DNA from: Pseudotabrizicola sp.
GTDB lineage: Bacteria > Pseudomonadota > Alphaproteobacteria > Rhodobacterales > Rhodobacteraceae
Assembly (NCBI RefSeq): GCF_030684215.1
Contig: NZ_JAUXOV010000021.1
Location: forward strand, 1 to 64,000
Reading direction: 5' to 3'
DNA length: 64,000 nucleotides
Both the position numbers and the translations under genes were made by a program. Shown here piece by piece: positions 1-64,000 of the stretch. Every line of letters begins with the position of its first letter. Within the stretch, counting starts at the first letter, position 1. Below the pieces are notes generated by a model. That model was not told the origin of the DNA. It saw only the letters and a list, made by a program, of their open reading frames with translations, and made no database searches.

Positions 1-56
1 CCGTTCGCCCGTATCTCCACCCCATAGTCCCTGAGAAACTCCACCGTAGTCGCCAT
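1..56 (-). CDS. Partial hypothetical protein (N-terminus only)
   Basis: An ATG on the minus strand opens a frame that runs off the left edge; only about 18 residues are visible (MATTVEFLRDYGVEIRAN). A GGAG motif lies at a suitable distance upstream, so the start is credible. Too little is visible to name a family. Confidence 0.45.
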   Translation of the reverse strand, partial: MATTVEFLRDYGVEIRAN

Positions 57-346
57 CGCGAAACTCCAACCCGATCTCCATCACCGGCGGAATCGCAGAT
101 CAGACGGATAGGCAGAAGGTGGGAGCCAGAGAACGCTTACGCACGTTGCTGCGCCTGCGAAGGTTTCTCCGATGCTGCGGCCTTCCTGAATGTCGCTGAG
201 GGCTCCAAGCCGTCAGTGGGTATCTTGTGTCAAACGGCGAACACTAGAGTGAACCCTGAACAGTCGCGAAATACATCCCGGACAATTGAACGGTTTTTGG
301 GTACAACGGCCATCGCTCTGACCATTTGTGGTGGAAGCAGAGCGCA
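57..346. other. Intergenic region with no recognised gene
   Basis: The stretch separates the partial left-edge gene from the 3' end of the LuxR regulator gene. I see no convincing coding frame, RNA gene or strong hairpin in it; the frames that cross it have no ribosome binding site and an uncharacteristic amino-acid composition. Confidence 0.4.
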
Positions 347-1159
347 TCAGGCACTTTGAGTAATATCCGCACCATCTTTCAGTAAGGGCAACATCAACGC
401 AAACAGTTCCGCCTGTGACGAGATTTGGCAGCGAGAGTATAATTGCTTGCGAAACACCTTGACCGTCTGCGCCGACACTCCCAGCCGCAGCCCGATCGAC
501 ACAGTGGAATGCCCGCGCAGGATCAGCAGTGCTACCTCGGCCTGACGGGGGGACAGGTGGATGCCAAGCCTGCTCCGCGCGGCGGCAGCCAAAAGCGCGG
601 ATGTGTCTTCGGCAGGCCCTGTGGACCGCGCGACGGATGCCCAATGAACTTCTGACAAAGCCTGAACAATCGGCGCGATGCGGGTGCAGGTTTCCACTTC
701 ACGCATGGAAAAGACCTTACCCGAAGACGCATCCCGGCCAACACAGATGTTCAAAGTGACCCAAGGTGACGGATAGGCGACAAAGGTGATTTCATCAACC
801 AGAGTTGTCTGGTCGTAGTATTCGATGAAATAGCGGCTGCGCTGAAATGCATCGGGGGCAATATCCTGAATTCGGTATGCCCCTGCGGACGCGCGGCGCA
901 AGTGAAGATCATAGAAAGGGTCAAGCCTGTACGCACCGGCAAGATAGGTCCGGTTCAGTTCGGAAAACACCTGCGGGTGATCCGTCTGTCTATACAGCAC
1001 AAGCGGCGGACCCGCGCTGCGGTAGGCAAGAATGATCAGATTGTCAGGTGCACAGGTCGCGCGCAAGAATGATGCCAGAGCCTGCTCAAACCCTGGATGC
1101 CCATTCAACCGGATCGCTTCCGCAAGTTGCGTTTCAGCCAGATTGGGTAGCGCCATCAT
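347..1159 (-). CDS. LuxR-family transcriptional regulator (solo, no adjacent luxI)
   Basis: A 270-residue DNA-binding regulator. The last 70 residues form a GerE/LuxR-type helix-turn-helix ([18 protein letters not shown], then [18 protein letters not shown]). The N-terminal 190 residues match no autoinducer-binding domain that I recognise, so a small-metabolite sensor is more likely than a quorum receptor; there is no luxI nearby. It is transcribed away from a truncated ABC-transporter ATPase gene, and a perfect 14-bp palindrome lies between the two starts. LuxR solos of this layout commonly control the neighbouring ABC importer; here the importer is broken, so the regulator may be orphaned. 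The family is clear, the ligand unknown. Confidence 0.85.
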
Positions 1160-1179
1160 CGCAGTGTCATACCTCGTTA

Positions 1180-1193
1180 GGGGTATATACCCC
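1180..1193. promoter_or_regulatory. Perfect palindrome, probable LuxR-regulator operator
   Basis: GGGGTATATACCCC is a perfect 14-bp inverted repeat 21 bp upstream of the luxR start codon and 56 bp before the divergent ATPase start. A related half-site (GGGGGTATGG) lies at about 1229. Position and symmetry suit binding of a dimeric LuxR-type regulator controlling both promoters. The assignment is inferred from position. Confidence 0.55.
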
Positions 1194-1248
1194 GAAAAAT
1201 CCGAAGATTAGCCTTTCACTGCATATTCCGGGGGTATGGACCAAACGC

Positions 1249-1503
1249 ATGAAAACCGCCATCGACATCTGCAAGGTGACCAAGACCTTCGGCACCTTTA
1301 CGGCGCTGCACAGCGTTTCGATGTCGATCATGGACAATGAGTTCTTCACCTTATTGGGCCCCTCTGGTTGTGGCAAGACAACGCTGTTAAAGGCTAATCC
1401 GACATTCCCTAAGCCTGTCCGACTCTCCCCCGGCTGCACAAGATGGCGGATCTCGGATATCGAGGCATGGGAAAGCGCCAAAGCCAAACCCGCTCGAAAT
1501 TAA
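1249..1503 (+). pseudogene. Chimera: ABC-transporter ATPase N-terminus fused to AlpA-like C-terminus
   Basis: Residues 1-48 are the start of a PotA/spermidine-type ABC ATPase, with the Walker A motif GPSGCGKTT at 37-45. From about residue 49 (base 1393) the sequence switches to a typical AlpA/excisionase tail ([20 protein letters not shown], then IEAWESAK). The 84-residue product lacks the signature motif, Walker B and H-loop of an ATPase and the helix-turn-helix start of AlpA, so neither parent function can remain. The in-frame joint is best explained by a deletion between an ABC transporter gene and an inserted element. It could still be transcribed from the LuxR-controlled promoter. Confidence 0.8.
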
Positions 1504-1504
1504 A

Positions 1505-1536
1505 GAACCGCCCCCCATCACCTAGGGCGGCGGTTC
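1505..1536 (+). terminator. Hairpin after the chimeric gene
   Basis: GAACCGCC (1505-1512) pairs perfectly with GGCGGTTC (1529-1536), directly after the stop codon. There is no clear T-run, so it may be a weak terminator or a structured spacer. Confidence 0.4.
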
Positions 1537-1609
1537 AAACTGTTTCGGTCGCGATACCGATAGTTTAGCGCGCATCGCCCTTTTCCGACAATAGAAAAGG
1601 AGTTGCCAG

Positions 1610-1915
1610 ATGGCACTTAAACCCTCTTGGGGTAACGCCCCTTATTACCTGCACCACAGCGACGGAACCGCGACACAGCACCTTATAGGGGGCCGTGAGC
1701 GCTGGGCGCTGGAATGTCTTATGGCCACCAAGGGCAAGGGCTGCACCCCGATAGATCATCCCGGCCCGCGCTGGTCGGCCTATGTCTTCACATTGCGGCG
1801 GCTGGGCTTTCACATCGAGACCATCACGGAAACCCATGAAGGCCCGTTTGCCGGACACCATGCCCGCTACGTCCTGAAAGACCGCGTGACGCGCGCGACG
1901 GAGGGCACAGCATGA
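1610..1915 (+). CDS. Winged-helix-domain protein of an integrative element
   Basis: A 101-residue protein with an AAGGAG ribosome binding site seven bases before the ATG. The segment from RWALECLMATKGKGC to WSAYVFTLRRLGFHIET resembles the winged-helix domain proteins found beside AlpA-type regulators in Rhodobacterales islands, and YVLKDRVTRA forms a short C-terminal strand-turn. It is the first gene of a three-gene unit joined by ATGA overlaps. A DNA-binding role is likely from the fold; the target is unknown. Confidence 0.6.
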   Translation: MALKPSWGNAPYYLHHSDGTATQHLIGGRERWALECLMATKGKGCTPIDHPGPRWSAYVFTLRRLGFHIETITETHEGPFAGHHARYVLKDRVTRATEGTA

Positions 1916-2022
1916 ATGAGGATGACCCCCTGCCCCTTTGGTTCTTGGCCTTCGCAGTCCTGTCCCTGTCCATATCCGTCAAGCTGTTCCTCTTGCGGGA
2001 ATACTGGAGTTGCTTCTCATGA
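1912..2022 (+). CDS. 36-residue single-span membrane peptide
   Basis: The ATG overlaps the stop of the winged-helix gene (ATGA), and its own stop overlaps the ATG of the next gene in the same way, so it is translationally coupled on both sides. The product is an acidic N-terminus (MNEDDPLPLW), one hydrophobic segment of about 17 residues, then KLFLLREYW. The overlaps at both ends are the best argument that it is real. No function is known. Confidence 0.55.
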   Translation: MNEDDPLPLWFLAFAVLSLSISVKLFLLREYWSCFS

Positions 2023-2465
2023 AGGCCACCCAAGCCCGCCGAAACCGCAAACTAGGCCGATCTACGCCCCAGTTTGTGATGTTGCCCGAATGGCTGCAAA
2101 GGTCCGAGGCATGGGCCACCATGAAACCGGGGCCACGCGCGCTGTATCTTGAACTGAAAAGGCGGTTCACGGGGTCCAACAATGGCGAGATATTCCTAAG
2201 CCAAAGGGACGCGGCAAAGGCTTTGAACGTCAACAAGGACACCGCCACCGCCTATTTCCGTGATCTGCTAGAGCGCGGTTTCATCACCATGACACAGGGG
2301 GGCCACCTTGGCCCCTCTGGCATCGGACAGGCCGCCAAGTGGGCGCTGCAAGAAGAACCGATCAACGGGAAGTCGGCCACCAAAGGCTTTATGGCATGGC
2401 GTCAAAAACAAAACCCCGTCCCGATAATCCGGCCACCCCGTCCGGAAAATAAGGACATCTTCTAG
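2019..2465 (+). CDS. HTH protein of an integrative element (replication/partition-like)
   Basis: A 148-residue basic protein. The centre (LSQRDAAKALNVNKDTATAY, then FRDLLERGFI) is a clear helix-turn-helix with a following wing. Such proteins sit with AlpA and winged-helix genes in roseobacter islands and resemble the N-terminal parts of replication initiators. The start chosen overlaps the preceding stop; a longer frame from 1938 has no ribosome binding site. It is probably the last gene of the remnant. Confidence 0.6.
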   Translation: MKATQARRNRKLGRSTPQFVMLPEWLQRSEAWATMKPGPRALYLELKRRFTGSNNGEIFLSQRDAAKALNVNKDTATAYFRDLLERGFITMTQGGHLGPSGIGQAAKWALQEEPINGKSATKGFMAWRQKQNPVPIIRPPRPENKDIF

Positions 2466-2970
2466 AGATTTTCCCGTCATTAGGGGAAACCGTCCGAGAT
2501 ATCGGGACGGCAAACCGCCTTTTCAGCACCCAGCCTGTCCCCAAGGTTCGGACATATATACATCTAGCCATAGGCACAGGGTTTCAGGACAGGCGGCTAA
2601 GGGGGCTTGCGGCTACGCACGGTCTGACACCTTGGCGCTAACTGCACCGCGTTCCCTGCCCATTCTGAGCACCCTTAGATTACCCCAAGGTCCAAGCCCA
2701 GCGCCGGGGGATTTTGCACCCTCAAAAGGGCCACCCGGTCGCGTTCGCATCGCAGACAGTTTCCCCGCGTAGTGACCCCAGAAAAATCGGGCAATGCCAG
2801 TTTTCGAGGCTGGGCAGATCACAGGGACGCGCAAAGATAGGAGGTGCGCCGCAAAAGTTAATACGCAATACGCGCGCGAGACCAAGCACCGCCAAGCGTT
2901 TCCCCTATGGCGGGCTGTATGGCGGGTTATTTCCTAATGATGGAAAACAACCAACAAAATCAAGGGTCAA
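2466..2970. other. Intergenic region between the island genes and tRNA-Ser
   Basis: About 500 bases without a credible gene. It holds a 6-bp stem (CCGTCC at 2490-2495 with GGACGG at 2505-2510) that may end transcription of the preceding unit. The remaining frames are short and lack ribosome binding sites. It may be the degraded recombination module of the island. Confidence 0.45.
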
Positions 2971-3058
2971 TGGCGGAGTGGAAGGGATTCGAACCCTCGA
3001 GACGTTGCCGTCTGCACCCTTAGCAGGGGTGTGCCTTCGACCACTCGGCCACCACTCC
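2971..3058 (-). tRNA. tRNA-Ser(GCT)
   Basis: On the minus strand an 88-base cloverleaf begins GGAGTGG and ends CCACTCC-G-CCA, so the CCA is encoded. The anticodon loop CTGCTAA is closed by ACCC/GGGT, giving anticodon GCT. The T-loop TTCGAAT and a long variable arm (CAGACGGCAACGTCTCG) fit a type II serine tRNA. Confidence 0.97.
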
Positions 3059-3130
3059 GTTGTCCCGTTTAAAGACGCAGACGAGCGGGGGCAAGGGGCT
3101 TGCATGGAAATATTGTTCAACCCCGTCCGG

Positions 3131-4159
3131 TCAGGGCTGTTCCATCGCCGCGCGCCATTCTGTCAGAAAGCGGTTGCGTGAAACCGCGTCCAGATTGGCC
3201 AGAAGGCCGGGGTCAAGACGGATGGGGCGCAGATGCGGGTTTCGCTCGAATGCGGCTTCTTCTACGGCGGCCAGCCCATCACCACTGGCAATCAGCGCCT
3301 GTCCCTCTGCTGACAGCAAAAAGCGCATGAAATCGGTCGCAGCCTCAGGCTCGGGTGCCGTGCGCGGGATGAGGGCTGTGCGCAGCAGGGTCAGTGTGAA
3401 ATCTTCCAACTCCACCACCGTTATTCCTTCGGCCCCCTGCGCCTGCGTATAAAGGCCCAGCACATTGTAGCCCACCAGCAGGCGCCCTGCCCGCACCTCG
3501 TCGATCATATCGACCGAGCAGCAAAACAACCGTGCATCCAGCCGCCCCATCACCTCGGCCAGCCGCCAGAACGTATCCGACAACCGTGCATCTTGTGCCG
3601 CGAACAGATAGCCAGCCCCCGATACCGCCGGATCATAGGTGCCGACGCGCCCACGAAAACGGTCGGGGTTGTCGCGCAACAAGGCGATCAGATCGCGCCG
3701 TGTGCGCGGCACATCTTCACCCGCGCGCAACACGCCATCCGCCAGAATAAGCACCACCGGTTCTTGCGCCACCGACACCAGCAGATCGCGCCACCGCGAC
3801 CAGACCGGCTGATCTGCGACCAGATCGGCGGGCAGTGACAGCGCAAAGCCGTCATTCGCCAGCTTCATCTGCAAATCCATCGCGGAAGAGATCACCAGAT
3901 CAAACGCCGCGCCCTCATCGGCAATGGCGCGGTGCACTTCCTGACTGCTGGCCATCACATAACGCAGGCCAAGACCGGGGGTTTGGGCCAGATAGGCGGT
4001 GATCACCGGGGCCAGAATAGCCGTGTCTGTCGTTGACAAAACGGACAGCACCCGTGGCGGGGCCTCTGGACCGAAATCTTGTGTGGATTCCACCTCGAAC
4101 GCCGCCAAAGACTGCGCCAGCCCCAAACTCAGACCAAGGGCAAACAGAATTCTGCGCAT
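3131..4159 (-). CDS. Periplasmic substrate-binding protein linked to TctDE sensor system
   Basis: A 342-residue protein with a clear signal peptide (hydrophobic core LFALGLSLGLAQSLAA) and the layout of a family 1 (iron/thiamine-like) periplasmic binding protein (VLSVLSTTDTAILAPVITAY near the N-terminus). Its start overlaps the end of the sensor kinase gene by 31 bases, and no ABC permease or ATPase follows. The context suggests a ligand-presenting co-sensor for the kinase rather than a transport component, as seen in other tctD-tctE-binding-protein operons. The ligand is probably an organic acid, inferred from the divergent tricarboxylate transporter. Confidence 0.75.
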   Translation of the reverse strand: MRRILFALGLSLGLAQSLAAFEVESTQDFGPEAPPRVLSVLSTTDTAILAPVITAYLAQTPGLGLRYVMASSQEVHRAIADEGAAFDLVISSAMDLQMKLANDGFALSLPADLVADQPVWSRWRDLLVSVAQEPVVLILADGVLRAGEDVPRTRRDLIALLRDNPDRFRGRVGTYDPAVSGAGYLFAAQDARLSDTFWRLAEVMGRLDARLFCCSVDMIDEVRAGRLLVGYNVLGLYTQAQGAEGITVVELEDFTLTLLRTALIPRTAPEPEAATDFMRFLLSAEGQALIASGDGLAAVEEAAFERNPHLRPIRLDPGLLANLDAVSRNRFLTEWRAAMEQP

Positions 4160-5505
4160 GTGCCGCCTCCTTCTCTTGCGCGCAGCCGGAACGTGCCGCC
4201 CATCGCGCCTGCCGCTTGTTCCACGATGGTCAGCCCAAGGCCCGACCCGGTGACATCGCCCACATTGTCGCCACGCCGGAACCTGTGCAACAGGCGCGCA
4301 GGCTCGGCCTGACCCAGGCCCCTGCCCCGGTCGGCGACAGCGACCACGGCCATCCGGTCAGTGGCCAACGCAGACACTTCCACCACCGAATCCGGCGGTG
4401 AGTACTTGATCGCGTTGTCGATGATGTTGCGCAATGCCGCCTCGATCAGCACCGCGTCGCCCTCACAGGTCAGCACGGCGGGAATGTCCAGCGCAAGGTC
4501 CATATCCTTCATCTCTGCCGCCGGGGCCAGACGGGTAGCCACCGCCCGCGTCATTGCCGCCAGATCCAGCTTTGCCCAATCCGCCTGATCGGCACGGTAA
4601 AGTACGGTCGCATGGTCAAGCAACTGCCCGGCAGAACGCGCCGCATCATCCGCCGACCGGATCAGCCCGCGCAACCGGGCGCGGGTGCTTTCCTCGGTCG
4701 ACTGGCGCAGCGCCAGCTCGGCCTCGTTGCGCATCACCGCCAACGGCGTGCGGATATGGTGTGCAGCCTCGGCAATAAAGGTTTCAGTCTGGCTCAGCGT
4801 GCCGCGCAGCCGCCCGATGAAACTGTTCAGCGCGGTGACAAATGGCACCAGCTCACGCGGGGCCGGATGGCGCACCGGGCGCAGATCACGCGGTCCGCGC
4901 CGCCCCACCGCCTCGGCAAGCCGGTCAATCGGGCGAGTCAGGCTGCGCGCGACCAGCAACGCCAGCGGAATGGCCGCCAGAAACACTGCAAGCCCCAGCC
5001 CCGCCGCCTGCAACCCCAGCCGCGAAGCAATTGCCCCCTGCCCTTCGCGGGTCTGCCCCAGCAACACCAGCACCGGCGAGGCCCGGCCATCGACCCTGAG
5101 AGAACGCGCCACCGCCGCCACCCGGATTTCAGCATCCCGGAACGGCACCGTATAGAACACCGGGGCAAGGGCTGAGGGCAACATCCCCGGCAAGGGCAGA
5201 TCCCCATAACCCGTTACCGTCACCTCCCCCACATCGACCCGGTAAAAGATCCGCTCTTCCCCCATGGCAGCCAGCATCGAGAATGTGGCAGGCTGCATGT
5301 CGATGACCACGCCGCCCTCTTCGGCGCGCATTTCTTCGGCAAGCCCCTGCGCCGCAGCACCCAGCACCGCATCCAGCGTCGCCTCGGACGCGCGCTCGGC
5401 CCCGATCCGCACCGCCAGCGACAACACCAGCGCCAACACTGCCGCCAACACCAATAGCTGCCCCACCAACCTGCGCCGCAGCGAAAACGCCATCCCGTCA
5501 GCCAT
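4129..5505 (-). CDS. tctE: Sensor histidine kinase, TctE-like
   Basis: A 458-residue inner-membrane kinase. A first membrane span lies near residues 14-31, a periplasmic TctE-type sensor region of about 135 residues follows, and a second span lies near 167-187. Then come a HAMP-like linker, the H-box AHHIRTPLAV (His249 likely phosphorylated) and ATPase boxes (NIIDNAIKYSP, ADRGRGLG, GSGLGLTIV). It overlaps the regulator gene upstream by 8 bases. With the regulator and the tricarboxylate transporter in divergent orientation, it most likely senses the transported acid and switches on tctCBA. Confidence 0.88.
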   Translation of the reverse strand: MADGMAFSLRRRLVGQLLVLAAVLALVLSLAVRIGAERASEATLDAVLGAAAQGLAEEMRAEEGGVVIDMQPATFSMLAAMGEERIFYRVDVGEVTVTGYGDLPLPGMLPSALAPVFYTVPFRDAEIRVAAVARSLRVDGRASPVLVLLGQTREGQGAIASRLGLQAAGLGLAVFLAAIPLALLVARSLTRPIDRLAEAVGRRGPRDLRPVRHPAPRELVPFVTALNSFIGRLRGTLSQTETFIAEAAHHIRTPLAVMRNEAELALRQSTEESTRARLRGLIRSADDAARSAGQLLDHATVLYRADQADWAKLDLAAMTRAVATRLAPAAEMKDMDLALDIPAVLTCEGDAVLIEAALRNIIDNAIKYSPPDSVVEVSALATDRMAVVAVADRGRGLGQAEPARLLHRFRRGDNVGDVTGSGLGLTIVEQAAGAMGGTFRLRAREGGGTCAEFCLPLV

Positions 5506-6163
5506 CGGTCAGGCGGTAGCCAAGGCCCCGCACGGTTTCAATCCGGGCGCGCCCCCCCGCCAATTTCTTGCGCAAGCGGCCCACATACACCTCGATCGCA
5601 TTGTCGGTCACGGGTTCGGAAAACGAGAACAGACGGTCGCACAAGTGCTCTTTCGAGAGGATCCGCCCCGGCGCATTCAGGAACAATTCAAGTAGCCGCA
5701 CCTCACGCGAACGCAGGTCACGCGATTCGCCCGCAACGCTGACCGTGGCCGATAAAGGGTCGAATGACAGGTCGGCAAAGCTGCGCAGGGTCTGGGCACT
5801 GCCACCCCGGCGGCGCAACACCGCTCGGCAGCGTGCCTCCAGCTCGGCAAAATCGAAGGGCTTGGTGATGTAATCATCGGCCCCCGTGTCCAGCGCATCC
5901 ACCCGGTCACTGACCGCAGAGCGCGCCGTCATCACGATCACCGGGGTCGTGCGTTCCGCCCGCCGATGGCGGACCAGAAAGTCACGCCCGTCACCATCAG
6001 GCAGCATGATATCCAGCAATATCAGATCATAACACGCCACCAGCAGAAATTCCTCTGCCTCCGCCAGCGTGCCCGCACAGTCCACGCCATGCCCTTCCAG
6101 CCCCAGCCTTGCAGCCACGCTTGCGGACAATTCGGCATTGTCTTCGACCAGCAAGAACCGCAC
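5498..6163 (-). CDS. tctD: OmpR-family response regulator, TctD-like
   Basis: A two-domain regulator. The receiver domain carries the acidic pair VEDN, the phosphorylation site LLDIMLPDG (Asp51) and TKPF; the C-terminal winged helix includes SREVRLLELFLNAPGRILSK and AIEVYVGRLRKKL. I place the start at a GTG at 6163, preceded by GGGGG, which gives 221 residues with the usual receiver N-terminus; a TTG at 6187 is the longer alternative. First gene of a regulator-kinase-binding-protein operon that diverges from tctCBA. Confidence 0.88.
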   Translation of the reverse strand: MRFLLVEDNAELSASVAARLGLEGHGVDCAGTLAEAEEFLLVACYDLILLDIMLPDGDGRDFLVRHRRAERTTPVIVMTARSAVSDRVDALDTGADDYITKPFDFAELEARCRAVLRRRGGSAQTLRSFADLSFDPLSATVSVAGESRDLRSREVRLLELFLNAPGRILSKEHLCDRLFSFSEPVTDNAIEVYVGRLRKKLAGGRARIETVRGLGYRLTDG

Positions 6164-6208
6164 GTCGCCCCCAATTCCTGTTTTCAACCTGCACAGAAAA
6201 TTTGCGCA

Positions 6209-6224
6209 TGACAGGTTCGTGTCA
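6209..6224. promoter_or_regulatory. TGACA-N6-TGTCA inverted repeat between tctD and tctC
   Basis: TGACA (6209-6213) and TGTCA (6220-6224) form a symmetric repeat in the 150-bp divergent intergenic region. It may be a TctD binding site; the assignment rests on position only. Confidence 0.35.
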
Positions 6225-6313
6225 GCTTTCCAGCTTTGAGTGATCCCCGCAAGACCCGTGCGTCACGAGGAGAACACGGGCTGCCTGACATCAAAAGTCT
6301 CGGGAGGACTTAC

Positions 6314-7279
6314 ATGCGTATCACCGTCAAGGCGCTGGCTTTCAGCGCAACCGCTCTTATGGGGATGACCACCTCGGCACTGGCCACCGAATGTATCGCG
6401 CCTGCCAACCCCGGCGGTGGCTGGGATTTCACCTGCCGTCAGATCGCGAACATCATGCAGGAAATCGGCCTGTCGTCGAACATGGTGCAGGTCACCAACA
6501 TGGCGGGTGCCGGTGGCGGCGTCGCCTATACCCATGTCGTCGGCCAGCGCAACACTGACGCCGATGTCTTTATCGCTGCATCGTCGGCCACCACAACCCG
6601 TCTGGCCCAGAACGCTTTTGCCGGCATGACCGCAGATCAGGTCCGCTGGGTCGGCACCATCGGCGGTGATCCGGGTGTGATCGTTGTGGCCAAGGACAGC
6701 CCGTTCCAGACCATCAATGATCTGGTCGAGGCCGTGAAAACCGATCCGGCCAAGGTAGCCTTTGCAGGCGGTTCCGCCGTTGGTGGCTTTGACCACCTCA
6801 AGGTGCTGATGCTCTTGGACCGCGCCGGCTATTCCGAAGCGCGCTCAGTGAAATACATCGGCCTTGACGGTGGTGCAGATGCCATCACCCAGACTGTTGG
6901 TGGCTTCACCCAGGCAATGACCGGCGATATCTCGGAAATTCAGGGCTTCATCCGCTCGGGCGACGTGCGCGCGCTGGCTGTGCTGTCTGACGAGCGTGTG
7001 GCCGGGTTCGAAGACATCCCGACCGCCAAAGAGCAGGGCATTGACATGGTCGCGATGAACTGGCGCGGCATCTATGTGCCAAAGGGCATCTCTGATGACG
7101 ATTTCGCCAAGTGGACCGATGCTTTGCAAAAAGTGGCAGACTCCGAGCAGTGGCAAAAGGTAATGACCGACAACGGTCTGGCCCCCTATACCCTGATCGG
7201 CGCCGATTTCGAGAAATTCGTCAATGACAACATTGCCGAAGTGACCGAAATCTCGAAAGAAATCGGTATCATCCAATGA
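6314..7279 (+). CDS. tctC: Tripartite tricarboxylate transporter substrate-binding protein
   Basis: A 321-residue periplasmic protein of the TctC/Bug family. It begins with a signal peptide ending in SALA, followed by the family's substrate-loop motif IAPANPGGGWDFTCRQI. A GGGAGGA ribosome binding site seven bases upstream fixes the ATG at 6314; upstream in-frame codons lack one. It delivers a small organic acid to the TctAB membrane pair encoded next, with which it is translationally coupled (ATGA). Bug proteins bind varied carboxylates, so citrate cannot be assumed. Confidence 0.92.
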   Translation: MRITVKALAFSATALMGMTTSALATECIAPANPGGGWDFTCRQIANIMQEIGLSSNMVQVTNMAGAGGGVAYTHVVGQRNTDADVFIAASSATTTRLAQNAFAGMTADQVRWVGTIGGDPGVIVVAKDSPFQTINDLVEAVKTDPAKVAFAGGSAVGGFDHLKVLMLLDRAGYSEARSVKYIGLDGGADAITQTVGGFTQAMTGDISEIQGFIRSGDVRALAVLSDERVAGFEDIPTAKEQGIDMVAMNWRGIYVPKGISDDDFAKWTDALQKVADSEQWQKVMTDNGLAPYTLIGADFEKFVNDNIAEVTEISKEIGIIQ

Positions 7280-7719
7280 TCCGTGCTGACCGCATCTTTG
7301 GTGTGGTCATGGTGATTGTGGCGCTGGGGTATATCCTCAGCGCTGCGACCATCCAGACCTCGTTCCTTTCAGACCCGGTTGGCCCGCGCGTGTTTCCCTA
7401 TATGGTCGCCGCTGTCGTGCTGATTTCATCGCTGGTCATGATCCTGCGGCCCGACCCCGATGTGGAATGGCCCGTTGGTGGCATGCTGTTGCAGATGGGC
7501 CTCGCGCTGATCGTGCTGTTTGGTTACGCCATGCTGATTCAGCCCTTGGGCTTTATCATCCCCACCGTGATCGCCGCCGGCATCCTGTCATGGCAGATCA
7601 ACCCCCGCCCGGTTCCGGCGGCACTGGCCGGGCTTGGCCTTGGCATCGGGTTGTTCGTGCTGTTCAAATTCATCCTCGGGCTGGGTCTTCAGGGCCTTCC
7701 CCGCGCCCTGATGGGCTGA
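7276..7719 (+). CDS. tctB: Tripartite tricarboxylate transporter small membrane subunit
   Basis: A 147-residue protein with four predicted spans and the family's DPVGPRVFPYMVA motif near residue 33. Its ATG overlaps the tctC stop. It is the small integral subunit that partners the large permease TctA in sodium- or proton-coupled uptake. Confidence 0.9.
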   Translation: MIRADRIFGVVMVIVALGYILSAATIQTSFLSDPVGPRVFPYMVAAVVLISSLVMILRPDPDVEWPVGGMLLQMGLALIVLFGYAMLIQPLGFIIPTVIAAGILSWQINPRPVPAALAGLGLGIGLFVLFKFILGLGLQGLPRALMG

Positions 7720-7737
7720 CCCAGAGGACAACATCAC

Positions 7738-9261
7738 ATGGACATTATGGCCAATCTGGCGATGGGCTTCGGCATCGCCCTTTCACCTTATACCCTGTTT
7801 CTTGCGCTGATCGGGTGCTTTGTCGGCACCATCGTTGGTGCGCTGCCCGGCCTTGGCCCGTCAAACGGCGTGGCGTTGTTGATCCCGATTTCATTTTCCA
7901 TGGGGCTGGACGCCATCTCGGCGCTGGTGCTGCTGACCGCCGTTTATTACGGCGCGATGTATGGCGGGCGGATCAGTTCGATCCTCCTGAACATTCCGGG
8001 CGACGAGCCTGCGATGATGACCACGCTGGACGGCTATCCGATGGCCAAACAGGGGTTTGCGTCAGATGCGCTGGTAATCTCGGGCGTCGCCTCTTTTGTT
8101 GGCGCAATGGTGGCAACCATCGGTGTGATGTTCCTATCGCCGGTTCTGGCGACTGTCGCCTTTAAATTCGGCCCTGCGGAATACTTCGCGCTCTACATGC
8201 TGGCCTTCTGCACCCTTGGCGGGATCGGGTCGAACAATCAGGCCAAGGCCGCTTTGGCCGCCGCTATTGGTTTGGGCATCTCGATGATCGGGCTTGATAA
8301 AACCACCGGCATGCCGCGTTTCACCTTTGGCGAGATGCACCTGATGGATGGCATCGACTTTCTGGTTGCCATCGTTGGCCTGTTTGCTGTGGCCGAAGTG
8401 TTCCACTTTATCGAGACCCATGGCAAGGACAGCTCTATCGGCGTCAAGCTGGGCAAGATCACGATCAACTGGGCGAAACTCTGGTCCACACGCTGGGCCA
8501 TGGCACGCGGCACCGGCATTGGTTTTGTTGCCGGGATCCTGCCGGGAGCTGGTGCTTCGCTGGGATCATTCCTTGCCTACATGACCGAGAAATCCTCGGC
8601 CAAGGACAAATCCACCTTCGGCAAGGGCAACCCCTGCGGCGTAGCCGCCCCCGAGGCTGGCAACAACGCCGCCGCCGGTGGCGCGCTGATCCCGATGCTG
8701 ACGCTGGGGGTTCCCGGATCGGGCACCACCGCCGTTCTGCTGGCGCTGCTCCTCACGCTCAACATCACCCCCGGCCCCTTGCTGTTCACCGAACGGCCCG
8801 AGGTGGTGTGGTCGCTGATCGCATCGCTGATGATCGCCAACATCATGTTGCTGATCCTCAACGTGCCGATGGTGAAGGTGTTTGTGAAAATCCTGCAGGT
8901 GCCAAGCTGGATCTTGCTGCCGGGGGTGACGATGATCGCCTTTGTCGGCATCTACTCGCTGACCGGATCGTCGTTTGACTTGATGCTGATGGTTGCCTTT
9001 GGTGTCATGGGCTGGCTGTTCCGCAAGCTGGATATCCCGACCGTGCCGGTCATCCTTGGCATCCTTCTGGGCAACGCGATGGAAGACAACATGCGCCGTG
9101 CGATGGTGCTGTCGGATGGCGACTGGACCTACCTGTTCTCGTCGCCCATCGCGATTGGTTTGTGGATCGCCGCCGTGGTCGGCTTTGTGGCGCCGATGTT
9201 CCTGCGTGGGATCTTGAAGAAACCACCACAGCCCGTCACAGACGTCGGGACCCCTGATTAA
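7738..9261 (+). CDS. tctA: Tripartite tricarboxylate transporter large permease
   Basis: A 507-residue, roughly 12-span permease. It carries the family signatures GALPGLGPSNGVALLIP near the N-terminus, YYGAMYGGRISSILLNIPG, the internal repeat GILPGAGASLGSF, and ALIPMLTLGVPGSGTTA. Nineteen bases separate it from tctB. It is the transport channel of the tctCBA operon and is followed at close spacing by catabolic-type genes, which suggests uptake and use of one substrate. Confidence 0.95.
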   Translation: MDIMANLAMGFGIALSPYTLFLALIGCFVGTIVGALPGLGPSNGVALLIPISFSMGLDAISALVLLTAVYYGAMYGGRISSILLNIPGDEPAMMTTLDGYPMAKQGFASDALVISGVASFVGAMVATIGVMFLSPVLATVAFKFGPAEYFALYMLAFCTLGGIGSNNQAKAALAAAIGLGISMIGLDKTTGMPRFTFGEMHLMDGIDFLVAIVGLFAVAEVFHFIETHGKDSSIGVKLGKITINWAKLWSTRWAMARGTGIGFVAGILPGAGASLGSFLAYMTEKSSAKDKSTFGKGNPCGVAAPEAGNNAAAGGALIPMLTLGVPGSGTTAVLLALLLTLNITPGPLLFTERPEVVWSLIASLMIANIMLLILNVPMVKVFVKILQVPSWILLPGVTMIAFVGIYSLTGSSFDLMLMVAFGVMGWLFRKLDIPTVPVILGILLGNAMEDNMRRAMVLSDGDWTYLFSSPIAIGLWIAAVVGFVAPMFLRGILKKPPQPVTDVGTPD

Positions 9262-9271
9262 GGATACTGCC

Positions 9272-10630
9272 ATGCCAACCCGCGTACTCGTGCCTTCAGG
9301 CGTCCTTGGCCTCGGCTTTGACCGATCAGCACTGGCACGCGGGGTGGCAATGGCCCCTGACATCATCGCAATCGACGGGGGGTCCACGGATAGTGGGCCC
9401 TTCAGCCTTGGCGCTGGGCAGTCAAAATATGCGCGCGCCGCCACCAAATCCGAGTGGCGCGACCTGATGCTGGCCCGCGCCCAAGCCGGGGTGCCGCTGC
9501 TGATTGGCACCGCAGGCACCTGCGGCGCAGATGCCACCGTGGACTGGATGTTCGACATCACCGTGGAACTGGCGGCCGAGTTGGGCCAAACCCTGCGCGT
9601 TGCCCGGCTATACTCCAGCCAAAGCGCTGAAAGTGTATGCACCGCGTTGGACAAAGGCCGGATTACCCCGCTGACCCCAGCGCCCGAAGTTTCCGCCAAG
9701 ACGCTGCACAGCATGAGCAATATCGTCGCCCTTGCGGGGGCCGAGCATATTCAGGAGGCCCTTAAGACCGGGGCCGATATCATCATCGCAGGCCGCACCA
9801 CCGATACCGCCACCATCGCCGCCCTGCCCTTGATGCGCGGCGATCATCCCGGCGGGGCATGGCATGGCGCAAAAATCGCCGAGTGTGGGGCGCTTTGCTC
9901 TACCAACCCAACCTCCGGCGTGATCGTGGTCGATTTTGATGAGACCGGCTTCACGGTGGAAGCCATGCACGAGACCGCCCTATGCACCCCGCATTCCGTC
10001 TCCGCCCATATGCTCTATGAAAACACCGACCCCTTCATCCTGTATGAACCCGGCGGCCACCTGGACGTGACAAACGCGCACTACACCGCGCTGGACGCCC
10101 GCCGCGTCCGGGTCGAAGGGTCAGAGTGGGTGCCGGGCCGCTATACGGTGAAGCTAGAAGGCGCGCGGATTGCGGGCTATCAGACCACGATCCTCGCCAT
10201 CTTGCGGGGCGCTCACTACGCCGCCCACGCGCAGCAATGGGTGGCCAAGCTGACGACCTTTCTCACCGATACCATCACCCGCCGCATGGACCTGTCGCCC
10301 GACAGCTACAGCCTCGATTTTCGCCTGATCGGCGTTGACGGCGCACTTGGCCCCTTGGAAAACCGCACCGGCACCCCGGTCGAGGTTGGCATGCTGGGGC
10401 TTGTGACCGCGCAGAGCCAAGCCATCGCTGCCGAAATCGGCAAGCTGATCAACCCGTTCGTGCTGCACTATCCCCTGACCGAGGATGAGGAATTGCCAAC
10501 ATTCGCCTTTCCCTATTCCCCCGCCACCACCGACCGCGGCGCGCTTTACGAATTTGCGCTCAATCATGTGATGGAACTGGATGAACCGATGTCGGCCTTC
10601 CGCCTGACTGTAACCGAGGTGGGCGCATGA
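9272..10630 (+). CDS. AtuA-like (acyclic terpene utilisation / DUF1446) family protein
   Basis: A 452-residue protein with the N-terminal signature of the AtuA/DUF1446 family (AIDGGSTDSGPFSLG, GTAGTCGADATVDW, IIAGRTTDTATIAALPL). An AAGGA ribosome binding site precedes the ATG, only ten bases after tctA. AtuA was first linked to citronellol/geraniol degradation, but the biochemical role of this wider family is not settled. It partners a DUF4387 protein, with which it overlaps by four bases. The link to a carboxylate importer suggests action on an acyl or dicarboxylic intermediate rather than a terpene; that is inference. Confidence 0.82.
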   Translation: MPTRVLVPSGVLGLGFDRSALARGVAMAPDIIAIDGGSTDSGPFSLGAGQSKYARAATKSEWRDLMLARAQAGVPLLIGTAGTCGADATVDWMFDITVELAAELGQTLRVARLYSSQSAESVCTALDKGRITPLTPAPEVSAKTLHSMSNIVALAGAEHIQEALKTGADIIIAGRTTDTATIAALPLMRGDHPGGAWHGAKIAECGALCSTNPTSGVIVVDFDETGFTVEAMHETALCTPHSVSAHMLYENTDPFILYEPGGHLDVTNAHYTALDARRVRVEGSEWVPGRYTVKLEGARIAGYQTTILAILRGAHYAAHAQQWVAKLTTFLTDTITRRMDLSPDSYSLDFRLIGVDGALGPLENRTGTPVEVGMLGLVTAQSQAIAAEIGKLINPFVLHYPLTEDEELPTFAFPYSPATTDRGALYEFALNHVMELDEPMSAFRLTVTEVGA

Positions 10631-10938
10631 CTGCCGCAATGAAAACTCTGGGCGAACAAGTGCTGAAGGTCCGGTCGAAAAATGCAGGGCCGTTCTGGGT
10701 TACCATCGACATTTTCTGTGGATCGCCGCAGGCTTACGCGTCGATCCTGCCACGTGTTCGCACCGCAGATGTGGGCCGCCTGTACGGCACGCCGGAACAA
10801 TTGGTCAAACGCTTCGATATTCCCGATCTGCATGTCATCAAATTCTCGATCCCCCGCCCGGTGGTGCAGGGGGCGGCGGCAGATCGCGACATGCACGGCG
10901 CCCAATGGGCGCATTTGCTGGATGAGATGCTGGTGTGA
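10627..10938 (+). CDS. DUF4387 domain-containing protein
   Basis: A 103-residue protein whose features (VRSKNAGPFWVTIDIFC, the conserved start of DUF4387) and position right after an AtuA-like gene match the usual pair. AtuA-DUF4387 proteins are frequently adjacent or fused, implying a two-subunit enzyme. Its ATG overlaps the AtuA stop and its own stop overlaps the next gene's GTG. Confidence 0.82.
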   Translation: MTAAMKTLGEQVLKVRSKNAGPFWVTIDIFCGSPQAYASILPRVRTADVGRLYGTPEQLVKRFDIPDLHVIKFSIPRPVVQGAAADRDMHGAQWAHLLDEMLV

Positions 10939-11960
10939 GCTTTCTGACCCCACCGCGCCTGACCACCTTTGGCGTTGCTGCAGCGGGCGGGGCCGGGTTC
11001 GTACTGCTCGGCCTGCCGCTGCCCTTGCTGCTTGGCCCGATGGCAGCCTGCCTGATTGCGGCGCTGATCGGCGCAAAAATGCAGGATGCGGGCCAGCTTG
11101 GCGCTTTCATGCGCACCTTTCTGGGCGTGGCAGTGGGATCTTCAATCACGCCCGAGACCCTTGGTCATCTGCCTGATTTCGCGTGGTCGCTGGCCTTTGT
11201 GCCGCTGTTTATCGTGGTGATCGGTGCGGTTGGCTATCCGCTGTTCCGCTTTGTCTTTGGCTTCAACCACGCGACCGCATGGTATGCCGCCATGCCCGGC
11301 GGCTTGCAGGATATGCTGGTGTTTGGCGAGGAAGCGGGCGGCGATGTGCGCGCGCTGTCGCTGATCCATGCCACCCGCGTTCTGGTGATCGTGACTGCGG
11401 CGCCCCTGATCATGACGCTGTATTGGGGCATAGACCTGACCCAACCCCCCGGTAGACCTGCGTTGGACTCTGACCCGGCGCAAATCGCGTGGATGATCTT
11501 TGCGGGCTTTGCAGGCTGGAAAATTGCGGCAAAGGTAGGCCTGTTTGGTGCATCCATCCTTGGCCCGATGATCCTGACCGCCACACTTTCGCTGACTGGT
11601 ATCATCACCACCCGCCCGCCTGCGGAGATCATCTGGGCTGCGCAATTCTTCATCGGCATCGCGGTCGGGGTGAAATACTCCGGCATCACCTGGAAAGAAC
11701 TGCGCATAGATGTGGGCGCGGGCGTGGTCTATGCCCTGATCCTCGCCGCCATTTCGCTCGCGTTTTTTGAGGTGATCTATCTGGCCGGACTTGCCCCCGC
11801 GCTGGATGCGTTCCTTGCCTTCCTGCCCGGCGGGCAAGCAGAAATGGTGATCATTGCCATCATCGCGGGCGCGGATCTGGCCTATGTGGTCAGCCACCAC
11901 CTGTTGCGCATCATTCTTGTGATCCTGCTCGCCCCCATTGTCGCGCGGATCTTCCGCTAA
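10935..11960 (+). CDS. AbrB-family (PF05145) integral membrane protein
   Basis: A 341-residue protein with about ten membrane spans in two similar halves (LGLPLPLLLGPMAACLIAAL in the first, LGPMILTATLSLTGI in the second), each with the LGPM motif of the AbrB/ammonia-monooxygenase-like family. Despite database names it is not a monooxygenase; it looks like a transporter or membrane regulator. A GTG start overlapping the DUF4387 stop ties it to the tctCBA-atuA operon. Its stop overlaps the convergent doeB stop by four bases. Confidence 0.8.
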   Translation: MSFLTPPRLTTFGVAAAGGAGFVLLGLPLPLLLGPMAACLIAALIGAKMQDAGQLGAFMRTFLGVAVGSSITPETLGHLPDFAWSLAFVPLFIVVIGAVGYPLFRFVFGFNHATAWYAAMPGGLQDMLVFGEEAGGDVRALSLIHATRVLVIVTAAPLIMTLYWGIDLTQPPGRPALDSDPAQIAWMIFAGFAGWKIAAKVGLFGASILGPMILTATLSLTGIITTRPPAEIIWAAQFFIGIAVGVKYSGITWKELRIDVGAGVVYALILAAISLAFFEVIYLAGLAPALDAFLAFLPGGQAEMVIIAIIAGADLAYVVSHHLLRIILVILLAPIVARIFR

Positions 11961-12949
11961 CCCACCTCATCAGCGACGACCGCCACGCAATCACCGGGCT
12001 TGACCAGCCCCGGAAAATGCCGTGCGGTGAACAGACCGCCCCGGCGCAGGCGCAATTCCGTTGGCGCAGCCCCAGTGCGACCCGTGGGGTAGATCAGCGC
12101 AATCACCTGCCCCGCGCTGACCCGATCGCCAAGATCCGCACAAAACCGGATCAGCCCGCCGTCTTCGGCAAAGGTAAAACAATCGCCATCCGGCATATCC
12201 AGCCATTGCGTCGGGCGCTCCTGCACCCCCCCGCGCACCACCCCCGCCGCGATCAACACGTTGCGCAGGCCGTCAATCGCGACCCCCACCGTTCGGGCGC
12301 TTGCTGTGCCTCCGCCACCCAGTTCGGTGGTTACAAACACTTTGCCCATATTTTCGGCGGCGGTGTCATACATGCCCACCGCATCAATCTCCAGCATCCT
12401 GACCGAGTAAGGCGCGCCGAAGGCCTGCACCAGCCGGAATGCCTTGGCCTCCTGCGCCTTGTCGGGCAGGATGTGGGCCGCGCAAAACGGCAGGAAATCC
12501 AGCGTGCGGCCGCCCGAGTGAAAGTCCACCACCACATCTGCCATCGGCAAAAGCACGCGCTGGAAATAATCAGCGATCTTCTCGGTAACCGAGCCATCCG
12601 GCCGCCCCGGAAAGGCGCGGTTCAAGTTGCCCCGGTCAATGGGTGATGTCCGCGTGCCCGCGCCAAAGGCAGGCTGGTTCATCGCAGGCACAATGATGAC
12701 CCGTCCCGTCACCTGATCGGGTAACAGATTAAGGGCCAGATCAAACAGCGCGATCGGCCCCTCATATTCATCACCATGATTGCCCCCGGTCAGCAGCGCC
12801 GTCGGCCCTGCCCCGTTTTTCACCACGCAAAGCGGGATCATCACCGACCCCCAGGCCGCATCGTCACGGCTATAGGGCAGGCGCAAAAACCCGTGCTGTA
12901 CGCCATCCGCGTCAAAATCCACCGAGGCGGTAATGGGCGAAGGTTTCAT
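11957..12949 (-). CDS. doeB: N-alpha-acetyl-L-2,4-diaminobutyrate deacetylase DoeB
   Basis: A 330-residue zinc enzyme of the succinylglutamate desuccinylase/aspartoacylase family. The zinc ligands appear in GGNHGDEYEG (His, Glu) and VVDFHSGG (second His). It starts three bases after doeA and therefore takes the acetyl group from the product of ectoine ring opening, giving 2,4-diaminobutyrate. The function is assigned from family plus the doeA-doeX-doeD neighbourhood. It is also known as eutE in rhizobia and ruegerias. Confidence 0.87.
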   Translation of the reverse strand: MKPSPITASVDFDADGVQHGFLRLPYSRDDAAWGSVMIPLCVVKNGAGPTALLTGGNHGDEYEGPIALFDLALNLLPDQVTGRVIIVPAMNQPAFGAGTRTSPIDRGNLNRAFPGRPDGSVTEKIADYFQRVLLPMADVVVDFHSGGRTLDFLPFCAAHILPDKAQEAKAFRLVQAFGAPYSVRMLEIDAVGMYDTAAENMGKVFVTTELGGGGTASARTVGVAIDGLRNVLIAAGVVRGGVQERPTQWLDMPDGDCFTFAEDGGLIRFCADLGDRVSAGQVIALIYPTGRTGAAPTELRLRRGGLFTARHFPGLVKPGDCVAVVADEVG

Positions 12950-12952
12950 GCC

Positions 12953-14134
12953 CTAGCCTTTCACAAACAACTGGCGCGGCACATCGGCCAGACACTCAAC
13001 ACCGTCTTCGGTGATCAGGATGCTTTCGGTGATCTCCAGCCCCATATCCTCCAGCCACAGCCCGGTCATGAAATGAAATGTCATCCCCGGTTGCAAAACC
13101 GTACGATCGCCCCGGCGCAGCGACATGGTGCGCTCTCCCCAGTCTGGCGGATAGCTGACCCCAATGCCATAGCCCGTGCGGCTGTCCTTCTGGAACCCGA
13201 ACCGCGCCAGCGTGTCAAAAAATGCCACCGCAATATCCTCGCAGGTATTGCCCGGTTTGGACGCCGAAAGGCCTGCCGCCATCCCCTCAAGCACCGCTTC
13301 CTCAGCGCGCAGAAAGGCATCCGTGGGCCGCCCCAGAAACAGCGTGCGCGACAGCGGCACATGATACCGGTTCACACAGCCTGCGATTTCAAAAAACGTG
13401 CCCTCGCCCGATTTCAACGGGCTGTCATCCCATGTCAGATGTGGGGCGGCGGCATCAGAGCCAGAGGGCAACATCGGCACAATCGCCGGATAATCGCCGC
13501 CGATCCCCGGCACACCGCGCAAACTGGCGTCATAGATTTCTGCCACCAGATCGCATTTACGCATCCCCGGTTCGGCCACCTGCTGAATGCGGCGGTGCAT
13601 CTCGGAAACCACTTTAGCTGCATCACGCATATAGCTGATTTCTTGCGATGATTTCATCGCGCGCTGCCAGTTCACCAGCGCGGTTGCATCCACCAGCTCC
13701 ACCCCTGGCAAACCCGCAATCAGCGCGCGGTAAGCGGCCGCGGTGAACCAGTAATTATCCATCTCGACCCCGATGCGGCCACGCGCCAGCCCCCGGTCTG
13801 CCAAACGCGCCGACAGATCATCCATCGGATGCCGCTCGGTCGATTGCACGTAATGATCGGCGTAGGACAGCATGTCATCCGGCGACAGCCATGCGGTGCG
13901 CGTTGCGCCCTCGCGGTCCATCCCCCGGCCCCACCAGAGCACTGGTCCCTCCAGCGGCACCACCACGCCCTGATGCACATAGAACGACCAGCCGTCATAG
14001 CCGGTCAGCCAGTTCATGTTGCTGGGGTCAGACACGATCAGGCAATCCAGATCGCGCGCCGCCATCTCGGCGCGGGTCCGGGCCAGCCTTGTATCAAATT
14101 CATCGCGGGTAAACTTCAGCTTTGGCGTAATCAT
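12953..14134 (-). CDS. doeA: Ectoine hydrolase DoeA (M24 peptidase-like)
   Basis: A 393-residue member of the creatinase/aminopeptidase P fold. It has the creatinase N-domain (LIVSDPSNMNWLTGYDGWSF, an ectoine-hydrolase hallmark) and a C-terminal pita-bread domain. It opens the ectoine ring to N-acetyl-diaminobutyrate. The start at 14134 has GAGGGG seven bases upstream; a longer frame reaches 14236 without a ribosome binding site. First gene of the doeAB unit, divergent from doeX across 114 bases. The residues usually binding metal in M24 enzymes are not all evident, as in known ectoine hydrolases. Confidence 0.9.
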   Translation of the reverse strand: MITPKLKFTRDEFDTRLARTRAEMAARDLDCLIVSDPSNMNWLTGYDGWSFYVHQGVVVPLEGPVLWWGRGMDREGATRTAWLSPDDMLSYADHYVQSTERHPMDDLSARLADRGLARGRIGVEMDNYWFTAAAYRALIAGLPGVELVDATALVNWQRAMKSSQEISYMRDAAKVVSEMHRRIQQVAEPGMRKCDLVAEIYDASLRGVPGIGGDYPAIVPMLPSGSDAAAPHLTWDDSPLKSGEGTFFEIAGCVNRYHVPLSRTLFLGRPTDAFLRAEEAVLEGMAAGLSASKPGNTCEDIAVAFFDTLARFGFQKDSRTGYGIGVSYPPDWGERTMSLRRGDRTVLQPGMTFHFMTGLWLEDMGLEITESILITEDGVECLADVPRQLFVKG

Positions 14135-14248
14135 CGGCCCCTCACACATGCGTATGCGCACAAGGTTTGGCCCGTTGTCGCGCGTCGTCAAGCACCTGCT
14201 TGCACGCCGCTGCGCGATGGTGTTCGCTGTCGCCAAAGGGGCGCAACC

Positions 14249-14734
14249 ATGCGGCTGGATGCCATTGATCTGAAAATCCTTGACGCGGTGCAGCGTGACG
14301 GCCGCATAACCAAGCTTCGGCTGGCCGAGGTGGCCGGCCTGTCGCCAACCCCGGTCTGGCTACGGCTGCGCCGGCTGGAACAATCGGGCCTGATCGCGGG
14401 CTATCACGCGCGCCTTGCCCCGCGCAAAGTCACCCCCTTTGCCGCCGTCATCATGGAGGTGACACTTGCCAACCACCGCCAAAGCGATTTTGACCGGTTT
14501 GAACGGGCGCTTACCGCCGCGCCGCAGGTGGTGGCGCTGTGGTCCGTGGGTGGCAAGGTAGATTACTTCGCCAAGATCCTGACACCGGATATCGAGGCAT
14601 ATCAAAGTCTTGTCGATCACTGGCTTGCCGCTGACATCGGGATTAACCGCTATTTCACCTATGTCGTCACCCGCACGGTCCGCGATGATGCTGATTTCCC
14701 GATTTCTCTGCTGGTGCAGAGAGACTCTCTGTAA
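14249..14734 (+). CDS. doeX: Lrp/AsnC-family regulator of ectoine catabolism, DoeX-like
   Basis: A 161-residue regulator with an N-terminal helix-turn-helix (KLRLAEVAGLSPTPVWLRLR) and a C-terminal ligand-binding RAM domain (VVALWSVGGKVDYFAKI). It diverges from doeAB and precedes the transaminase gene, the usual place of doeX/asnC in ectoine clusters, where such regulators respond to diaminobutyrate derivatives. The specific ligand here is inferred. Confidence 0.83.
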   Translation: MRLDAIDLKILDAVQRDGRITKLRLAEVAGLSPTPVWLRLRRLEQSGLIAGYHARLAPRKVTPFAAVIMEVTLANHRQSDFDRFERALTAAPQVVALWSVGGKVDYFAKILTPDIEAYQSLVDHWLAADIGINRYFTYVVTRTVRDDADFPISLLVQRDSL

Positions 14735-14836
14735 ACCCACATCAAAACAGACCAAACCACGCGAAACGGCGCGATGTTTGGTCCCCTTTCCTGCGATGTC
14801 CGGGCCATCCTGCGCCCAACCCACAGGAGCTTCCCC

Positions 14837-16210
14837 ATGTTCGACCGCGAAAACGACCTGCCCGCATGGGACCGTGATCATTTCTTTCACCCCTCTACCC
14901 CCGCTGGCCAACATGCCCGCGGCGAGACCCCGGCGCGGCGGATCGTGGGCGGCGAAGGGGTGCATATCGTTGATTCCACAGGCAAACGCAGTCTTGATGC
15001 CTTTGGCGGTCTGTATTGCGTGAACGTAGGCTATGGCCGCACCGAGATTGCCGAAGCAATGGCCGATCAGGCCCGCGATCTGGCCTATTACCACGCCTAT
15101 GCTGGCCACGGGACCGAGGCCAGCATCACTCTTGCCCGCATGATCATCGAGCGCGCACCCAAGACCATGAGCCGGGTCTACTTCGGGCTGTCAGGGTCTG
15201 ATGCGAATGAGACGAACATCAAACTTGTCTGGTATTACAACAACATCCTTGGCCGGCCCGAAAAGAAAAAGATCATCAGCCGCTGGCGTGGCTACCACGG
15301 ATCGGGGATCATGACGGGCAGTCTGACCGGGCTGCACCTGTTCCACACAAACTTTGATCTGCCGCGCGCGCCGATCTTGCACACCGACGCGCCCTATTAC
15401 TTTCACCGCGACGATCTGTCCCTGACCGAAGACCAGTTCTCGGCCCGCTGTGCGCAGCGGCTGGAGGAGATGATTCTGGCGGAAGGCCCCGATACCATCG
15501 CCGCCTTCTGGGCCGAGCCGGTTCTGGGCACAGGGGGCATCGTGCCCCCGCCCGCAGGCTATTGGCCTGCCATTCAGGCAGTCCTGACGAAATACGATAT
15601 CCTGTTGGTCGCGGATGAGGTTGTCACCGGCTTTGGCCGTCTGGGCAGCATGTTCGGGTCAGATCACTATGGCATGACGCCAGACCTGATCACCATCGCC
15701 AAGGGCCTGACCTCGGCCTATGCGCCGCTGTCAGGGTCTATCGTGTCAGACAAGATATGGCAGGTGATTGTCGAAGGGGCGGACAGGCTTGGTCCGATGG
15801 GCCATGGCTGGACCTATTCCGCCCACCCGGTCTGTGCCGCCGCCGGGGTGGCCAACCTCAAGCTGATCGACGATCTGGGGCTGGTCGAAAACGCTGGCAC
15901 CGTGGGCGCCTACCTGCGCGAGGGATTGCAGGACGCGCTGTCCTCGCACCCCCATGTCGGCGACATCCGGGGCGAAGGTATGCTGGCCGCAGTCGAGTTG
16001 GTCGCAGACCGCGACAGCCGCCGCTTTTACGACCCCGCCGACAAGATCGGCCCCCGCATCGCGTCCGCCATGCTTGATCGCGGCGTGATCGCACGCGCCA
16101 TGCCACAGGGCGACATTCTGGGCTTTGCCCCACCCCTGTGCCTGACACGGGCCGAGGCAGATATCATCACCGGCGTCACAGCCGCAGCGGTGAAGGCAGT
16201 GTTGGGCTGA
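14837..16210 (+). CDS. doeD: Class III PLP aminotransferase, probable diaminobutyrate transaminase DoeD
   Basis: A 457-residue aminotransferase. The PLP lysine lies in TIAKGLTSAYAPLSG, preceded by LLVADEVVTGFGRLG, and the phosphate/substrate region SGSDANETNIKLVWYYNN is intact. An AGGAG ribosome binding site selects the ATG at 14837. Next to doeA, doeB and doeX it should convert 2,4-diaminobutyrate to aspartate semialdehyde. The semialdehyde dehydrogenase DoeC is not in this window. Class III enzymes have varied substrates, so the specificity relies on context. Confidence 0.85.
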   Translation: MFDRENDLPAWDRDHFFHPSTPAGQHARGETPARRIVGGEGVHIVDSTGKRSLDAFGGLYCVNVGYGRTEIAEAMADQARDLAYYHAYAGHGTEASITLARMIIERAPKTMSRVYFGLSGSDANETNIKLVWYYNNILGRPEKKKIISRWRGYHGSGIMTGSLTGLHLFHTNFDLPRAPILHTDAPYYFHRDDLSLTEDQFSARCAQRLEEMILAEGPDTIAAFWAEPVLGTGGIVPPPAGYWPAIQAVLTKYDILLVADEVVTGFGRLGSMFGSDHYGMTPDLITIAKGLTSAYAPLSGSIVSDKIWQVIVEGADRLGPMGHGWTYSAHPVCAAAGVANLKLIDDLGLVENAGTVGAYLREGLQDALSSHPHVGDIRGEGMLAAVELVADRDSRRFYDPADKIGPRIASAMLDRGVIARAMPQGDILGFAPPLCLTRAEADIITGVTAAAVKAVLG

Positions 16211-16213
16211 TCT

Positions 16214-17386
16214 TCAGCCGGCCGTGACATCGTGTTTGTAAAGCCAGTCAAACCGCTTGATCGCAGCACCGGGGGCCACCACCGACCCCATGCGCAGCCC
16301 CAGATGCGCAACCCCGCGTGCCACGCCTGACAGGTGATAAAGCCGCGCATTGGTGTTGGCCGCAGCCACAATCCGGCTGCACCGGGGCAACCGTGTCGCC
16401 TGATAGGCAGCCAGCCCCGCCGCCACACTGTCATGGCTGGCCAGACAGTCCGCCAGCACCCAGGCATCCTCCAGCGCCATGCAGGCGCCTTGCGCCAGAA
16501 ACGGCAGCGTGGGGTGTGCGGCGTCGCCAAGAATCACCGCAGCACCCTGATCCTGCACCCGGAACCAGTCGCGCGCCACAGGATGGCGGAACAGACCCCA
16601 AAGCCAGACATCCTCTACCTGATCGAGCCAAGCACGCACGCGGGGCGAAAACCCGGCAAAGGCCAGCTTCATATCCATCGTGTCGTCGCGCAGGGTCCAG
16701 CCCTCTTCAACCCAAGACCGCCGCTCCTCGACCGCTACAATGTTGCGCATGGTTCCACCGCGCAGCGGATAGCTGACCAGATGTTGCCCCGCCGCCATGT
16801 GCACCTCGGCCACATTCGGCACACCGGGGGATTCGGGGATCATCGCGCGCCATGCCACCTGATGGGTGAAGAACGGCGCGACCTTGCCGGTCAGCGCCAG
16901 CCGCACTTTGGAATGCAAGCCATCTGCCCCGATCAGCAAGCCTGTCTCGCCGGTGCCGCCCTGCACATTGCGCCACGCGGGCCGTGCACCCGACAGATCG
17001 ACCGAGTCGATCTTTTGCAACAGCCGCAAGTCCACTCCAGCCTCACGCGCGCCGTCCAGCAACAACGCAATCAGATCGGCCCGGTGCGCAAAGTGATAGC
17101 CCGCGCCGGCCACATCCAGCCGCGTGACCACATCTCCCGACAACCCGTCGCGCAATTCCACCGCTTGGGCGCGGGTCGCCACCGCAACCAATGCCTCCTC
17201 CAACCCAAGCGCGCGCAACACTGCCGCGCCATTCGGGCTGATCTGCAGGCCCGCGCCCACCTCGCGCACTGCGTCCGCCTGTTCCAGCACCGTTACCTGC
17301 GCCCCGCGCAAGGCCAAAGCCCGCGCCACCGCCAGCCCGGCCACCCCTGCGCCCAACACCGTCACATTTTGCCCGATCAGGCTCAT
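16214..17386 (-). CDS. FAD-dependent monooxygenase, salicylate hydroxylase-like
   Basis: A 390-residue group A flavoprotein hydroxylase. It shows the dinucleotide-binding GxGxxG (VLGAGVAGLAVARAL, residues 10-24), the FAD pyrophosphate motif VILGDAAHPTLPFLAQGA in the C-terminal half, and LIGADGLHSKVR, the DG motif that binds both FAD and NAD(P)H. It is convergent with doeD, the two stops lying a few bases apart, so the genes are unlikely to be co-regulated. The aromatic substrate cannot be read from sequence. Confidence 0.83.
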   Translation of the reverse strand: MSLIGQNVTVLGAGVAGLAVARALALRGAQVTVLEQADAVREVGAGLQISPNGAAVLRALGLEEALVAVATRAQAVELRDGLSGDVVTRLDVAGAGYHFAHRADLIALLLDGAREAGVDLRLLQKIDSVDLSGARPAWRNVQGGTGETGLLIGADGLHSKVRLALTGKVAPFFTHQVAWRAMIPESPGVPNVAEVHMAAGQHLVSYPLRGGTMRNIVAVEERRSWVEEGWTLRDDTMDMKLAFAGFSPRVRAWLDQVEDVWLWGLFRHPVARDWFRVQDQGAAVILGDAAHPTLPFLAQGACMALEDAWVLADCLASHDSVAAGLAAYQATRLPRCSRIVAAANTNARLYHLSGVARGVAHLGLRMGSVVAPGAAIKRFDWLYKHDVTAG

Positions 17387-17447
17387 CCGCTGCCCCGTCC
17401 TTCAAATTCAAAAAAGCTGGCACATTCAAAAAGCCTACACATGCAAA

Positions 17448-17470
17448 ACGCCGGACCTAAGGCCCGGCGT
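17448..17470 (-). terminator. Rho-independent terminator of dksA
   Basis: ACGCCGG pairs with CCGGCGT in a 7-bp stem and, read on the minus strand, is followed by TTTT. It lies about 50 bases past the dksA stop. Confidence 0.7.
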
Positions 17471-17518
17471 CATGTGTTTACCCCGCCCGCGCATGGGCCG
17501 GAAAATACCCCGACGGGC

Positions 17519-17941
17519 TTAGTCTTCGCGATGCACCTTTTCCCGGCGCTCGTGCTTTTCCTGCGCTTCCAGCGTCATTGTGGCAATCGGTCGCGCATCC
17601 AGCCGCTTCAGGCTGATCGGCTCGCCGGTCATTTCGCAGTATCCGAATTCGCCACTGTCGATCCGGCGCAGCGCGGCCTCGATCTTGGAAATCAGCTTGC
17701 GCTGACGATCGCGTGTGCGAAGTTCCAGAGCGCGGTCGGTTTCCTCAGATGCCCTGTCCGCCAGATCAGGCACATTGCGCCCGCTTTCAGTCAGGTTTCC
17801 AAGAGTTTCTGCGCTTTGATCCATCAACTCTTGCTTCCAGTTGACCAGCTTGCGGCGGAAATATTCCAGCTGCCGGTCGTTCATGAAAGGCTCACTCTCG
17901 GCGGGACGGTAATCATCCGGGAGGAAGGCTTCTGGCTTCAT
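17519..17941 (-). CDS. dksA: RNA polymerase-binding transcription factor DksA
   Basis: A 140-residue secondary-channel factor working with ppGpp. The coiled-coil tip motif DxxDxA is present (DLADRAS, 59-65), and the C-terminal domain holds YCEMTGEPISLKRLDARP. Only one cysteine (Cys102) remains of the four zinc ligands of E. coli DksA, a pattern I recall for Rhodobacter-type DksA. The start at 17941 has GGAGAG upstream and the conserved beginning MKPEAFLPDDYRP; longer starts exist at 17992 and 18016. Followed by its own terminator. Confidence 0.92.
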   Translation of the reverse strand: MKPEAFLPDDYRPAESEPFMNDRQLEYFRRKLVNWKQELMDQSAETLGNLTESGRNVPDLADRASEETDRALELRTRDRQRKLISKIEAALRRIDSGEFGYCEMTGEPISLKRLDARPIATMTLEAQEKHERREKVHRED

Positions 17942-18112
17942 TGCAGCACTCTCCAGTTTGTCGGATCGCACCGACAGGTGGGCTTCTGTCATGGCGCACT
18001 CCTGTTGGCGCAGCACCTAGCCCGTTTTGCAGACAATGTCACTAGCTGTTGCGACATTTTGTGGTCGTGGATAGCGTGCGCCCAACCGATGCAAACAAGG
18101 GCCGCACCCACA

Positions 18113-18952
18113 ATGACCTTTACTTCAACCGACAGTTACGTGGCCACCAAAGACCTGACAGTTGCTGTAAATGCCGCCGTCACTCTGCAACGCCCGCTGC
18201 TGGTCAAGGGCGAACCGGGCACCGGAAAGACCGAACTGGCACGGCAAGTGGCGGCATCCTTAGGGATGGAACTGATAGAATGGCATGTAAAATCAACGAC
18301 AAAGGCGCAGCAGGGCCTGTATGAGTATGATGCCGTCAGCCGATTGCGTGACAGCCAGTTGGGGGATCCGCGCGTGCATGAGGTGTCGAACTACATTCGG
18401 CGCGGAAAGTTGTGGCAAGCCTTCACCTCACCCGCTCGGGTTGTGCTTCTGATCGACGAGGTGGACAAGGCAGATATCGAATTTCCGAACGATCTGTTGC
18501 AAGAACTCGACCGAATGGAGTTTCACGTTTATGAGACGGGCGAAACAGTACGTGCCATGCACCGCCCCGTGGTCATCATCACCTCGAACAACGAGAAAGA
18601 ATTGCCCGACGCTTTTCTGCGCCGCTGCTTTTTCCACTACATCCGATTCCCCGACCCCGACACGCTGCGCGCCATCGTAGATTTGCATTTTCCCGGCATC
18701 AAGGAATCGCTGCTGACCACCGCACTGACCCAATTTTATGAAATCCGCGAGATGCCGGGGCTGAAGAAAAAGCCGTCCACCTCTGAAGTGCTGGATTGGC
18801 TGAAATTGCTACTGGCCGAAGACCTTGGCCCCGAAGACCTGCGCCGCGATGCCAAATCCGCCCTGCCACGCCTGCATGGGGCGCTGCTGAAGACTGAACA
18901 GGATGTGCAGCTTTTCGAACGGCTCGCCTTTATGGCGCGCGGGAATCGGTAA
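18113..18952 (+). CDS. MoxR-family AAA+ ATPase
   Basis: A 279-residue AAA+ protein with Walker A GEPGTGKT (33-40), Walker B VVLLIDEVDKAD, and sensor residues in VVIITSNNEKELPDAFLRRC. MoxR ATPases act with von Willebrand (VWA) proteins as chaperones that insert cofactors or mature enzymes; a CoxE-like VWA gene follows at 21159. A much longer frame extends upstream but is antisense to dksA and the flavoprotein gene, so it is not used. A different MoxR-VWA pair lies at 58020-60201. Confidence 0.88.
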   Translation: MTFTSTDSYVATKDLTVAVNAAVTLQRPLLVKGEPGTGKTELARQVAASLGMELIEWHVKSTTKAQQGLYEYDAVSRLRDSQLGDPRVHEVSNYIRRGKLWQAFTSPARVVLLIDEVDKADIEFPNDLLQELDRMEFHVYETGETVRAMHRPVVIITSNNEKELPDAFLRRCFFHYIRFPDPDTLRAIVDLHFPGIKESLLTTALTQFYEIREMPGLKKKPSTSEVLDWLKLLLAEDLGPEDLRRDAKSALPRLHGALLKTEQDVQLFERLAFMARGNR

Positions 18953-19530
18953 CCGATTGTTGACGCCAAAGGCACGAATCGGGCGTGTTTGCCGTGGTTT
19001 AGCCATAGCTCTGCCACAAAGTGATCACGATATCTAATTTTAGTGAAATATTATGAAACATTTCGCGATCTCCATGAGATAGATAAGGTGTCTGGCGTCG
19101 CTTTCCCCGCCATGGGTAGACTCGTCCTTGGGCCGTGCTTTTCACATCATTGACACAGTGCCGCCCCTTTGCCGACATTCGGAGCCTGTTCTTTCGGAAT
19201 TGTCCGATATGACCCAAAGGCGCTTTCCATGACCTCTGCCAATCGCTTCCAGACTCAGGCCGTTGTCGCTTTGCGCGACACGTCAGGGTCGGGCTGCGCG
19301 CTTTGGGTTTCTATCGGCAAGGGCGCATCTGCGGCGGGGGCCGCAGAGTTTGCCCGACCAATCTCTCTGCTGGCTGTGCGCGCAAGTGCCGTGCCGGACG
19401 GAGGGCGGGAATCGGGGGATTCCCGTATCAATCCGCAGGCTACGGCTGTCCGGTTCTGCCCGGACAGCCGGGCCGCAATGAAACCGGGGGCGTTTGCCGC
19501 GCCGCCTCATGCAAAAGAGCTGCCACTCTC
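18953..19530. other. Long intergenic region before the DUF2927 gene
   Basis: 578 bases with no gene I can support. The left part (19020-19070) is AT-rich compared with its surroundings and may hold a promoter. The right part (19264-19469) holds a run of strong hairpins listed separately. Open frames crossing it (for example from 19229) lack ribosome binding sites and run out of frame into the lipoprotein gene. Confidence 0.5.
19264..19469 (+). ncRNA. Candidate structured RNA or leader: array of perfect hairpins
   Basis: Four hairpins with perfect stems occur within 206 bases. They are TGTCGC/GCGACA (19264-19280), TCTGCGGC/GCCGCAGA with a GGGG loop (19328-19347), CGGGAATC/GATTCCCG with a GGGG loop (19406-19425), and GGCTGTCCGG/CCGGACAGCC with a 6-base loop (19444-19469). 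A fifth, imperfect one fits 19296-19326. The region lies 60-270 bases before the DUF2927 start codon. It could be a 5' leader, a small RNA on either strand, or a clustered palindromic repeat. I do not recognise it as a known RNA family. Confidence 0.4.
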
Positions 19531-20904
19531 ATGCGCCTTTTCTCGATCTTTGCCGCCCTGGCCTTCACCACCACACTCGCCGCTTGCGTTCCTGCAAACA
19601 CGGCCGATGTAACCAAAGGCGCATTTGATGCCCCCCTTGCCAATCCGGGCGTTGTTGCAATGCATGCCTTCCCGTCGGGGCCGGCGATCGGGGTCATGCG
19701 CAGCAATGTGGAACTGGCAAACGATTTCCTAGACCTTCAGTTTCGTATGGAAAGCGGGCGGGCGTTGCCTGTGCTGACCCGGTTTGAGGGGCCGATCACC
19801 GTCGCGATGACGGGGGATGTGCCGCCAAGCGCGCGCAGTGAACTTGCGCGGCTGATCTCGCGTTTCCGTGCCGAGGCGGGCTTGAATATTTCGCAAACCT
19901 CTGGACCTGCGTCCATCACCATTGATTTCCAGCCGAAATCCGCTCTGCGCCGCGCCGTGCCGACAGCGGCGTGCTTTGTGGTGCCCAATGTAACCGGACT
20001 TGCCGATTACGTCAAAAAGCGCAACACCGCCGCCGTGGATTGGGCAAGGATGAACCGTCGCGACAAGGTCGCGATCATGGCGCCGTCTGATGCCAGCCCG
20101 CAAGAGGTGCGCGATTGCCTGCACGAGGAACTGGCCCAAGCCATGGGGCCTCTGAACGATCTGTTCCGCCTGCCCGATTCCGTGTTCAACGATGACAACT
20201 TTCACTCGGTTCTGACCGGGTTTGATATGCTGATGCTGCGCGCCCACTACGCCCCGGAACTGCGGTCGGGTATGAACGAAGCCGAGGTGGCCGCCCGCCT
20301 GCCCGCTCTCTTGGCGCGGCTGAACCCGCGCGGTCAGGGCATTGGCGGCACGCCCAAGCAGATCAGCCCCCGGTCGTGGATTTCGGCCACCGAAGCGGCC
20401 TTTGGTGCGCGCGGCGGCAACCGGATTGATGCGGCAGAACGCATGATCTCTATTGCCAAGGCCCAAGGCTGGACCGACACCCGTATGGCGTTCAGCCTGT
20501 TTGCCCGTGGCCGTGCGCTGACAGCGCGCGATGTGCCTGCCGCGATCGAGGCCTATAGCCAGGCCGCCCGCATTTGGCGCAACATTCCCGGCGCGCAGAT
20601 CCACGCCGCACATGTCGATATGCAATTGGGTGCGTTCGCGCTGACCTCGGGCCAGTTCGAGAGTGTGTTGCTGCTGACCGACAGGTCCATTCCGGTTGCC
20701 CGCAGCCATCAGAACGCCTCTTTGCTGGCCTCGCTGCTTGCCATGCGGGCTGAGGCGCTGGAGGCGACAGGTCGTGGTGCCGAGGCGCGGTCGGTCCGTC
20801 TCGACAGTCAGGGCTGGGCGCGCTATGCCTTCGGCTCAGATGCACAGGTGCGGGCGCGGTTGTCGGATATTGCGACGCTGGCCCGGCGCGGTGGGCGGGG
20901 GTAA
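19531..20904 (+). CDS. DUF2927 domain-containing lipoprotein
   Basis: A 457-residue secreted lipoprotein: a signal peptide with lipobox LAAC (cysteine 19), then a DUF2927 region that includes DCLHEELAQAMGPLND and VFNDDNFHSVLTGFD, the latter resembling a zincin-like HExxx motif. A C-terminal half of helical repeats suggests a TPR-like part (AIEAYSQAARIWRNIPGAQI). It lies between the MoxR and VWA genes, a conserved Rhodobacterales arrangement. Frames extending upstream cross the hairpin array and are not used. The biochemical role is unknown. Confidence 0.8.
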   Translation: MRLFSIFAALAFTTTLAACVPANTADVTKGAFDAPLANPGVVAMHAFPSGPAIGVMRSNVELANDFLDLQFRMESGRALPVLTRFEGPITVAMTGDVPPSARSELARLISRFRAEAGLNISQTSGPASITIDFQPKSALRRAVPTAACFVVPNVTGLADYVKKRNTAAVDWARMNRRDKVAIMAPSDASPQEVRDCLHEELAQAMGPLNDLFRLPDSVFNDDNFHSVLTGFDMLMLRAHYAPELRSGMNEAEVAARLPALLARLNPRGQGIGGTPKQISPRSWISATEAAFGARGGNRIDAAERMISIAKAQGWTDTRMAFSLFARGRALTARDVPAAIEAYSQAARIWRNIPGAQIHAAHVDMQLGAFALTSGQFESVLLLTDRSIPVARSHQNASLLASLLAMRAEALEATGRGAEARSVRLDSQGWARYAFGSDAQVRARLSDIATLARRGGRG

Positions 20905-20964
20905 GGCAAAACTGCCCCCCTTTTCCACGCGCAAACGCGCCGCGTGACAGGCAAGGGGAAGCAC

Positions 20965-21132
20965 ATGATTGTTCTGCTGGGTTTGGCGCTTGGGGCCATA
21001 TTCGGAGCCTATACCGCCTATAAGCGGGGCGGCAACAAGCGCGACATGGCGCAGTATGCGGCAGGCTTTGCCATCGCCTTCATGCTTGTCGGTCTGTTCG
21101 TGACCATCTTTCTCGAACGTGCGCTGACCTGA
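20965..21132 (+). CDS. Small two-span membrane protein (55 residues)
   Basis: AAGGGGA precedes the ATG at 20965. The product has two hydrophobic segments (VLLGLALGAIFGAYTAY and AAGFAIAFMLVGLFVTIFL) separated by a basic loop KRGGNKRDMAQ. It lies between the DUF2927 and VWA genes and is probably co-transcribed with them. No function known. Confidence 0.7.
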   Translation: MIVLLGLALGAIFGAYTAYKRGGNKRDMAQYAAGFAIAFMLVGLFVTIFLERALT

Positions 21133-21158
21133 TGGCCGGCGCGCGGACGGCCTGACCA

Positions 21159-22340
21159 ATGTTTTTGCCGTTTTTCGAAGCCCTTCGAAAGACGGGCGTG
21201 CCGGTATCCTTGCGCGAATACCTGACGTTTTTGGAAGCGATGGCTGCCGGTCTTGCAACCTATGATGTCGACGCGTTTTACTACCTCGCCCGTTCTGCGA
21301 TGGTCAAAGACGAGCGCCACATCGACCGCTTTGACCGCGCTTTTTCACAGGCGTTCAAGGGGCTGGAGGCGATCACACCCGAACAGGTGCTGGACGCAAT
21401 CGACCTGCCCGCCGACTGGCTGGCGCGTCTGGCCGAAAAGCACCTGACACCAGAAGAACGCGCCGAAATTCAGGCGCTTGGCGGCTTTGATGCCCTGATG
21501 GAGACGCTGAAAAAGCGCCTTGCCGAGCAACAGGGCCGCCATCAGGGTGGCAACAAATGGATCGGCACCGCAGGCACCAGCCCGTTCGGCGCTTACGGAT
21601 ACAATCCCGAAGGCGTGCGGATCGGGCAGGATAGATCGCGCCACCAGCGCGCGGTCAAGGTCTGGGACAAGCGCGAGTTTCGCAACCTTGATGACCAGAT
21701 CGATCTTGGCACCCGCAACATAAAGATCGTCCTGCGTGCCCTGCGCAAATGGGCGCGTGATGGCGCGGCGCAGGAGTTCGACCTAGACGGCACCATCCAA
21801 TCCACCGCCCGCAATGGCTGGCTGGATGTGCAAACCCGGCCCGAACGCCGCAATGCCGTCAAGGTGCTGATCTTCTTTGATATCGGGGGCAGCATGGACC
21901 CCTATATCCGCGTGATGGAGGAGCTGTTTTCTGCCGCCCGGTCAGAGTTCAAACACCTTGTGCCGTTCTACTTCCACAACTGCCTGTATGAAGGTGTCTG
22001 GCGCGACAACGCCCGGCGCTGGGATGCGCAGACCCCGACATGGGAGGTGCTGCGCAGCTATGGCCCCGATTACCGCTGCATCTTTGTCGGTGACGCCGCG
22101 ATGTCACCCTATGAAATCCTGCACCCCGGCGGGGCCAATGAGCATTGGAACCCCGAGGCAGGCCATGTCTGGCTGGAACGCGCCTGCGCCCAATGGCCGC
22201 ATCACCTTTGGATCAACCCGGTGCCGGAACCACATTGGCAATACACCCACTCCACCCGCCTGATCGCGGATATCTTCCAAAACCGCATGGTGCCGATGAC
22301 GTTGGAAGGTCTCACGCGCGGCATAAAGGAGATCAGATGA
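21159..22340 (+). CDS. VWA-domain protein, CoxE-like partner of MoxR ATPase
   Basis: A 393-residue protein with an N-terminal helical region and a C-terminal von Willebrand A domain with the metal site DIGGSM (Asp241, Ser245). The spacing matches the CoxE/DUF58-type VWA proteins that work with MoxR ATPases in cofactor insertion or protein complex activation. The next gene's ATG overlaps its stop. It belongs to the MoxR-DUF2927-VWA-DedA group. Confidence 0.87.
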   Translation: MFLPFFEALRKTGVPVSLREYLTFLEAMAAGLATYDVDAFYYLARSAMVKDERHIDRFDRAFSQAFKGLEAITPEQVLDAIDLPADWLARLAEKHLTPEERAEIQALGGFDALMETLKKRLAEQQGRHQGGNKWIGTAGTSPFGAYGYNPEGVRIGQDRSRHQRAVKVWDKREFRNLDDQIDLGTRNIKIVLRALRKWARDGAAQEFDLDGTIQSTARNGWLDVQTRPERRNAVKVLIFFDIGGSMDPYIRVMEELFSAARSEFKHLVPFYFHNCLYEGVWRDNARRWDAQTPTWEVLRSYGPDYRCIFVGDAAMSPYEILHPGGANEHWNPEAGHVWLERACAQWPHHLWINPVPEPHWQYTHSTRLIADIFQNRMVPMTLEGLTRGIKEIR

Positions 22341-22696
22341 CCCTGTTGCGCCGTCACCCCGTTCTGGCCACCCTCTTTGCGCTTGCCCTCGCGCTCACCC
22401 TGTTCTTCGCTGGCCGGTTTGTCGCACAAGTGGTCTATTGGTCCGACCCCGCCCGTCAGGAACAAGAAGTCGAGGGCTGGATGACTCTGCGCTATGTCGC
22501 CAAAAGCTGGCGCCTGTCTGCACCCGATCTGTATGAAGCCGCGGGCATGACCCCGCTTGAACGCGGCGGTCGTCGCACGCTGGAACAACTGGCAGAAGAG
22601 CGCAACGTGTCACTGGCGCAGGTGATTGCCGAGGTCAAAGCCGGGATCGACCAGTTGACCCGTGAAAGCCCCGTTGACGGAGTGCCGGGACAGTGA
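22337..22696 (+). CDS. Membrane-anchored hypothetical protein
   Basis: A 119-residue protein with an N-terminal anchor (PVLATLFALALALTLFFAG) and a soluble domain from about residue 40 (WMTLRYVAKSWRLSAPDLYE). The soluble part has two helical motifs of the kind seen in small SAM/HTH-like folds. It is coupled by ATGA to the VWA gene and by GTGA to dedA, so it likely acts in the same membrane process. No named family. Confidence 0.7.
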   Translation: MTLLRRHPVLATLFALALALTLFFAGRFVAQVVYWSDPARQEQEVEGWMTLRYVAKSWRLSAPDLYEAAGMTPLERGGRRTLEQLAEERNVSLAQVIAEVKAGIDQLTRESPVDGVPGQ

Positions 22697-23283
22697 CCGA
22701 TTGGATGCTTTCTGCCGTGCCCACTTATGGGCCTTGGCTGGTGGCGATTGTCACCTTCATGTCCTGCCTTGCCATGCCCGTGCCCGCGTCCATGCTGATG
22801 CTCGCGGCAGGCGGCTTTGCCGCGTCGGGCGATCTGTCGGTCTGGCAGGTGGCACTGGCCGCCCTGCTGGGCGCGCTTTGCGGCGATCAGATCGGATATT
22901 GGATCGCGCGCAAAGGCGGCGCGCATCTGCTTGACCGGTTTGCCACCGGTAAACGCGCCCAATTGCTTGCCCGTGCCCGCGCTTTTGTCGCGGCAAAGGG
23001 CGCAATCGCGGTGTTTCTCAGTCGCTGGCTGGTCAGCCCGCTGGGCCCCTACGCCAATGCCATCGCCGGAGCCACGCGCATGCGCTGGCTGCCCTTTGCC
23101 ACTGCGGCCTTTGCCGGAGAACTGGTCTGGGTCGGTGTTTATGTCGGAGCGGGCTATGCCTTTGGCGACAATCTGGAGGCCGCAACCGAATTTGCAGGCT
23201 CGATCCTTGGCTTTCTGGCGGCAGGGGCTGTGGCGGCAGGCCTGGGCTGGTGGCTTTGGACGCTGGCAAAACGTGAACGCTGA
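22693..23283 (+). CDS. DedA/VTT-family membrane protein
   Basis: A 196-residue integral membrane protein with the DedA signatures LPVPASMLMLAAGGFAA-like start, GDQIGYWIARKGG and FLSRWLVSPLGPYANAIAG. DedA proteins help flip undecaprenyl phosphate or phospholipids and maintain proton motive force. GTG start overlapping the preceding stop. Last gene of the MoxR cluster. Confidence 0.88.
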   Translation: MTDWMLSAVPTYGPWLVAIVTFMSCLAMPVPASMLMLAAGGFAASGDLSVWQVALAALLGALCGDQIGYWIARKGGAHLLDRFATGKRAQLLARARAFVAAKGAIAVFLSRWLVSPLGPYANAIAGATRMRWLPFATAAFAGELVWVGVYVGAGYAFGDNLEAATEFAGSILGFLAAGAVAAGLGWWLWTLAKRER

Positions 23284-23322
23284 CCCTTTCCCTTTGCGCC
23301 CCGTCGCCCCATATTCCAACGC

Positions 23323-24009
23323 ATGATCAAATTCCTTCCCGTCATTCTTGCCATCGGCTACGCCCTCTTGATGTGGCGTTTTTCGGTGTGGCGCACGTCG
23401 AAGATGCTGGACGAGCAATCCCAGCCCCTGACCGACCCCGCCATCACCCGGCTGGCCGAAAGGATGGCGCTCGCGCTGGACATCCCCCAGATCAAGGTCA
23501 ACGTGTTCGAGATTGACGCCGTGAACGGTCTTGCCGCCCCCGATGGCCGCATTTTCCTGACGCGCGGCTTTCTGAACCGCAAGGCACGGGGCGAGGTCAG
23601 CGCCGAGGAACTGGCAAGCGTGATCGCGCACGAGTTGGGCCATGTCGCCCTTGGCCATACCCGCCGCCGCATGATCGATTTCACCGGGCAAAATGCGGTG
23701 TTTGTCATGCTGTCGGCGCTGCTGAACCGCTTTATCCCGATCCTTGGCGTATGGATCGCCAACCTGATCTCTACCGCGCTGATGGCCCGGATGTCGCGCC
23801 GCGATGAGTTCGAGGCCGACGCCTATGCCAGCGCGCTGCTGGTCAAGGCAGGCATCGGCACCGCGCCGCAAAAATCGCTGTTCCGTAAATTGCAGGCGCT
23901 GACGAATAACGCAGGCGCAGGCGTGCCCGCTTGGCTGCTCAGCCACCCCAAGACCGATGACCGGATCAAAGCAATCGAGGCCGCCGAAATCCGCTGGCAA
24001 GCCCGTTGA
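23323..24009 (+). CDS. M48-family zinc metalloprotease
   Basis: A 228-residue membrane-linked protease. One N-terminal membrane segment (residues 3-18) is followed by the catalytic helix IAHELGHVALGHTRRR and the third zinc ligand in RRDEFEADAYAS, with a hydrophobic segment between them. The layout resembles HtpX, but it is shorter than the four-span HtpX enzymes. It may take part in membrane protein quality control. Confidence 0.85.
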   Translation: MIKFLPVILAIGYALLMWRFSVWRTSKMLDEQSQPLTDPAITRLAERMALALDIPQIKVNVFEIDAVNGLAAPDGRIFLTRGFLNRKARGEVSAEELASVIAHELGHVALGHTRRRMIDFTGQNAVFVMLSALLNRFIPILGVWIANLISTALMARMSRRDEFEADAYASALLVKAGIGTAPQKSLFRKLQALTNNAGAGVPAWLLSHPKTDDRIKAIEAAEIRWQAR

Positions 24010-24104
24010 CCTGCAACGGGCAGTTGCGCTGCACTCGTTTTGGAACCCAACGCAATTGAACTGCGTTTGTTAAATGTCATAGTTTAAAATCAGCAGGAGG
24101 CCCC

Positions 24105-24305
24105 ATGTCCGCCCCACAAACCAACATTGAAAAACAACACCGCCGCCACCGTGGCCCTATTGTCGGCATGATCGTTGTCGTGCTTGGCGTTGGACTGGGG
24201 TATCTGTGGTGGGTCAGTTATGAAGTGGCGCAAAGCAATCCTCCACAAGGGTCTGAAACCCAGATTGACGGCCGCACCGGCGAAGAAGTCGCTCCGACCT
24301 ATTGA
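24105..24305 (+). CDS. Small single-span membrane protein (66 residues)
   Basis: CAGGAGG precedes the ATG. A basic cytoplasmic N-terminus (NIEKQHRRHRG) is followed by one span (PIVGMIVVVLGVGLGYLWWV) and a short polar tail ending GEEVAPTY. The stop lies four bases before the convergent PIN gene stop. No function known. Confidence 0.6.
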   Translation: MSAPQTNIEKQHRRHRGPIVGMIVVVLGVGLGYLWWVSYEVAQSNPPQGSETQIDGRTGEEVAPTY

Positions 24306-24309
24306 GGCG

Positions 24310-24861
24310 TCACGCCTCGGCGGCGTCAAGCGCCTTGGCCAGACGGTTCAGCTTTGCCCGCCTGAGCAATGACTTGCGGGTAAACGCTTCACCCGACAGG
24401 CAGCAGGCTGTGGTGTGAACCGCAGTCACAACCCGCGCCACGGTGTGAGGGTCACGCAGGTGCAGATCTCGCAAAAACCCGTCCGGATCGCAGCGTTTGA
24501 CGCCCTCTTCGGCCAGAAGGTGACGCGGAAAGTCCACTGCATTGAATGTCACGATGCAATCGGCTGAACTGCCAATCGCCACCGCCAACACATGCACATC
24601 ATTGGGGTCTGGCAACATCAGCCGGGCCTCTATGTGGGCATGTTCGCGCACCATGGCCTTGGGAAAATTCGCCCGCAGCATCGCGGCCTCACCGTCGGCG
24701 AACACTTGCTGCGCCGGGCCAAGCTTGGCCGTCGCGCGCACCCATTCGCGCAGGATGCGTTCTGAAAACAACGGCTCGTACAACCCCGCCGCTGCACAGC
24801 CCATCAGGATTTCGCGCAGCACCGTGGGGTAGAGCACACAAGCATCCAGAACCGCCCGCAT
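24310..24861 (-). CDS. PIN-domain protein (RSP_2648-like family)
   Basis: A 183-residue protein with PIN-nuclease features: the N-terminal acidic residue in VLDACVLYP, ERILREWVRAT, and the second acidic cluster MLPDPNDVHVLAVAI, CIVTFNAVDFP. It follows an RNA methyltransferase gene by 12 bases, an association conserved in Rhodobacteraceae, and no small antitoxin gene precedes it. A role in RNA processing is thus likelier than a toxin role. Confidence 0.78.
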   Translation of the reverse strand: MRAVLDACVLYPTVLREILMGCAAAGLYEPLFSERILREWVRATAKLGPAQQVFADGEAAMLRANFPKAMVREHAHIEARLMLPDPNDVHVLAVAIGSSADCIVTFNAVDFPRHLLAEEGVKRCDPDGFLRDLHLRDPHTVARVVTAVHTTACCLSGEAFTRKSLLRRAKLNRLAKALDAAEA

Positions 24862-24873
24862 CGGCTATGTCTC

Positions 24874-26121
24874 TCAGCCATCCAGCCGGAAGGTCAGCGC
24901 CTTGAGATAGCCCGACTCCGCCAACTGAGGCAGCATCGGGTGATCCGGCCCGGCAAACCCGGTGTGGATCAACTGCGCACGCCGCCCGCCACGCCCGATC
25001 CCGCGCCCCGAAGCGTTGCGGAAAGACGCCAGATCAGCGGCGTGTGAGCACGAACACAGCACCAGATAGCCCCCCGGTGCCACCAATGGCGCCGCCAGCC
25101 GCGCCACCCGCTCATAGGCGCGCAACCCTGCCTCCAGCGCCGGTTTTGCCGGCGCAAATGATGGCGGATCACAGATCAGCAGATCAAACTGCGCGCCCTC
25201 GGTTCCCAACGCCTCCAGCACATCAAAAGCATCGCCCTGCCGCGTGGCAAAGCGCGCCTCTACGCCCATCGCCGCCGCCCCTTGCGCGGCAAGGGCCAGC
25301 GCAGGCGCGGATCCGTCAACCGCCAAAGCGCTTTCAGCCCCGGCGGCCAGACAGGCCAGCCCGAACCCACCGACATGGCTGAACAAATCCAGCACACGTG
25401 CGCCTTTTGCCAGACGCGCGGTAAAGGCATGGTTGGGCCGCTGATCATAGAACAACCCGGTCTTCTGCCCGCCCAAAAGGTCCGCCATATACAACGCGCC
25501 GTTCATCGGCACCGTCACCGGACCGTCCACCGCGCCCCGCACCACGGCCACCTCCTCGGTCAGACCCTCCAGCACGCGCGACCGGCCAGAGCCATTCTTG
25601 ACCACCGACACAACCCCGGTCACGGCAACAAGGGCTGCAATCAGCATCTCCAGATGCGCCTCGGCCCAAGCCGCATTCGGCTGTACCACCGCAACATCAC
25701 CAAAACGGTCAATCACCACGCCGGGCAAGCCATCTGCCTCGGCATGGACCAGCCGGTAGAACGGCGCGTCAAACAGGCGCGCCCGCATATCCTGCGCACG
25801 GGCAATCCGCGCTTCAAACCATGCGTGATCAATCACCGCCTCTGGGTCACGATCCAGCATCCGGCAAATGATCTTCGATTTCGTGTTGACTGTGACCAGC
25901 CCCAGCGCGCGCCGCTCACCATCCTCCAGCACAGCCAAAGTGCCGGGCTCCAGCCCTTGGGTACGCCGGTCGGTCACCAGCTCATCACTATACACCCAAG
26001 GGAAGCCATGGCGGATCGCCCGCGCCTCGGCCTTGGGTTTCAGCCGCACCACAGGCAGGCCACGGATGGCAGTTTCAGAAGCGAGGGCGGGGGCGTCATG
26101 CGCAAAGGGAGGGGTCATCAT
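24874..26121 (-). CDS. Class I SAM-dependent rRNA methyltransferase, RlmI-like
   Basis: A 415-residue enzyme. An N-terminal PUA-like domain (LKPKAEARAIRHGFPWVYSD) is followed by a linker and a Rossmann methyltransferase domain with motif I VLDLFSHVGGFGLACLAAGA and motif IV LLICDPPSFAPAK. LLGGQKTGLFYDQRPNH is the RlmI-family signature. It most likely methylates a cytosine of 23S rRNA; the exact base is not readable. It corresponds to the RSP_2647-type family found with a PIN partner. Confidence 0.85.
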   Translation of the reverse strand: MMTPPFAHDAPALASETAIRGLPVVRLKPKAEARAIRHGFPWVYSDELVTDRRTQGLEPGTLAVLEDGERRALGLVTVNTKSKIICRMLDRDPEAVIDHAWFEARIARAQDMRARLFDAPFYRLVHAEADGLPGVVIDRFGDVAVVQPNAAWAEAHLEMLIAALVAVTGVVSVVKNGSGRSRVLEGLTEEVAVVRGAVDGPVTVPMNGALYMADLLGGQKTGLFYDQRPNHAFTARLAKGARVLDLFSHVGGFGLACLAAGAESALAVDGSAPALALAAQGAAAMGVEARFATRQGDAFDVLEALGTEGAQFDLLICDPPSFAPAKPALEAGLRAYERVARLAAPLVAPGGYLVLCSCSHAADLASFRNASGRGIGRGGRRAQLIHTGFAGPDHPMLPQLAESGYLKALTFRLDG

Positions 26122-26162
26122 CCCCTCCCCTTACCCGAACTTCTTCCTTTGGGAAATGCCCC

Positions 26163-26843
26163 TCAGCGCAGCGTTACGTCGCTTGGCTGTGACAGGGCTT
26201 GCGAAATCAGCAACGGGTCTCTCACCCGGGCTGACAACTCGGCCCGGATCGCACTGGCCAAGCGCTCTACAACCACAACCCGCTGCGTGCGGCCCATCTG
26301 CTCCTCGGCCACCGCCTGTGCGCCGCCTGCAGCCTTGGCATCTGCCGCAACCAGACGTGGCCCGTCAATAACCGCACCCGTCGCTGCATCCCGCACGGTC
26401 AGGATAAAGCGCATCGAATGCGTGCCTCCGACCGTGTAGCGGGTTTTTTCCGTTACAGAATGAAACCGCGCCACTTCAACATCCACAACAACCTTGCGGC
26501 CTGTGTTCATCGTGTGGGTGCCCCGGTCCATCGCCTCTTTGAAAATCGACATCACCTGCGCATGACGGTTGCCCATAGGTTCTCCGCGCCAGACGATATC
26601 TGCGACCGGATAAAACATGTTGGCTTCCGACACCTTCAGCTTGCTCGGCACCGAGATGCGGATATCCTCCACATCATATTGTGCCGCGAGCACCTGACGC
26701 ACATCGCCCGACACCACATCAACCCGGCCCTGACTTGCCAGAGTCATCTGCGCCCGGTCCGATCGCATGACATCCGGCCCGCCGCCCGCACAGGCAGACA
26801 GGCCCATCACCACGGCCAACATCGGTAAAAGAAGCGTCTTCAT
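26163..26843 (-). CDS. DUF6778-like outer/inner membrane lipoprotein
   Basis: A 226-residue protein starting after a GGAGG ribosome binding site. The signal peptide MKTLLLPMLAVVMG ends in lipobox LSAC. The mature part contains VLAAQYDVEDIRISVPSKLKV-like strands and a central VVVDVEVARFHSVTEKTRYTV, the pattern of the DUF6778 lipoproteins of Rhodobacterales (name from memory). A longer upstream frame lacks a signal sequence and is not used. Confidence 0.72.
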   Translation of the reverse strand: MKTLLLPMLAVVMGLSACAGGGPDVMRSDRAQMTLASQGRVDVVSGDVRQVLAAQYDVEDIRISVPSKLKVSEANMFYPVADIVWRGEPMGNRHAQVMSIFKEAMDRGTHTMNTGRKVVVDVEVARFHSVTEKTRYTVGGTHSMRFILTVRDAATGAVIDGPRLVAADAKAAGGAQAVAEEQMGRTQRVVVVERLASAIRAELSARVRDPLLISQALSQPSDVTLR

Positions 26844-27070
26844 CACCAAAACCTCCGGGGGAGTTCTTCCCCTTGCGATGACAGAAATACCGGCCAAAAG
26901 TGGCAACATTGCGCGCGAAAGCGTGCGAAATGAGGGTTTTGCAGTGGCATACTGGCATAACGTGGAAGGTGCAGGCGCAAAGGCAGCCGCGGCCTTTTGC
27001 GATGGCAGGAACCCGCAAACGAAGGCCAAGAGCCGATGCCTGCAAACGAAGGCTATGCTAAACTGCTCAG

Positions 27071-27559
27071 ATGACACAGACCGATGACTACCGTTTTCAC
27101 AAGGCGACGGTCGAAGACCTCGACATGCTCGCCCAGTGGCAATCGCATCCTCATGTCAGCGCATGGTGGGGTTCTGATCACCCTTTCGACGAAGGCAAAT
27201 TAAAAGATCCCCTCGTCGCAAGATGGATTGTCACCGCGAACGAACGCCCCTTTGCATTCATGCAAGACTATTCAGTGCATGGCTGGAACGATCACCATTT
27301 TTTTCGACTTCCCAAAGGCTCCAGAGGAATCGACCAGTTCATCGGAGATCCGGCTATGATCGGAATTGGCCATGGCTCAGCGTTTATTGCAGCGCGAATT
27401 CAGGTTTTGTTTGAGCAAGGCGCACCCGTGATCGTGACCGATCCACATCCTGAAAATGCTCGGGCGATTGCCGTCTACAAAAAACTGGGGTTTGAGGCTT
27501 TTGGCGCACCCCAAGCGACAAAATGGGGCCTGATCCTGCCGATGCGGGTCTCTCATTGA
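27071..27559 (+). CDS. GNAT-family N-acetyltransferase, AAC(6')-like
   Basis: A 162-residue acetyltransferase. RGIDQFIGDPAMIGIGHGSA is the acetyl-CoA loop region and DPHPENARAIAVYKKLGF the C-terminal GNAT motif. The N-terminal FHKATVEDLDMLAQWQSHPH resembles the aminoglycoside 6'-acetyltransferase branch, but many such homologues act on other amines or proteins, so a resistance role is not claimed. Base composition is less GC-rich than its neighbours, suggesting possible recent acquisition. Confidence 0.8.
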   Translation: MTQTDDYRFHKATVEDLDMLAQWQSHPHVSAWWGSDHPFDEGKLKDPLVARWIVTANERPFAFMQDYSVHGWNDHHFFRLPKGSRGIDQFIGDPAMIGIGHGSAFIAARIQVLFEQGAPVIVTDPHPENARAIAVYKKLGFEAFGAPQATKWGLILPMRVSH

Positions 27560-27646
27560 GCAGGGCATAGCCAATGCAAGGCTTGCCCCACAATCATACA
27601 TCCGACAAAACTCAGCGCCCTCAGGTGCCTCGCCCCACCCAACCCT

Positions 27647-27660
27647 TGTTAGCGCTAACA
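27647..27660. promoter_or_regulatory. LacI-family-type operator upstream of edd
   Basis: TGTTAGCGCTAACA is a perfect 14-bp palindrome with the central CG-step typical of LacI/GntR(LacI)-family operators, 48 bp before the edd start. It suggests that the edd-eda unit is repressed by a sugar- or gluconate-responsive LacI regulator encoded elsewhere. Confidence 0.65.
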
Positions 27661-27708
27661 CATTCTGTTATACTTCCGCTACGCACGCCACAAACCCAAA
27701 GGCCCGCC

Positions 27709-29514
27709 ATGACCCTGCACCCCGCCATCGCCCGCGTCACCGACCGTATCCGCGAACGCAGCCATGGCCCAAGGGGCGACTACCTGCGCCAGATGGCTGC
27801 TGCCGTGGCGGCTGGTCCGGCGCGCAGCCACCTCAGCTGTGGCAATCAGGCCCATGCCTATGCCGCGATGGAGGAAGACAAATCCACACTCGTTGCCGGT
27901 CGCGCCCCCAACATCGGCATCGTCACCGCCTATAACGACATGCTCTCGGCGCATCAGCCGTTTGAACGCTACCCCGACCTGATCCGCACCGCCGCGCGCG
28001 CCGCCGGGGCCACGGCGCAAGTGGCGGGCGGCGTGCCCGCAATGTGCGATGGTGTGACCCAAGGCCAGCCAGGGATGGAGCTGTCGCTGTTCTCGCGCGA
28101 TGTGATCGCCCTTGCCGCCGGGGTGGCGCTGTCGCACAACACCTTCGACTCGGCCCTGTACCTCGGCGTCTGTGACAAGATCGTGCCGGGCCTCATCATC
28201 GCCGCCGCCGCCTTCGGCCATATCCCGGCCGTCTTTGTCCCCGCAGGCCCAATGACCTCGGGCATCCCCAACGACCAGAAATCCGCCGTCCGCAACGCCT
28301 ATGCCGAAGGCAAGGCCACCCGCGAAGACCTGATGGCGGCCGAAATGGCCAGCTATCACGGGGTGGGCACCTGCACCTTCTACGGCACGGCGAACACCAA
28401 CCAGATGCTGATGGAATTCATGGGCCTGCACCTGCCAGGCTCCAGCTTCGTCAATCCCGGCACACCGCTGCGCGAGGCGCTGACATCGGCGGCGGTTGAG
28501 CGCGCGGCCCAGATCACCGCCCTTGGCAACGACTTCCGCCCGGCGGGCGAGATCCTGGATGAACGCGCCTATGTGAACGGCCTTGTCGGCCTGATGGCCA
28601 CCGGCGGCTCCACCAACCTCGTGCTGCACCTGCCCGCCATGGCCCGCGCCTCCGGCGTGATCCTTGATCTGCAAGACTTCGCCGATCTGTCCGATGTGGT
28701 GCCGCTGATGGCAAAGGTCTATCCCAACGGTCTGGCCGACGTGAACCACTTCCACGCGGCAGGCGGGTTGCAATTCCTGATCAACCAGCTGCTGGATGCG
28801 GGCCTTTTGCACTCCGATGCCAAAACCATCTCCGGCAATGGCCTCAACGCCTACCGTCAGGAGCCCACACTCAAAGACGGCAAACTTGGCTGGCAAGACG
28901 GCCCGCGCCAATCGCTCAACGACAAAATCGTGCGCCCCGCCGCAAACCCTTTCGCCACAACCGGCGGCCTGAAACAGCTCACCGGCAATCTCGGACGCGG
29001 CGTGATCAAGGTCTCCGCCGTCGCGCCCGAACGACACATAGTCGAAGCCCCCGCCCGCATCTTCCACACCCAAGACGCTGTAAAAGCTGCCTTCAAAGCG
29101 GGCGAGTTCACCTCTGACACCATCGTTGTGGTCCGCTTCCAAGGCCCCAGCGCCAATGGCATGCCCGAGCTCCATTCGCTTACCCCCACGCTGATGGTGC
29201 TGCAAGACCGCGGCCTCAACGTCGCCCTCGTTACCGATGGCCGCATGTCTGGCGCCTCCGGCAAGGTTCCCGCCGCCATCCACGTATCGCCCGAGGCGGC
29301 AAAGGGCGGCCCCCTTGCCCGCCTGCGTAACGGCGACATCATCCGGCTTGATGCCATCAACGGCACGCTCACCGTGCTGGCGGCCGATTTCGACAGCCGC
29401 CCCCCCGTCACCGCAGACCTGTCTGCCAACAGCCACGGGATCGGACGCGAACTGTTCACCGTCTTTCGCCAAAACGTCGGCACCTCAGATACCGGCGCGG
29501 GTGTGGTCATCTGA
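27709..29514 (+). CDS. edd: 6-phosphogluconate dehydratase (Entner-Doudoroff)
   Basis: A 601-residue member of the IlvD/Edd iron-sulfur dehydratase family, of the normal Edd length. Conserved blocks include [20 protein letters not shown], a cluster cysteine in [20 protein letters not shown], and [18 protein letters not shown]. It converts 6-phosphogluconate to KDPG. The start at 27709 is the only one giving the usual N-terminus and lies just after the LacI-type operator. eda follows after about 90 bases. Confidence 0.95.
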
Positions 29515-29554
29515 CCCGCATCAAAGCCTTGCTGCATTTTCTGTTCTCAATTAT

Positions 29555-29570
29555 CCCCGCCGGAGGCTCC
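29555..29570. repeat. Degenerate copy of the dispersed CCTCCGGCGGGAGTATTT element
   Basis: CCCCGCCGGAGGCTCC lies between edd and eda and matches the core of the element described at 30340, but has lost the AAATACT part. It is counted as a partial copy. Confidence 0.45.
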
Positions 29571-29607
29571 CCAACTCTCCGCTGCACTGCCGCCAAAGGA
29601 CCAAGCC

Positions 29608-30249
29608 ATGACCCCCACCGAACAATCCGCCCGCGCGCTGGAAGTCTGCCTCCTCGCCCCCGTTGTCCCCGTGCTGGTGATCGACGATCTGGCCCATGCC
29701 CGCCCGCTGGCCGAGGCGCTGGTCGCAGGCGGCTTGCCCGCGCTTGAAGTTACCCTGCGCACCCCTTGCGCACTCGACGCGATCCGCGCCATGGCAGAAG
29801 TTCCGGGCGGCATGGTGGGCGCAGGCACCCTGCTGACGCCTGCCGACGTCAAGGCCGCCAAAGCCGCAGGCGCCACCTTCGGCGTCTCTCCCGGCGCAAC
29901 CGAACGCCTGCTCGACGCCTGCGCCGAATATGATCTGCCGCTCTTGCCCGGTGCCGTCACTGCCTCCGAAGTCATGGCGCTCTTGGAAATGGGCTACACC
30001 GTGCAGAAGTTCTTCCCCGCCGAACAATCTGGTGGGGCGGCGTTCCTGAAATCCATTGGCTCCCCGATCCCGCAGGTCAGCTTTTGCCCCACCGGCGGCA
30101 TCAGCCTGAAAAACGCGATGGAGTATCTGTCGCTGAAAAACATCCTCTGCGTCGGCGGCTCATGGGTCGCCCCGAAAGACGCAATGGCACGCGGCGACTG
30201 GGCAGCCATCACCAAACTGGCCGCCGAGGCAAAGGCTTTGCGCGGCTGA
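29608..30249 (+). CDS. eda: 2-dehydro-3-deoxyphosphogluconate aldolase
   Basis: A 213-residue class I aldolase. The catalytic glutamate lies in [15 protein letters not shown] and the Schiff-base lysine in [21 protein letters not shown] binds the phosphate. It cleaves KDPG to pyruvate and glyceraldehyde 3-phosphate and completes the Entner-Doudoroff pathway started by the upstream edd. It may share the edd promoter. Confidence 0.95.
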
Positions 30250-30339
30250 TAACAGCCCGTTTCCGGGGCGCAGCACTGCGCGCGCGCCCCGCAGCCTCGC
30301 CAGCAGCCGTCTCTTGTGTCACCGATTTCATCTTGGCAA

Positions 30340-30358
30340 AAATACTCCCGCCGGAGGC
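30340..30358. repeat. Dispersed intergenic element, copy 2
   Basis: AAATACTCCCGCCGGAGGC is a full copy on this strand (reverse complement GCCTCCGGCGGGAGTATTT), preceded by CATCTTGGCAA. CTCC/GGAG can form a short stem around the centre. It lies after eda. Confidence 0.7.
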
Positions 30359-30377
30359 TCCCGCATCTCACACAGCA

Positions 30378-30408
30378 AACCGCCGGGACATTTTCTGCCC
30401 CGGCGGTT
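30378..30408. terminator. Strong hairpin between convergent eda and DUF2383 genes
   Basis: AACCGCCGGG pairs perfectly with CCCGGCGGTT around an 11-base loop. It stands between two convergent genes and could stop transcription from both sides, although no long T-run follows. Confidence 0.55.
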
Positions 30409-30427
30409 CCGTGTCGTCACTGTCTGA

Positions 30428-30461
30428 TTGTCGTCAGTCCAAATTTGTCGTCAGTCCAGAT
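30428..30461. repeat. Tandem 17-bp duplication across the DUF2383 stop codon
   Basis: TTGTCGTCAGTCCAAAT (30428-30444) is followed immediately by TTGTCGTCAGTCCAGAT (30445-30461), with one mismatch. The DUF2383 stop codon lies inside the second unit, so the duplication touches the end of the coding sequence. Confidence 0.8.
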
Positions 30462-30936
30462 GCCGCGTGTCTTGCAGCAGAACGGTCAATTCATCCCGCA
30501 TTTCGCGCAGCTCTGTCACATCGGCGGGCGGCATGCCAACAGCGGTGATCGCTGCATCAAAGGCCTCCAGCACATGGTTTTCACCGTCGCGGATGCTGTC
30601 CATCACATCGGCGTCGATGTCGTCAAACAGCGCCCGCAAACTGACAACCGCTTTGTTCACCGTGCCCATGAAACTGCCATCGGCATCGGGTTCTACGCCA
30701 TGACGGATCAAAATCGCGGTCAGGGCTGCGTTATGGCGGTCGTGCAGCGCACGAAAACGCTCTGCTACCGGGCGGAACGCAGGCTCTGCCTTATCCACCA
30801 TGGTCACATAGCCTGCCAAGGCATCAGCGGTCCGGCGTTGCAAGGTCAGCAACGCGTCATCCGCGTCCGGCGCAGCATAAGGCGCCTCGCTTTCCTCGGT
30901 GTCCAACATCATTGCGGCGGTGGTCGGCGTCAGCAT
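30451..30936 (-). CDS. DUF2383 (ferritin-like four-helix bundle) protein
   Basis: A 161-residue all-helical protein. The central and C-terminal parts (FRALHDRHNAALTAILIRHG, GTVNKAVVSLRALFDDIDAD, VLEAFDAAI) match the PA2169/DUF2383 four-helix-bundle family, related to ferritin-like domains. The first 45 residues are acidic and less conserved. Function is unknown; family members are often stress-related. Confidence 0.75.
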   Translation of the reverse strand: MLTPTTAAMMLDTEESEAPYAAPDADDALLTLQRRTADALAGYVTMVDKAEPAFRPVAERFRALHDRHNAALTAILIRHGVEPDADGSFMGTVNKAVVSLRALFDDIDADVMDSIRDGENHVLEAFDAAITAVGMPPADVTELREMRDELTVLLQDTRHLD

Positions 30937-31121
30937 GGTGCGATCCTCTCACTTTAGGGGCCATCTCTGCCGGTTCCGGTCAGGGCCTGGCCACATCATT
31001 TCATAACGGCTGGGGCGATCTGGTCTGTCAGACAGCGCGCCCTTTGTGCCAGGTCAACCCCTGAACCCGGCCGGGGGTTCCACTGCCGCCGTCAAAATCC
31101 CACCCCGCCAAGGCCAAAGGA

Positions 31122-32375
31122 TCACCGCATCGTCTGCCCGAACAGCCCGCGCATTATCCCGCCGAAACGCCGGGGCATCAGGGCCGCCCGGCGCGACAGC
31201 ATCTGCGTGGTGACCAAGGTGGTGCCCGTCGGTGTCACCCGAAACCAGCGGCGGTCTTCGGCAGGGTCTTCGCCCACCACCAGCCCCTCGGGCAGCGTGA
31301 CCCCGGGTGCGATCAGCGCGCGCGTCAGACGGCAACCGGGCGACAGTCGCGCACCCTCCATCAGTACCGAAGCTTCCACCACGCCCCAGTCAGCGCGTCC
31401 GTCACGGCTGCGCAGCGGCGCAAACAGCCGCAAGCCACCCACCGTCGTTGACATGCCAAAGCGTGACAACGACGGCTCTACACTGCCAAGATCCGGCGAA
31501 GGAAGCGCGCAGGGCGCATCCCCTGTCTCGAACAGCAAAGCCGCCTCGCGTAGGGTGTCGAGCGTCGAGATTGCGCGCCAGAACACCGCACGCCCGCGCT
31601 CGGTTTGCCAAAGAAAGGTGCTGGCGACACCATCCCGGACGGCAATCGGCACGATATCATGGTCAAAATCATGGCGGCTGTCTGGTGCCTGCGCGTCTTT
31701 GGCCAGTTGCGCACGCAACCATGCCCAGTCGCAGATGAAAACGCCGATGCTGGCAAGGGCAGGCTTTGTGGTGTCGGGCAAGGCCGCAGGCAAATCTGGC
31801 GCCGTGGCCAAACGGGTGATCACACCATCGCGACGGGCCTCGACCACCGCCAAACCCTGCGCCACATGCTGATGATCCGCCGCTGTGACCGCCAGCGTCA
31901 TGCTGGCCCCGGATGCACGGTGAGCGGCGATCAAGGGGCGATAGTCCATCTCGTAAACATGATCGGCTGACAAGATCAGCACGTCACGCGCGCCGGATGC
32001 GTCAATCTGAGCCGCGTTTTGCCACAAAGCATCCGCTGTGCCGTCATAGCCTTCTGATGCGCCCGTCCCGGTTGTGCCATTCGCCAAGATCAGGCCAGCA
32101 GCGCCGCCCATCCGGCCCGACCATGCGCGCTGAAGATAGGTCTTCAGCTGGTCGGACAGGTATTGGGTGATCACAAGCGCCCGTGGCAGGCCAGAGCGCG
32201 CGATGTTCTCCATGGTGAAATCCACGATCCTGCGCCGCCGCACAAAGGGCAATGCGGCCTTGGGGCTGCGGTCTGTCAGCTCGTGCAACCGCGCACCCCG
32301 GCCACCGGCCAGCACGATGGCAAGCGGGGGGGCCGCCTCTGGGTCGCGTATCGGGTCTGGCGCTTGGTCGCTCAT
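31122..32375 (-). CDS. GlgC-like (ADP-glucose pyrophosphorylase-related) nucleotidyltransferase, divergent
   Basis: A 417-residue protein of the GlgC fold. It has the nucleotide loop AIVLAGGRGARLHELTDRSP, ADHVYEMDYRPLI and ASIGVFICDW in place of the usual ASMGIYVF, plus a C-terminal left-handed helix region. Several GlgC positions differ: KAALPFVRRRRIVDFTMENI replaces the usual AKPAVYFGGK...IDFALSN. GGAG sits eight bases before the ATG at 32375; an ATG at 32393 lacks one. It stands apart from any glgA/glgB. It may be a specialised paralogue making another nucleotide sugar, or a glucose-1-phosphate enzyme with altered regulation. Confidence 0.72.
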   Translation of the reverse strand: MSDQAPDPIRDPEAAPPLAIVLAGGRGARLHELTDRSPKAALPFVRRRRIVDFTMENIARSGLPRALVITQYLSDQLKTYLQRAWSGRMGGAAGLILANGTTGTGASEGYDGTADALWQNAAQIDASGARDVLILSADHVYEMDYRPLIAAHRASGASMTLAVTAADHQHVAQGLAVVEARRDGVITRLATAPDLPAALPDTTKPALASIGVFICDWAWLRAQLAKDAQAPDSRHDFDHDIVPIAVRDGVASTFLWQTERGRAVFWRAISTLDTLREAALLFETGDAPCALPSPDLGSVEPSLSRFGMSTTVGGLRLFAPLRSRDGRADWGVVEASVLMEGARLSPGCRLTRALIAPGVTLPEGLVVGEDPAEDRRWFRVTPTGTTLVTTQMLSRRAALMPRRFGGIMRGLFGQTMR

Positions 32376-32525
32376 CAGCGGTCTCCGGGACATGCGGCAA
32401 ACGCGGCTGTCGCGCGCTTGTCCGGCTGTCGTAAACTATGACATCCACCGACAACGCCACGACCGGGCCAAAGGTTGCATGAAATCAGCAATGTCGCGCA
32501 TATGGTTCAGCCAGGGCAACTGCAG

Positions 32526-34316
32526 TTACAACGGCCAGAACACCAAGATCGCAGGCAGCCCGACTGCGACCACAATCGCCTCCAGCGGCAGCCCCATTCG
32601 CCAATAGTCCGAGAACCGATACGACCCTGGCCCCATCACGATGGTGTTGTTCTGATGCCCGATCGGGGTCAGAAACGCGCAGGATGCCGCAATCGCCACT
32701 CCCATCAGATAGGCGTCGGGGTTGGTGCCTGTGGTTTCGGCCAGCCGGATCCCCACCGGAGCCGCCAGAATGGCGGTGGCGTTGTTGTTCAGCACATCCG
32801 AGATGAACATGGTGGACACCATAAGCACCAACAGCCCGACCCAGGCCGGCAGACCCTCGGTCGCCTGCGCCAGCGCCACGGCCACCAGACCCGAGGCCCC
32901 GGTGCTGTCCATCGCCATACCCAATGGGATCAACGCGGCCAGCAGCACGATCACCGGCCAGTCAATGTGTTCATACAGATCCTCGATCCCCAGCACGCGC
33001 GTCAGAACGTAGCCCACCACCACCGCACCCAAGGCAACCGGCATAGTCACCAGCCCCAGACTAACCGCCGCAATCGCCAGCGCGAACATCACCACAGCGC
33101 CCAGCGCGCGCTTTTCCATCGTCACCGACTCGCGCCTGTTCAACGGCAGCAAGCGCAGCGCGTCGGCGATGCTTTCCTCGGCGGTCTCGGGGATCAGCAC
33201 CAAAAGGATGTCGCCCGCCAAAATCCGTGTGTCACGCAGGTTGTCGGTCAGCGTCCGGTCGCGCCGCAAAATGCCCAGCAGCACCGAATCGTGGTCCACC
33301 GCCAGCCGCGCCTGCCGCGCCGTGCGTCCGACAATGCGTGAGTTGTCTGTGACCACAAATTCCACCATCGCCTCACCGGCCAGTGAAATCCGGGGCGCGT
33401 CGGCCGACAGCCCGTCAGGATAGGCCAATTGCATCTCGACCCTGACCTCTTCCAGCAGGGTCGGCGTGGCCTCGATCAGCAGAATATCCCCCACCACAAG
33501 CACAATACCGGCAGGCGCGCCGTAGACCCGCCGCCCCCGGCGCTTGACCGCCACCAGACTGGCCCCCAGCTTTTCGATAGCCTTGCGCATGTCGGCCTTG
33601 GTCTTGTCGATGCTCTTGGAATCGTCTGGCACCACCAGTTCGGCCACGTAATCGCGCATCCGCGCCTCGGCATCTTCGGCCACCCCGCTGTCATCGCGCT
33701 GCGGCACAAAGCGCCAGCCGACAAAAGCCACAAACAACAGCCCCGACACGGCCACGATCCCACCCGCATAGGCAAAATCGAAAAAGCCAAAGGGCGCCCC
33801 CATGGCTTCGGCGCGGAAGCTGGAAACGATCAGGTTGGGCGGCGTGCCAATCAGCGTCAACATCCCGCCCAGAATGGTCGCAAAGGCCAAGGCCATCAGC
33901 GTCAACCCGGCCGCCCGCCCCGCCTTGCGCGCGGTTGCCACATCCACCGGCATCAGTAGCGCCAATGCGGTCACGTTGTTCATCACCGCAGACAACAGTG
34001 CCCCCACCAGCCCCAGCCGCAACACATGCAAGGACACCGGCAGATCAGGATCAGACAACACCCGCGCCAGCGCATTGATCGCCCCTGTACGGATCAGCCC
34101 GGCCGAGACGACCAGAACCAGCGCCACCGTGATCACTGCTGGATGCGCAAAGCCGGAAAACGTCTCCTCAACCGGAACAACACCCAAAAGCGTGCCCGCA
34201 ATCACCCCGCCAAAGGCCACGATGTCATGGCGCAACCGGCCCCACACCATCAGCACAACAATGGCCGCGAACAAAGCAAACAACAGGATTTGAGCTTGGG
34301 TCAATTCAGGGGGCAC
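32526..34316 (-). CDS. SLC13-family (DASS) permease with TrkA-C domains
   Basis: A 596-residue transporter. About twelve spans are split by a cytosolic insert of some 190 residues containing two TrkA-C (RCK_C) regulatory domains (GDILLIEATPTLLEEV, GDILLVLIPETAEESI). The conserved permease repeats VMNNVTALALLMPV and VLNNNATAILAAPVGI are present, each with an asparagine-threonine pair typical of sodium/sulfate or dicarboxylate sites, plus TPIGHQNNTIVMGPG. Substrate could be sulfate or a dicarboxylate. The GTG at 34316 has a ribosome site very close; a TTG four codons later is possible. Confidence 0.85.
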   Translation of the reverse strand: MPPELTQAQILLFALFAAIVVLMVWGRLRHDIVAFGGVIAGTLLGVVPVEETFSGFAHPAVITVALVLVVSAGLIRTGAINALARVLSDPDLPVSLHVLRLGLVGALLSAVMNNVTALALLMPVDVATARKAGRAAGLTLMALAFATILGGMLTLIGTPPNLIVSSFRAEAMGAPFGFFDFAYAGGIVAVSGLLFVAFVGWRFVPQRDDSGVAEDAEARMRDYVAELVVPDDSKSIDKTKADMRKAIEKLGASLVAVKRRGRRVYGAPAGIVLVVGDILLIEATPTLLEEVRVEMQLAYPDGLSADAPRISLAGEAMVEFVVTDNSRIVGRTARQARLAVDHDSVLLGILRRDRTLTDNLRDTRILAGDILLVLIPETAEESIADALRLLPLNRRESVTMEKRALGAVVMFALAIAAVSLGLVTMPVALGAVVVGYVLTRVLGIEDLYEHIDWPVIVLLAALIPLGMAMDSTGASGLVAVALAQATEGLPAWVGLLVLMVSTMFISDVLNNNATAILAAPVGIRLAETTGTNPDAYLMGVAIAASCAFLTPIGHQNNTIVMGPGSYRFSDYWRMGLPLEAIVVAVGLPAILVFWPL

Positions 34317-34438
34317 TCCAACATGTCATGCGCTGTATTTTCAACGGCATATCCGGCAACGCCGCTGGGACATCCCAGTTCCGGCATTCTGCCCTGTTGA
34401 ACGCAATAAACCAACGCTATCGGGCTGGCTCCCACGCG

Positions 34439-34915
34439 TCAGCGCCGGAGCAATTCGCGCGCCGTGCAGGCGGGGCCGTCGCTTGGCAGGTCCAGCCGTG
34501 CAATTTCCCGCCATTGCGCTTCATCGACCCTTGGAAAGAAAGCGTCGGCCTCCGGGATGTCCAGATCAACCTCGGTGATCAGCAAGCGGTGGGCCGCGCC
34601 AAGCATCTGGGTATAGATCTGCTGGCCGCCTATCCCGTAAATCCGGCAATGACCCTGTGACTGGGCAAGGGCAATCGCCTCATCCAAAGATGCCACAACA
34701 TGGTCCGCCACCCCCGTATCGCGCGACACAACGATGTTAAGCCGGTTTTTCAACGGCTTGACCGGCAGGCTTTCCCATGTTTTGCGCCCCATGATGATGG
34801 CCCCGCCCATCGTCTCGCGCTGAAACAGCTTCAGATCTGCGGGGACATGCCATGGAATCTGATTGTCCTTGCCAATCGCTCCATTGCGGGCGCGCGCCAC
34901 AACCAGCGTGATCAT
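34439..34915 (-). CDS. folA: Dihydrofolate reductase
   Basis: A 158-residue enzyme with the family blocks [35 protein letters not shown] (NADPH site) and [14 protein letters not shown]. It reduces dihydrofolate to tetrahydrofolate, regenerating the cofactor oxidised by thymidylate synthase, whose gene overlaps its start by four bases upstream. Confidence 0.95.
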
Positions 34916-35727
34916 ACCGCCACCGGGGCCTTGATGGCAGGGTCTGGATCATAGCCCACGAAGTTGAAATCCTCATAGCGGAAGTCAAAGATCGAACTGA
35001 CCTGCCGCGTGATCTCCAAGCGTGGCAACGGCTTTGGCGCGCGCGCTAGCTGGGTCTCTACCTGATCCATATGGTTCAGATAGATATGGGCATCCCCCAT
35101 GGTGTGGATGAAATCGCCGGGAGTATGGCCGCTGACATGGGCCAGCATATGCGCCAGCAGCGCATAAGACGCGATGTTGAACGGCACCCCCAGAAACATG
35201 TCGGCAGAGCGCTGATAGAGTTGCAGATGCAGCTTTCCATCCTGCAAACGCACCTGCCACAGCGTATGACAGGGCGGCAGGGCCATCTGGTCCACCTCTC
35301 CCGGATTCCATGCCGAGACGATCAGTCTGCGCGAGTCTGGTGTGTCACGCATCCGCCGCACCAGTTCAGCGATCTGGTCAATCTCGCCGGTGACGACGCG
35401 GCCATCAGCCTCGCGCACCACCGGGAAATGCCGCCATTGATGGCCGTAAACCGGCCCCAACTCGCCATTCTCATCGGCCCACTCATTCCAGATAGAGACG
35501 CCGTTTTCTGTCAAGTAACGAATGTTGGTGCTGCCCGACAGGAACCACAACAGCTCATACACGATGGACCGCAGATGCAGCTTTTTGGTGGTCATCAGCG
35601 GAAAGCCGTCGGCCAGCGGATAGCGGCATTGCATCCCGAAATGTGAAATCGTGCCGGTTCCGGTACGGTCAGTTGACCGCGTGCCATGCGCAAGCACGGT
35701 CCGAAGCGCATCATGATAGGTTTGCAC
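34912..35727 (-). CDS. thyA: Thymidylate synthase
   Basis: A 271-residue ThyA. The catalytic cysteine is Cys153 in [11 protein letters not shown]; the phosphate-binding arginines lie in DRTGTG and [15 protein letters not shown], and [19 protein letters not shown] completes the active site. It forms dTMP from dUMP and produces dihydrofolate for the coupled folA gene (ATGA overlap). About seven residues longer than the E. coli enzyme. Confidence 0.96.
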
Positions 35728-35868
35728 TGTCTGCTCTCCCGCCTAAGGAACGTTACCCCTTGGCCAATGCCAACCGATGCGGGCGACACACAAGACCATG
35801 GCTTTGTCCCAATTCCTAGCCTAAGGCCGAACAACATCCAAGAGACAGGTCGCATTCGCCAAAGGCCC

Positions 35869-36153
35869 TCAGGCCCCCAGCCGCGCCGCCCGCCCGCCAC
35901 GACGCCGTGGCGGCTCTGGCCGGACCAGTGCCTCGGTCAGAACCTTCGTCATCGGATGGTCAGGTGCGGCCATAGCGTATTCCGCCAGAACCACACGTAA
36001 CGCCTCGTCGCTTTCCACCCCCGGCTTCAGGCTCAGCGCCCAGTCAATGAAAATTGACCGGCATTCGCCCCCGGAGATCCCGTCGATCCTGTAGCTTTCG
36101 CGCACCAGCCCCTTGGGGTCTGCTTCATCCAGCCGCATCATGCGTCTCCCCAT
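35869..36153 (-). CDS. Conserved hypothetical protein (94 residues), coupled to glnE
   Basis: A small acidic-then-basic protein with a central SYRIDGISGGECRSIFIDWA and a basic tail (RRRGGRAARL). Its ATG at 36153 directly abuts the glnE stop. It is found in this position in related genomes as far as I can recall. A start at the inner ATG (MRLDEADP) is possible. No assigned function. Confidence 0.6.
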   Translation of the reverse strand: MGRRMMRLDEADPKGLVRESYRIDGISGGECRSIFIDWALSLKPGVESDEALRVVLAEYAMAAPDHPMTKVLTEALVRPEPPRRRGGRAARLGA

Positions 36154-38928
36154 TCACGCCTCCTGTTCCATCTGGGCTGCGATCACGGCCTCGGCAAGGC
36201 CCGTCACCGTTTCCAGCCGCGCTGTCAGCGCCTCGGCACTTGGCTCACCCGTCTCACGCAGCAAGAACGCCCGCCCGCCTTCGCCCAGGCTGTCCATCTC
36301 CAGCGGGCCTTCGGTCAAAAGCCGCGCCCCGCATTGCAGGCGCCAGAGCAACCTGTAGGCATCCAGCAGCGCCGTCTGATCCGATTGCGACAGACCAGCC
36401 ACCGCGCCCGCCGCAATCTGGCGTTCCACCCCACGCGCCGGGCTGCCCGCGATCAGCGCGGCCATCTGCGCGCACAACTCCACATCCATCAGCCGCCCGG
36501 CACCGTTCTTGGCCTCCCAACTGCCCTTGGCGGGTTTGGCCGCCTGCAGCCGCTCACGCATAGAGGCCACATCTGCGCGCACCGTCGACCCCTTGCCCTT
36601 GCGCTGCAACAGATCACGGCGGAACGCCTCGACCTCGCCCGCCAGATCAGGATCCCCCGCCAGCACCCGCGCGCGGGTCAGCGCCAGATGCTCCCATGTC
36701 CAGGCCTCATCTTCCTGATAGCTGGTAAAGCTTTGCAAACTGGTCGCCACCGGCCCCTGCCGACCCGAGGGCCGCAGCCGCATGTCCACCTCATACAGCC
36801 GCCCCTCTGGCATCTGCGCGGTCAGCGCCGTTACCATCGCCTGCGTAAGCCGCGCATAATAGGGGCGCGTCGCCAGCGGCTTTGGCCCGGCAGAGTCTTC
36901 CACCCCCGCCGCATCATAAACCATGATCAGGTCCAAATCAGACCCCGCATTCAACCGCTGCGCCCCCATCGACCCCATGCCGATCAGCACCGCCCCCCGC
37001 CCCGGCATCGGCCCGTATTTGCGCGCAAATTCTGCCACCACAACAGGCCACAGCGCACCCACCACCGCATCGGCCAGATCGGCGTAGGATTTCCCGGCTT
37101 CAAAGGCATCGACCAGCCCGCGCAAATGATGCACACCAACCCGGAAATGCCATTCCTTTACCCAACGCCGGGCCGTATCGAGCTTTTTCTCGTAATCGGG
37201 CACCTCATCCAGCGCCTTGACCAGATCGGCCCGCAACGATGCCGTCCCCGGCCAGGCCGTCCAGAAACTGCCCCCGATCACCGCATCCAGCACGCCCGCA
37301 TTGCGCGACAAGTGCCGCGCGAGGCCGGGCGAAGTACCCGCAATATCGATGATCAACTCAATCAGCGTCGGATTGGCCTCGAAAAGTGAGAATATCTGCA
37401 CCCCCGCAGGCAGCCCCGCAAGAAAACCATCCAGCGCGCGCAAGGCTTCATCCGCATTCGCCGCCCGGTCCAACTGCTTGAGCAACTGAGGACGCAACCG
37501 CCGGAAAATCGCCTGCGCCCGTTCGGATCGCAATGCCGGATAGTGAATCCACCCCGCCACGATCTTGGCCGCCGCCTCAGACAACTCCGGCCCCGCCTCT
37601 GCCTCTGCGGGCGCAAAGAACCCATCGGTCAGCGTGTCCACGCGGGCGATCCGCTCCAACAGCCCGGTGCGGAACGCGGCTTCACTCTCGCCACAAAACG
37701 CGGCAATCCGCGCCACCCCTTCCGCCGTCACCGGCAGGTTGTGGGTCTGTGCATCCCCCACCATTTGCAAGCGATGCTCCAGCTCGCGATGCGCGCGGTA
37801 AAGCGTGGTCAACTCTGCCGCCACTTCCGGTGGCACCCAGCCCTTGGCAGCAAGAACCGAAAGCCCGCCCACCGTGGTCCGGTCGCGCAAGTGCGGATCG
37901 CGCCCGCCCGCAATCAACTGGCGGGTCTGGGTAAAAAACTCGATCTCACGGATGCCACCCTGACCCAGCTTCATGTTGTGGCCTTCAACCGTGACCCGGC
38001 CATTCAACCCGCGATGCTCACGGATACGCAACCGCATGTCATGCGCATCCTGAATGGCGGCGAAATCCAGATGCTTGCGCCAGACAAACGGCACCAATGT
38101 CTTGAGAAACCGCTCCCCCGCCGCCAGATCCCCACCACAGGGCCGCGCCTTGATATAGGCCGCGCGCTCCCATGTACGGCCCACACTTTCATAGTAGGAC
38201 TCAGCCGCCGCCATAGACAAACACACCGGAGTGACCGAAGCATCGGGGCGCAACCGCAAATCGGTGCGAAACACATAGCCCTCACCAGTCAGATCCGACA
38301 GAATCGCTGTCATCTTGCGCGTCACGCGAATGAACGCCGCCCGCGCCTCTTGCTCGACCCCAGGATAGCGGGTCTCGTCAAACAGACAGATCAGGTCGAT
38401 GTCGGACGAGTAATTCAACTCCCCCGCCCCCATCTTGCCCATGGCAAGACTGACCATGCCCGCAGCCGTCGCCGCATCTTCAGGCACTGCGCCGGGGATC
38501 TTGCCGCGGCGGATCTCGTCGGCGACCAGCCGCACCATCGCCAGATGCACCGCGCGGTCGGCAAGGCCCGTCAAGGCCCCCGTCACGGTCTCCAGAGGCC
38601 AAACCCCACCCAGATCACACAGCGCGGTCAGCAGGGCAATCCGGCGCTTGGCCTGCCGCAGCCCCGGCCCCAGATCCTCTAGCGTCAACGCCTCAATCCG
38701 CGCAAACTCTGCCGCCAATGCAGCCTCAGGGCTCTGTGCCAAGGCTGCGCGCAACCACGCGTCCTCGCGCGACATCAGCCCTTTCAGATAGGGGCTGCAC
38801 CCAGCGACGGCCGCCAAAAGCCCTGCGACCGCGGGCCCCACATCGGCAAAAGCCGCGCACACCTCATCGCCACAGGCACGGTCATAGGGAAGCGGAGTTC
38901 GGGTCAGCCGCGCTGAAAAATCTGTCAT
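36154..38928 (-). CDS. glnE: Bifunctional glutamine synthetase adenylyltransferase/deadenylyltransferase
   Basis: A protein of about 924 residues with two nucleotidyltransferase modules: the N-terminal deadenylylase (KMGAGELNYSSDIDLICLFD) and the C-terminal adenylylase (MGSMGAQRLNAGSDLDLIMV), each followed by a helical GlnD-type PII-uridylyl-like region. It adds or removes AMP on glutamine synthetase according to nitrogen status through PII. Start chosen at MTDFSARLTRTPLPY (38928); 38967 is the longest option and neither has a good ribosome site. Confidence 0.93.
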   Translation of the reverse strand: MTDFSARLTRTPLPYDRACGDEVCAAFADVGPAVAGLLAAVAGCSPYLKGLMSREDAWLRAALAQSPEAALAAEFARIEALTLEDLGPGLRQAKRRIALLTALCDLGGVWPLETVTGALTGLADRAVHLAMVRLVADEIRRGKIPGAVPEDAATAAGMVSLAMGKMGAGELNYSSDIDLICLFDETRYPGVEQEARAAFIRVTRKMTAILSDLTGEGYVFRTDLRLRPDASVTPVCLSMAAAESYYESVGRTWERAAYIKARPCGGDLAAGERFLKTLVPFVWRKHLDFAAIQDAHDMRLRIREHRGLNGRVTVEGHNMKLGQGGIREIEFFTQTRQLIAGGRDPHLRDRTTVGGLSVLAAKGWVPPEVAAELTTLYRAHRELEHRLQMVGDAQTHNLPVTAEGVARIAAFCGESEAAFRTGLLERIARVDTLTDGFFAPAEAEAGPELSEAAAKIVAGWIHYPALRSERAQAIFRRLRPQLLKQLDRAANADEALRALDGFLAGLPAGVQIFSLFEANPTLIELIIDIAGTSPGLARHLSRNAGVLDAVIGGSFWTAWPGTASLRADLVKALDEVPDYEKKLDTARRWVKEWHFRVGVHHLRGLVDAFEAGKSYADLADAVVGALWPVVVAEFARKYGPMPGRGAVLIGMGSMGAQRLNAGSDLDLIMVYDAAGVEDSAGPKPLATRPYYARLTQAMVTALTAQMPEGRLYEVDMRLRPSGRQGPVATSLQSFTSYQEDEAWTWEHLALTRARVLAGDPDLAGEVEAFRRDLLQRKGKGSTVRADVASMRERLQAAKPAKGSWEAKNGAGRLMDVELCAQMAALIAGSPARGVERQIAAGAVAGLSQSDQTALLDAYRLLWRLQCGARLLTEGPLEMDSLGEGGRAFLLRETGEPSAEALTARLETVTGLAEAVIAAQMEQEA

Positions 38929-39082
38929 CATGGCGCAAGCTTTGACCAAGGTCGCAGCCATCGTCAATTCCTGACACCGCTTGCATAAGTCAAACCACGC
39001 TGGGGGCTCCGCCCCCGCCTTCTGCTCCCCAGGCGTATTTCGGCCACGATGAAATCCAAGAAAGCTGGAATTGCTGGTTCTA

Positions 39083-39101
39083 AAATACTCCCGCCGGAGG
39101 C
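39083..39101. repeat. Dispersed intergenic element, copy 3
   Basis: AAATACTCCCGCCGGAGGC, identical to copy 2, between sufA and glnE. It is followed by a GCGGCGGAGCC run and preceded by GATGAAATCCAAGAAAG, which matches the usual flanking sequence. On the minus strand it comes just after the sufA stop. Confidence 0.72.
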
Positions 39102-39198
39102 GCGGCGGAGCCGGTTGGCCGCAGGCCAGAGGCGACTGAAAAACACTGCGGCGTCAGCCGCTCCGCTGTCTTGATTGTTGGCGCCCGGTCTGGGGCAG

Positions 39199-39558
39199 TC
39201 AGGCTGCCGAAGCGTCTTTGAACTTGATCGACTCGCCACAACCGCAGGCCTCGGACACGTTGGGATTACGGAATTTGAACCCGGCGTGCAGCAAATCCAC
39301 CTCGTAATCGATCTCGGTGCCGATCAAGAACATCTGCGCCATCGGTGCGATCATCACCCGTGCGCCGTCCTGTTCCACGATCTCGTCCAGCGGATTGACC
39401 TCGGACACATAATCCATGGTGTATTCCATCCCCGCACAGCCGCCCTTTTTCACACCGATGCGCAAGCCTTGACGGCCATCTTTTTCCATCAGCCGGGCAA
39501 TCTGCCGGACGGCAAGGGGGGTCAGGGTGACGGCGGCTTTGCCGGGGATGCCAAACAT
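39199..39558 (-). CDS. sufA: A-type iron-sulfur carrier (HesB/IscA/SufA family)
   Basis: A 119-residue protein with the three invariant cysteines of A-type carriers: Cys41 (GGCAGMEY) and the pair Cys105/Cys107 (ACGCGES). AGGAG precedes the ATG at 39558. It delivers Fe-S clusters to apoproteins. sufT lies about 1.5 kb upstream in the same direction with a DUF3307/SatD-like pair between them. Confidence 0.92.
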   Translation of the reverse strand: MFGIPGKAAVTLTPLAVRQIARLMEKDGRQGLRIGVKKGGCAGMEYTMDYVSEVNPLDEIVEQDGARVMIAPMAQMFLIGTEIDYEVDLLHAGFKFRNPNVSEACGCGESIKFKDASAA

Positions 39559-39584
39559 GTGGTTCTCCTGTGTCTTTTTCCAAT

Positions 39585-40328
39585 CTAGGGTGAAAGGTCG
39601 GGAATTCCAAGCGGTGGCAGTGCGGAAAGCAGCATTACTGTGCCGATCGCCATCAGCATCGCCCAACCAAAGGACGCGAGGGTGCCGATGATGACATATT
39701 CCGACAGCCGCGACTCTTCCTTGACCGCGCCAAAGCGCAGCACCGATTTGGCCGCGATCAGAAAGCCGATGCCGCCCGGTTCTCCGGCAAGGATCAAAAG
39801 AAAGATGATCCCACGCTCCAGCATCCCGATGATGCGGCCCCCACCCGGCAGGCCATCCAGACCCACCTCTCCCCAAGGCCGCATCAGCAGGCCAAGGGCA
39901 AAGCCACCGGCCCGTGTGGCCAGCACCGCCCCCGCCATGAGCGCCACGGCGGCAGGCAGCCAGAGCGGCGCATGTGCGGCCCAAAGGCCATTCGCCCACA
40001 TCTGCGGCCACAGGCCCGCAACCAGCAGCAGCGTGACCAGATGTGCCACCTGATCGGCGACAAACCCCGCGATGCCGGACAGGCGCGCGCTTAACCCCAC
40101 CTTGGCCGCGTCGATCACCAGATGCGCCAGCGTCAGCCCCGCCACAACCCACGCAGCCTCAGCGGTCTGCACGCCAAGCAACACCGCCGTCACCGCGCCC
40201 ACAATCCCGACATGCGCCAGCATCCAGCCCGGATGCCCCGCGGCCTTGGCCTGCGCCATGCGACCCGGTTGCAGCACGAAATCGGCCAGCACATGTGCCA
40301 ACAACAGCAGGGCAAGGGTTTCAGCCAT
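39585..40328 (-). CDS. DUF3307 integral membrane protein
   Basis: A protein of about 247 residues with six to seven spans, beginning MAETLALLLLAHVLADFVLQ, the DUF3307 signature (hydrophobic helix with HxxADF..Q). A conserved second motif includes HLVIDAAKVGL. The C-terminal half carries ERGIIFLLILAGEPGGIGFL and YVIIGTLASFGWAM. It overlaps the SatD-like gene by eight bases, which fits the DUF3307-SatD pairs seen in other bacteria. Function unknown. Confidence 0.8.
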   Translation of the reverse strand: MAETLALLLLAHVLADFVLQPGRMAQAKAAGHPGWMLAHVGIVGAVTAVLLGVQTAEAAWVVAGLTLAHLVIDAAKVGLSARLSGIAGFVADQVAHLVTLLLVAGLWPQMWANGLWAAHAPLWLPAAVALMAGAVLATRAGGFALGLLMRPWGEVGLDGLPGGGRIIGMLERGIIFLLILAGEPGGIGFLIAAKSVLRFGAVKEESRLSEYVIIGTLASFGWAMLMAIGTVMLLSALPPLGIPDLSP

Positions 40329-40953
40329 GGGAAGCCTCTGCGGTGAAATGGGTGGCAAAGGCGCGGATCGCCTGTTCGATCAGGGCAAACCCCGCCGCGT
40401 TCAGCCGTGCGGCAAAGGCCTGACGCGAAATGCCAAGCATGTCGGCAAGTGCCTGTTGCGGCACATCAAGTCCGGGCGTCAATGTCCACGCCACCGCTTC
40501 GGCCTGTTGCGGCGACCATCCTTGAACCTGAGCATCAAGACTGGCCATCAGCGCGTGGTGCAACGGATCAAACACGGCCCCCGCAAGCGCCAGACGCCGC
40601 CCACCCGTCATCGCGTCAAGCGCCCGGCCAGAGGCCACAAAGGCCCCGCCACCAGCACTGGCAAGCGTAGGCTCTGCCAGACCCTGCGCATCACCAATGC
40701 CCAGCGCAATGCGGCTGGCCAATCCTTCGTCCTGGATCAGTCGGGCGGCAATGTAGATCATGGCACCAAGCCCCCGCCCCGCCGCGCCCACATAAACCTG
40801 CCAGCCATCGCCGCGATAGCGGTGAAAGCGGGCTTCATCGCTGAACCGGTGCGCCGCTGCCTCGATCAACGCCATGGTGTCATCCACCTGCGCAGGCGTG
40901 CCGCGGGTGGAGTGGATCAGATCGCCGGTCAGGACTGCGTGCAATTGGGCCAT
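40321..40953 (-). CDS. SatD-like protein with C-terminal helix-turn-helix
   Basis: A 210-residue protein starting LHAVLTGDLIHSTRG, the SatD signature. RFHRYRGDGWQVYVGAAGRG is characteristic of the family's core, and the C-terminus holds a helix-turn-helix (VPQQALADMLGISRQAFAAR). The upstream frame to 41043 crosses the repeats and is rejected. No ribosome binding site is visible; instead a 7-bp hairpin (GCAAGCC/GGCTTGC) lies directly before the ATG. The gene is probably autoregulated through three tandem palindromes immediately upstream. SatD biochemistry is not established. Confidence 0.72.
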   Translation of the reverse strand: MAQLHAVLTGDLIHSTRGTPAQVDDTMALIEAAAHRFSDEARFHRYRGDGWQVYVGAAGRGLGAMIYIAARLIQDEGLASRIALGIGDAQGLAEPTLASAGGGAFVASGRALDAMTGGRRLALAGAVFDPLHHALMASLDAQVQGWSPQQAEAVAWTLTPGLDVPQQALADMLGISRQAFAARLNAAGFALIEQAIRAFATHFTAEASHG

Positions 40954-40956
40954 AGC

Positions 40957-41043
40957 GCAAGCCGTAAGGCTTGCATTTAAAAATTGCAAGTCAAATGGCC
41001 TGCAAATGAAAAATGCAAGCCAAAAGGTTTGCATCAATGACAC
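40957..41043 (-). promoter_or_regulatory. Three palindromic operators at exact 29-bp spacing
   Basis: Three related inverted repeats are centred at 40965.5, 40994.5 and 41023.5. The first is GCAAGCCGTAAGGCTTGC, perfect over 18 bases. The others keep GCAAGYC-NNNN-GGYYTGC with one or two changes. Each is also one 29-bp tandem unit. They stop four bases before the SatD-like start codon and extend to the end of sufT. This looks like a multi-site operator for the HTH protein encoded next. Confidence 0.75.
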
Positions 41044-41059
41044 GCCACGGAGGGGTGGC

Positions 41060-41419
41060 TTACATAAAGCCCAGTTCCAGCCGGGCCTCGTCGCTCATCA
41101 TCTCCATCCCCCACGGCGGATCAAAGGTCATCTGCACATCCACCTGCTTGACGCCCGCCAGCGGCTCTACCGCATCGGCAACCCAGCCCGGCATCTCGCC
41201 CGCGACGGGACATCCGGGGGCTGTCAGGGTCATGGTGATGTTGACTGCGTTTTCGGTATCAATCTCTACGGTATAGATCAGCCCCAGATCAAAGATATTC
41301 ACCGGGATTTCCGGGTCAAACACCGTGCGGCAGGCATCGACCACGCTGTCATACAAAGGATGATCGGTGCTGGAGGGCTTGATAAGCGGGGTGCCCTCGA
41401 TCTGTGCTTCGCTGTTCAT
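41060..41419 (-). CDS. sufT: SUF-system Fe-S assembly protein (MIP18/DUF59 family)
   Basis: A 119-residue protein whose second half is the DUF59 domain (TVFDPEIPVNIFDLGLIY, MTLTAPGCPVAGEMP with its conserved Cys). It supports Fe-S cluster maturation with SufA. The start at 41419 gives the usual short N-terminus; a longer frame reaches 41497. In related genomes it is usually next to sufA, from which it is here separated by two genes. Confidence 0.87.
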   Translation of the reverse strand: MNSEAQIEGTPLIKPSSTDHPLYDSVVDACRTVFDPEIPVNIFDLGLIYTVEIDTENAVNITMTLTAPGCPVAGEMPGWVADAVEPLAGVKQVDVQMTFDPPWGMEMMSDEARLELGFM

Positions 41420-41512
41420 TCCGGCCTCATCAGGAGTTGTTGAGAGATTATATAGGGAATCCCACCCGCCCCGTCCAGTGGCGTTGCCCAAACGCACGCG
41501 CAGCGGCCCGAT

Positions 41513-42349
41513 TCAATCCCGGTGCGGGCGGGCTTCGGGCAGGCTGATGCGGGCGACCTGTTCGGCAATCGGGTCCATCGACAGCGGGTGCAATTCGGCC
41601 CGGTGTGCGGCGGGATCGCCCAAGTCCTGCCATTGCCCGCCCTTATAGATCTCCAGCGCCGAGAACCCGGCCTTGTAACCCATTTTGCGGCTGCCCGGCA
41701 CCCAATAGCCAAGGTAGACATAGGGCAAGCCCGCCTCACGCGCGATGGCGATATGGTCAAGGATGATATGCGTGCCAAGCGACAGATCGACCAGATCGGG
41801 GTCGTAAAAGCTGTAGACCATCGACAGCCCGTCATCGAACACATCGGTCAGGCAAACGGCGGCAAGACTGCCTGCCCGCTCACCCGGCATGCGCGGACGG
41901 CTGTATTCGATGACCCGGCTTTTGATCGGGGTCTCCTCGATCATCGCGGCAAATTCGAAGATATCCATATCGGCCATGCCGCCATCGGCGTGGCGGGCAT
42001 CCAGATACCGGCGGAACAAGGCGAACTGATCTTCGGTGGCCCAAGGGCTTGTCGCATTGCGCCGTATTTGCCCGGTTTTGCGCATGATCCGGCGCTGCGT
42101 GCGGCTGGGCTGAAAATCGGCCACCCGGATCCGCGCCGACATGCAGGCCGAGCATTCGGAACAGGACGGGCGATACAGCACGTTCTGACTGCGCCGGAAC
42201 CCCTGCTTTGAAAGCGTATCATTCAACCGCTGCGCATGTTCGCCCTGAAGTGCGGTGAACAGCTTTCGTTCCATCCGTCCCTCAAGATAGGGACAGGGCT
42301 GCGGAGCCGTCACGTAAAACTGGGGCGCTATGGGAAGGGTGTGGCGCAT
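41513..42349 (-). CDS. bpt: Arginyl/leucyl-tRNA-protein transferase (N-end rule)
   Basis: A protein of about 278 residues. [16 protein letters not shown] and the cysteine cluster [18 protein letters not shown] are in the N-domain; [17 protein letters not shown] is the C-terminal signature of ATE-type transferases. It attaches an amino acid to N-terminal Asp/Glu to mark proteins for ClpAP. Bacterial Bpt usually adds leucine; the annotation arginyltransferase is common in this order. Start could be nine codons earlier (42376). Confidence 0.88.
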
Positions 42350-42448
42350 GGCTGTCAGGTTGGGAAAGGATGACATACGTTAGCAAGCCGCGCGCCAGAC
42401 GCCAAGGTGGCATTTGACGCGGGCCAAACCTTGCCAATCACACTAAAG

Positions 42449-42913
42449 TCAGCGCGAGGCCGGGCTGTTGATTACGACCGACCCAAGCACCAGATCACTC
42501 AGCCCCTGCCCCCGCGATGAGGTCAGCATCAGGACCACCGACAGCACCTGCGGCATCACAAAGGCCATCGACACCGTATACCCCAGCGTGTGCAACAGCG
42601 CAGTGGCACTATCAAACCGCTGGCCGTTGCGGTCCAGAAATTCGATGTTCATCAGCCGCATCCCCCATGTGGCCGAGCGCCCGCTCAGGGTGAACCAACG
42701 GTAGACAAAGCCCACCACAAGAAACAGGAACGGCAGGAAAAACAAAGCGGTAAAGGCAGTGAATGGCACAATCAGCGCGGTGACCAGGCCAATCAGCACA
42801 AGATCAATCACCCATGCCAAAAGTCGCTTTGGCAAGACGCCTTCGTAAAACGCGGCATGACGTTCGGGGTCGGGTTGCATATCAGACATCATCATCGGTG
42901 AAACAGTGCGCAT
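42449..42913 (-). CDS. RDD-family membrane protein
   Basis: A 154-residue protein. LPKRLLAWVIDLVLIGLVTA carries the R..D..L RDD signature, followed by three or four spans and SGRSATWGMRLMNIEFLD. The start at 42913 has AGGA eight bases upstream; ATGs a few codons later lack it. RDD proteins are small transport or sodium-tolerance proteins, but the role is unsettled. Confidence 0.82.
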   Translation of the reverse strand: MRTVSPMMMSDMQPDPERHAAFYEGVLPKRLLAWVIDLVLIGLVTALIVPFTAFTALFFLPFLFLVVGFVYRWFTLSGRSATWGMRLMNIEFLDRNGQRFDSATALLHTLGYTVSMAFVMPQVLSVVLMLTSSRGQGLSDLVLGSVVINSPASR

Positions 42914-42959
42914 GGGCGTGGTCCTGAAACAAGGGATCTTGAAAGATAATACCAAGGCA

Positions 42960-42992
42960 GCGACAGCGGCCCCCATAAGGGACCGCTGTCGC
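42960..42992 (-). terminator. Terminator hairpin of the DUF2852 gene
   Basis: GCGACAGCGG pairs perfectly with CCGCTGTCGC around a 13-base loop, just after the DUF2852 stop on the minus strand. It also ends 47 bases before the RDD gene start, so it separates the two transcription units. Confidence 0.7.
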
Positions 42993-42999
42993 CTTTGGT

Positions 43000-43482
43000 T
43001 TAGTATTCGCCGCGTGGCTGGTCTTCGGCAGAGCCTGCAGGGCGGGCCGCACCCTTGGCGCGGTCTTCCATGAAGCTGTCGAATTCCTGCTTGTCCTTGG
43101 CATCGCGCAGACGTTGCAGGAAGGATTCAAACGCGCCTTGTTCATCTTCCAGACGGCGCAGCGTGTCGGCCTTGTAGGCATCAAAGGCAGAGTTGCCCGA
43201 AGTCCGCCATGCGCTGTGGCGGTTCATGCCACCGTTATGGCCACCCTCACGACGACTGGCGCAGAATTTCCCTTTGAACATGCTTTTGCTCCATTTATTT
43301 GCGTAAGTCATATAGGCTACGAGTGCGAGCCCGACTGGCCAGAAGAAGACAAAGCCCAGCACCATGGCAGCGATCCACGCGCCACGACCTTTGGAATCAA
43401 GCCAGTCTTCGGCAGAATACAGTCGGGACGTCAGGCCGCCGAGCGCTGGCGCTTTGGCGGTCGTATTAGGGGAATAAGTCAT
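43000..43482 (-). CDS. DUF2852 domain-containing protein
   Basis: A 160-residue protein with one or two spans near residues 35-59 (AWIAAMVLGFVFFWPVGLAL) followed by a long charged helix (LRRLEDEQGAFESFLQRLRD). This is the DUF2852 pattern of alphaproteobacteria. Transcribed separately from the RDD gene after a strong hairpin. Function unknown. Confidence 0.85.
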   Translation of the reverse strand: MTYSPNTTAKAPALGGLTSRLYSAEDWLDSKGRGAWIAAMVLGFVFFWPVGLALVAYMTYANKWSKSMFKGKFCASRREGGHNGGMNRHSAWRTSGNSAFDAYKADTLRRLEDEQGAFESFLQRLRDAKDKQEFDSFMEDRAKGAARPAGSAEDQPRGEY

Positions 43483-43721
43483 AAGCGTCTCTCCATCTCG
43501 GCGGCAACGTGCCTGAATGACACGATGTGAATACCCTTCACATGATGCAAGATGCGCATGGCCTGCCTGCCGTTCAAGAGGTGATGTAAAACATTTTTAC
43601 ATTATTCAATCGACCAGTCGCCTGCGCGCTCTGACAGCCTTTGGGTGCGTGATTGACGCTTGTATCAGAGGGCCCCGCTTCTATGATCGCGCCCGACACA
43701 TGCGAACCAAGGAGACAGGAC

Positions 43722-44465
43722 ATGCGCAAGCTGGCGGCTGGAAACTGGAAAATGAACGGGACGGGTGCCAGCCTGTCAGAGGTGGTGACGCTTTTGAAGG
43801 CACATCCGGCTCCGGGCTGCGAGATGCTGTTGTGCCCGCCTGCAACCTTGCTGGCGCAGATGGCCGATCTGGCCAAGGGCAGCGCCTTGCATGTCGGCGG
43901 GCAGGATTGCCACGCCAATATCAGCGGCGCGCATACGGGCGATCTGTCGGCGGGCATGTTGGCCGATGCCGGGGCCAGCCATGTGATCGTGGGCCACTCA
44001 GAGCGCCGCACCGACCACGCCGAAACGGATGCACAGGTGCTGGCAAAGGCACAGGCGGCACAGGTGGCCGGGCTGGTCGCGGTGGTCTGCATTGGTGAAA
44101 CCGAAGGTGAGCGCGACGCGGGCGACACGCTGGATGTGATCGGTCGCCAGCTTGCCGGGTCTGTGCCGGACGCATCGACCGCCGCCAATCTGGTCGTGGC
44201 CTACGAACCGGTCTGGGCCATCGGCACCGGGCGCACGCCCACGATCGACGAGATTGCCGAGGTGCATGCCTTTATCCGCGCCCGCCTGACCGCCCGGATC
44301 GGCGCGCAAGCAGACAGCGTGCGGCTGCTGTATGGCGGGTCGGTCAAGCCATCAAATGCAGCCGAAATTTTCGCGGTGCCACATGTCGATGGCGCGCTTG
44401 TCGGCGGTGCCAGTCTGAAAGCGGCTGACTTCGGGGCGATTGTCGCGGCATTGTCCGCCGCCTGA
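43722..44465 (+). CDS. tpiA: Triosephosphate isomerase
   Basis: A 247-residue TIM-barrel enzyme. The catalytic lysine is in AGNWKMNG, the histidine in VIVGHSERR and the glutamate in [23 protein letters not shown] binds phosphate. AAGGAG lies upstream of the ATG; a longer upstream frame is not used. It links glycolysis and the Entner-Doudoroff products. Confidence 0.96.
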
Positions 44466-44529
44466 TAGCGGCATCCGCGCCGTCGCAGTCGGACAAGCCC
44501 GCAGGTGGATCAACGGGCATCAAGGGGGA

Positions 44530-45453
44530 ATGACAGTCACCCCCGCCACTCTGCCGCCTTCGTCCCTGCCATTGGCGCATCTGGCCTGTGCTGCGTCCAT
44601 GCTGGTCTGGGCGGCGGGATTGCCTGCCGCCGATCTGTTGATCCCGCATATGCCCGCGCTGACCCTGACCGCCGCCCGCATGGGGCTGGCGGCGGCTGCG
44701 CTGCTGCCGTTGTGGTGGCTGATCGACGGGTCGCGCGCGGTGCTGGGTGCGGCCTGGGGCATCGGGCTGCTGATCGGGGCGGTCAACAGCCTTGGGGCCT
44801 TTGGGCTGATCCTTGGACAAGCCCGCTCTGACGCCGTGACCGTCGCCATCATCTCTGCGGTCATGCCCATCGTTGGCATGGGCATCGAGGTGGTGTTCGA
44901 CGGCCGCCGGATCACTCCGGCGCTGATCCTTGGGATCGGGCTTAGCCTGCTGGGAGGGCTGATCGCGCTGGACGGGGGCGCGGCGGGTCGTGGCACAGTA
45001 CTGGGCGCGCTTCTGGCCTTTGGGTCAATCGTGATTTTCACCTTTGGCTCCCGCCTGACCGTCACCGCCTATCCGGGGCTTTCGCCGTTGGGCCGCACCA
45101 CGATCACCCTGTGCGGCGGAGCGCTTGCATCGCTGGTCATGTTGGCTTTGGCCAGCGCCTTTGGCCTGCCTGCACCCGACTGGGACTCGCTTGGGCTGCC
45201 CGAGGCCGGGGCGATGTTGGTCTATGCCTTCGCCGCACTGGCCCTGTCGCAACTGTTGTGGATCATCTCGGTTGGCCGGCTGGGCATCGGCCTTGCGTCC
45301 CTGCACATCAACGCTACCCCGTTCTATGTCATGCTGATCCTGTTTGCCGTGGGGGGACCGTGGCTTTGGCATCAGGTGTTTGGCGCCGCCCTTGTGGTGC
45401 TGGGGGTAATGATTGCACAAGGGCTCTTGCACCCGGCCCGCACGCGCGGCTAA
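44530..45453 (+). CDS. EamA/DMT-superfamily transporter
   Basis: A 307-residue, ten-span protein in two repeated EamA halves (AHLACAASMLVWAAGLPAAD at the start, AFAALALSQLLWIISV in the second). AAGGGGGA precedes the ATG. It may export a metabolite. The P450 gene starts 11 bases after its stop, so the two genes are probably co-transcribed. Confidence 0.85.
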   Translation: MTVTPATLPPSSLPLAHLACAASMLVWAAGLPAADLLIPHMPALTLTAARMGLAAAALLPLWWLIDGSRAVLGAAWGIGLLIGAVNSLGAFGLILGQARSDAVTVAIISAVMPIVGMGIEVVFDGRRITPALILGIGLSLLGGLIALDGGAAGRGTVLGALLAFGSIVIFTFGSRLTVTAYPGLSPLGRTTITLCGGALASLVMLALASAFGLPAPDWDSLGLPEAGAMLVYAFAALALSQLLWIISVGRLGIGLASLHINATPFYVMLILFAVGGPWLWHQVFGAALVVLGVMIAQGLLHPARTRG

Positions 45454-45463
45454 GCCTTTGGCC

Positions 45464-46645
45464 ATGCAAAGCCTTACCCAATCCCCGACCGACCCCGCCT
45501 TCGTGCAGAACCCCTATCCGTTTTATGAACGTGCCCGCGCGGCGGGGCCGTTTTTTCACTGGCAGGACTATGATCTGATCTGCACGCCGCGCGCGGCGGC
45601 CGCCAACGCCATCTTTCGCGACCGCCGGTTTGGCCGTGAGGTGCCGTCCGAACTTGCGCGCCCCATCGCACCGCACACCGCGTCGTTTTATGCGGTCGAG
45701 GCGCATTCGATGCTGGAACTGGAACCGCCCCGCCATACAAGGCTGCGCTCACTGGTGCTACGCGCCTTTACCTCGCGCCGGATTGCCGGGCTGCATGGCG
45801 ATGTCGAAAGCCTCAGCCACAGCCTGATTGACGCCCTGCCCGAGGGTGACTTTGACCTGATCACCGGCTTTGCCCAACCCCTGCCCGTGATCATCATCGC
45901 GCGGCTTCTGGGAGTGCCCGAAGACATGGCGGGACAACTCTTGCGCTGGTCAAACGCCATGGTCGGCATGTATCAGGCCCGCCGCACCTATGCGATGGAA
46001 CTGGCCGCCAGCGACGCCGCGCGCGACTTTGCCGATTTCCTGCGCGGCTATGTCGAACAGCGCCGCAAAGCCCCCGCCGATGACCTGATCACCCAGTTGA
46101 TTGCGGCAGAATCCGAAGGCGAGCGGCTGTCAACCGATGAGCTGATCACCACCTGTATCCTGCTCTTGAACGCGGGCCATGAGGCGACGGTGCATACCAT
46201 CGGCAATGGCGTGAAGACGCTGCTGGAAACCGGGTCGGTGGCGCAGATCCTGTCGCCCGACACCGTTCCGCGCGTGGTCGAGGAAATCCTGCGCTTTGAC
46301 CCCGCGCTGCACATGTTCACCCGCACCGCCTATGAAACGGTGGAGGTGATGGGCCACACCTTTCGGCGCGGCGATCAGGTGGGGCTGCTTCTGGCGGCCA
46401 CCAACCGCGACCCGCAAATGTGGGACCGCCCCGATCAGTTCCTGCCAGAGCGCCCCGACAAGCCCAACCTGACCTTTGGCGCGGGGCTGCATTTTTGTGT
46501 CGGCGCACCATTGGCCCGGCTGGAGCTGCAAATCGCCCTGCCGATACTGTTCCGTCGCCTGCCCGGCCTGCATCTGGCCGAACCGCCGCGCTATGGCGAT
46601 GTGTATCATTTTCACGGGCTGGAACGGCTGGTGCTGGCGCGCTGA
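45464..46645 (+). CDS. Cytochrome P450 monooxygenase
   Basis: A 393-residue soluble class I P450. It has the heme-binding loop FGAGLHFCVGAPLAR (Cys345), the oxygen-activating I-helix NAGHEATV (237-242), and ExxR at 274-277. No ferredoxin or ferredoxin reductase gene is adjacent, though an Fpr-type reductase lies 4.7 kb downstream. The gene follows an EamA exporter, which suggests modification and export of one compound. Substrate unknown. Confidence 0.9.
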   Translation: MQSLTQSPTDPAFVQNPYPFYERARAAGPFFHWQDYDLICTPRAAAANAIFRDRRFGREVPSELARPIAPHTASFYAVEAHSMLELEPPRHTRLRSLVLRAFTSRRIAGLHGDVESLSHSLIDALPEGDFDLITGFAQPLPVIIIARLLGVPEDMAGQLLRWSNAMVGMYQARRTYAMELAASDAARDFADFLRGYVEQRRKAPADDLITQLIAAESEGERLSTDELITTCILLLNAGHEATVHTIGNGVKTLLETGSVAQILSPDTVPRVVEEILRFDPALHMFTRTAYETVEVMGHTFRRGDQVGLLLAATNRDPQMWDRPDQFLPERPDKPNLTFGAGLHFCVGAPLARLELQIALPILFRRLPGLHLAEPPRYGDVYHFHGLERLVLAR

Positions 46646-46683
46646 TCCTTTTCTGCACGCCGGACGCAAGCTGCGCTGTTGAC

Positions 46684-46702
46684 GCCTCCGGCGGGAGTAT
46701 TT
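46684..46702. repeat. Dispersed intergenic element, copy 4
   Basis: GCCTCCGGCGGGAGTATTT, the exact reverse complement of copies 2 and 3, 38 bases after the P450 stop, followed by GCAAAGCAG. In this orientation the T-run follows the short hairpin, as in a terminator of the P450 operon. Confidence 0.72.
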
Positions 46703-46754
46703 GCAAAGCAGCAATGCCAGAACGCGCGACCACTTCTGATGGGCAAGGGCGACG

Positions 46755-47216
46755 TCAGAGCGGCAGAATCGTGGTGGATTTGATTTCTTCCATGCTCAGG
46801 AGTGCTGTGACGTTATAGATCTTCACCTCGGAAATCAGCGCCTGATAGAACTGGTCATAGGCGCGGGCGTTCTTTACGCGGACTTTCAGGATATAGTCGA
46901 TATCGCCCGCCAGCCGATGCGCCTCGAGCACCTCGGGGCGGTCGCGCAGGGTTTTCAGGAACTTGCGCTGCCATTCGGCCTCATGCTCAGAGGTGCGGAT
47001 CAAGACGAAGAAACACGCCTCCAGCCCCAAAGCTTCGGCATCCAGAATGGCGGTCTGGCGCGTGATGACGCCTTGCTCGCGCATCCGGCGGATACGGTTC
47101 CAGACCGGGGTCTTCGATGACCCCACCTTGCGCGCGATTTCATCCAGCGACTGGCTAGCATCCAACTGCAATTCACCAAGGATTTTCCGGTCCAGTTCGT
47201 CCAGTTGGGCCGCCAT
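46755..47216 (-). CDS. Lrp/AsnC-family transcriptional regulator
   Basis: A 153-residue regulator: N-terminal helix-turn-helix (SLDEIARKVGSSKTPVWNRI) and C-terminal RAM domain (EAHRLAGDIDYILKVRVKN). It diverges from the sulfur-assimilation operon across 138 bases, so it probably controls that operon in response to cysteine or a related amino acid. In databases this family is often called CysB-like Lrp, but it is not CysB itself. The much longer upstream frame is antisense to the methyltransferase gene and not real. Confidence 0.88.
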   Translation of the reverse strand: MAAQLDELDRKILGELQLDASQSLDEIARKVGSSKTPVWNRIRRMREQGVITRQTAILDAEALGLEACFFVLIRTSEHEAEWQRKFLKTLRDRPEVLEAHRLAGDIDYILKVRVKNARAYDQFYQALISEVKIYNVTALLSMEEIKSTTILPL

Positions 47217-47354
47217 TCGCCATTTCCCTTGTTTTGCAGAACCCCGGCCCCGCTTTGGCGCAGTATTGGAACAAACATCCTTATCTGCAAGCCCCCATGG
47301 CCCAAAGGCAGGAAAATATCCTATATTGTACCCAGCCAGAGACAGGACTTTGCC

Positions 47355-48116
47355 ATGACCCAACTGCATCAGCCAACGCTGCCCGTCGTCGCTTTTATCG
47401 GCGCCGGTCCCGGTGCGGCTGAACATCTGACGCTGGGGGCTTACCGTGCGATGCAAGAGGCGGATGTGGTGATCCATGACCGTCTGGTCGGTGATGAGGT
47501 GCTGGCCCTGATTCCGGCAACCGCCCTGCGGGTGGATGCGGGCAAAGAGGGGTTCGGCCCCACAACCCCGCAAAGCGCTATCAACGCAACACTTGTGGCC
47601 CATGCGATGACCGGGGCGCGGGTCGTCCGGCTCAAGGGCGGCGATTGCGGGATCTTCGGGCGGCTGGATGAGGAAATGGACGCGCTTACCGACGCCGGGA
47701 TCACGTTCCGCATCCTGCCCGGCCTGACCTCGGCCACTGTGGCTGCCGCGCAAATCGGCCAAAGCCTGACTAAACGCGGGCGCAATGCGTCGCTTCGTAT
47801 TCTCACCGGGCATGACATGGCCGGTTTTGCCGAACAGGACTGGCGCGGCATGGCCCGGCCCGGCGAGGTTGCCGCGATCTATATGGGCAAGAAGTCCGCA
47901 CGCTTTATTCAGGGCCGTCTGATGATGCATGGCACCGCGCCGGGCACCGATGTTACCATCGTCGAAAACGTCAGCCGCCCTGATCAGCGCATCATCGGCA
48001 CCACGCTGGCCCATTTGCCCGAAGCGATTGCCATCTGTGACGGGCCTGCCGTCATTCTGTTCGGCCTGGCCCCTCGTGCGGCCCGCCACTCCCTTTCCCA
48101 TTTGAAAGAAGCCTGA
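47355..48116 (+). CDS. cobA: Uroporphyrinogen-III C-methyltransferase (siroheme synthesis)
   Basis: A 253-residue SAM enzyme of the tetrapyrrole methylase fold. GAGPGAAEHLTLGAYRAM and VVRLKGGDCGIFGR form the SAM site; AVIYMGKK is near AIYMGKKSARF. It makes precorrin-2, the siroheme precursor needed by the sulfite reductase encoded two genes later. It lacks the ferrochelatase/dehydrogenase half of full-length CysG. First gene of the sulfate-assimilation operon. Confidence 0.9.
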   Translation: MTQLHQPTLPVVAFIGAGPGAAEHLTLGAYRAMQEADVVIHDRLVGDEVLALIPATALRVDAGKEGFGPTTPQSAINATLVAHAMTGARVVRLKGGDCGIFGRLDEEMDALTDAGITFRILPGLTSATVAAAQIGQSLTKRGRNASLRILTGHDMAGFAEQDWRGMARPGEVAAIYMGKKSARFIQGRLMMHGTAPGTDVTIVENVSRPDQRIIGTTLAHLPEAIAICDGPAVILFGLAPRAARHSLSHLKEA

Positions 48117-48118
48117 CC

Positions 48119-48424
48119 ATGAGCCGCCGTTTCACCGCCAAAGTCGTCACCGCCAACCGCCTGCGCGAAGGGGATGTGGTCTACCTTACCGCTGATGACC
48201 AATGGACCCAGCATCACCATGAGGCCGAGCTGATCGAAGATGAGGCCCACGCGCAAATGCGCCTTTTGCACGCGTCAGCCCAGAAGTTGCTGATCGTCGG
48301 CGCCTATCTGGCCGATGCAAAGGCTGGACCAAACGGACCGGAGCCTGTGCATTTCCGCGAGGCGTTCCGCACGCGTGGCCCGTCGAACTATGACCACGGC
48401 AAGCAAGCAGACCTGAGGGCATAA
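48119..48424 (+). CDS. DUF2849 domain-containing protein
   Basis: A 101-residue protein. VVTANRLREGDVVYLTADDQW and HFREAFRTRGPSNY are characteristic of DUF2849, regularly encoded just before the sulfite reductase in alphaproteobacteria. Two bases separate it from cobA and a few from cysI. It may serve as an assembly factor or small subunit of the reductase. Confidence 0.85.
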   Translation: MSRRFTAKVVTANRLREGDVVYLTADDQWTQHHHEAELIEDEAHAQMRLLHASAQKLLIVGAYLADAKAGPNGPEPVHFREAFRTRGPSNYDHGKQADLRA

Positions 48425-48425
48425 G

Positions 48426-50096
48426 ATGTATTCCTATTCCGATTTTGACGAATCCTTTGTCCGCGCCCGCGTTGCCCAGTTCACCGATCAGGTGGAGCGC
48501 CGCCTTGACGGGTCACTGACCGAGGAGGAGTTCCGGCCTCTGCGTCTGATGAACGGTCTTTATCTGCAACTGCACGCTTATATGCTGCGCGTGGCCATTC
48601 CCTATGGCACGATCAGCCCGCACCAGATGCGGCAACTGGCAATGATTGCCGACACCTACGACAAAGGCTATGGCCACTTTACCACCCGGCAGAACATCCA
48701 GTTCAACTGGCCCAAGCTGCCCGACGTGCCTGCGATCCTGTCGGCTTTGGCCGATGTGGAAATGCATGCCATCCAGACCTCTGGCAACTGCGTGCGCAAC
48801 GTCACCGCCGACCATTTTGCCGGGGCCGCCGCGGATGAGATCGAAGACCCCCGCCCCTATGCCGAGCTGTTGCGCCAATGGTCCACCGACCACCCGGAGT
48901 TTCAGTTCCTGCCGCGCAAGTTCAAGATCGCCATCACCGGCGCGCCCAATGACCGTGCCGTAACGCGCGCGCATGATATTGGCCTGCGCATGGTGAAGAA
49001 TGCCGTAGGCGACTCCGGGTTTGAGGTGATGGTGGGCGGTGGCCTTGGCCGCACGCCGATGATCGCCCATACCGTGCGCGATTTCCTGCCCGCGGCTGAC
49101 CTTTTGCCCTATGTCGAGGCGGTTCTGAGCGTCTATAACACCCTTGGGCGGCGCGATAACAAGTATAAGGCGCGCATCAAGATCACCGTGCATGAGACTG
49201 GGAAAGAAGAGATTTCCCGGATGATCGAGGATCGTTTCGCTGAACTGCGCCCGCTGTTTGGCGGCGCGGATCAGGCATTGCTGGATGATATCCGCGCGGC
49301 CTTTGCCCCCCCCGCGTTTCGCAACGCGTCCGTGGAAGCCTATGACGCGTTCTACAAGGCAGACCCCGTGTTCCGCGCCTGGGCCGATACCAACCTTGCC
49401 GCACATCGCAATGACCAATACGCCATCGTGACCATCAGCGTCAAAGCCCATGGCCAGACGCCGGGTGATGCGTCGTCCGACCAGATGCGCGTGATGGCCG
49501 ATCTGGCCGAGCGCTATGGTCACAACGATCTGCGCATCAGCCATGAGCAGAACGTGATCCTGCCGCATGTTCACAAATCCGACCTGCCCGCAATTCACGC
49601 GACGCTTGCGCAGGTTGGCCTGGCGACGGCCAATGTCGGCCTGATCTCTGACATCATCGCCTGCCCCGGCATGGATTACTGTGCGCTGGCCACCGCCCGC
49701 TCGATTCCGATTGCCACCCAGATCGCAGACCGCTTCAAGGCACTGGATCTGGAGCATGAGATCGGCCCGCTGAAGATCAAGATTTCTGGCTGCATCAACG
49801 CTTGCGGGCATCACCATGTTGGCCACATCGGCATTCTGGGGCTGGACCGCGCCGGCGTGGAAAACTACCAGATCACCCTTGGCGGTGACGGGTCGGAAAC
49901 AGCCGCGATTGGCGACAAGACCGGTCCGGGCTTTGCCTATGACGAGATTGTGCCCGCAGTTGAACGCATCGTGCGCGCCTATCTTTCGGTGCGCGACACG
50001 CAGGAAGAAACCTTCCTGCAAACCTTCCGCCGTCTGGGGATGGACCCGTTCAAGGCCGCGCTTTATGAAACCGAAGGCGCACAGGATGCCGCGTGA
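48426..50096 (+). CDS. cysI: Assimilatory nitrite/sulfite reductase (siroheme, 4Fe-4S)
   Basis: A 556-residue hemoprotein in the CysI/NirA superfamily. Cluster and siroheme cysteines appear as CPGMDYCALA (C-x5-C) and SGCINACGHHH (C-x3-C). Duplicated ferredoxin-like repeats (GHFTTRQNIQFNWP, NDLRISHEQNVILPHV) carry siroheme contacts. Context with CysH and siroheme synthesis indicates sulfite as substrate. No cysJ flavoprotein is present, so electrons probably come through the downstream Fpr/ferredoxin. Confidence 0.9.
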   Translation: MYSYSDFDESFVRARVAQFTDQVERRLDGSLTEEEFRPLRLMNGLYLQLHAYMLRVAIPYGTISPHQMRQLAMIADTYDKGYGHFTTRQNIQFNWPKLPDVPAILSALADVEMHAIQTSGNCVRNVTADHFAGAAADEIEDPRPYAELLRQWSTDHPEFQFLPRKFKIAITGAPNDRAVTRAHDIGLRMVKNAVGDSGFEVMVGGGLGRTPMIAHTVRDFLPAADLLPYVEAVLSVYNTLGRRDNKYKARIKITVHETGKEEISRMIEDRFAELRPLFGGADQALLDDIRAAFAPPAFRNASVEAYDAFYKADPVFRAWADTNLAAHRNDQYAIVTISVKAHGQTPGDASSDQMRVMADLAERYGHNDLRISHEQNVILPHVHKSDLPAIHATLAQVGLATANVGLISDIIACPGMDYCALATARSIPIATQIADRFKALDLEHEIGPLKIKISGCINACGHHHVGHIGILGLDRAGVENYQITLGGDGSETAAIGDKTGPGFAYDEIVPAVERIVRAYLSVRDTQEETFLQTFRRLGMDPFKAALYETEGAQDAA

Positions 50097-50835
50097 TCTG
50101 CACTCTGGCCCGGTGGCAGAGCGGGTGGCGGCGCTGAACGCGCGCTACAAGCACCACTCTGCGACCGCCGTGCTGGAACACAGCCTGAAGGACGATGATC
50201 TGGGCCATGTGGCGCTGGTGTCGTCCTTTGGTGCAGAATCGGTGGTGCTGCTGCATCTGGTTTCGGTGATCGCCCCCGAAACCCCGGTTTTGTTCATCGA
50301 CACCCGGATGCTGTTCAATGAGACGCTGGAGTATCAGCGCGAATTGGCCGACAAGCTGCCGCTGTGCGACGTGCGCACCATCCGTGCGGCGCAACCGCGT
50401 GTGGCCTTTGAAGACCCCGATGGCACCTTGCACCAGTTCAACACCGATGCCTGCTGCGCCGTGCGAAAGGTGGAACCGCTGGAGCGCGCGCTGTCGGGCT
50501 TTGATGGCTGGATCACCGGGCGCAAGCGGTTTCAAAGCAACACACGCGGCACCGTCGATTTCTTCGAGGCCGAAGGCGACACCCGGATCAAGGTCAACCC
50601 GCTGGCGCATTGGGGCCGCGAAGACCTTGAAGAATACATCGTCAACAACCGCCTGCCGCGTCACCCTCTGGTGGCCAAGGGCTATCCCAGCATTGGCTGC
50701 GCGCCTTGCACCAGCCCAGTGAAACCAGGTGAAGACCCGCGTGCAGGCCGTTGGCGCGGAACGCAAAAAACCGAATGCGGTATCCATTTCATTGATGGCA
50801 AGCCGGTTCGCATTACAAAGGACACCGCCGCATGA
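50086..50835 (+). CDS. cysH: Adenylylsulfate (APS) reductase, thioredoxin-dependent
   Basis: A 249-residue CysH. It has the PAPS-reductase core SSFGAESVVLLHLV plus both cluster cysteine pairs, CysCys at 123-124 (DACCAVRK) and Cys205/Cys208 (GCAPCTSP), which indicate a [4Fe-4S] APS reductase rather than PAPS reductase. The catalytic cysteine is Cys231 (KTECGIH). It overlaps cysI by 11 bases. A start further upstream in another frame is a shadow of cysI. Confidence 0.93.
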   Translation: MPRDLHSGPVAERVAALNARYKHHSATAVLEHSLKDDDLGHVALVSSFGAESVVLLHLVSVIAPETPVLFIDTRMLFNETLEYQRELADKLPLCDVRTIRAAQPRVAFEDPDGTLHQFNTDACCAVRKVEPLERALSGFDGWITGRKRFQSNTRGTVDFFEAEGDTRIKVNPLAHWGREDLEEYIVNNRLPRHPLVAKGYPSIGCAPCTSPVKPGEDPRAGRWRGTQKTECGIHFIDGKPVRITKDTAA

Positions 50836-51236
50836 GCGTGATCGTCACCGATACGGGCTTTGCGCCCGCCAGCCCCCTTGCAGGGGTCACGTTTGCGGAT
50901 ATTGCAAGCCATCAGGGCGTGCTGGATCTGACCCATACCGATGATCCGGCAGCGGTTCAGCCGCATCTGGACGGCCTGCACCTGATCCGCATTTCTTTCC
51001 CCGCCTTCAGCGATGGCCGCGCCTTTACGGTCGCGCGGCGGTTGCGGATGTTTGGCTATGCGGGCGAATTGCGCGCCACCGGCCCGGTGATTGCCGATCA
51101 ATACGCCATGGCCCGTCGGGTGGGCTTTGACAGCGTAGAAATTCCAGACGACCTGGCCGCGCGCCAACCTGCCGATCAATGGGTGTTCCGCGCCGATTGG
51201 CAGGCCCATCACTATCAGGCCCGCCTGCGCGCCTGA
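50832..51236 (+). CDS. DUF934 domain-containing protein
   Basis: A 134-residue protein with the DUF934 core (LIRISFPAFSDGRAFTVARR, FGYAGELRATGPVIADQYAM). It overlaps the cysH stop by four bases. DUF934 proteins accompany ferredoxin-type sulfite reductases in alpha- and gammaproteobacteria and may act as a helper of CysH/CysI. Confidence 0.87.
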   Translation: MSVIVTDTGFAPASPLAGVTFADIASHQGVLDLTHTDDPAAVQPHLDGLHLIRISFPAFSDGRAFTVARRLRMFGYAGELRATGPVIADQYAMARRVGFDSVEIPDDLAARQPADQWVFRADWQAHHYQARLRA

Positions 51237-51311
51237 GACTTTCCGCCGCTTTCCACTGATCTGGATCATAGCTAGAAGGAAGATGCCGGTTTACTGCCGG
51301 ACACAAATCTC

Positions 51312-52151
51312 ATGACCGAAGTGACCCTGATGACAGACGCACAGCCCGCCGCCGCCCCGACCGCAAAACCCCACCTGCCCGATGCGGCAAAGGTGACTTC
51401 GGTCACGCATTGGACTGACCGTCTGTTTTCGTTCCGCGTCGAGCGCCCGCGCACCTTGCGGTTCCGGTCGGGCGAGTTCGTGATGATCGGCCTGATGGGC
51501 GACACGGGCAAACCGCTGTTGCGCGCATATTCCATCGCCTCACCTGCATGGGATGAAGAGCTGGAGTTTTACTCGATCAAGGTGCCGGATGGCCCGCTGA
51601 CCAGCCGTTTGCAGCATATCACGGTGGGGGATGAGATCATCCTGCGCCCCAAACCTGTGGGAACCTTGGTGCATGACGCACTGCTGCCCGGCAAGCGTCT
51701 GTGGCTTCTGGCCACCGGCACCGGAATTGCACCCTTTGCGTCGCTGATGCGCGAGCCTGACACCTATGAGAAATATGATCAGGTGATCATGATGCACACC
51801 TGCCGCGAGGTGACCGAACTGGAATACGGTCGCCAATTGGTCGAGGCGTTGCCCGATGACCCGCTGATCGGCGAGTTGGTGGGCGACAAGCTGCTGTATT
51901 ACCCCACCACCACCCGCGAGGCTTTCCCCCGCATGGGCCGCGTGACCGACAATCTTTCGTCGGGCAAGGTCTTTGCCGACCTTGGCCTGCCGCCGATGGA
52001 CCCGGCAACAGACCGCGCCATGGTCTGCGGTTCGCTGGCATTCAACGTCGATGTCAAAGCCATCCTCGAAGGGTTTGGCCTGCGTGAGGGTGCCAATTCC
52101 GAGCCTCGGGAATATGTGGTGGAAAAGGCCTTTGTCGGCGACGGCATCTGA
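51312..52151 (+). CDS. fpr: Ferredoxin-NADP+ reductase
   Basis: A 279-residue flavoprotein. The FAD loop is LLRAYSIASPAWDEE, the NADP-binding region LLATGTGIAPFASL. Length and C-terminal EYVVEKAF match bacterial-type Fpr. As last gene of the operon it likely supplies electrons to the sulfite reductase through ferredoxin. A strong terminator follows 20 bases later. Confidence 0.92.
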   Translation: MTEVTLMTDAQPAAAPTAKPHLPDAAKVTSVTHWTDRLFSFRVERPRTLRFRSGEFVMIGLMGDTGKPLLRAYSIASPAWDEELEFYSIKVPDGPLTSRLQHITVGDEIILRPKPVGTLVHDALLPGKRLWLLATGTGIAPFASLMREPDTYEKYDQVIMMHTCREVTELEYGRQLVEALPDDPLIGELVGDKLLYYPTTTREAFPRMGRVTDNLSSGKVFADLGLPPMDPATDRAMVCGSLAFNVDVKAILEGFGLREGANSEPREYVVEKAFVGDGI

Positions 52152-52170
52152 ACCGCCTGCCCCAAAACAA

Positions 52171-52201
52171 AAAAGGCCGCGCTGACTGCGCGGCCTTTTT
52201 C
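52171..52201. terminator. Bidirectional rho-independent terminator
   Basis: AAAAAGGCCGCGC pairs with GCGCGGCCTTTTT. A run of T follows on both strands, so it stops the sulfur operon and the convergent Ala-rich gene. Confidence 0.93.
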
Positions 52202-52217
52202 GATTCATGGGGTCAGA

Positions 52218-52847
52218 TTACAGACCAAGCGCTGCTTTGACCTGAGCGATCACGCCCTCAAGCAACTCCGGGTTGGACGCGGCCGCATCCACAGCCGAGT
52301 TCAGCGTGGTTTTGGTGGCGATATCCAGCGACGAGCCGTTGATCAGACCTTTGACCGCATCAGCGTTAAAGTTTGACGGGTCCAGTGCAGCAGCAGCAGC
52401 GGTTGCAGCGCTTGCCGCAGCCTCATTTGCCGCATCAGCAGCAGCTTCGGCAGCAGCGGTGGCTTCGTTGGCAGCCTCAGCAGCAGCATCGGTTGCAGCC
52501 TCGGCAGCACCTTCTACAGCGTCGGCAGCAGCGGCGGCCGCTTCCTGTGCCGCATCGGTCGCAGCAGCAGCAGCTTCTTCAGCTGCGACAACGGCTTCGT
52601 CAACTGCATCCGTAACGGTTGCGGCTGCTTCTGCTGCGGCGGCAGCGGCTTCTTCAGCGGCGGCAACGGCAGCTGCTTCAGCCTCGGCAGCAGCTGCAGC
52701 AGCAGCCTCTTCAGCAGCTTTTGCTTCGGCGGCAGCGGTTGCTGCGGCTTGTTCAGCTGCTTGCTGCGCAGGCAAATAGCTGAATTGGTAATATCCACCA
52801 GCTGCCAGCAAGACTACAACGGCACCAACGATGACTGTTTTGTTCAT
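52218..52847 (-). CDS. Alanine-rich membrane-anchored coiled-coil protein
   Basis: A 209-residue protein. GGGAG precedes the ATG at 52847. The N-terminus has one span (TVIVGAVVVLLAAGGYYQF), then about 130 residues composed almost entirely of Ala and Glu with Thr/Asp, strongly helical and coiled-coil-like, then a 45-residue C-terminal region (FNADAVKGLINGSSLDIATK) of normal composition. It is transcribed opposite to infC and closed by the bidirectional terminator. No family assigned; an envelope spacer or tether is plausible. Confidence 0.7.
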   Translation of the reverse strand: MNKTVIVGAVVVLLAAGGYYQFSYLPAQQAAEQAAATAAAEAKAAEEAAAAAAAEAEAAAVAAAEEAAAAAAEAAATVTDAVDEAVVAAEEAAAAATDAAQEAAAAAADAVEGAAEAATDAAAEAANEATAAAEAAADAANEAAASAATAAAAALDPSNFNADAVKGLINGSSLDIATKTTLNSAVDAAASNPELLEGVIAQVKAALGL

Positions 52848-52987
52848 TTCTATTACTCCCATATCCGGGTGTCCCGCCCGGCTGAACCGTGCATATGGCA
52901 TTTGACAACCCGATTGAAAAGACTAATGCCGCATCGCAGCATGAATTTGGTGGAAAAGTGAGCGCTTTTCCTTGCCGCTCAGGCACA

Positions 52988-53035
52988 GAATGGCACCGAA
53001 TTGGCATCGAATGGCGCGGAATGGCATTGAACCCA
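52988..53035. repeat. Helically phased GAATGGC repeats upstream of infC
   Basis: GAATGGC, GAATTGGC, GAATGGC and GAATGGC start at 52988, 52998, 53009 and 53019, spacing 10-11-10. A fifth degenerate TGAACCC follows. The one-helix-turn spacing places each copy on the same DNA face, as expected for a cooperative protein site or bend element, about 60-100 bases before infC. Confidence 0.55.
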
Positions 53036-53091
53036 AAGCCCGACAGGATTATCGTGCCAGCGCTTGAGTAAACCACAAAAGGACGCACACC

Positions 53092-53631
53092 ATAGCCCGC
53101 AGACCCCACAACGCCCCGCCGCAACGTGACACCGGCCCGCGTATCAATGATCGCATTCGCAGCCCGGAAATCCGCTTGATCGGCGCAGATGGCGAAAACG
53201 TCGGCGTCGTGACGCCAGCCCGCGCGATGGCTCTGGCGGAGGAGGCGGGTCTCGATCTGGTCGAGATCAGCCCGAACGCCGAACCCCCGGTTTGCAAGAT
53301 CATGGACTTCGGCAAGTTCAAGTATGAGACGCAAAAGCGCGAAGCCGAAGCGCGCAAGAAGCAAAAGATCATCGAGATCAAGGAAATCAAATTCCGTCCC
53401 GGTACTGATACGCATGACTATGACGTTAAAATGCGCTCGGTCCTGAAGTTTCTGGAAGAAGGCGACAAGGTCAAGATCACCCTGCGCTTCCGGGGCCGCG
53501 AAATGGCCCACCAGGGGCTTGGTCTGGAACTGCTGAACCGTGTTGCCGCTGATGTGGGCGACAATGGAAAAGTCGAATCGATGCCACGGCTTGAGGGCCG
53601 TCAGATGGTGATGATGATCGGCCCGAAATAA
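53092..53631 (+). CDS. infC: Translation initiation factor IF-3 with AUA start codon
   Basis: The 179-residue protein has the IF-3 N-domain ([20 protein letters not shown]) and C-domain ([35 protein letters not shown]). The frame has no ATG, GTG or TTG between the in-frame stop at 53065 and the N-terminal domain; AAAAGGA lies eight bases before an ATA at 53092, which gives the expected N-terminus [11 protein letters not shown] at 53176 would delete part of the conserved N-domain. Non-AUG starts on infC allow IF-3 to repress its own translation. Confidence 0.93.
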
Positions 53632-53656
53632 GGTGCAGATCTTTGCAGACCACATG

Positions 53657-53680
53657 CGGGGGCCAATCGGCCCCCGTTTT
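53657..53680 (+). terminator. Rho-independent terminator of infC
   Basis: CGGGGGCC pairs with GGCCCCCG around AATC and is followed by TTTT. It starts 26 bases after the infC stop and ends at the last base of the convergent molybdopterin-binding gene. Confidence 0.88.
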
Positions 53681-54690
53681 CATGTCTGGCGACGGGGTTC
53701 GCGTGGCTGCGGGCGGATCGGAATTTCCTTCAGTAGCCCTCCTACCCCCATGGCCGCGATGTCGGCATCGCTCACCACCAGCCCGCAGGCCAGCCGTTCC
53801 AGCACCCAATCGGCACCGTTCAGCGCCGGGCTGCGTGCACAACCCGGCATGCCAATCACCGGGCGGTCACCAAAATTTCCGTAAAACAGCAGATTGCCCG
53901 GATCAACGGGCATCCCGAACCGCGCCACATGGCCGCCCGCCCGGCGCAAGGCTTGCGGGGCGGTGTCATAAAGATCAGACGTGGCCGATCCGGTCAGGAT
54001 CAGCACCATCGCCCCCCGCGCCTGTACCACCGCCGCCGCTATCGCCGCTTCAGTATGGGGCACAGTCACGCAATCGGCCAGCCGCATCCCCAGTGCGCGC
54101 AGTCGACCCTCTACCGCCTCGCGCCCTTTGATCGCCAGCTTTTCCGGCAGGCCCGGCACTTGCGTCAGGATCAGACTGGCATCGGGACGCACCACCGGAC
54201 AGACCCGCACCGCCGCCCGCGCCAGATCGCAGGCACGGCTCAGGGCCGTTGCGGCCACGCCATAACTGATGATCTTGACGGTGCCGACCAGCGTTCCCGC
54301 CTCGACCCGCGTAAAGGGTGCCAAGGTGGCAAGGGTGATCGACGGATCGACAAGGTTCAGCGCATGAACCGCGCCGGCGTCCAGCAACACAACCCCCGGC
54401 CCGACTGCATTCAGGTTGACACGCCCGGTAAAGGCCGTGGTCAGCGCCAGCCGCGCCGCCGCCAGATCGGGCACCAAAGCCTGCGCCAGCCGGGTAGCAG
54501 CGCTGTCCTCGGCCACATCGCCCGGCTCCAGCCGCGCGACAGTGACACAGCGCACGCCAGCCGCGCGCAGATGGGCCAGTTCTACCGCCCCCAACACCAC
54601 ACCTTTGCGCAGCCGCCCTTCACCCTCCATCACCGAATGGGCCAGAATGGCCCCTTCGGCCTGATCCAGCGGCACTTCGCCAAAGATCAT
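53680..54690 (-). CDS. Molybdopterin-binding (MoCF-domain) protein, MoeA-like
   Basis: A 336-residue protein. MIFGEVPLDQAEGAILAHSV is the MoeA-like N-terminus; the C-terminal half has the MoCF nucleotide fold (GAMVLILTGSATSDLYDTAP, GMPVDPGNLLFYG, PVIGMPGCARSPALNG). It overlaps the XdhC gene by four bases, so the two most likely work together in loading molybdenum cofactor into a xanthine/CO dehydrogenase-type enzyme. Shorter than MoeA proper (about 400 residues). Confidence 0.83.
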   Translation of the reverse strand: MIFGEVPLDQAEGAILAHSVMEGEGRLRKGVVLGAVELAHLRAAGVRCVTVARLEPGDVAEDSAATRLAQALVPDLAAARLALTTAFTGRVNLNAVGPGVVLLDAGAVHALNLVDPSITLATLAPFTRVEAGTLVGTVKIISYGVAATALSRACDLARAAVRVCPVVRPDASLILTQVPGLPEKLAIKGREAVEGRLRALGMRLADCVTVPHTEAAIAAAVVQARGAMVLILTGSATSDLYDTAPQALRRAGGHVARFGMPVDPGNLLFYGNFGDRPVIGMPGCARSPALNGADWVLERLACGLVVSDADIAAMGVGGLLKEIPIRPQPREPRRQT

Positions 54691-55679
54691 GCGCCCCTCC
54701 GCAGGGTCAGGGTGATCTGCGCGAGGATAGACACCGCAATTTCCGCCGGGGTCTTGGCACCGATATCCAAGCCCACCGGCGCATGAATGCGGGCGATGTC
54801 GGCCTTTGGCACACCAGCATTGCGCAACCGATCCAACCGCTTGGCATGGGTGCGGGTAGAGCCAAGGCAGCCCAGATAAAAGCACGGGGAGGCAAGCGCC
54901 GCCAGAATAGCAGGATCATCAAGCTTGCTGTCATGGGTCAGGGTGACAACGGCGGTGCGCGCATCTGGGGCAAGCGCCGTCATCGCCTCATCCGGCCAGT
55001 CGTCCAGAATCACCTCACCCGGAAAGCGCTCTGCCGAGCCGAAAGCACCGCGCGGATCGATCAGGGTTGGCGCATAGCCGCAGGCCCGCGCCATGCTCAG
55101 CAAGGGTTGCGCGATATGCACCGCCCCCACCACGATCAGCCGCAGCGGCGGATTTTGCACGGCAATGAAGCGCCCGTCTTGCTCCATCCCGGATTTGTCA
55201 GACCGCAACCGCGCATCCACCGAACCGTCCTGCCCCGGCGCAACCAAGCTGCGCACCCAGCCGTCAAGCGTTACAGTATAGCCAAGCGTCAGACGCGCCG
55301 CGCGGGCTGCAACCAGATCACCCAGCAGATCAGGCGGCAGGCGATGCCCACCTTCCCCCACAGGTTCTACCAGCACCCGGATCGTGCCGCCACAGGCCAA
55401 ACCCACCGCAAAGGCGCTGTCATCGCTGACCCCATAGGTCAGCAGGCGCGGCACGCCATCGGCCATCGCCTCCAGCGCCTCGGTCACCACGGCACCCTCG
55501 ACACAGCCCCCCGAGACCGACCCCATGATGTCACCCGCGCCCGAAATCGCCAGCTGGCTGCCGGCCTGACGCGGGGCTGATCCCCATGTCTCAACCACGG
55601 TGGCAAGGGCGGCCCCCCGCCCGGCGCGGTGCCAGTCCAGCGCGATTTCGGGAATACGGTCGTGATCTGCTGCGGTCAT
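54687..55679 (-). CDS. XdhC/CoxI-family molybdenum hydroxylase maturation protein
   Basis: A protein of 330 residues with the XdhC N-terminal motif (ATVVETWGSAPRQAGSQLAI, GSVSGGCVEGAVVTEALE) and C-terminal Rossmann-like domain (LRLIVVGAVHIAQPLLSM, GCLGSTRTHAKRLDRL). It sulfurates and protects MoCo before insertion in xanthine or CO dehydrogenase-like enzymes. GAGGG precedes the ATG at 55679; one at 55691 is possible. No oxidase subunits are in the window. Confidence 0.87.
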   Translation of the reverse strand: MTAADHDRIPEIALDWHRAGRGAALATVVETWGSAPRQAGSQLAISGAGDIMGSVSGGCVEGAVVTEALEAMADGVPRLLTYGVSDDSAFAVGLACGGTIRVLVEPVGEGGHRLPPDLLGDLVAARAARLTLGYTVTLDGWVRSLVAPGQDGSVDARLRSDKSGMEQDGRFIAVQNPPLRLIVVGAVHIAQPLLSMARACGYAPTLIDPRGAFGSAERFPGEVILDDWPDEAMTALAPDARTAVVTLTHDSKLDDPAILAALASPCFYLGCLGSTRTHAKRLDRLRNAGVPKADIARIHAPVGLDIGAKTPAEIAVSILAQITLTLRRGA

Positions 55680-55782
55680 CGTCACCCTCATTGCCCATAA
55701 CAGGGCGGATCAGGCCCAAGTATGGGCCAGCCCTGTGTGCGGTGCCACTGGCAAAAGGTGCCATGCGCCAAAATGGCAAATA

Positions 55783-55803
55783 CCGCGGGCATGACACCCG
55801 CGG
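55783..55803 (-). terminator. Terminator hairpin of the OmpA-like gene
   Basis: CCGCGGG pairs with CCCGCGG around a 7-base loop; on the minus strand TATTTGCCATTTT follows. It lies 32 bases after the OmpA-like stop and before the xdhC start. Confidence 0.65.
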
Positions 55804-55834
55804 CATTCCTGTCTTGTCAGATCCCAAACGCGTC

Positions 55835-57859
55835 TTAGCGCAGGGCAGCGGTCCGCATCAGCGGGGTGATGACCCGCACCACGGCACGACGGTTGCGCCG
55901 CTCGTCCGCTTGAGTCTCTATGCGCAATTCACCCTCACCATAGCCTTGCACCACCATGTTTTCCGGCGGGATGCCGTAATACTCGGTCAGGGCCAGGGCC
56001 ACCGATTCCGCGCGGCGGTCCGAAAGCGTCAGGTTATAGGACGCCGAGCCGACGGCGTCGGTATGCCCTTCGATCAGGAACACCTCACCCGGATTGTCGC
56101 GCAGGATATCGTCGATGATCCGGCCAATAGAGGCCAGCTTGCGCGCCTCGGTCGGACGGATGACCGCAGAGCCAGAGTCAAAGGTGATGTTGTCGACATC
56201 GATCGTCGCCGCCAGTGCCCGCACCTGCGGGATCTCGCGGATCTGGCGCAGGCTGAAGGTCCGGCCAATGGCGCGGGCTTCTTCACGTGCAAGCGCTGCT
56301 TTCAACGACGCATCGCCATCGTTGGTCGAGATCGTCACCCGGTCCGGGCGCGGACGCGGCAGGGTCGATACGTCGATCCGCTCTTCGCGCACCAGATCGT
56401 CGATCAGCACCGCTTCGCGGCCCTGCGCATCATAGACCGCACGGCGCAGAACCCGACCCGAGGCGTCGCGGATGGTGACCACTTGCGTGCCATCAACGCG
56501 GTCCACGGTGGACCGGGTCGAGCCATCGCTGAACGTCTCGGTGCGCACGGTTGCACCGGGGCGACGCAGCAGGGTGTCATCATCCTTATAGACCACAAAG
56601 TTGCCCTGTGGATCGCGCACAACAACCCGGTCACCGGTGTTTTCCACCACTTCGCGGCCATCGCTCAGCACCTTACCAACCACAAGCGCGCCCAGCGCCA
56701 GCAGGCCGACCTTTTCAAGGTTGGACAGGCCAGAGCGCTTGTTGTTGCCCACAGCCGTCGGGGCTGCGGTGAACTCTTCGGAAGACGACCGCGTGGTTTC
56801 TTCGGTCACGGTCGTTACGGTCACGCTGTCCGGCTCAGGCTGAGCTGCGGGTGCCTCGGTGCCTTCTGCCGGGGCGGTGCCGTCCGGGTTCAGACCAAGC
56901 CCCAGCGCAAGGGCAGCGGCGGCCAGTCCGGTCAGCGGGTTGCTGGTATCATCGGTTGCATCGGTTGCATCGGTTGCGGTTGGCGCGGTCAGCAAACCGA
57001 ACAAGGTCTGTTCTTCTTCTTCGCTGACAACCGGCACATCAACCGGCTCTGCTTCGGCCACGGCTTCAGGCGCAACAGGCACCTCTGGCGCGGTTTCCGT
57101 CACTGCTTCTGGGGCAACGACTTCAGCTTCAGCTTCGGCCTCAACTTCAGCCGCGACTTCTGGCTCTACCACAGGGTCAGCTTCCACTTCTGCCTCGGCT
57201 GCAACCTCTGGCTCGACGGGCACAACCGGCTCCACTACCGCTTCGGCAGCCGCAGCTTCTGCTGCTGCAGCTTCTTCTGCTGCAGCTTCGGCGGCCGCAG
57301 CTTCGGCGGCAAGCGCGTCTTCTAGCGCGCGCGCTTCAGCTTCGGCGGCCTCTGCTTCAGCGGCCGCAGCGTCGGCGGCTTCGGCAGCACGGGCTGCTTC
57401 TTCGGCCAGTCGAGCTTCTTCGGCACGGGCGGCTTCTTCTGCCGCTGCCGCATCTGCTGCTGCCGAATCTTCTGCCGCACGCGCTTCTGCTTCGGCGGCT
57501 TCTGCCGCAGCAATGGCTGCTTCTTCAGCAATGCGGGCTTCTTCTGCCGCGGCTTCTTCAGCCAAACGCGCGGCCTCAGCTGCGGCTTCGTCTGCCGCCA
57601 CTACAGCGGCTTCAATAGCCAGTTCAGCGTCAGCTTTTAGCTGGTCGGCGTTTCCTGCCAGCACCTGCAGCGCGATCGCCTCAGCGTTGCAGGTCTGACC
57701 GGCCAGCACCGAACACAGAACAGCACCTTCAGCATCCAGAATGGACCCGTCGTCGTTCACAGTTATATCCGCGTCAAACACCTGCGCCATCAAGGGCCAA
57801 GGGGTTATCGGCGTCAGAACAAGTGACAGAACCGTGGTAGTAGAGAGCAAGCGTTTCAT
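55835..57859 (-). CDS. OmpA-family protein with long Ala/Glu-rich and Pro/Val/Glu-rich linkers
   Basis: A 674-residue envelope protein. Signal peptide (LLSTTTVLSLVLTPITPWPL), then about 170 residues of A/E-rich helix, then a V/E/P-rich stretch, a possible hydrophobic segment (VGLLALGALVVGKVLSDG), a beta region, and a C-terminal OmpA domain (NITFDSGSAVIRP, LIEGHTDAVGSASYNLTLSD, RRAESVALAL) that binds peptidoglycan. GGAAG precedes the ATG at 57859. It lies between coxE and xdhC-like genes in the same direction, separated by a terminator, so it is likely its own unit. Confidence 0.85.
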   Translation of the reverse strand: MKRLLSTTTVLSLVLTPITPWPLMAQVFDADITVNDDGSILDAEGAVLCSVLAGQTCNAEAIALQVLAGNADQLKADAELAIEAAVVAADEAAAEAARLAEEAAAEEARIAEEAAIAAAEAAEAEARAAEDSAAADAAAAEEAARAEEARLAEEAARAAEAADAAAAEAEAAEAEARALEDALAAEAAAAEAAAEEAAAAEAAAAEAVVEPVVPVEPEVAAEAEVEADPVVEPEVAAEVEAEAEAEVVAPEAVTETAPEVPVAPEAVAEAEPVDVPVVSEEEEQTLFGLLTAPTATDATDATDDTSNPLTGLAAAALALGLGLNPDGTAPAEGTEAPAAQPEPDSVTVTTVTEETTRSSSEEFTAAPTAVGNNKRSGLSNLEKVGLLALGALVVGKVLSDGREVVENTGDRVVVRDPQGNFVVYKDDDTLLRRPGATVRTETFSDGSTRSTVDRVDGTQVVTIRDASGRVLRRAVYDAQGREAVLIDDLVREERIDVSTLPRPRPDRVTISTNDGDASLKAALAREEARAIGRTFSLRQIREIPQVRALAATIDVDNITFDSGSAVIRPTEARKLASIGRIIDDILRDNPGEVFLIEGHTDAVGSASYNLTLSDRRAESVALALTEYYGIPPENMVVQGYGEGELRIETQADERRNRRAVVRVITPLMRTAALR

Positions 57860-58019
57860 GGTCTTCCTTTCGCATGGCATCAATGAGCGTCGCATCTGCG
57901 ACTCGCACCGCCGTTGAGCATGGTCAGACCCTAAGGAGTGTGGCTTTGCTATGCGATAACAACGCCACGAACCGGTAGAGACCACGCCAACTCACGCCCT
58001 TTAACGCACGAGCCTGTGA

Positions 58020-59285
58020 TCAGGTTCCCGACATCATCCGCAACAGACGTTGTTTTTCGCCGCCGTCACCGGGGTCAGAGATCACCGCAGCCAGCGCCTC
58101 AAGCGACGCGACCGAATGCCCGGCCCGGAACGCGTCGCAATGGGGCAGCATGGCCCGGATGCCCTGCGCCTTTGGGGCGAACCCATCCCAGCGCAGCAAC
58201 GGGTTCAGCCAGATCAGCCGACGGCACGACAGATGCAGTCGCTCCATCTGCCGCGCAAGCTGTCCGCTGTCGTCGCGGTCCAGCCCATCGGTGATCAGCA
58301 AGACCACCGCCCCCTGCCCCAAAACCCGCCGCGACCAGTCCCGGTTGAAATCTGCCAGACAAGACCCGATCCGCGTGCCGCCCGACCAGTCCTGCGCCTC
58401 GGCCCCCGCTGCGCGCAAGGCAGCATCAACATCGCGGTTTTTCAGATGGCGGGTGATATTGGTCAGCCGCGTGCCAAAGGTAAACCCATGCACCCGCGCC
58501 CAGCCCTGCCCCTGCCGGTTCGCCACCGCATGAATGAAATGCAGCACCAGCCGCGAATACTGGCTCATGCTGCCAGAGATATCGCACAGCACCACCAGAT
58601 TGGGCCAACGCAGGCGCGGGGTCTTCATCGACAGTTGGGTGATCTCGCCGCCGTGCCGCAAAGACGCGCGCAAGGTGCGGCGCATATCCACCTGCGCCCC
58701 CGTGGTCGAAGCCCGGCTGCGCCGCGTGACCAAGGGCTTTACCGGCAGGCTCAGCCGCGCCAGCATCCGCTTGGCTTGTGCCACCTCCGCCACCGACATC
58801 TGCTCAAAATCCAGCGTTTTCAGGCGCTCCTCATGGCTCATGGTGGCCGAAGCGTCGATGTCGATCTCGCCGTCCCCATCAGCGCTGTCGTCATCCCCCG
58901 CAGGCAGGTCACGCTCCACCCCGTCCAGCAGCGCCTCTGCCGCCCGCTTTTCCGCCGCAGATGCCGCGCGGTCCTCTTGCAACCCCTGGATCGAGGGCAA
59001 AAGCAGGCTCATCATATGGTCGAGGTACTTCGGGTCGCGCCAGAACAGGCGGAACACCTGCTCATAAATCACCCGCTCTTCGGGGCGGCTCACGAAACAG
59101 GCGTGCAGGGTCCAGTAGAAATCCACCCGTTCAGAAAACCCCACCACCTCCACCGCACGGATGGCGTCCAGCACCCGCCCCGGCCCGATGGGCAAACCCG
59201 CCCTACGCAGCGCGCGTGCGAAATGGGTGACGTTCTGCGCCAGCTTGCCATCTTCAGGGATTTCCAGCGGGGCATAGGTCGCCAT
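58020..59285 (-). CDS. coxE: CoxE-like VWA-domain protein (MoCo enzyme maturation)
   Basis: A 421-residue protein. RAGLPIGPGRVLDAIRAVEV near the N-terminus and the MIDAS motif VVLCDISGSMSQYSR in the VWA domain are typical of CoxE. It follows its MoxR partner CoxD by 13 bases. In carboxydotrophs CoxD and CoxE help assemble the [CuSMoO2] site. Here the enzyme subunits are absent, so the client may be encoded elsewhere. Confidence 0.85.
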   Translation of the reverse strand: MATYAPLEIPEDGKLAQNVTHFARALRRAGLPIGPGRVLDAIRAVEVVGFSERVDFYWTLHACFVSRPEERVIYEQVFRLFWRDPKYLDHMMSLLLPSIQGLQEDRAASAAEKRAAEALLDGVERDLPAGDDDSADGDGEIDIDASATMSHEERLKTLDFEQMSVAEVAQAKRMLARLSLPVKPLVTRRSRASTTGAQVDMRRTLRASLRHGGEITQLSMKTPRLRWPNLVVLCDISGSMSQYSRLVLHFIHAVANRQGQGWARVHGFTFGTRLTNITRHLKNRDVDAALRAAGAEAQDWSGGTRIGSCLADFNRDWSRRVLGQGAVVLLITDGLDRDDSGQLARQMERLHLSCRRLIWLNPLLRWDGFAPKAQGIRAMLPHCDAFRAGHSVASLEALAAVISDPGDGGEKQRLLRMMSGT

Positions 59286-59298
59286 CAGCGCCCCCTGC

Positions 59299-60201
59299 TC
59301 ATGCGCTCACCATCTCCTGCCGGACCTGCTCCAACAGGCGCTTGGCCTCTGACCCCTGGATCTTCTGGATGTCATCTTGATATTTCAGGATCGCACCAAG
59401 CGTATCGGCAATCACCTCAGGCGACAGCGCGATCACATCCAGCGCCAGCAGGCACTTGGCCCAGTCGATGGTTTCAGCCACACCGGGGCGCTTGAACAGA
59501 TCTTCACGCCGCAAGCGCTGGACAAAGCCCACAATCTCGCGGCTCAGCACCTCTTGCGCTTCGGGAGCGCGGGCGTTCAAAATCTGCAACTCGCGGTCAA
59601 ATCCGGGGTAATCCACCCAATGATACAGGCACCGGCGTTTAAGCGCGTCATGCACCTCGCGCGTGCGGTTCGAGGTCAGGATCACGATCGGCGGCTCTGG
59701 CGCGCGGATGGTGCCAAGCTCGGGGATCGTCACTTGGGCATCCGACAACGCTTCCAGCAGAAACGCCTCAAACGGCTCATCCGTGCGGTCGATCTCGTCG
59801 ATCAGCAACACCGGCGCGCCGCCCGGCTGCGGGCGCATCGCCGCCAACAGCGGGCGCTCGATCAGGAATTCTTCGGTGAACAGATCAGCCTTGGCCGTGC
59901 CGCCCCCGGTGGTCTCCGCAGCCCGGATCGCCACCATCTGCGCGGCAAAATTCCACTCTGCCACCGCCGAGGCTGCATCCAGCCCCTCATAGCATTGCAA
60001 CCGGATCAGCCGCCGACCCAGCGCTTGTGCAAGCGTCTTGGCGATCTCGGTCTTGCCAACCCCGGCCTCGCCCTCAAGAAACAGCGGCCGCCCCAGCTTC
60101 AGCGACAAGAATACCACCGTAGCCAAAGCGCGGCTGGCCACATAGCCTTGCTGCGCCAACATGCTTTCGGTTGCTTCAATCGTGGACGGAACGGGTATCA
60201 C
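59299..60201 (-). CDS. coxD: CoxD-like MoxR AAA+ ATPase
   Basis: A 300-residue AAA+ ATPase. Walker A GEAGVGKTEIAK, Walker B VLLIDEIDRTDEPFEAF, and VILTSNRTREVHDALKRRC are clear. A GGGGAGGA site precedes the GTG at 60201 and gives the normal start VIPVPSTIEATESML; an ATG at 60267 lacks such a site. It works with the downstream CoxE. Compare the second MoxR-VWA pair at 18113-22340. Confidence 0.87.
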   Translation of the reverse strand: MIPVPSTIEATESMLAQQGYVASRALATVVFLSLKLGRPLFLEGEAGVGKTEIAKTLAQALGRRLIRLQCYEGLDAASAVAEWNFAAQMVAIRAAETTGGGTAKADLFTEEFLIERPLLAAMRPQPGGAPVLLIDEIDRTDEPFEAFLLEALSDAQVTIPELGTIRAPEPPIVILTSNRTREVHDALKRRCLYHWVDYPGFDRELQILNARAPEAQEVLSREIVGFVQRLRREDLFKRPGVAETIDWAKCLLALDVIALSPEVIADTLGAILKYQDDIQKIQGSEAKRLLEQVRQEMVSA

Positions 60202-60312
60202 ACAGCATCCTCCCCTGAACCCGGCCATGCTGGTCACAAGGTCTGGCAGGGTCAAGCCATCAACCACGCGGCTACGACCAAGGGACTAGCCCCTGCGGGA
60301 TTGCTGCTTTCC

Positions 60313-60331
60313 AAATACTCCCGCCGGAGGC
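60313..60331. repeat. Dispersed intergenic element, copy 5
   Basis: AAATACTCCCGCCGGAGGC, identical to copies 2 and 3, in the intergenic region after the glycosyltransferase fusion gene, whose transcript would read the T-rich side last. Confidence 0.72.
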
Positions 60332-60359
60332 GTCCGCCGCACACCACAGGCACCCGGCT

Positions 60360-62582
60360 TCAAAGTCCAAGCATCCCCTGCCGGATAAACCTGTTGTCGC
60401 CCCGCACCAACACCCAGCGCCCCAGTTTGCGCGCCAGCCCCGGCCGCCCGCGGTCCAGCGCGCGTTTGAACAGCTCGCGCTGATAGCGCGGAAACGTCTT
60501 GCGGGCGCGCAAAGTGCGGTAGAACTCACCCTCGGTCAGCGTACCATTCAGCGCAGCCAGCGTGATCGGGGCCAAGATCCCCATCTGTTGCAGGCTCGAC
60601 CCCAAGCGATGCCCCAACAGCGGCGTGCGCAGCTTTACCACATTCGCGCCGGTGAAACGGTCGGCGTGGCCGGTATCCAGCGGCTCGTAGGGATCATACA
60701 GCATGAACACCCGCCCCGCCGCCTGGCTGGCCTGTGACGCATCGCCGTAGGGGCCGGAATAATCGCGACCCCAAGCGGTGTGATAGCGCGTCTCCCACGG
60801 GACCAGCGCCTTATCCAGCGTGGATTGCGGGGAAATCGCAACCACATCTGCCCCCGGACAGGCGGCGACAAAAGCGCAGGCGGCATAGCCCCCCATCGAC
60901 GCGCCATAGAACACCACCCGCTTGAATTTCTTGAAAAATCCACTGTCGCGCAGATCGTCAAACTGCTGCCAGACCCACGGATCACGATACCATGTCCAGC
61001 CGTTCGCCATCACCCCCAGCATAGACCAGCCCTGCTTTTCGATGAAGGCAAAACCCCATGGCCTGCGATCCTCGCGCTTGCCCATGGCGATATCAAGGTT
61101 GTCAAAGGTCACGACCAGCGTGTCTGACCGCTGCATGAACAGAAACGAATGCTCTGGGCTTTCGCGGTAAAATCCGTCGCGACCGGCAAGGGTTGTGGCG
61201 ATTTCGGCCCAGCTTCCCTTATCGCCCGCCTTGGCAACCGGCGTTTTTGAGACCACCTGCGGCCCGGCCCGAAACAGCGCACGGGTGATGGTCACACCAT
61301 CAGCTTCACGCGTGGTGATGGTGTCACAACTGCCGTAGGTGTTCAGCAACGGATAGGCGCCTGATCCCTTGCGGATATCGGTAATCATGAGCGTCTGAGC
61401 GTGCAGTGATACCTTAAGAACATCGCCCAAATGCTTGATCTTGTTTACATCCCCAAAGCCAGACAGATTGGCGATCACATCCACGGGCCGCAAATACTGC
61501 ACACTTGCGATGCGCGATATCTTCGCCTCCGGCACGCCATGCGACGTCAGATAGCCGACATAGGGCGCGATCCAAGGCGATGGCGCGTCTGGCCAATTGC
61601 CCTTGTGATCAAGGTCGATCAGGTGAATGTCACAGTCCCATTTGTGCCAAGCGGCCAAGGCCAGAGACTGCGCATTGCCGCCAAGATCAGCAAAACTTTG
61701 CAGGTCGGCCACATCCAGACGGTCGACCAGCCCGGCATCAAACACACGCTTGCCCCGCCCTTTGATCGGGGCGGCCTCTGCCGAAATCTCATGCAGCTTC
61801 AGCAGCTTGTCGAGGTAACTTCCCACAGGCGGCACCCCATGGTGGCGCAGGCCCAATTCGCGCTTGTTTGACGCCCAAAGATGCAGCGCGGTGGTGCGTG
61901 GGGTGATCATCGCCTCGGCCACCGCAGCCGGGCGCAGGAATTTCAGTCGGTCGGGAAACGTCACCGGATAAAATGCATCCAGCGGCTGCACCTCGCCCAC
62001 AAGCCCAAGTTGGTGGGTGAAATGCGTGACCATCATCGGCCCCCAGACCCCCCAAGGCTGCTGGCTGACATGCACTGGGGTGCCCGCTGCCGCTGCCGCG
62101 CGATACTCAACCTGCAGCTTTTCCTTCACAAAGGGCGCAATGCCGTAAACGTCCGATGTATACTCCAGCATCGCGCGCAGCAGCGGACCGTCCGCAGGCA
62201 GGCCCAGCACAGCATTGTTCACCCGCGTTTCACCCGGCAATTCAAACCCCAGAACATGATCGCTGTCATAGTCCATCGGGCGCAGGCAGTAGACATCGGT
62301 ATCTACCCAGATCATGCCGGGATTTTGCGCAATCATATGCAGGCGGAACAAGTCGGCAAACAGCGCGAAGCTGTCTTTTTTTTCATATTTCAAGAAGTTG
62401 TCGGTATCGAGCACCTCGCGCCCGTCGCGGTAGATCACGCCTTGGGGCACGTTGGGGATCGGGGCATATGAAAACAGGGTGATTTTCTGGCCGCGATCGA
62501 CAAAGGACTTCAGGCAAAGCTGCTCCATCCACGACAGGCTGCCGCCGATCCACAGCGTGCCGACTTCCCTGACCCTGACCAT
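60360..62582 (-). CDS. Three-domain fusion: glycosyltransferase, methyltransferase-like, alpha/beta-hydrolase-like
   Basis: A 740-residue protein. Residues 1-260 resemble a sugar transferase of the GT32/capsular type, with the metal site WVDTDVYC (Asp94, Asp96). The middle (about 275-470) has a Rossmann-like FADLGGNAQSLALAAW at about 297, resembling a SAM methyltransferase. The C-terminal part has a nucleophile-elbow motif FYGASMGGYAACAF at about 560, as in alpha/beta hydrolases. CAGGGG precedes the ATG at 62582. A related glycosyltransferase diverges from it. A surface-polysaccharide role is likely; individual activities are inferred. Confidence 0.7.
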   Translation of the reverse strand: MVRVREVGTLWIGGSLSWMEQLCLKSFVDRGQKITLFSYAPIPNVPQGVIYRDGREVLDTDNFLKYEKKDSFALFADLFRLHMIAQNPGMIWVDTDVYCLRPMDYDSDHVLGFELPGETRVNNAVLGLPADGPLLRAMLEYTSDVYGIAPFVKEKLQVEYRAAAAAGTPVHVSQQPWGVWGPMMVTHFTHQLGLVGEVQPLDAFYPVTFPDRLKFLRPAAVAEAMITPRTTALHLWASNKRELGLRHHGVPPVGSYLDKLLKLHEISAEAAPIKGRGKRVFDAGLVDRLDVADLQSFADLGGNAQSLALAAWHKWDCDIHLIDLDHKGNWPDAPSPWIAPYVGYLTSHGVPEAKISRIASVQYLRPVDVIANLSGFGDVNKIKHLGDVLKVSLHAQTLMITDIRKGSGAYPLLNTYGSCDTITTREADGVTITRALFRAGPQVVSKTPVAKAGDKGSWAEIATTLAGRDGFYRESPEHSFLFMQRSDTLVVTFDNLDIAMGKREDRRPWGFAFIEKQGWSMLGVMANGWTWYRDPWVWQQFDDLRDSGFFKKFKRVVFYGASMGGYAACAFVAACPGADVVAISPQSTLDKALVPWETRYHTAWGRDYSGPYGDASQASQAAGRVFMLYDPYEPLDTGHADRFTGANVVKLRTPLLGHRLGSSLQQMGILAPITLAALNGTLTEGEFYRTLRARKTFPRYQRELFKRALDRGRPGLARKLGRWVLVRGDNRFIRQGMLGL

Positions 62583-62767
62583 GCCTGCAAACAACCCCTG
62601 AAAGACCACACATTGTTGGCCATAAAGAAACAGTCTGGCGAAATTACGGCGCTTTGCCAAGGGAATGGCACAATTTATCCGGCCTTTGCTTTGCCGCACA
62701 AAGGCAGCCGTGCTATGCCAGTCCACAATCGCGGCAACAGACCGCAGGCAGTAAAAGGTGAGCGGGC

Positions 62768-64000
62768 ATGGCGGGCAGCCCTTTGGCAACAGCGGATGTG
62801 TTTCACCGCACCCTGATGGCGCGCGATTTGGGCCGAGACGGGCTGACGCGGGCCTTGGATTGTGTGCAAACCCCGGATGGCCGGGTGTTCACGACCTTTG
62901 GCACCGGGACGAGCCCGGCGGCGTTCTTGCCCGATGGCGCGTCCGGTTGCGCCACCCCGCTGGAGTTGCGCGAGATTTCCGGCGGCGCAATGGTGGTGAC
63001 GGATGGCCCCGGCCCGCTGGCCCTGTCCAACGGCGCGCGGCTGGATCTGTCGCCCATCCCGGCAGAACCAGAGCTGTTTGCCGGGCTGAACACGATTTTC
63101 GGCTTTCGCATCGACGAGACGCCGACCCAGGTGGCCGAGGGGCTCATCTATCACGCCCTGCATCACGGGTTGCACGCAGCGCTGATCGTCAACCGTCTGC
63201 CCGATGGCGCGGATTTCGCCCGCGCCTTGCGAAAGGCACTTGGCAAGACCCGGCTGACGGTTGTGGTGCTGGACAGCCCTATCCCCTTGGGCAAGCCGGA
63301 CGAAGGCCCGGTTAACCACCCTTGGTTTGCCCCGGACGCGCCGGGCAAAGACCGGATGGAGGCCCCCGCCCCAGACCCGTGGCGCTCAGCCCTGTCCGAG
63401 CAGATCCTGTTTGAAGCATTGAAATGGCGGTTTCTGTCGCAGGCCCGCGCCGTGCTGACGCTGGATGTGACCGATATTCTGGCCCCGGATGCGCCAAACC
63501 CCTTTGATCAGTGCCAGATGGCCAAGCATGGCGTGATCCTGCTGGTCGGTCGGCGGATATATCCGTGGCGCGTGCGACCAAAGGGCGAGCCGCGCTTTGG
63601 CGACCACATCTGCCGCCAGTTTGATGCACGGCGCGGCATTGCCCGTTGGGGGGTAGCCCCGGCAAAGGCAGGTCTGGAAAATACATGGCGCATGGTGCGC
63701 GTGGCCTTTGCCAAGCCCGACACCGCCCAAGCCGTGCCGTTCCTGCGCGCCATGTCGATCCGGGTGCCGGGGCGGCAGGCGGGAGAACTGGCGCCCAAAA
63801 CCTCGCTGATCGAAGATCCGGGTTTGTTGGCCATGGCGGAGACCTATTTCGCCCATAAACCCGTGCGTGCGCCCACATCTACCCCGCGCGCTGCCCCGCA
63901 AGCGGCGGCGAAAGCAGGGCGCACCGCGATTGTGACCACCATGAAGAACGAAGGCCCGTTCATTCTGGAATGGATCGCCTATCACCGCGCCATCGGGGTC
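62768..64000 (+). CDS. Partial family 2-type glycosyltransferase (C-terminus outside window)
   Basis: An open frame of 411 codons runs off the right edge. AAAGGTGAG lies about seven bases before the ATG at 62768. Residues 1-380 are a long N-terminal region of unknown fold; then TAIVTTMKNEGPFILEWIAY begins a typical GT2/DUF4422-like glycosyltransferase domain that continues past the window. It diverges from the fusion gene, and both likely act in surface polysaccharide synthesis. Confidence 0.75.
   Translation, partial: MAGSPLATADVFHRTLMARDLGRDGLTRALDCVQTPDGRVFTTFGTGTSPAAFLPDGASGCATPLELREISGGAMVVTDGPGPLALSNGARLDLSPIPAEPELFAGLNTIFGFRIDETPTQVAEGLIYHALHHGLHAALIVNRLPDGADFARALRKALGKTRLTVVVLDSPIPLGKPDEGPVNHPWFAPDAPGKDRMEAPAPDPWRSALSEQILFEALKWRFLSQARAVLTLDVTDILAPDAPNPFDQCQMAKHGVILLVGRRIYPWRVRPKGEPRFGDHICRQFDARRGIARWGVAPAKAGLENTWRMVRVAFAKPDTAQAVPFLRAMSIRVPGRQAGELAPKTSLIEDPGLLAMAETYFAHKPVRAPTSTPRAAPQAAAKAGRTAIVTTMKNEGPFILEWIAYHRAIGV

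Follow-up and report, generated by a model that had tools for sequence, protein, structure and literature searches.

In class III nucleotidyl cyclases the two conserved aspartates bind metal, and in the Pycsar system a cyclase works together with a membrane effector. Toxin-antitoxin operons of the relBE type are autoregulated. The SatD family (Pfam PF16264) owes its name to the sat operon of Streptococcus mutans. In the literature passages available to us SatD appears as an acid-tolerance or DNA-binding protein, and these passages contain neither operators nor a fold; the excerpt on S. suis, for instance, lists satD as a DNA-binding protein (PMC12005413). The locus studied here lies in a 64,000-nt stretch of DNA, hereafter the window, and consists of a SatD-like gene (product P0001) and a DUF3307 membrane protein gene (product P0002) behind three palindromes. 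It resembles relBE-type operons in placing a putative repressor gene first, with an overlapping partner gene and with operators over the predicted promoter, but the partner here is a polytopic membrane protein, and both the fold and the operator pitch are different. As in Pycsar, a cyclase-like protein stands beside a membrane protein, with an HTH and an operator array in addition at the present locus. With the SatD family it shares the GD...GDEF/GDGW motifs, the operon with a membrane protein and a full-length profile match, whereas P0001 itself falls below Pfam detection. We think it quite likely that the locus is an autorepressing operon of a SatD-like protein and a membrane module, controlled through phased operators and a leaderless promoter and coupled to both nucleotide and membrane. 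Its genes and palindromes are the following:

40321..40953, minus strand: SatD-like gene, 210 aa (P0001), with the ATG start at 40953 taken from relatives
39585..40328, minus strand: DUF3307 membrane protein gene, 247 aa (P0002), from a PF11750 match and an AlphaFold2 model
41060-41419: sufT-like PF01883 gene of the upstream flank (Pfam)
39220-39558: HesB/SufA-like PF01521 gene of the downstream flank (Pfam)
40957..40974, unstranded: operator 1, GCAAGCC-N4-GGCTTGC, closest to the start codon, from the sequence
40986..41003, unstranded: operator 2, palindrome, from the sequence
41015..41032, unstranded: operator 3, palindrome, from the sequence

We take the PF01883 and PF01521 flanks to be sufT-like and SufA-like, respectively. 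The SatD-like and DUF3307 genes, both on the minus strand, overlap, as the original prediction had it, and the overlap measures 8 nt. That prediction had also recognized the SatD-like reading frame but opened it at GTG 41043; the start conserved among relatives is ATG 40953, and with this correction the array falls outside the SatD-like gene. The three palindromes, with start-to-start distances of 29 and 29 bp, are located between the stop of the upstream gene and ATG 40953, in agreement with the exact 29-bp spacing first described. At this locus (L012), the upstream region was shuffled 50 times with its dinucleotides preserved, and the observed pair score was never reached. Within the window the score of 22/24 is reached by 18 placements and exceeded by none; four of these are the present array in different registers, and 14 fall outside it, several of them sampling the same G+C-rich runs in different registers. 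A pair score this high thus also occurs elsewhere in the window, and the array is distinguished by its place and its conservation. Among genomic sites with at most two mismatches to the palindrome, no second array was found. At up to three mismatches, the genome holds 54 matches compared with 13 for a reversed control pattern, so that scattered single sites may also be targets. By eye, the arrays of two close relatives (L011 and L013) are longer and include additional palindromes in partial decay, which suggests gain and loss of copies.

In a first scan, 48 palindrome pairs were found at lag 29, compared with about 2 per lag and a maximum of 9 in shuffled sequences. A strict pair test was then applied, in which two palindromes sharing 6-nt arms were allowed any spacing from 18 to 50 and each locus was shuffled 50 times. 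A significant pair (matched or beaten by no more than one of the 50 shuffles) is present in 43 of the 54 loci of the window's family, and the spacing in these is 29 bp in 35 loci, 30 bp in 6 and 28 bp in 2. Five other loci (L013, L017, L039, L047 and L050) peak at 28-29 bp below significance, L053 has a nonsignificant peak at 25 bp, and L042, L043, L045, L056 and L063 (5/54) give no sign of an array in this test. Most arrays contain two (20/49) or three (18/49) copies, and the motif letters differ among loci (GCAAGC, TCAAGC, GCAACC, GAAAGC and others). A wider set comprised 15 loci found via the partner, on plasmids and in genomes of the phylum. Ten of them have a pair at ≤5/100 shuffles, each at 28 or 29 bp, and no array was detectable in L093, L094, L100, L103 and L104; the haloarchaeon Haloplanus, a member of this set, shows a spacing of 29 bp. 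The same spacing, with a pair score of 24/24, is found in another haloarchaeon, Natronosalvus. Five further plasmid loci, three of them near-duplicates, have 28 or 29 bp (one at 6/100 shuffles), as do the loci found via the C-terminal module of the partner (4/4 at 28-29 bp). In a further set from a different order outside the window's class, 18 of 119 genomes matched and 12 loci were new; with the same test parameters all 12 show 28-29 bp, 11 at ≤1/100 shuffles and one at 6/100. No array was found upstream of any of 12 DUF3307 genes without SatD, four of which stand, by eye, behind a sufT-like gene. The 28-30-bp phase is constant between lineages while the motif letters change. Palindromes had been expected before other such pairs and are indeed missing only in a minority (5/54 and 5/15); what recurs from the predicted motif is its phase, its letters varying by lineage.

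The part of the SatD-like protein that would contact the array is delimited as follows:

40330..40512, minus strand: HTH region, residues 148-208, from AlphaFold2 secondary structure and covariation
40423-40425, minus strand: Arg177, first residue of the predicted recognition helix 177-186, from AlphaFold2

Of the 197 columns in the alignment, that of residue 177 is the most informative about the operator's outermost base (corrected mutual information 0.51, against 0.27 for the runner-up). In 38 loci Arg177 is paired with a G, and in 11 a Pro, Thr, Ala, Lys or Gln is paired with T/A, an agreement of 49/49 that was reached after two hand reassignments (48/49 before). On a tree of residues 1-150, with the HTH left out, residue 177 and the operator base each change four times. 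The independent switches form three (or four) pairs, all concordant (P = 0.25, sign test), and with so few switches this test cannot reach significance. Gln occupies position 177 in all five array-less loci of the window's family, and L035 has Gln yet retains an array, with A as the outer base. This covariation is strong but correlative. Because residue 177 tracks the outermost operator base, it is very probably the SatD-like HTH that reads the array.

The palindromes closest to the gene also appear to contain a promoter:

40984..40989, minus strand: predicted -35 hexamer TTGCAA, right arm of operator 2, from position-wise comparison of 48-49 loci
40961..40966, minus strand: predicted -10 hexamer TACGGC, centre of operator 1, 17-bp spacer, from the same kind of comparison
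40953, minus strand: predicted transcription start, the A of ATG, 7 nt from the end of the -10

We compared 49 last and 48 penultimate palindrome copies position by position. TA occurs at the copy centre in 32/49 last versus 5/48 penultimate copies (P about 2×10−8), TAT in 22/49 versus 0/48 (P about 2×10−8), and the right arm reads TTGNNT in 32/48 penultimate versus 15/49 last copies. The spacer between the two hexamers is 17 bp in 38, 18 bp in 7 and 16 bp in 3 of 48 loci, a range of 16-18 bp that is no independent evidence, since hexamers placed at fixed offsets inherit the spacing of the operators. The distance from the end of the -10 to the start codon is 6-7 nt in 28/48 loci and 3-8 nt in 39/48; in the remaining nine it is 15-52 nt, and three of these nine (L036, L049 and L050) show, by eye, a purine-rich segment just upstream of the coding sequence. 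In the genome studied here the -10 is weak, and a strict consensus scan of the locus returned no promoter; in many relatives the -10 is TATNAC-like. With a distance of 6-7 nt, transcription would begin at the A of the ATG. By eye, the stretch upstream of 40953 contains no Shine-Dalgarno sequence, as the original prediction had noted for the ribosome binding site, and a leaderless mRNA, as predicted here, would explain why. Leaderless mRNAs do occur in Alphaproteobacteria, 171 leaderless starts being given for Sinorhizobium meliloti in the part of that study available to us (PMC3616915).

The AlphaFold2 model of P0001 has a pLDDT of 96. In a structure comparison of this predicted fold, residues 1-147 match cyclases, GGDEF domains and GTP cyclohydrolase III, and the N-terminal domain, as modelled, is a class III cyclase/GGDEF-like palm:

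40570..40953, minus strand: palm domain, about residues 1-128, with Asp11 (TGDxxxST) and Asp49 (RGDGWQ), from fold search and alignment

P0001 differs from these three groups in that its palm is fused to an HTH. The family profile matches the adenylyl cyclase Ma1120 (E = 0.003) with Asp11 and Asp49 aligned, and both residues are invariant in 54/54 and 21/21 (75/75) aligned proteins. From the cyclase-like fold and the invariant aspartate pair, a metal-nucleotide is a likely ligand of the palm domain. Of the catalytic set of class III cyclases, the aspartate pair is the part recognized here as invariant. The Pfam SatD model has no match to P0001 at E = 1, and only one of 54 relatives matches it at E ≤0.01 (E = 0.004). 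The P0001-family profile nevertheless matches the SatD of haloarchaeal locus L096 over 190 columns (probability 96.5, E = 8.9×10−10), itself a true PF16264 member (E = 8.5×10−32), and it matches the SatD of L128 at E = 1.1×10−10. By profile comparison P0001 is a remote SatD relative with full-length homology to a bona fide PF16264 member; the earlier label of a SatD-like HTH protein is borne out at this remote level, but not by Pfam.

P0002 matches PF11750 over residues 5-105 (E = 2.7×10−19, 69.9 bits, cut-off 23), and its AlphaFold2 model has a pLDDT of 93.9; a fold search with this protein gave no match. It also matches phrog_2470, a phage membrane-protein family. Its second conserved part recurs beside SatD:

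39633..39857, minus strand: C-terminal membrane module, residues about 158-232 (IGxLER, AAKSxLRF, EYVIIGTLAS)

In a survey of 30 DUF3307 loci out of 37 matches, a SatD-like neighbour accompanies 18 of the 22 long forms (≥227 aa) and none of the 8 short ones, and the four unpaired long proteins have, by eye, altered AAKSxxR and EYVIIG motifs. Short DUF3307 proteins without SatD occur in other genomes (L120-L127). In the window's family, L112, L115, L116 and L118 carry a long DUF3307 gene behind sufT without SatD and without palindromes, and their C-terminal motifs are altered. The Natronosalvus partner is a 149-aa protein with the C-terminal module alone, L146-L148 again have, by eye, a module protein without the DUF3307 part 3' of the SatD-like gene, and the module lies downstream of SatD in 11 of the 12 new loci of the other order, the contig of the twelfth ending first. 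From these loci we conclude, by sequence comparison, that the module is the constant companion of SatD and the Pfam DUF3307 domain an optional addition. The SatD-DUF3307 pairing originally noticed does recur, with the difference that its constant unit is the module rather than the DUF3307 domain.

Within the window's family, 52 of 248 genomes contain a match to P0001, to which three named Pseudotabrizicola loci are added, and the nearest named relatives are Pseudotabrizicola (Rhodobacterales). In line with the predicted recurrence of the pair, the DUF3307 gene is directly downstream in 54/55 loci by tblastn, and the remaining one, L014, shows its start by eye. A sufT-like gene lies ≤210 nt upstream in 50/55 loci and a HesB-like gene ≤100 nt downstream in 51/55. 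In a class-wide sample, 17/385 genomes match the P0001-family profile, a figure that does not bound the spread because partner-led searches found remoter SatD-like genes in the class. Three of these matches, all in the window's family, are near full length; the other 14 are partial, 11 of them within the first ~100 residues. On a plasmid of Sphingomonas insulae (L093), a SatD/DUF3307 pair is located near an annotated Pycsar effector, a cyclase, a TIR domain and an HTH + ImmA/IrrE protein, a setting like that of a defence island.

Three other explanations have to be considered. The first, in which the SatD-like protein works as a nucleotidyl cyclase and makes a messenger for its membrane partner, as in Pycsar, with DNA binding only setting the protein's level, would fit the class III cyclase/GGDEF fold, the Ma1120 match, the invariant aspartate pair and the plasmid pair adjoining an annotated Pycsar effector and cyclase. 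However, position 110, the candidate transition-state arginine in a provisional register, is R in only 37/54 and 12/21 proteins, and none of five proteins matched PADLOC at E = 0.1, whichever Pycsar models that library may hold, and we regard an active cyclase as unlikely. Still less probable is that the palindromes act as RNA, read-through from the sufT-like gene forming nested hairpins that attenuate transcription or mask the start codon. The 130-nt array RNA folds well (-46.7 kcal/mol, z = -4.0), and a run of five T follows the middle palindrome, which has a terminator-like score; read-through transcripts might thus be attenuated. Against an RNA role, palindrome mismatches are not biased to G-U (29 G-U versus 43 A-C, 113 sites), the operator letters covary with a DNA-recognition helix, the 28-30-bp phase is found in archaea too, and the last copy has -10-like letters. 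The original suggestion that a hairpin at the start codon adds translational control is not upheld, the predicted transcript beginning at the ATG and G-U mismatches not being preferred, although read-through RNA from the upstream gene could still fold.

The cassette is flanked by iron-sulphur assembly genes, both sides kept in 50-51 of 55 loci, and a different regulator, such as a global or an Fe-S one, might thus recognize the array. This we hold to be very improbable: the arrays accompany SatD onto plasmids and into other genomes, the sufT-linked DUF3307 genes without SatD (L112, L115, L116 and L118) have none, and the operator letters track the SatD-like HTH. Autorepression by the cytosolic partner, as originally proposed, is probably correct and well supported by the phase, the covariation, the promoter-like letters in the operators and the lack of arrays at the 12 SatD-less loci.

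In the autorepression model, the C-terminal HTH of the SatD-like protein would bind the palindromes, as the covariation implies, and dimers would sit side by side on them at the fixed 28-30-bp pitch; since archaea have the same pitch, presumably the protein, and not the promoter, imposes it. The two gene-proximal palindromes of the window's family enclose the -35/-10-like elements, and the protein, once bound there, would keep RNA polymerase out. The unbound promoter would yield a leaderless mRNA from the ATG, and this one mRNA would encode the SatD-like protein and the membrane protein bearing the C-terminal module. Judging from fold and residues, the palm domain most likely binds a metal-nucleotide that tunes DNA affinity. 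In the least certain step, the membrane module most likely binds SatD, coupling membrane state to derepression, and may be harmful when over-made.

The original observation is real, wider than first reported and partly reinterpreted. In the portion available to us of a Tn-seq study of S. pyogenes, satD scores as essential under the conditions and in the strains examined there, although only 178/249 genomes carry it (PMC11323703). By analogy, a gene whose product represses a harmful neighbour would be expected to give this essential-yet-accessory pattern. We tentatively put forward, as a possibility on the doubtful side, that SatD proteins are cross-domain nucleotide-responsive repressors, whose palm, once that of a cyclase or polymerase, drives cooperative, helically phased assembly on 28-30-bp arrays and so restrains a small membrane effector, the AAKSxxR module, which is harmful when free. 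Release by the nucleotide would then make the system a switch for stress or defence. If true, this would explain why satD in S. pyogenes is reported as essential where carried and missing from other strains, and would offer a testable reason for an essential accessory gene: a repressor is needed only where its target is present. It is unusual for an operator pitch to stay at 28-30 bp in bacteria and archaea alike despite changing letters, and this makes cooperative assembly a measurable prediction. The Pfam DUF3307 domain is now separated from the module that truly accompanies SatD, and a family whose name comes from an acid-tolerance operon, and which the literature found does not otherwise explain, gains a likely function, DNA target and fold.
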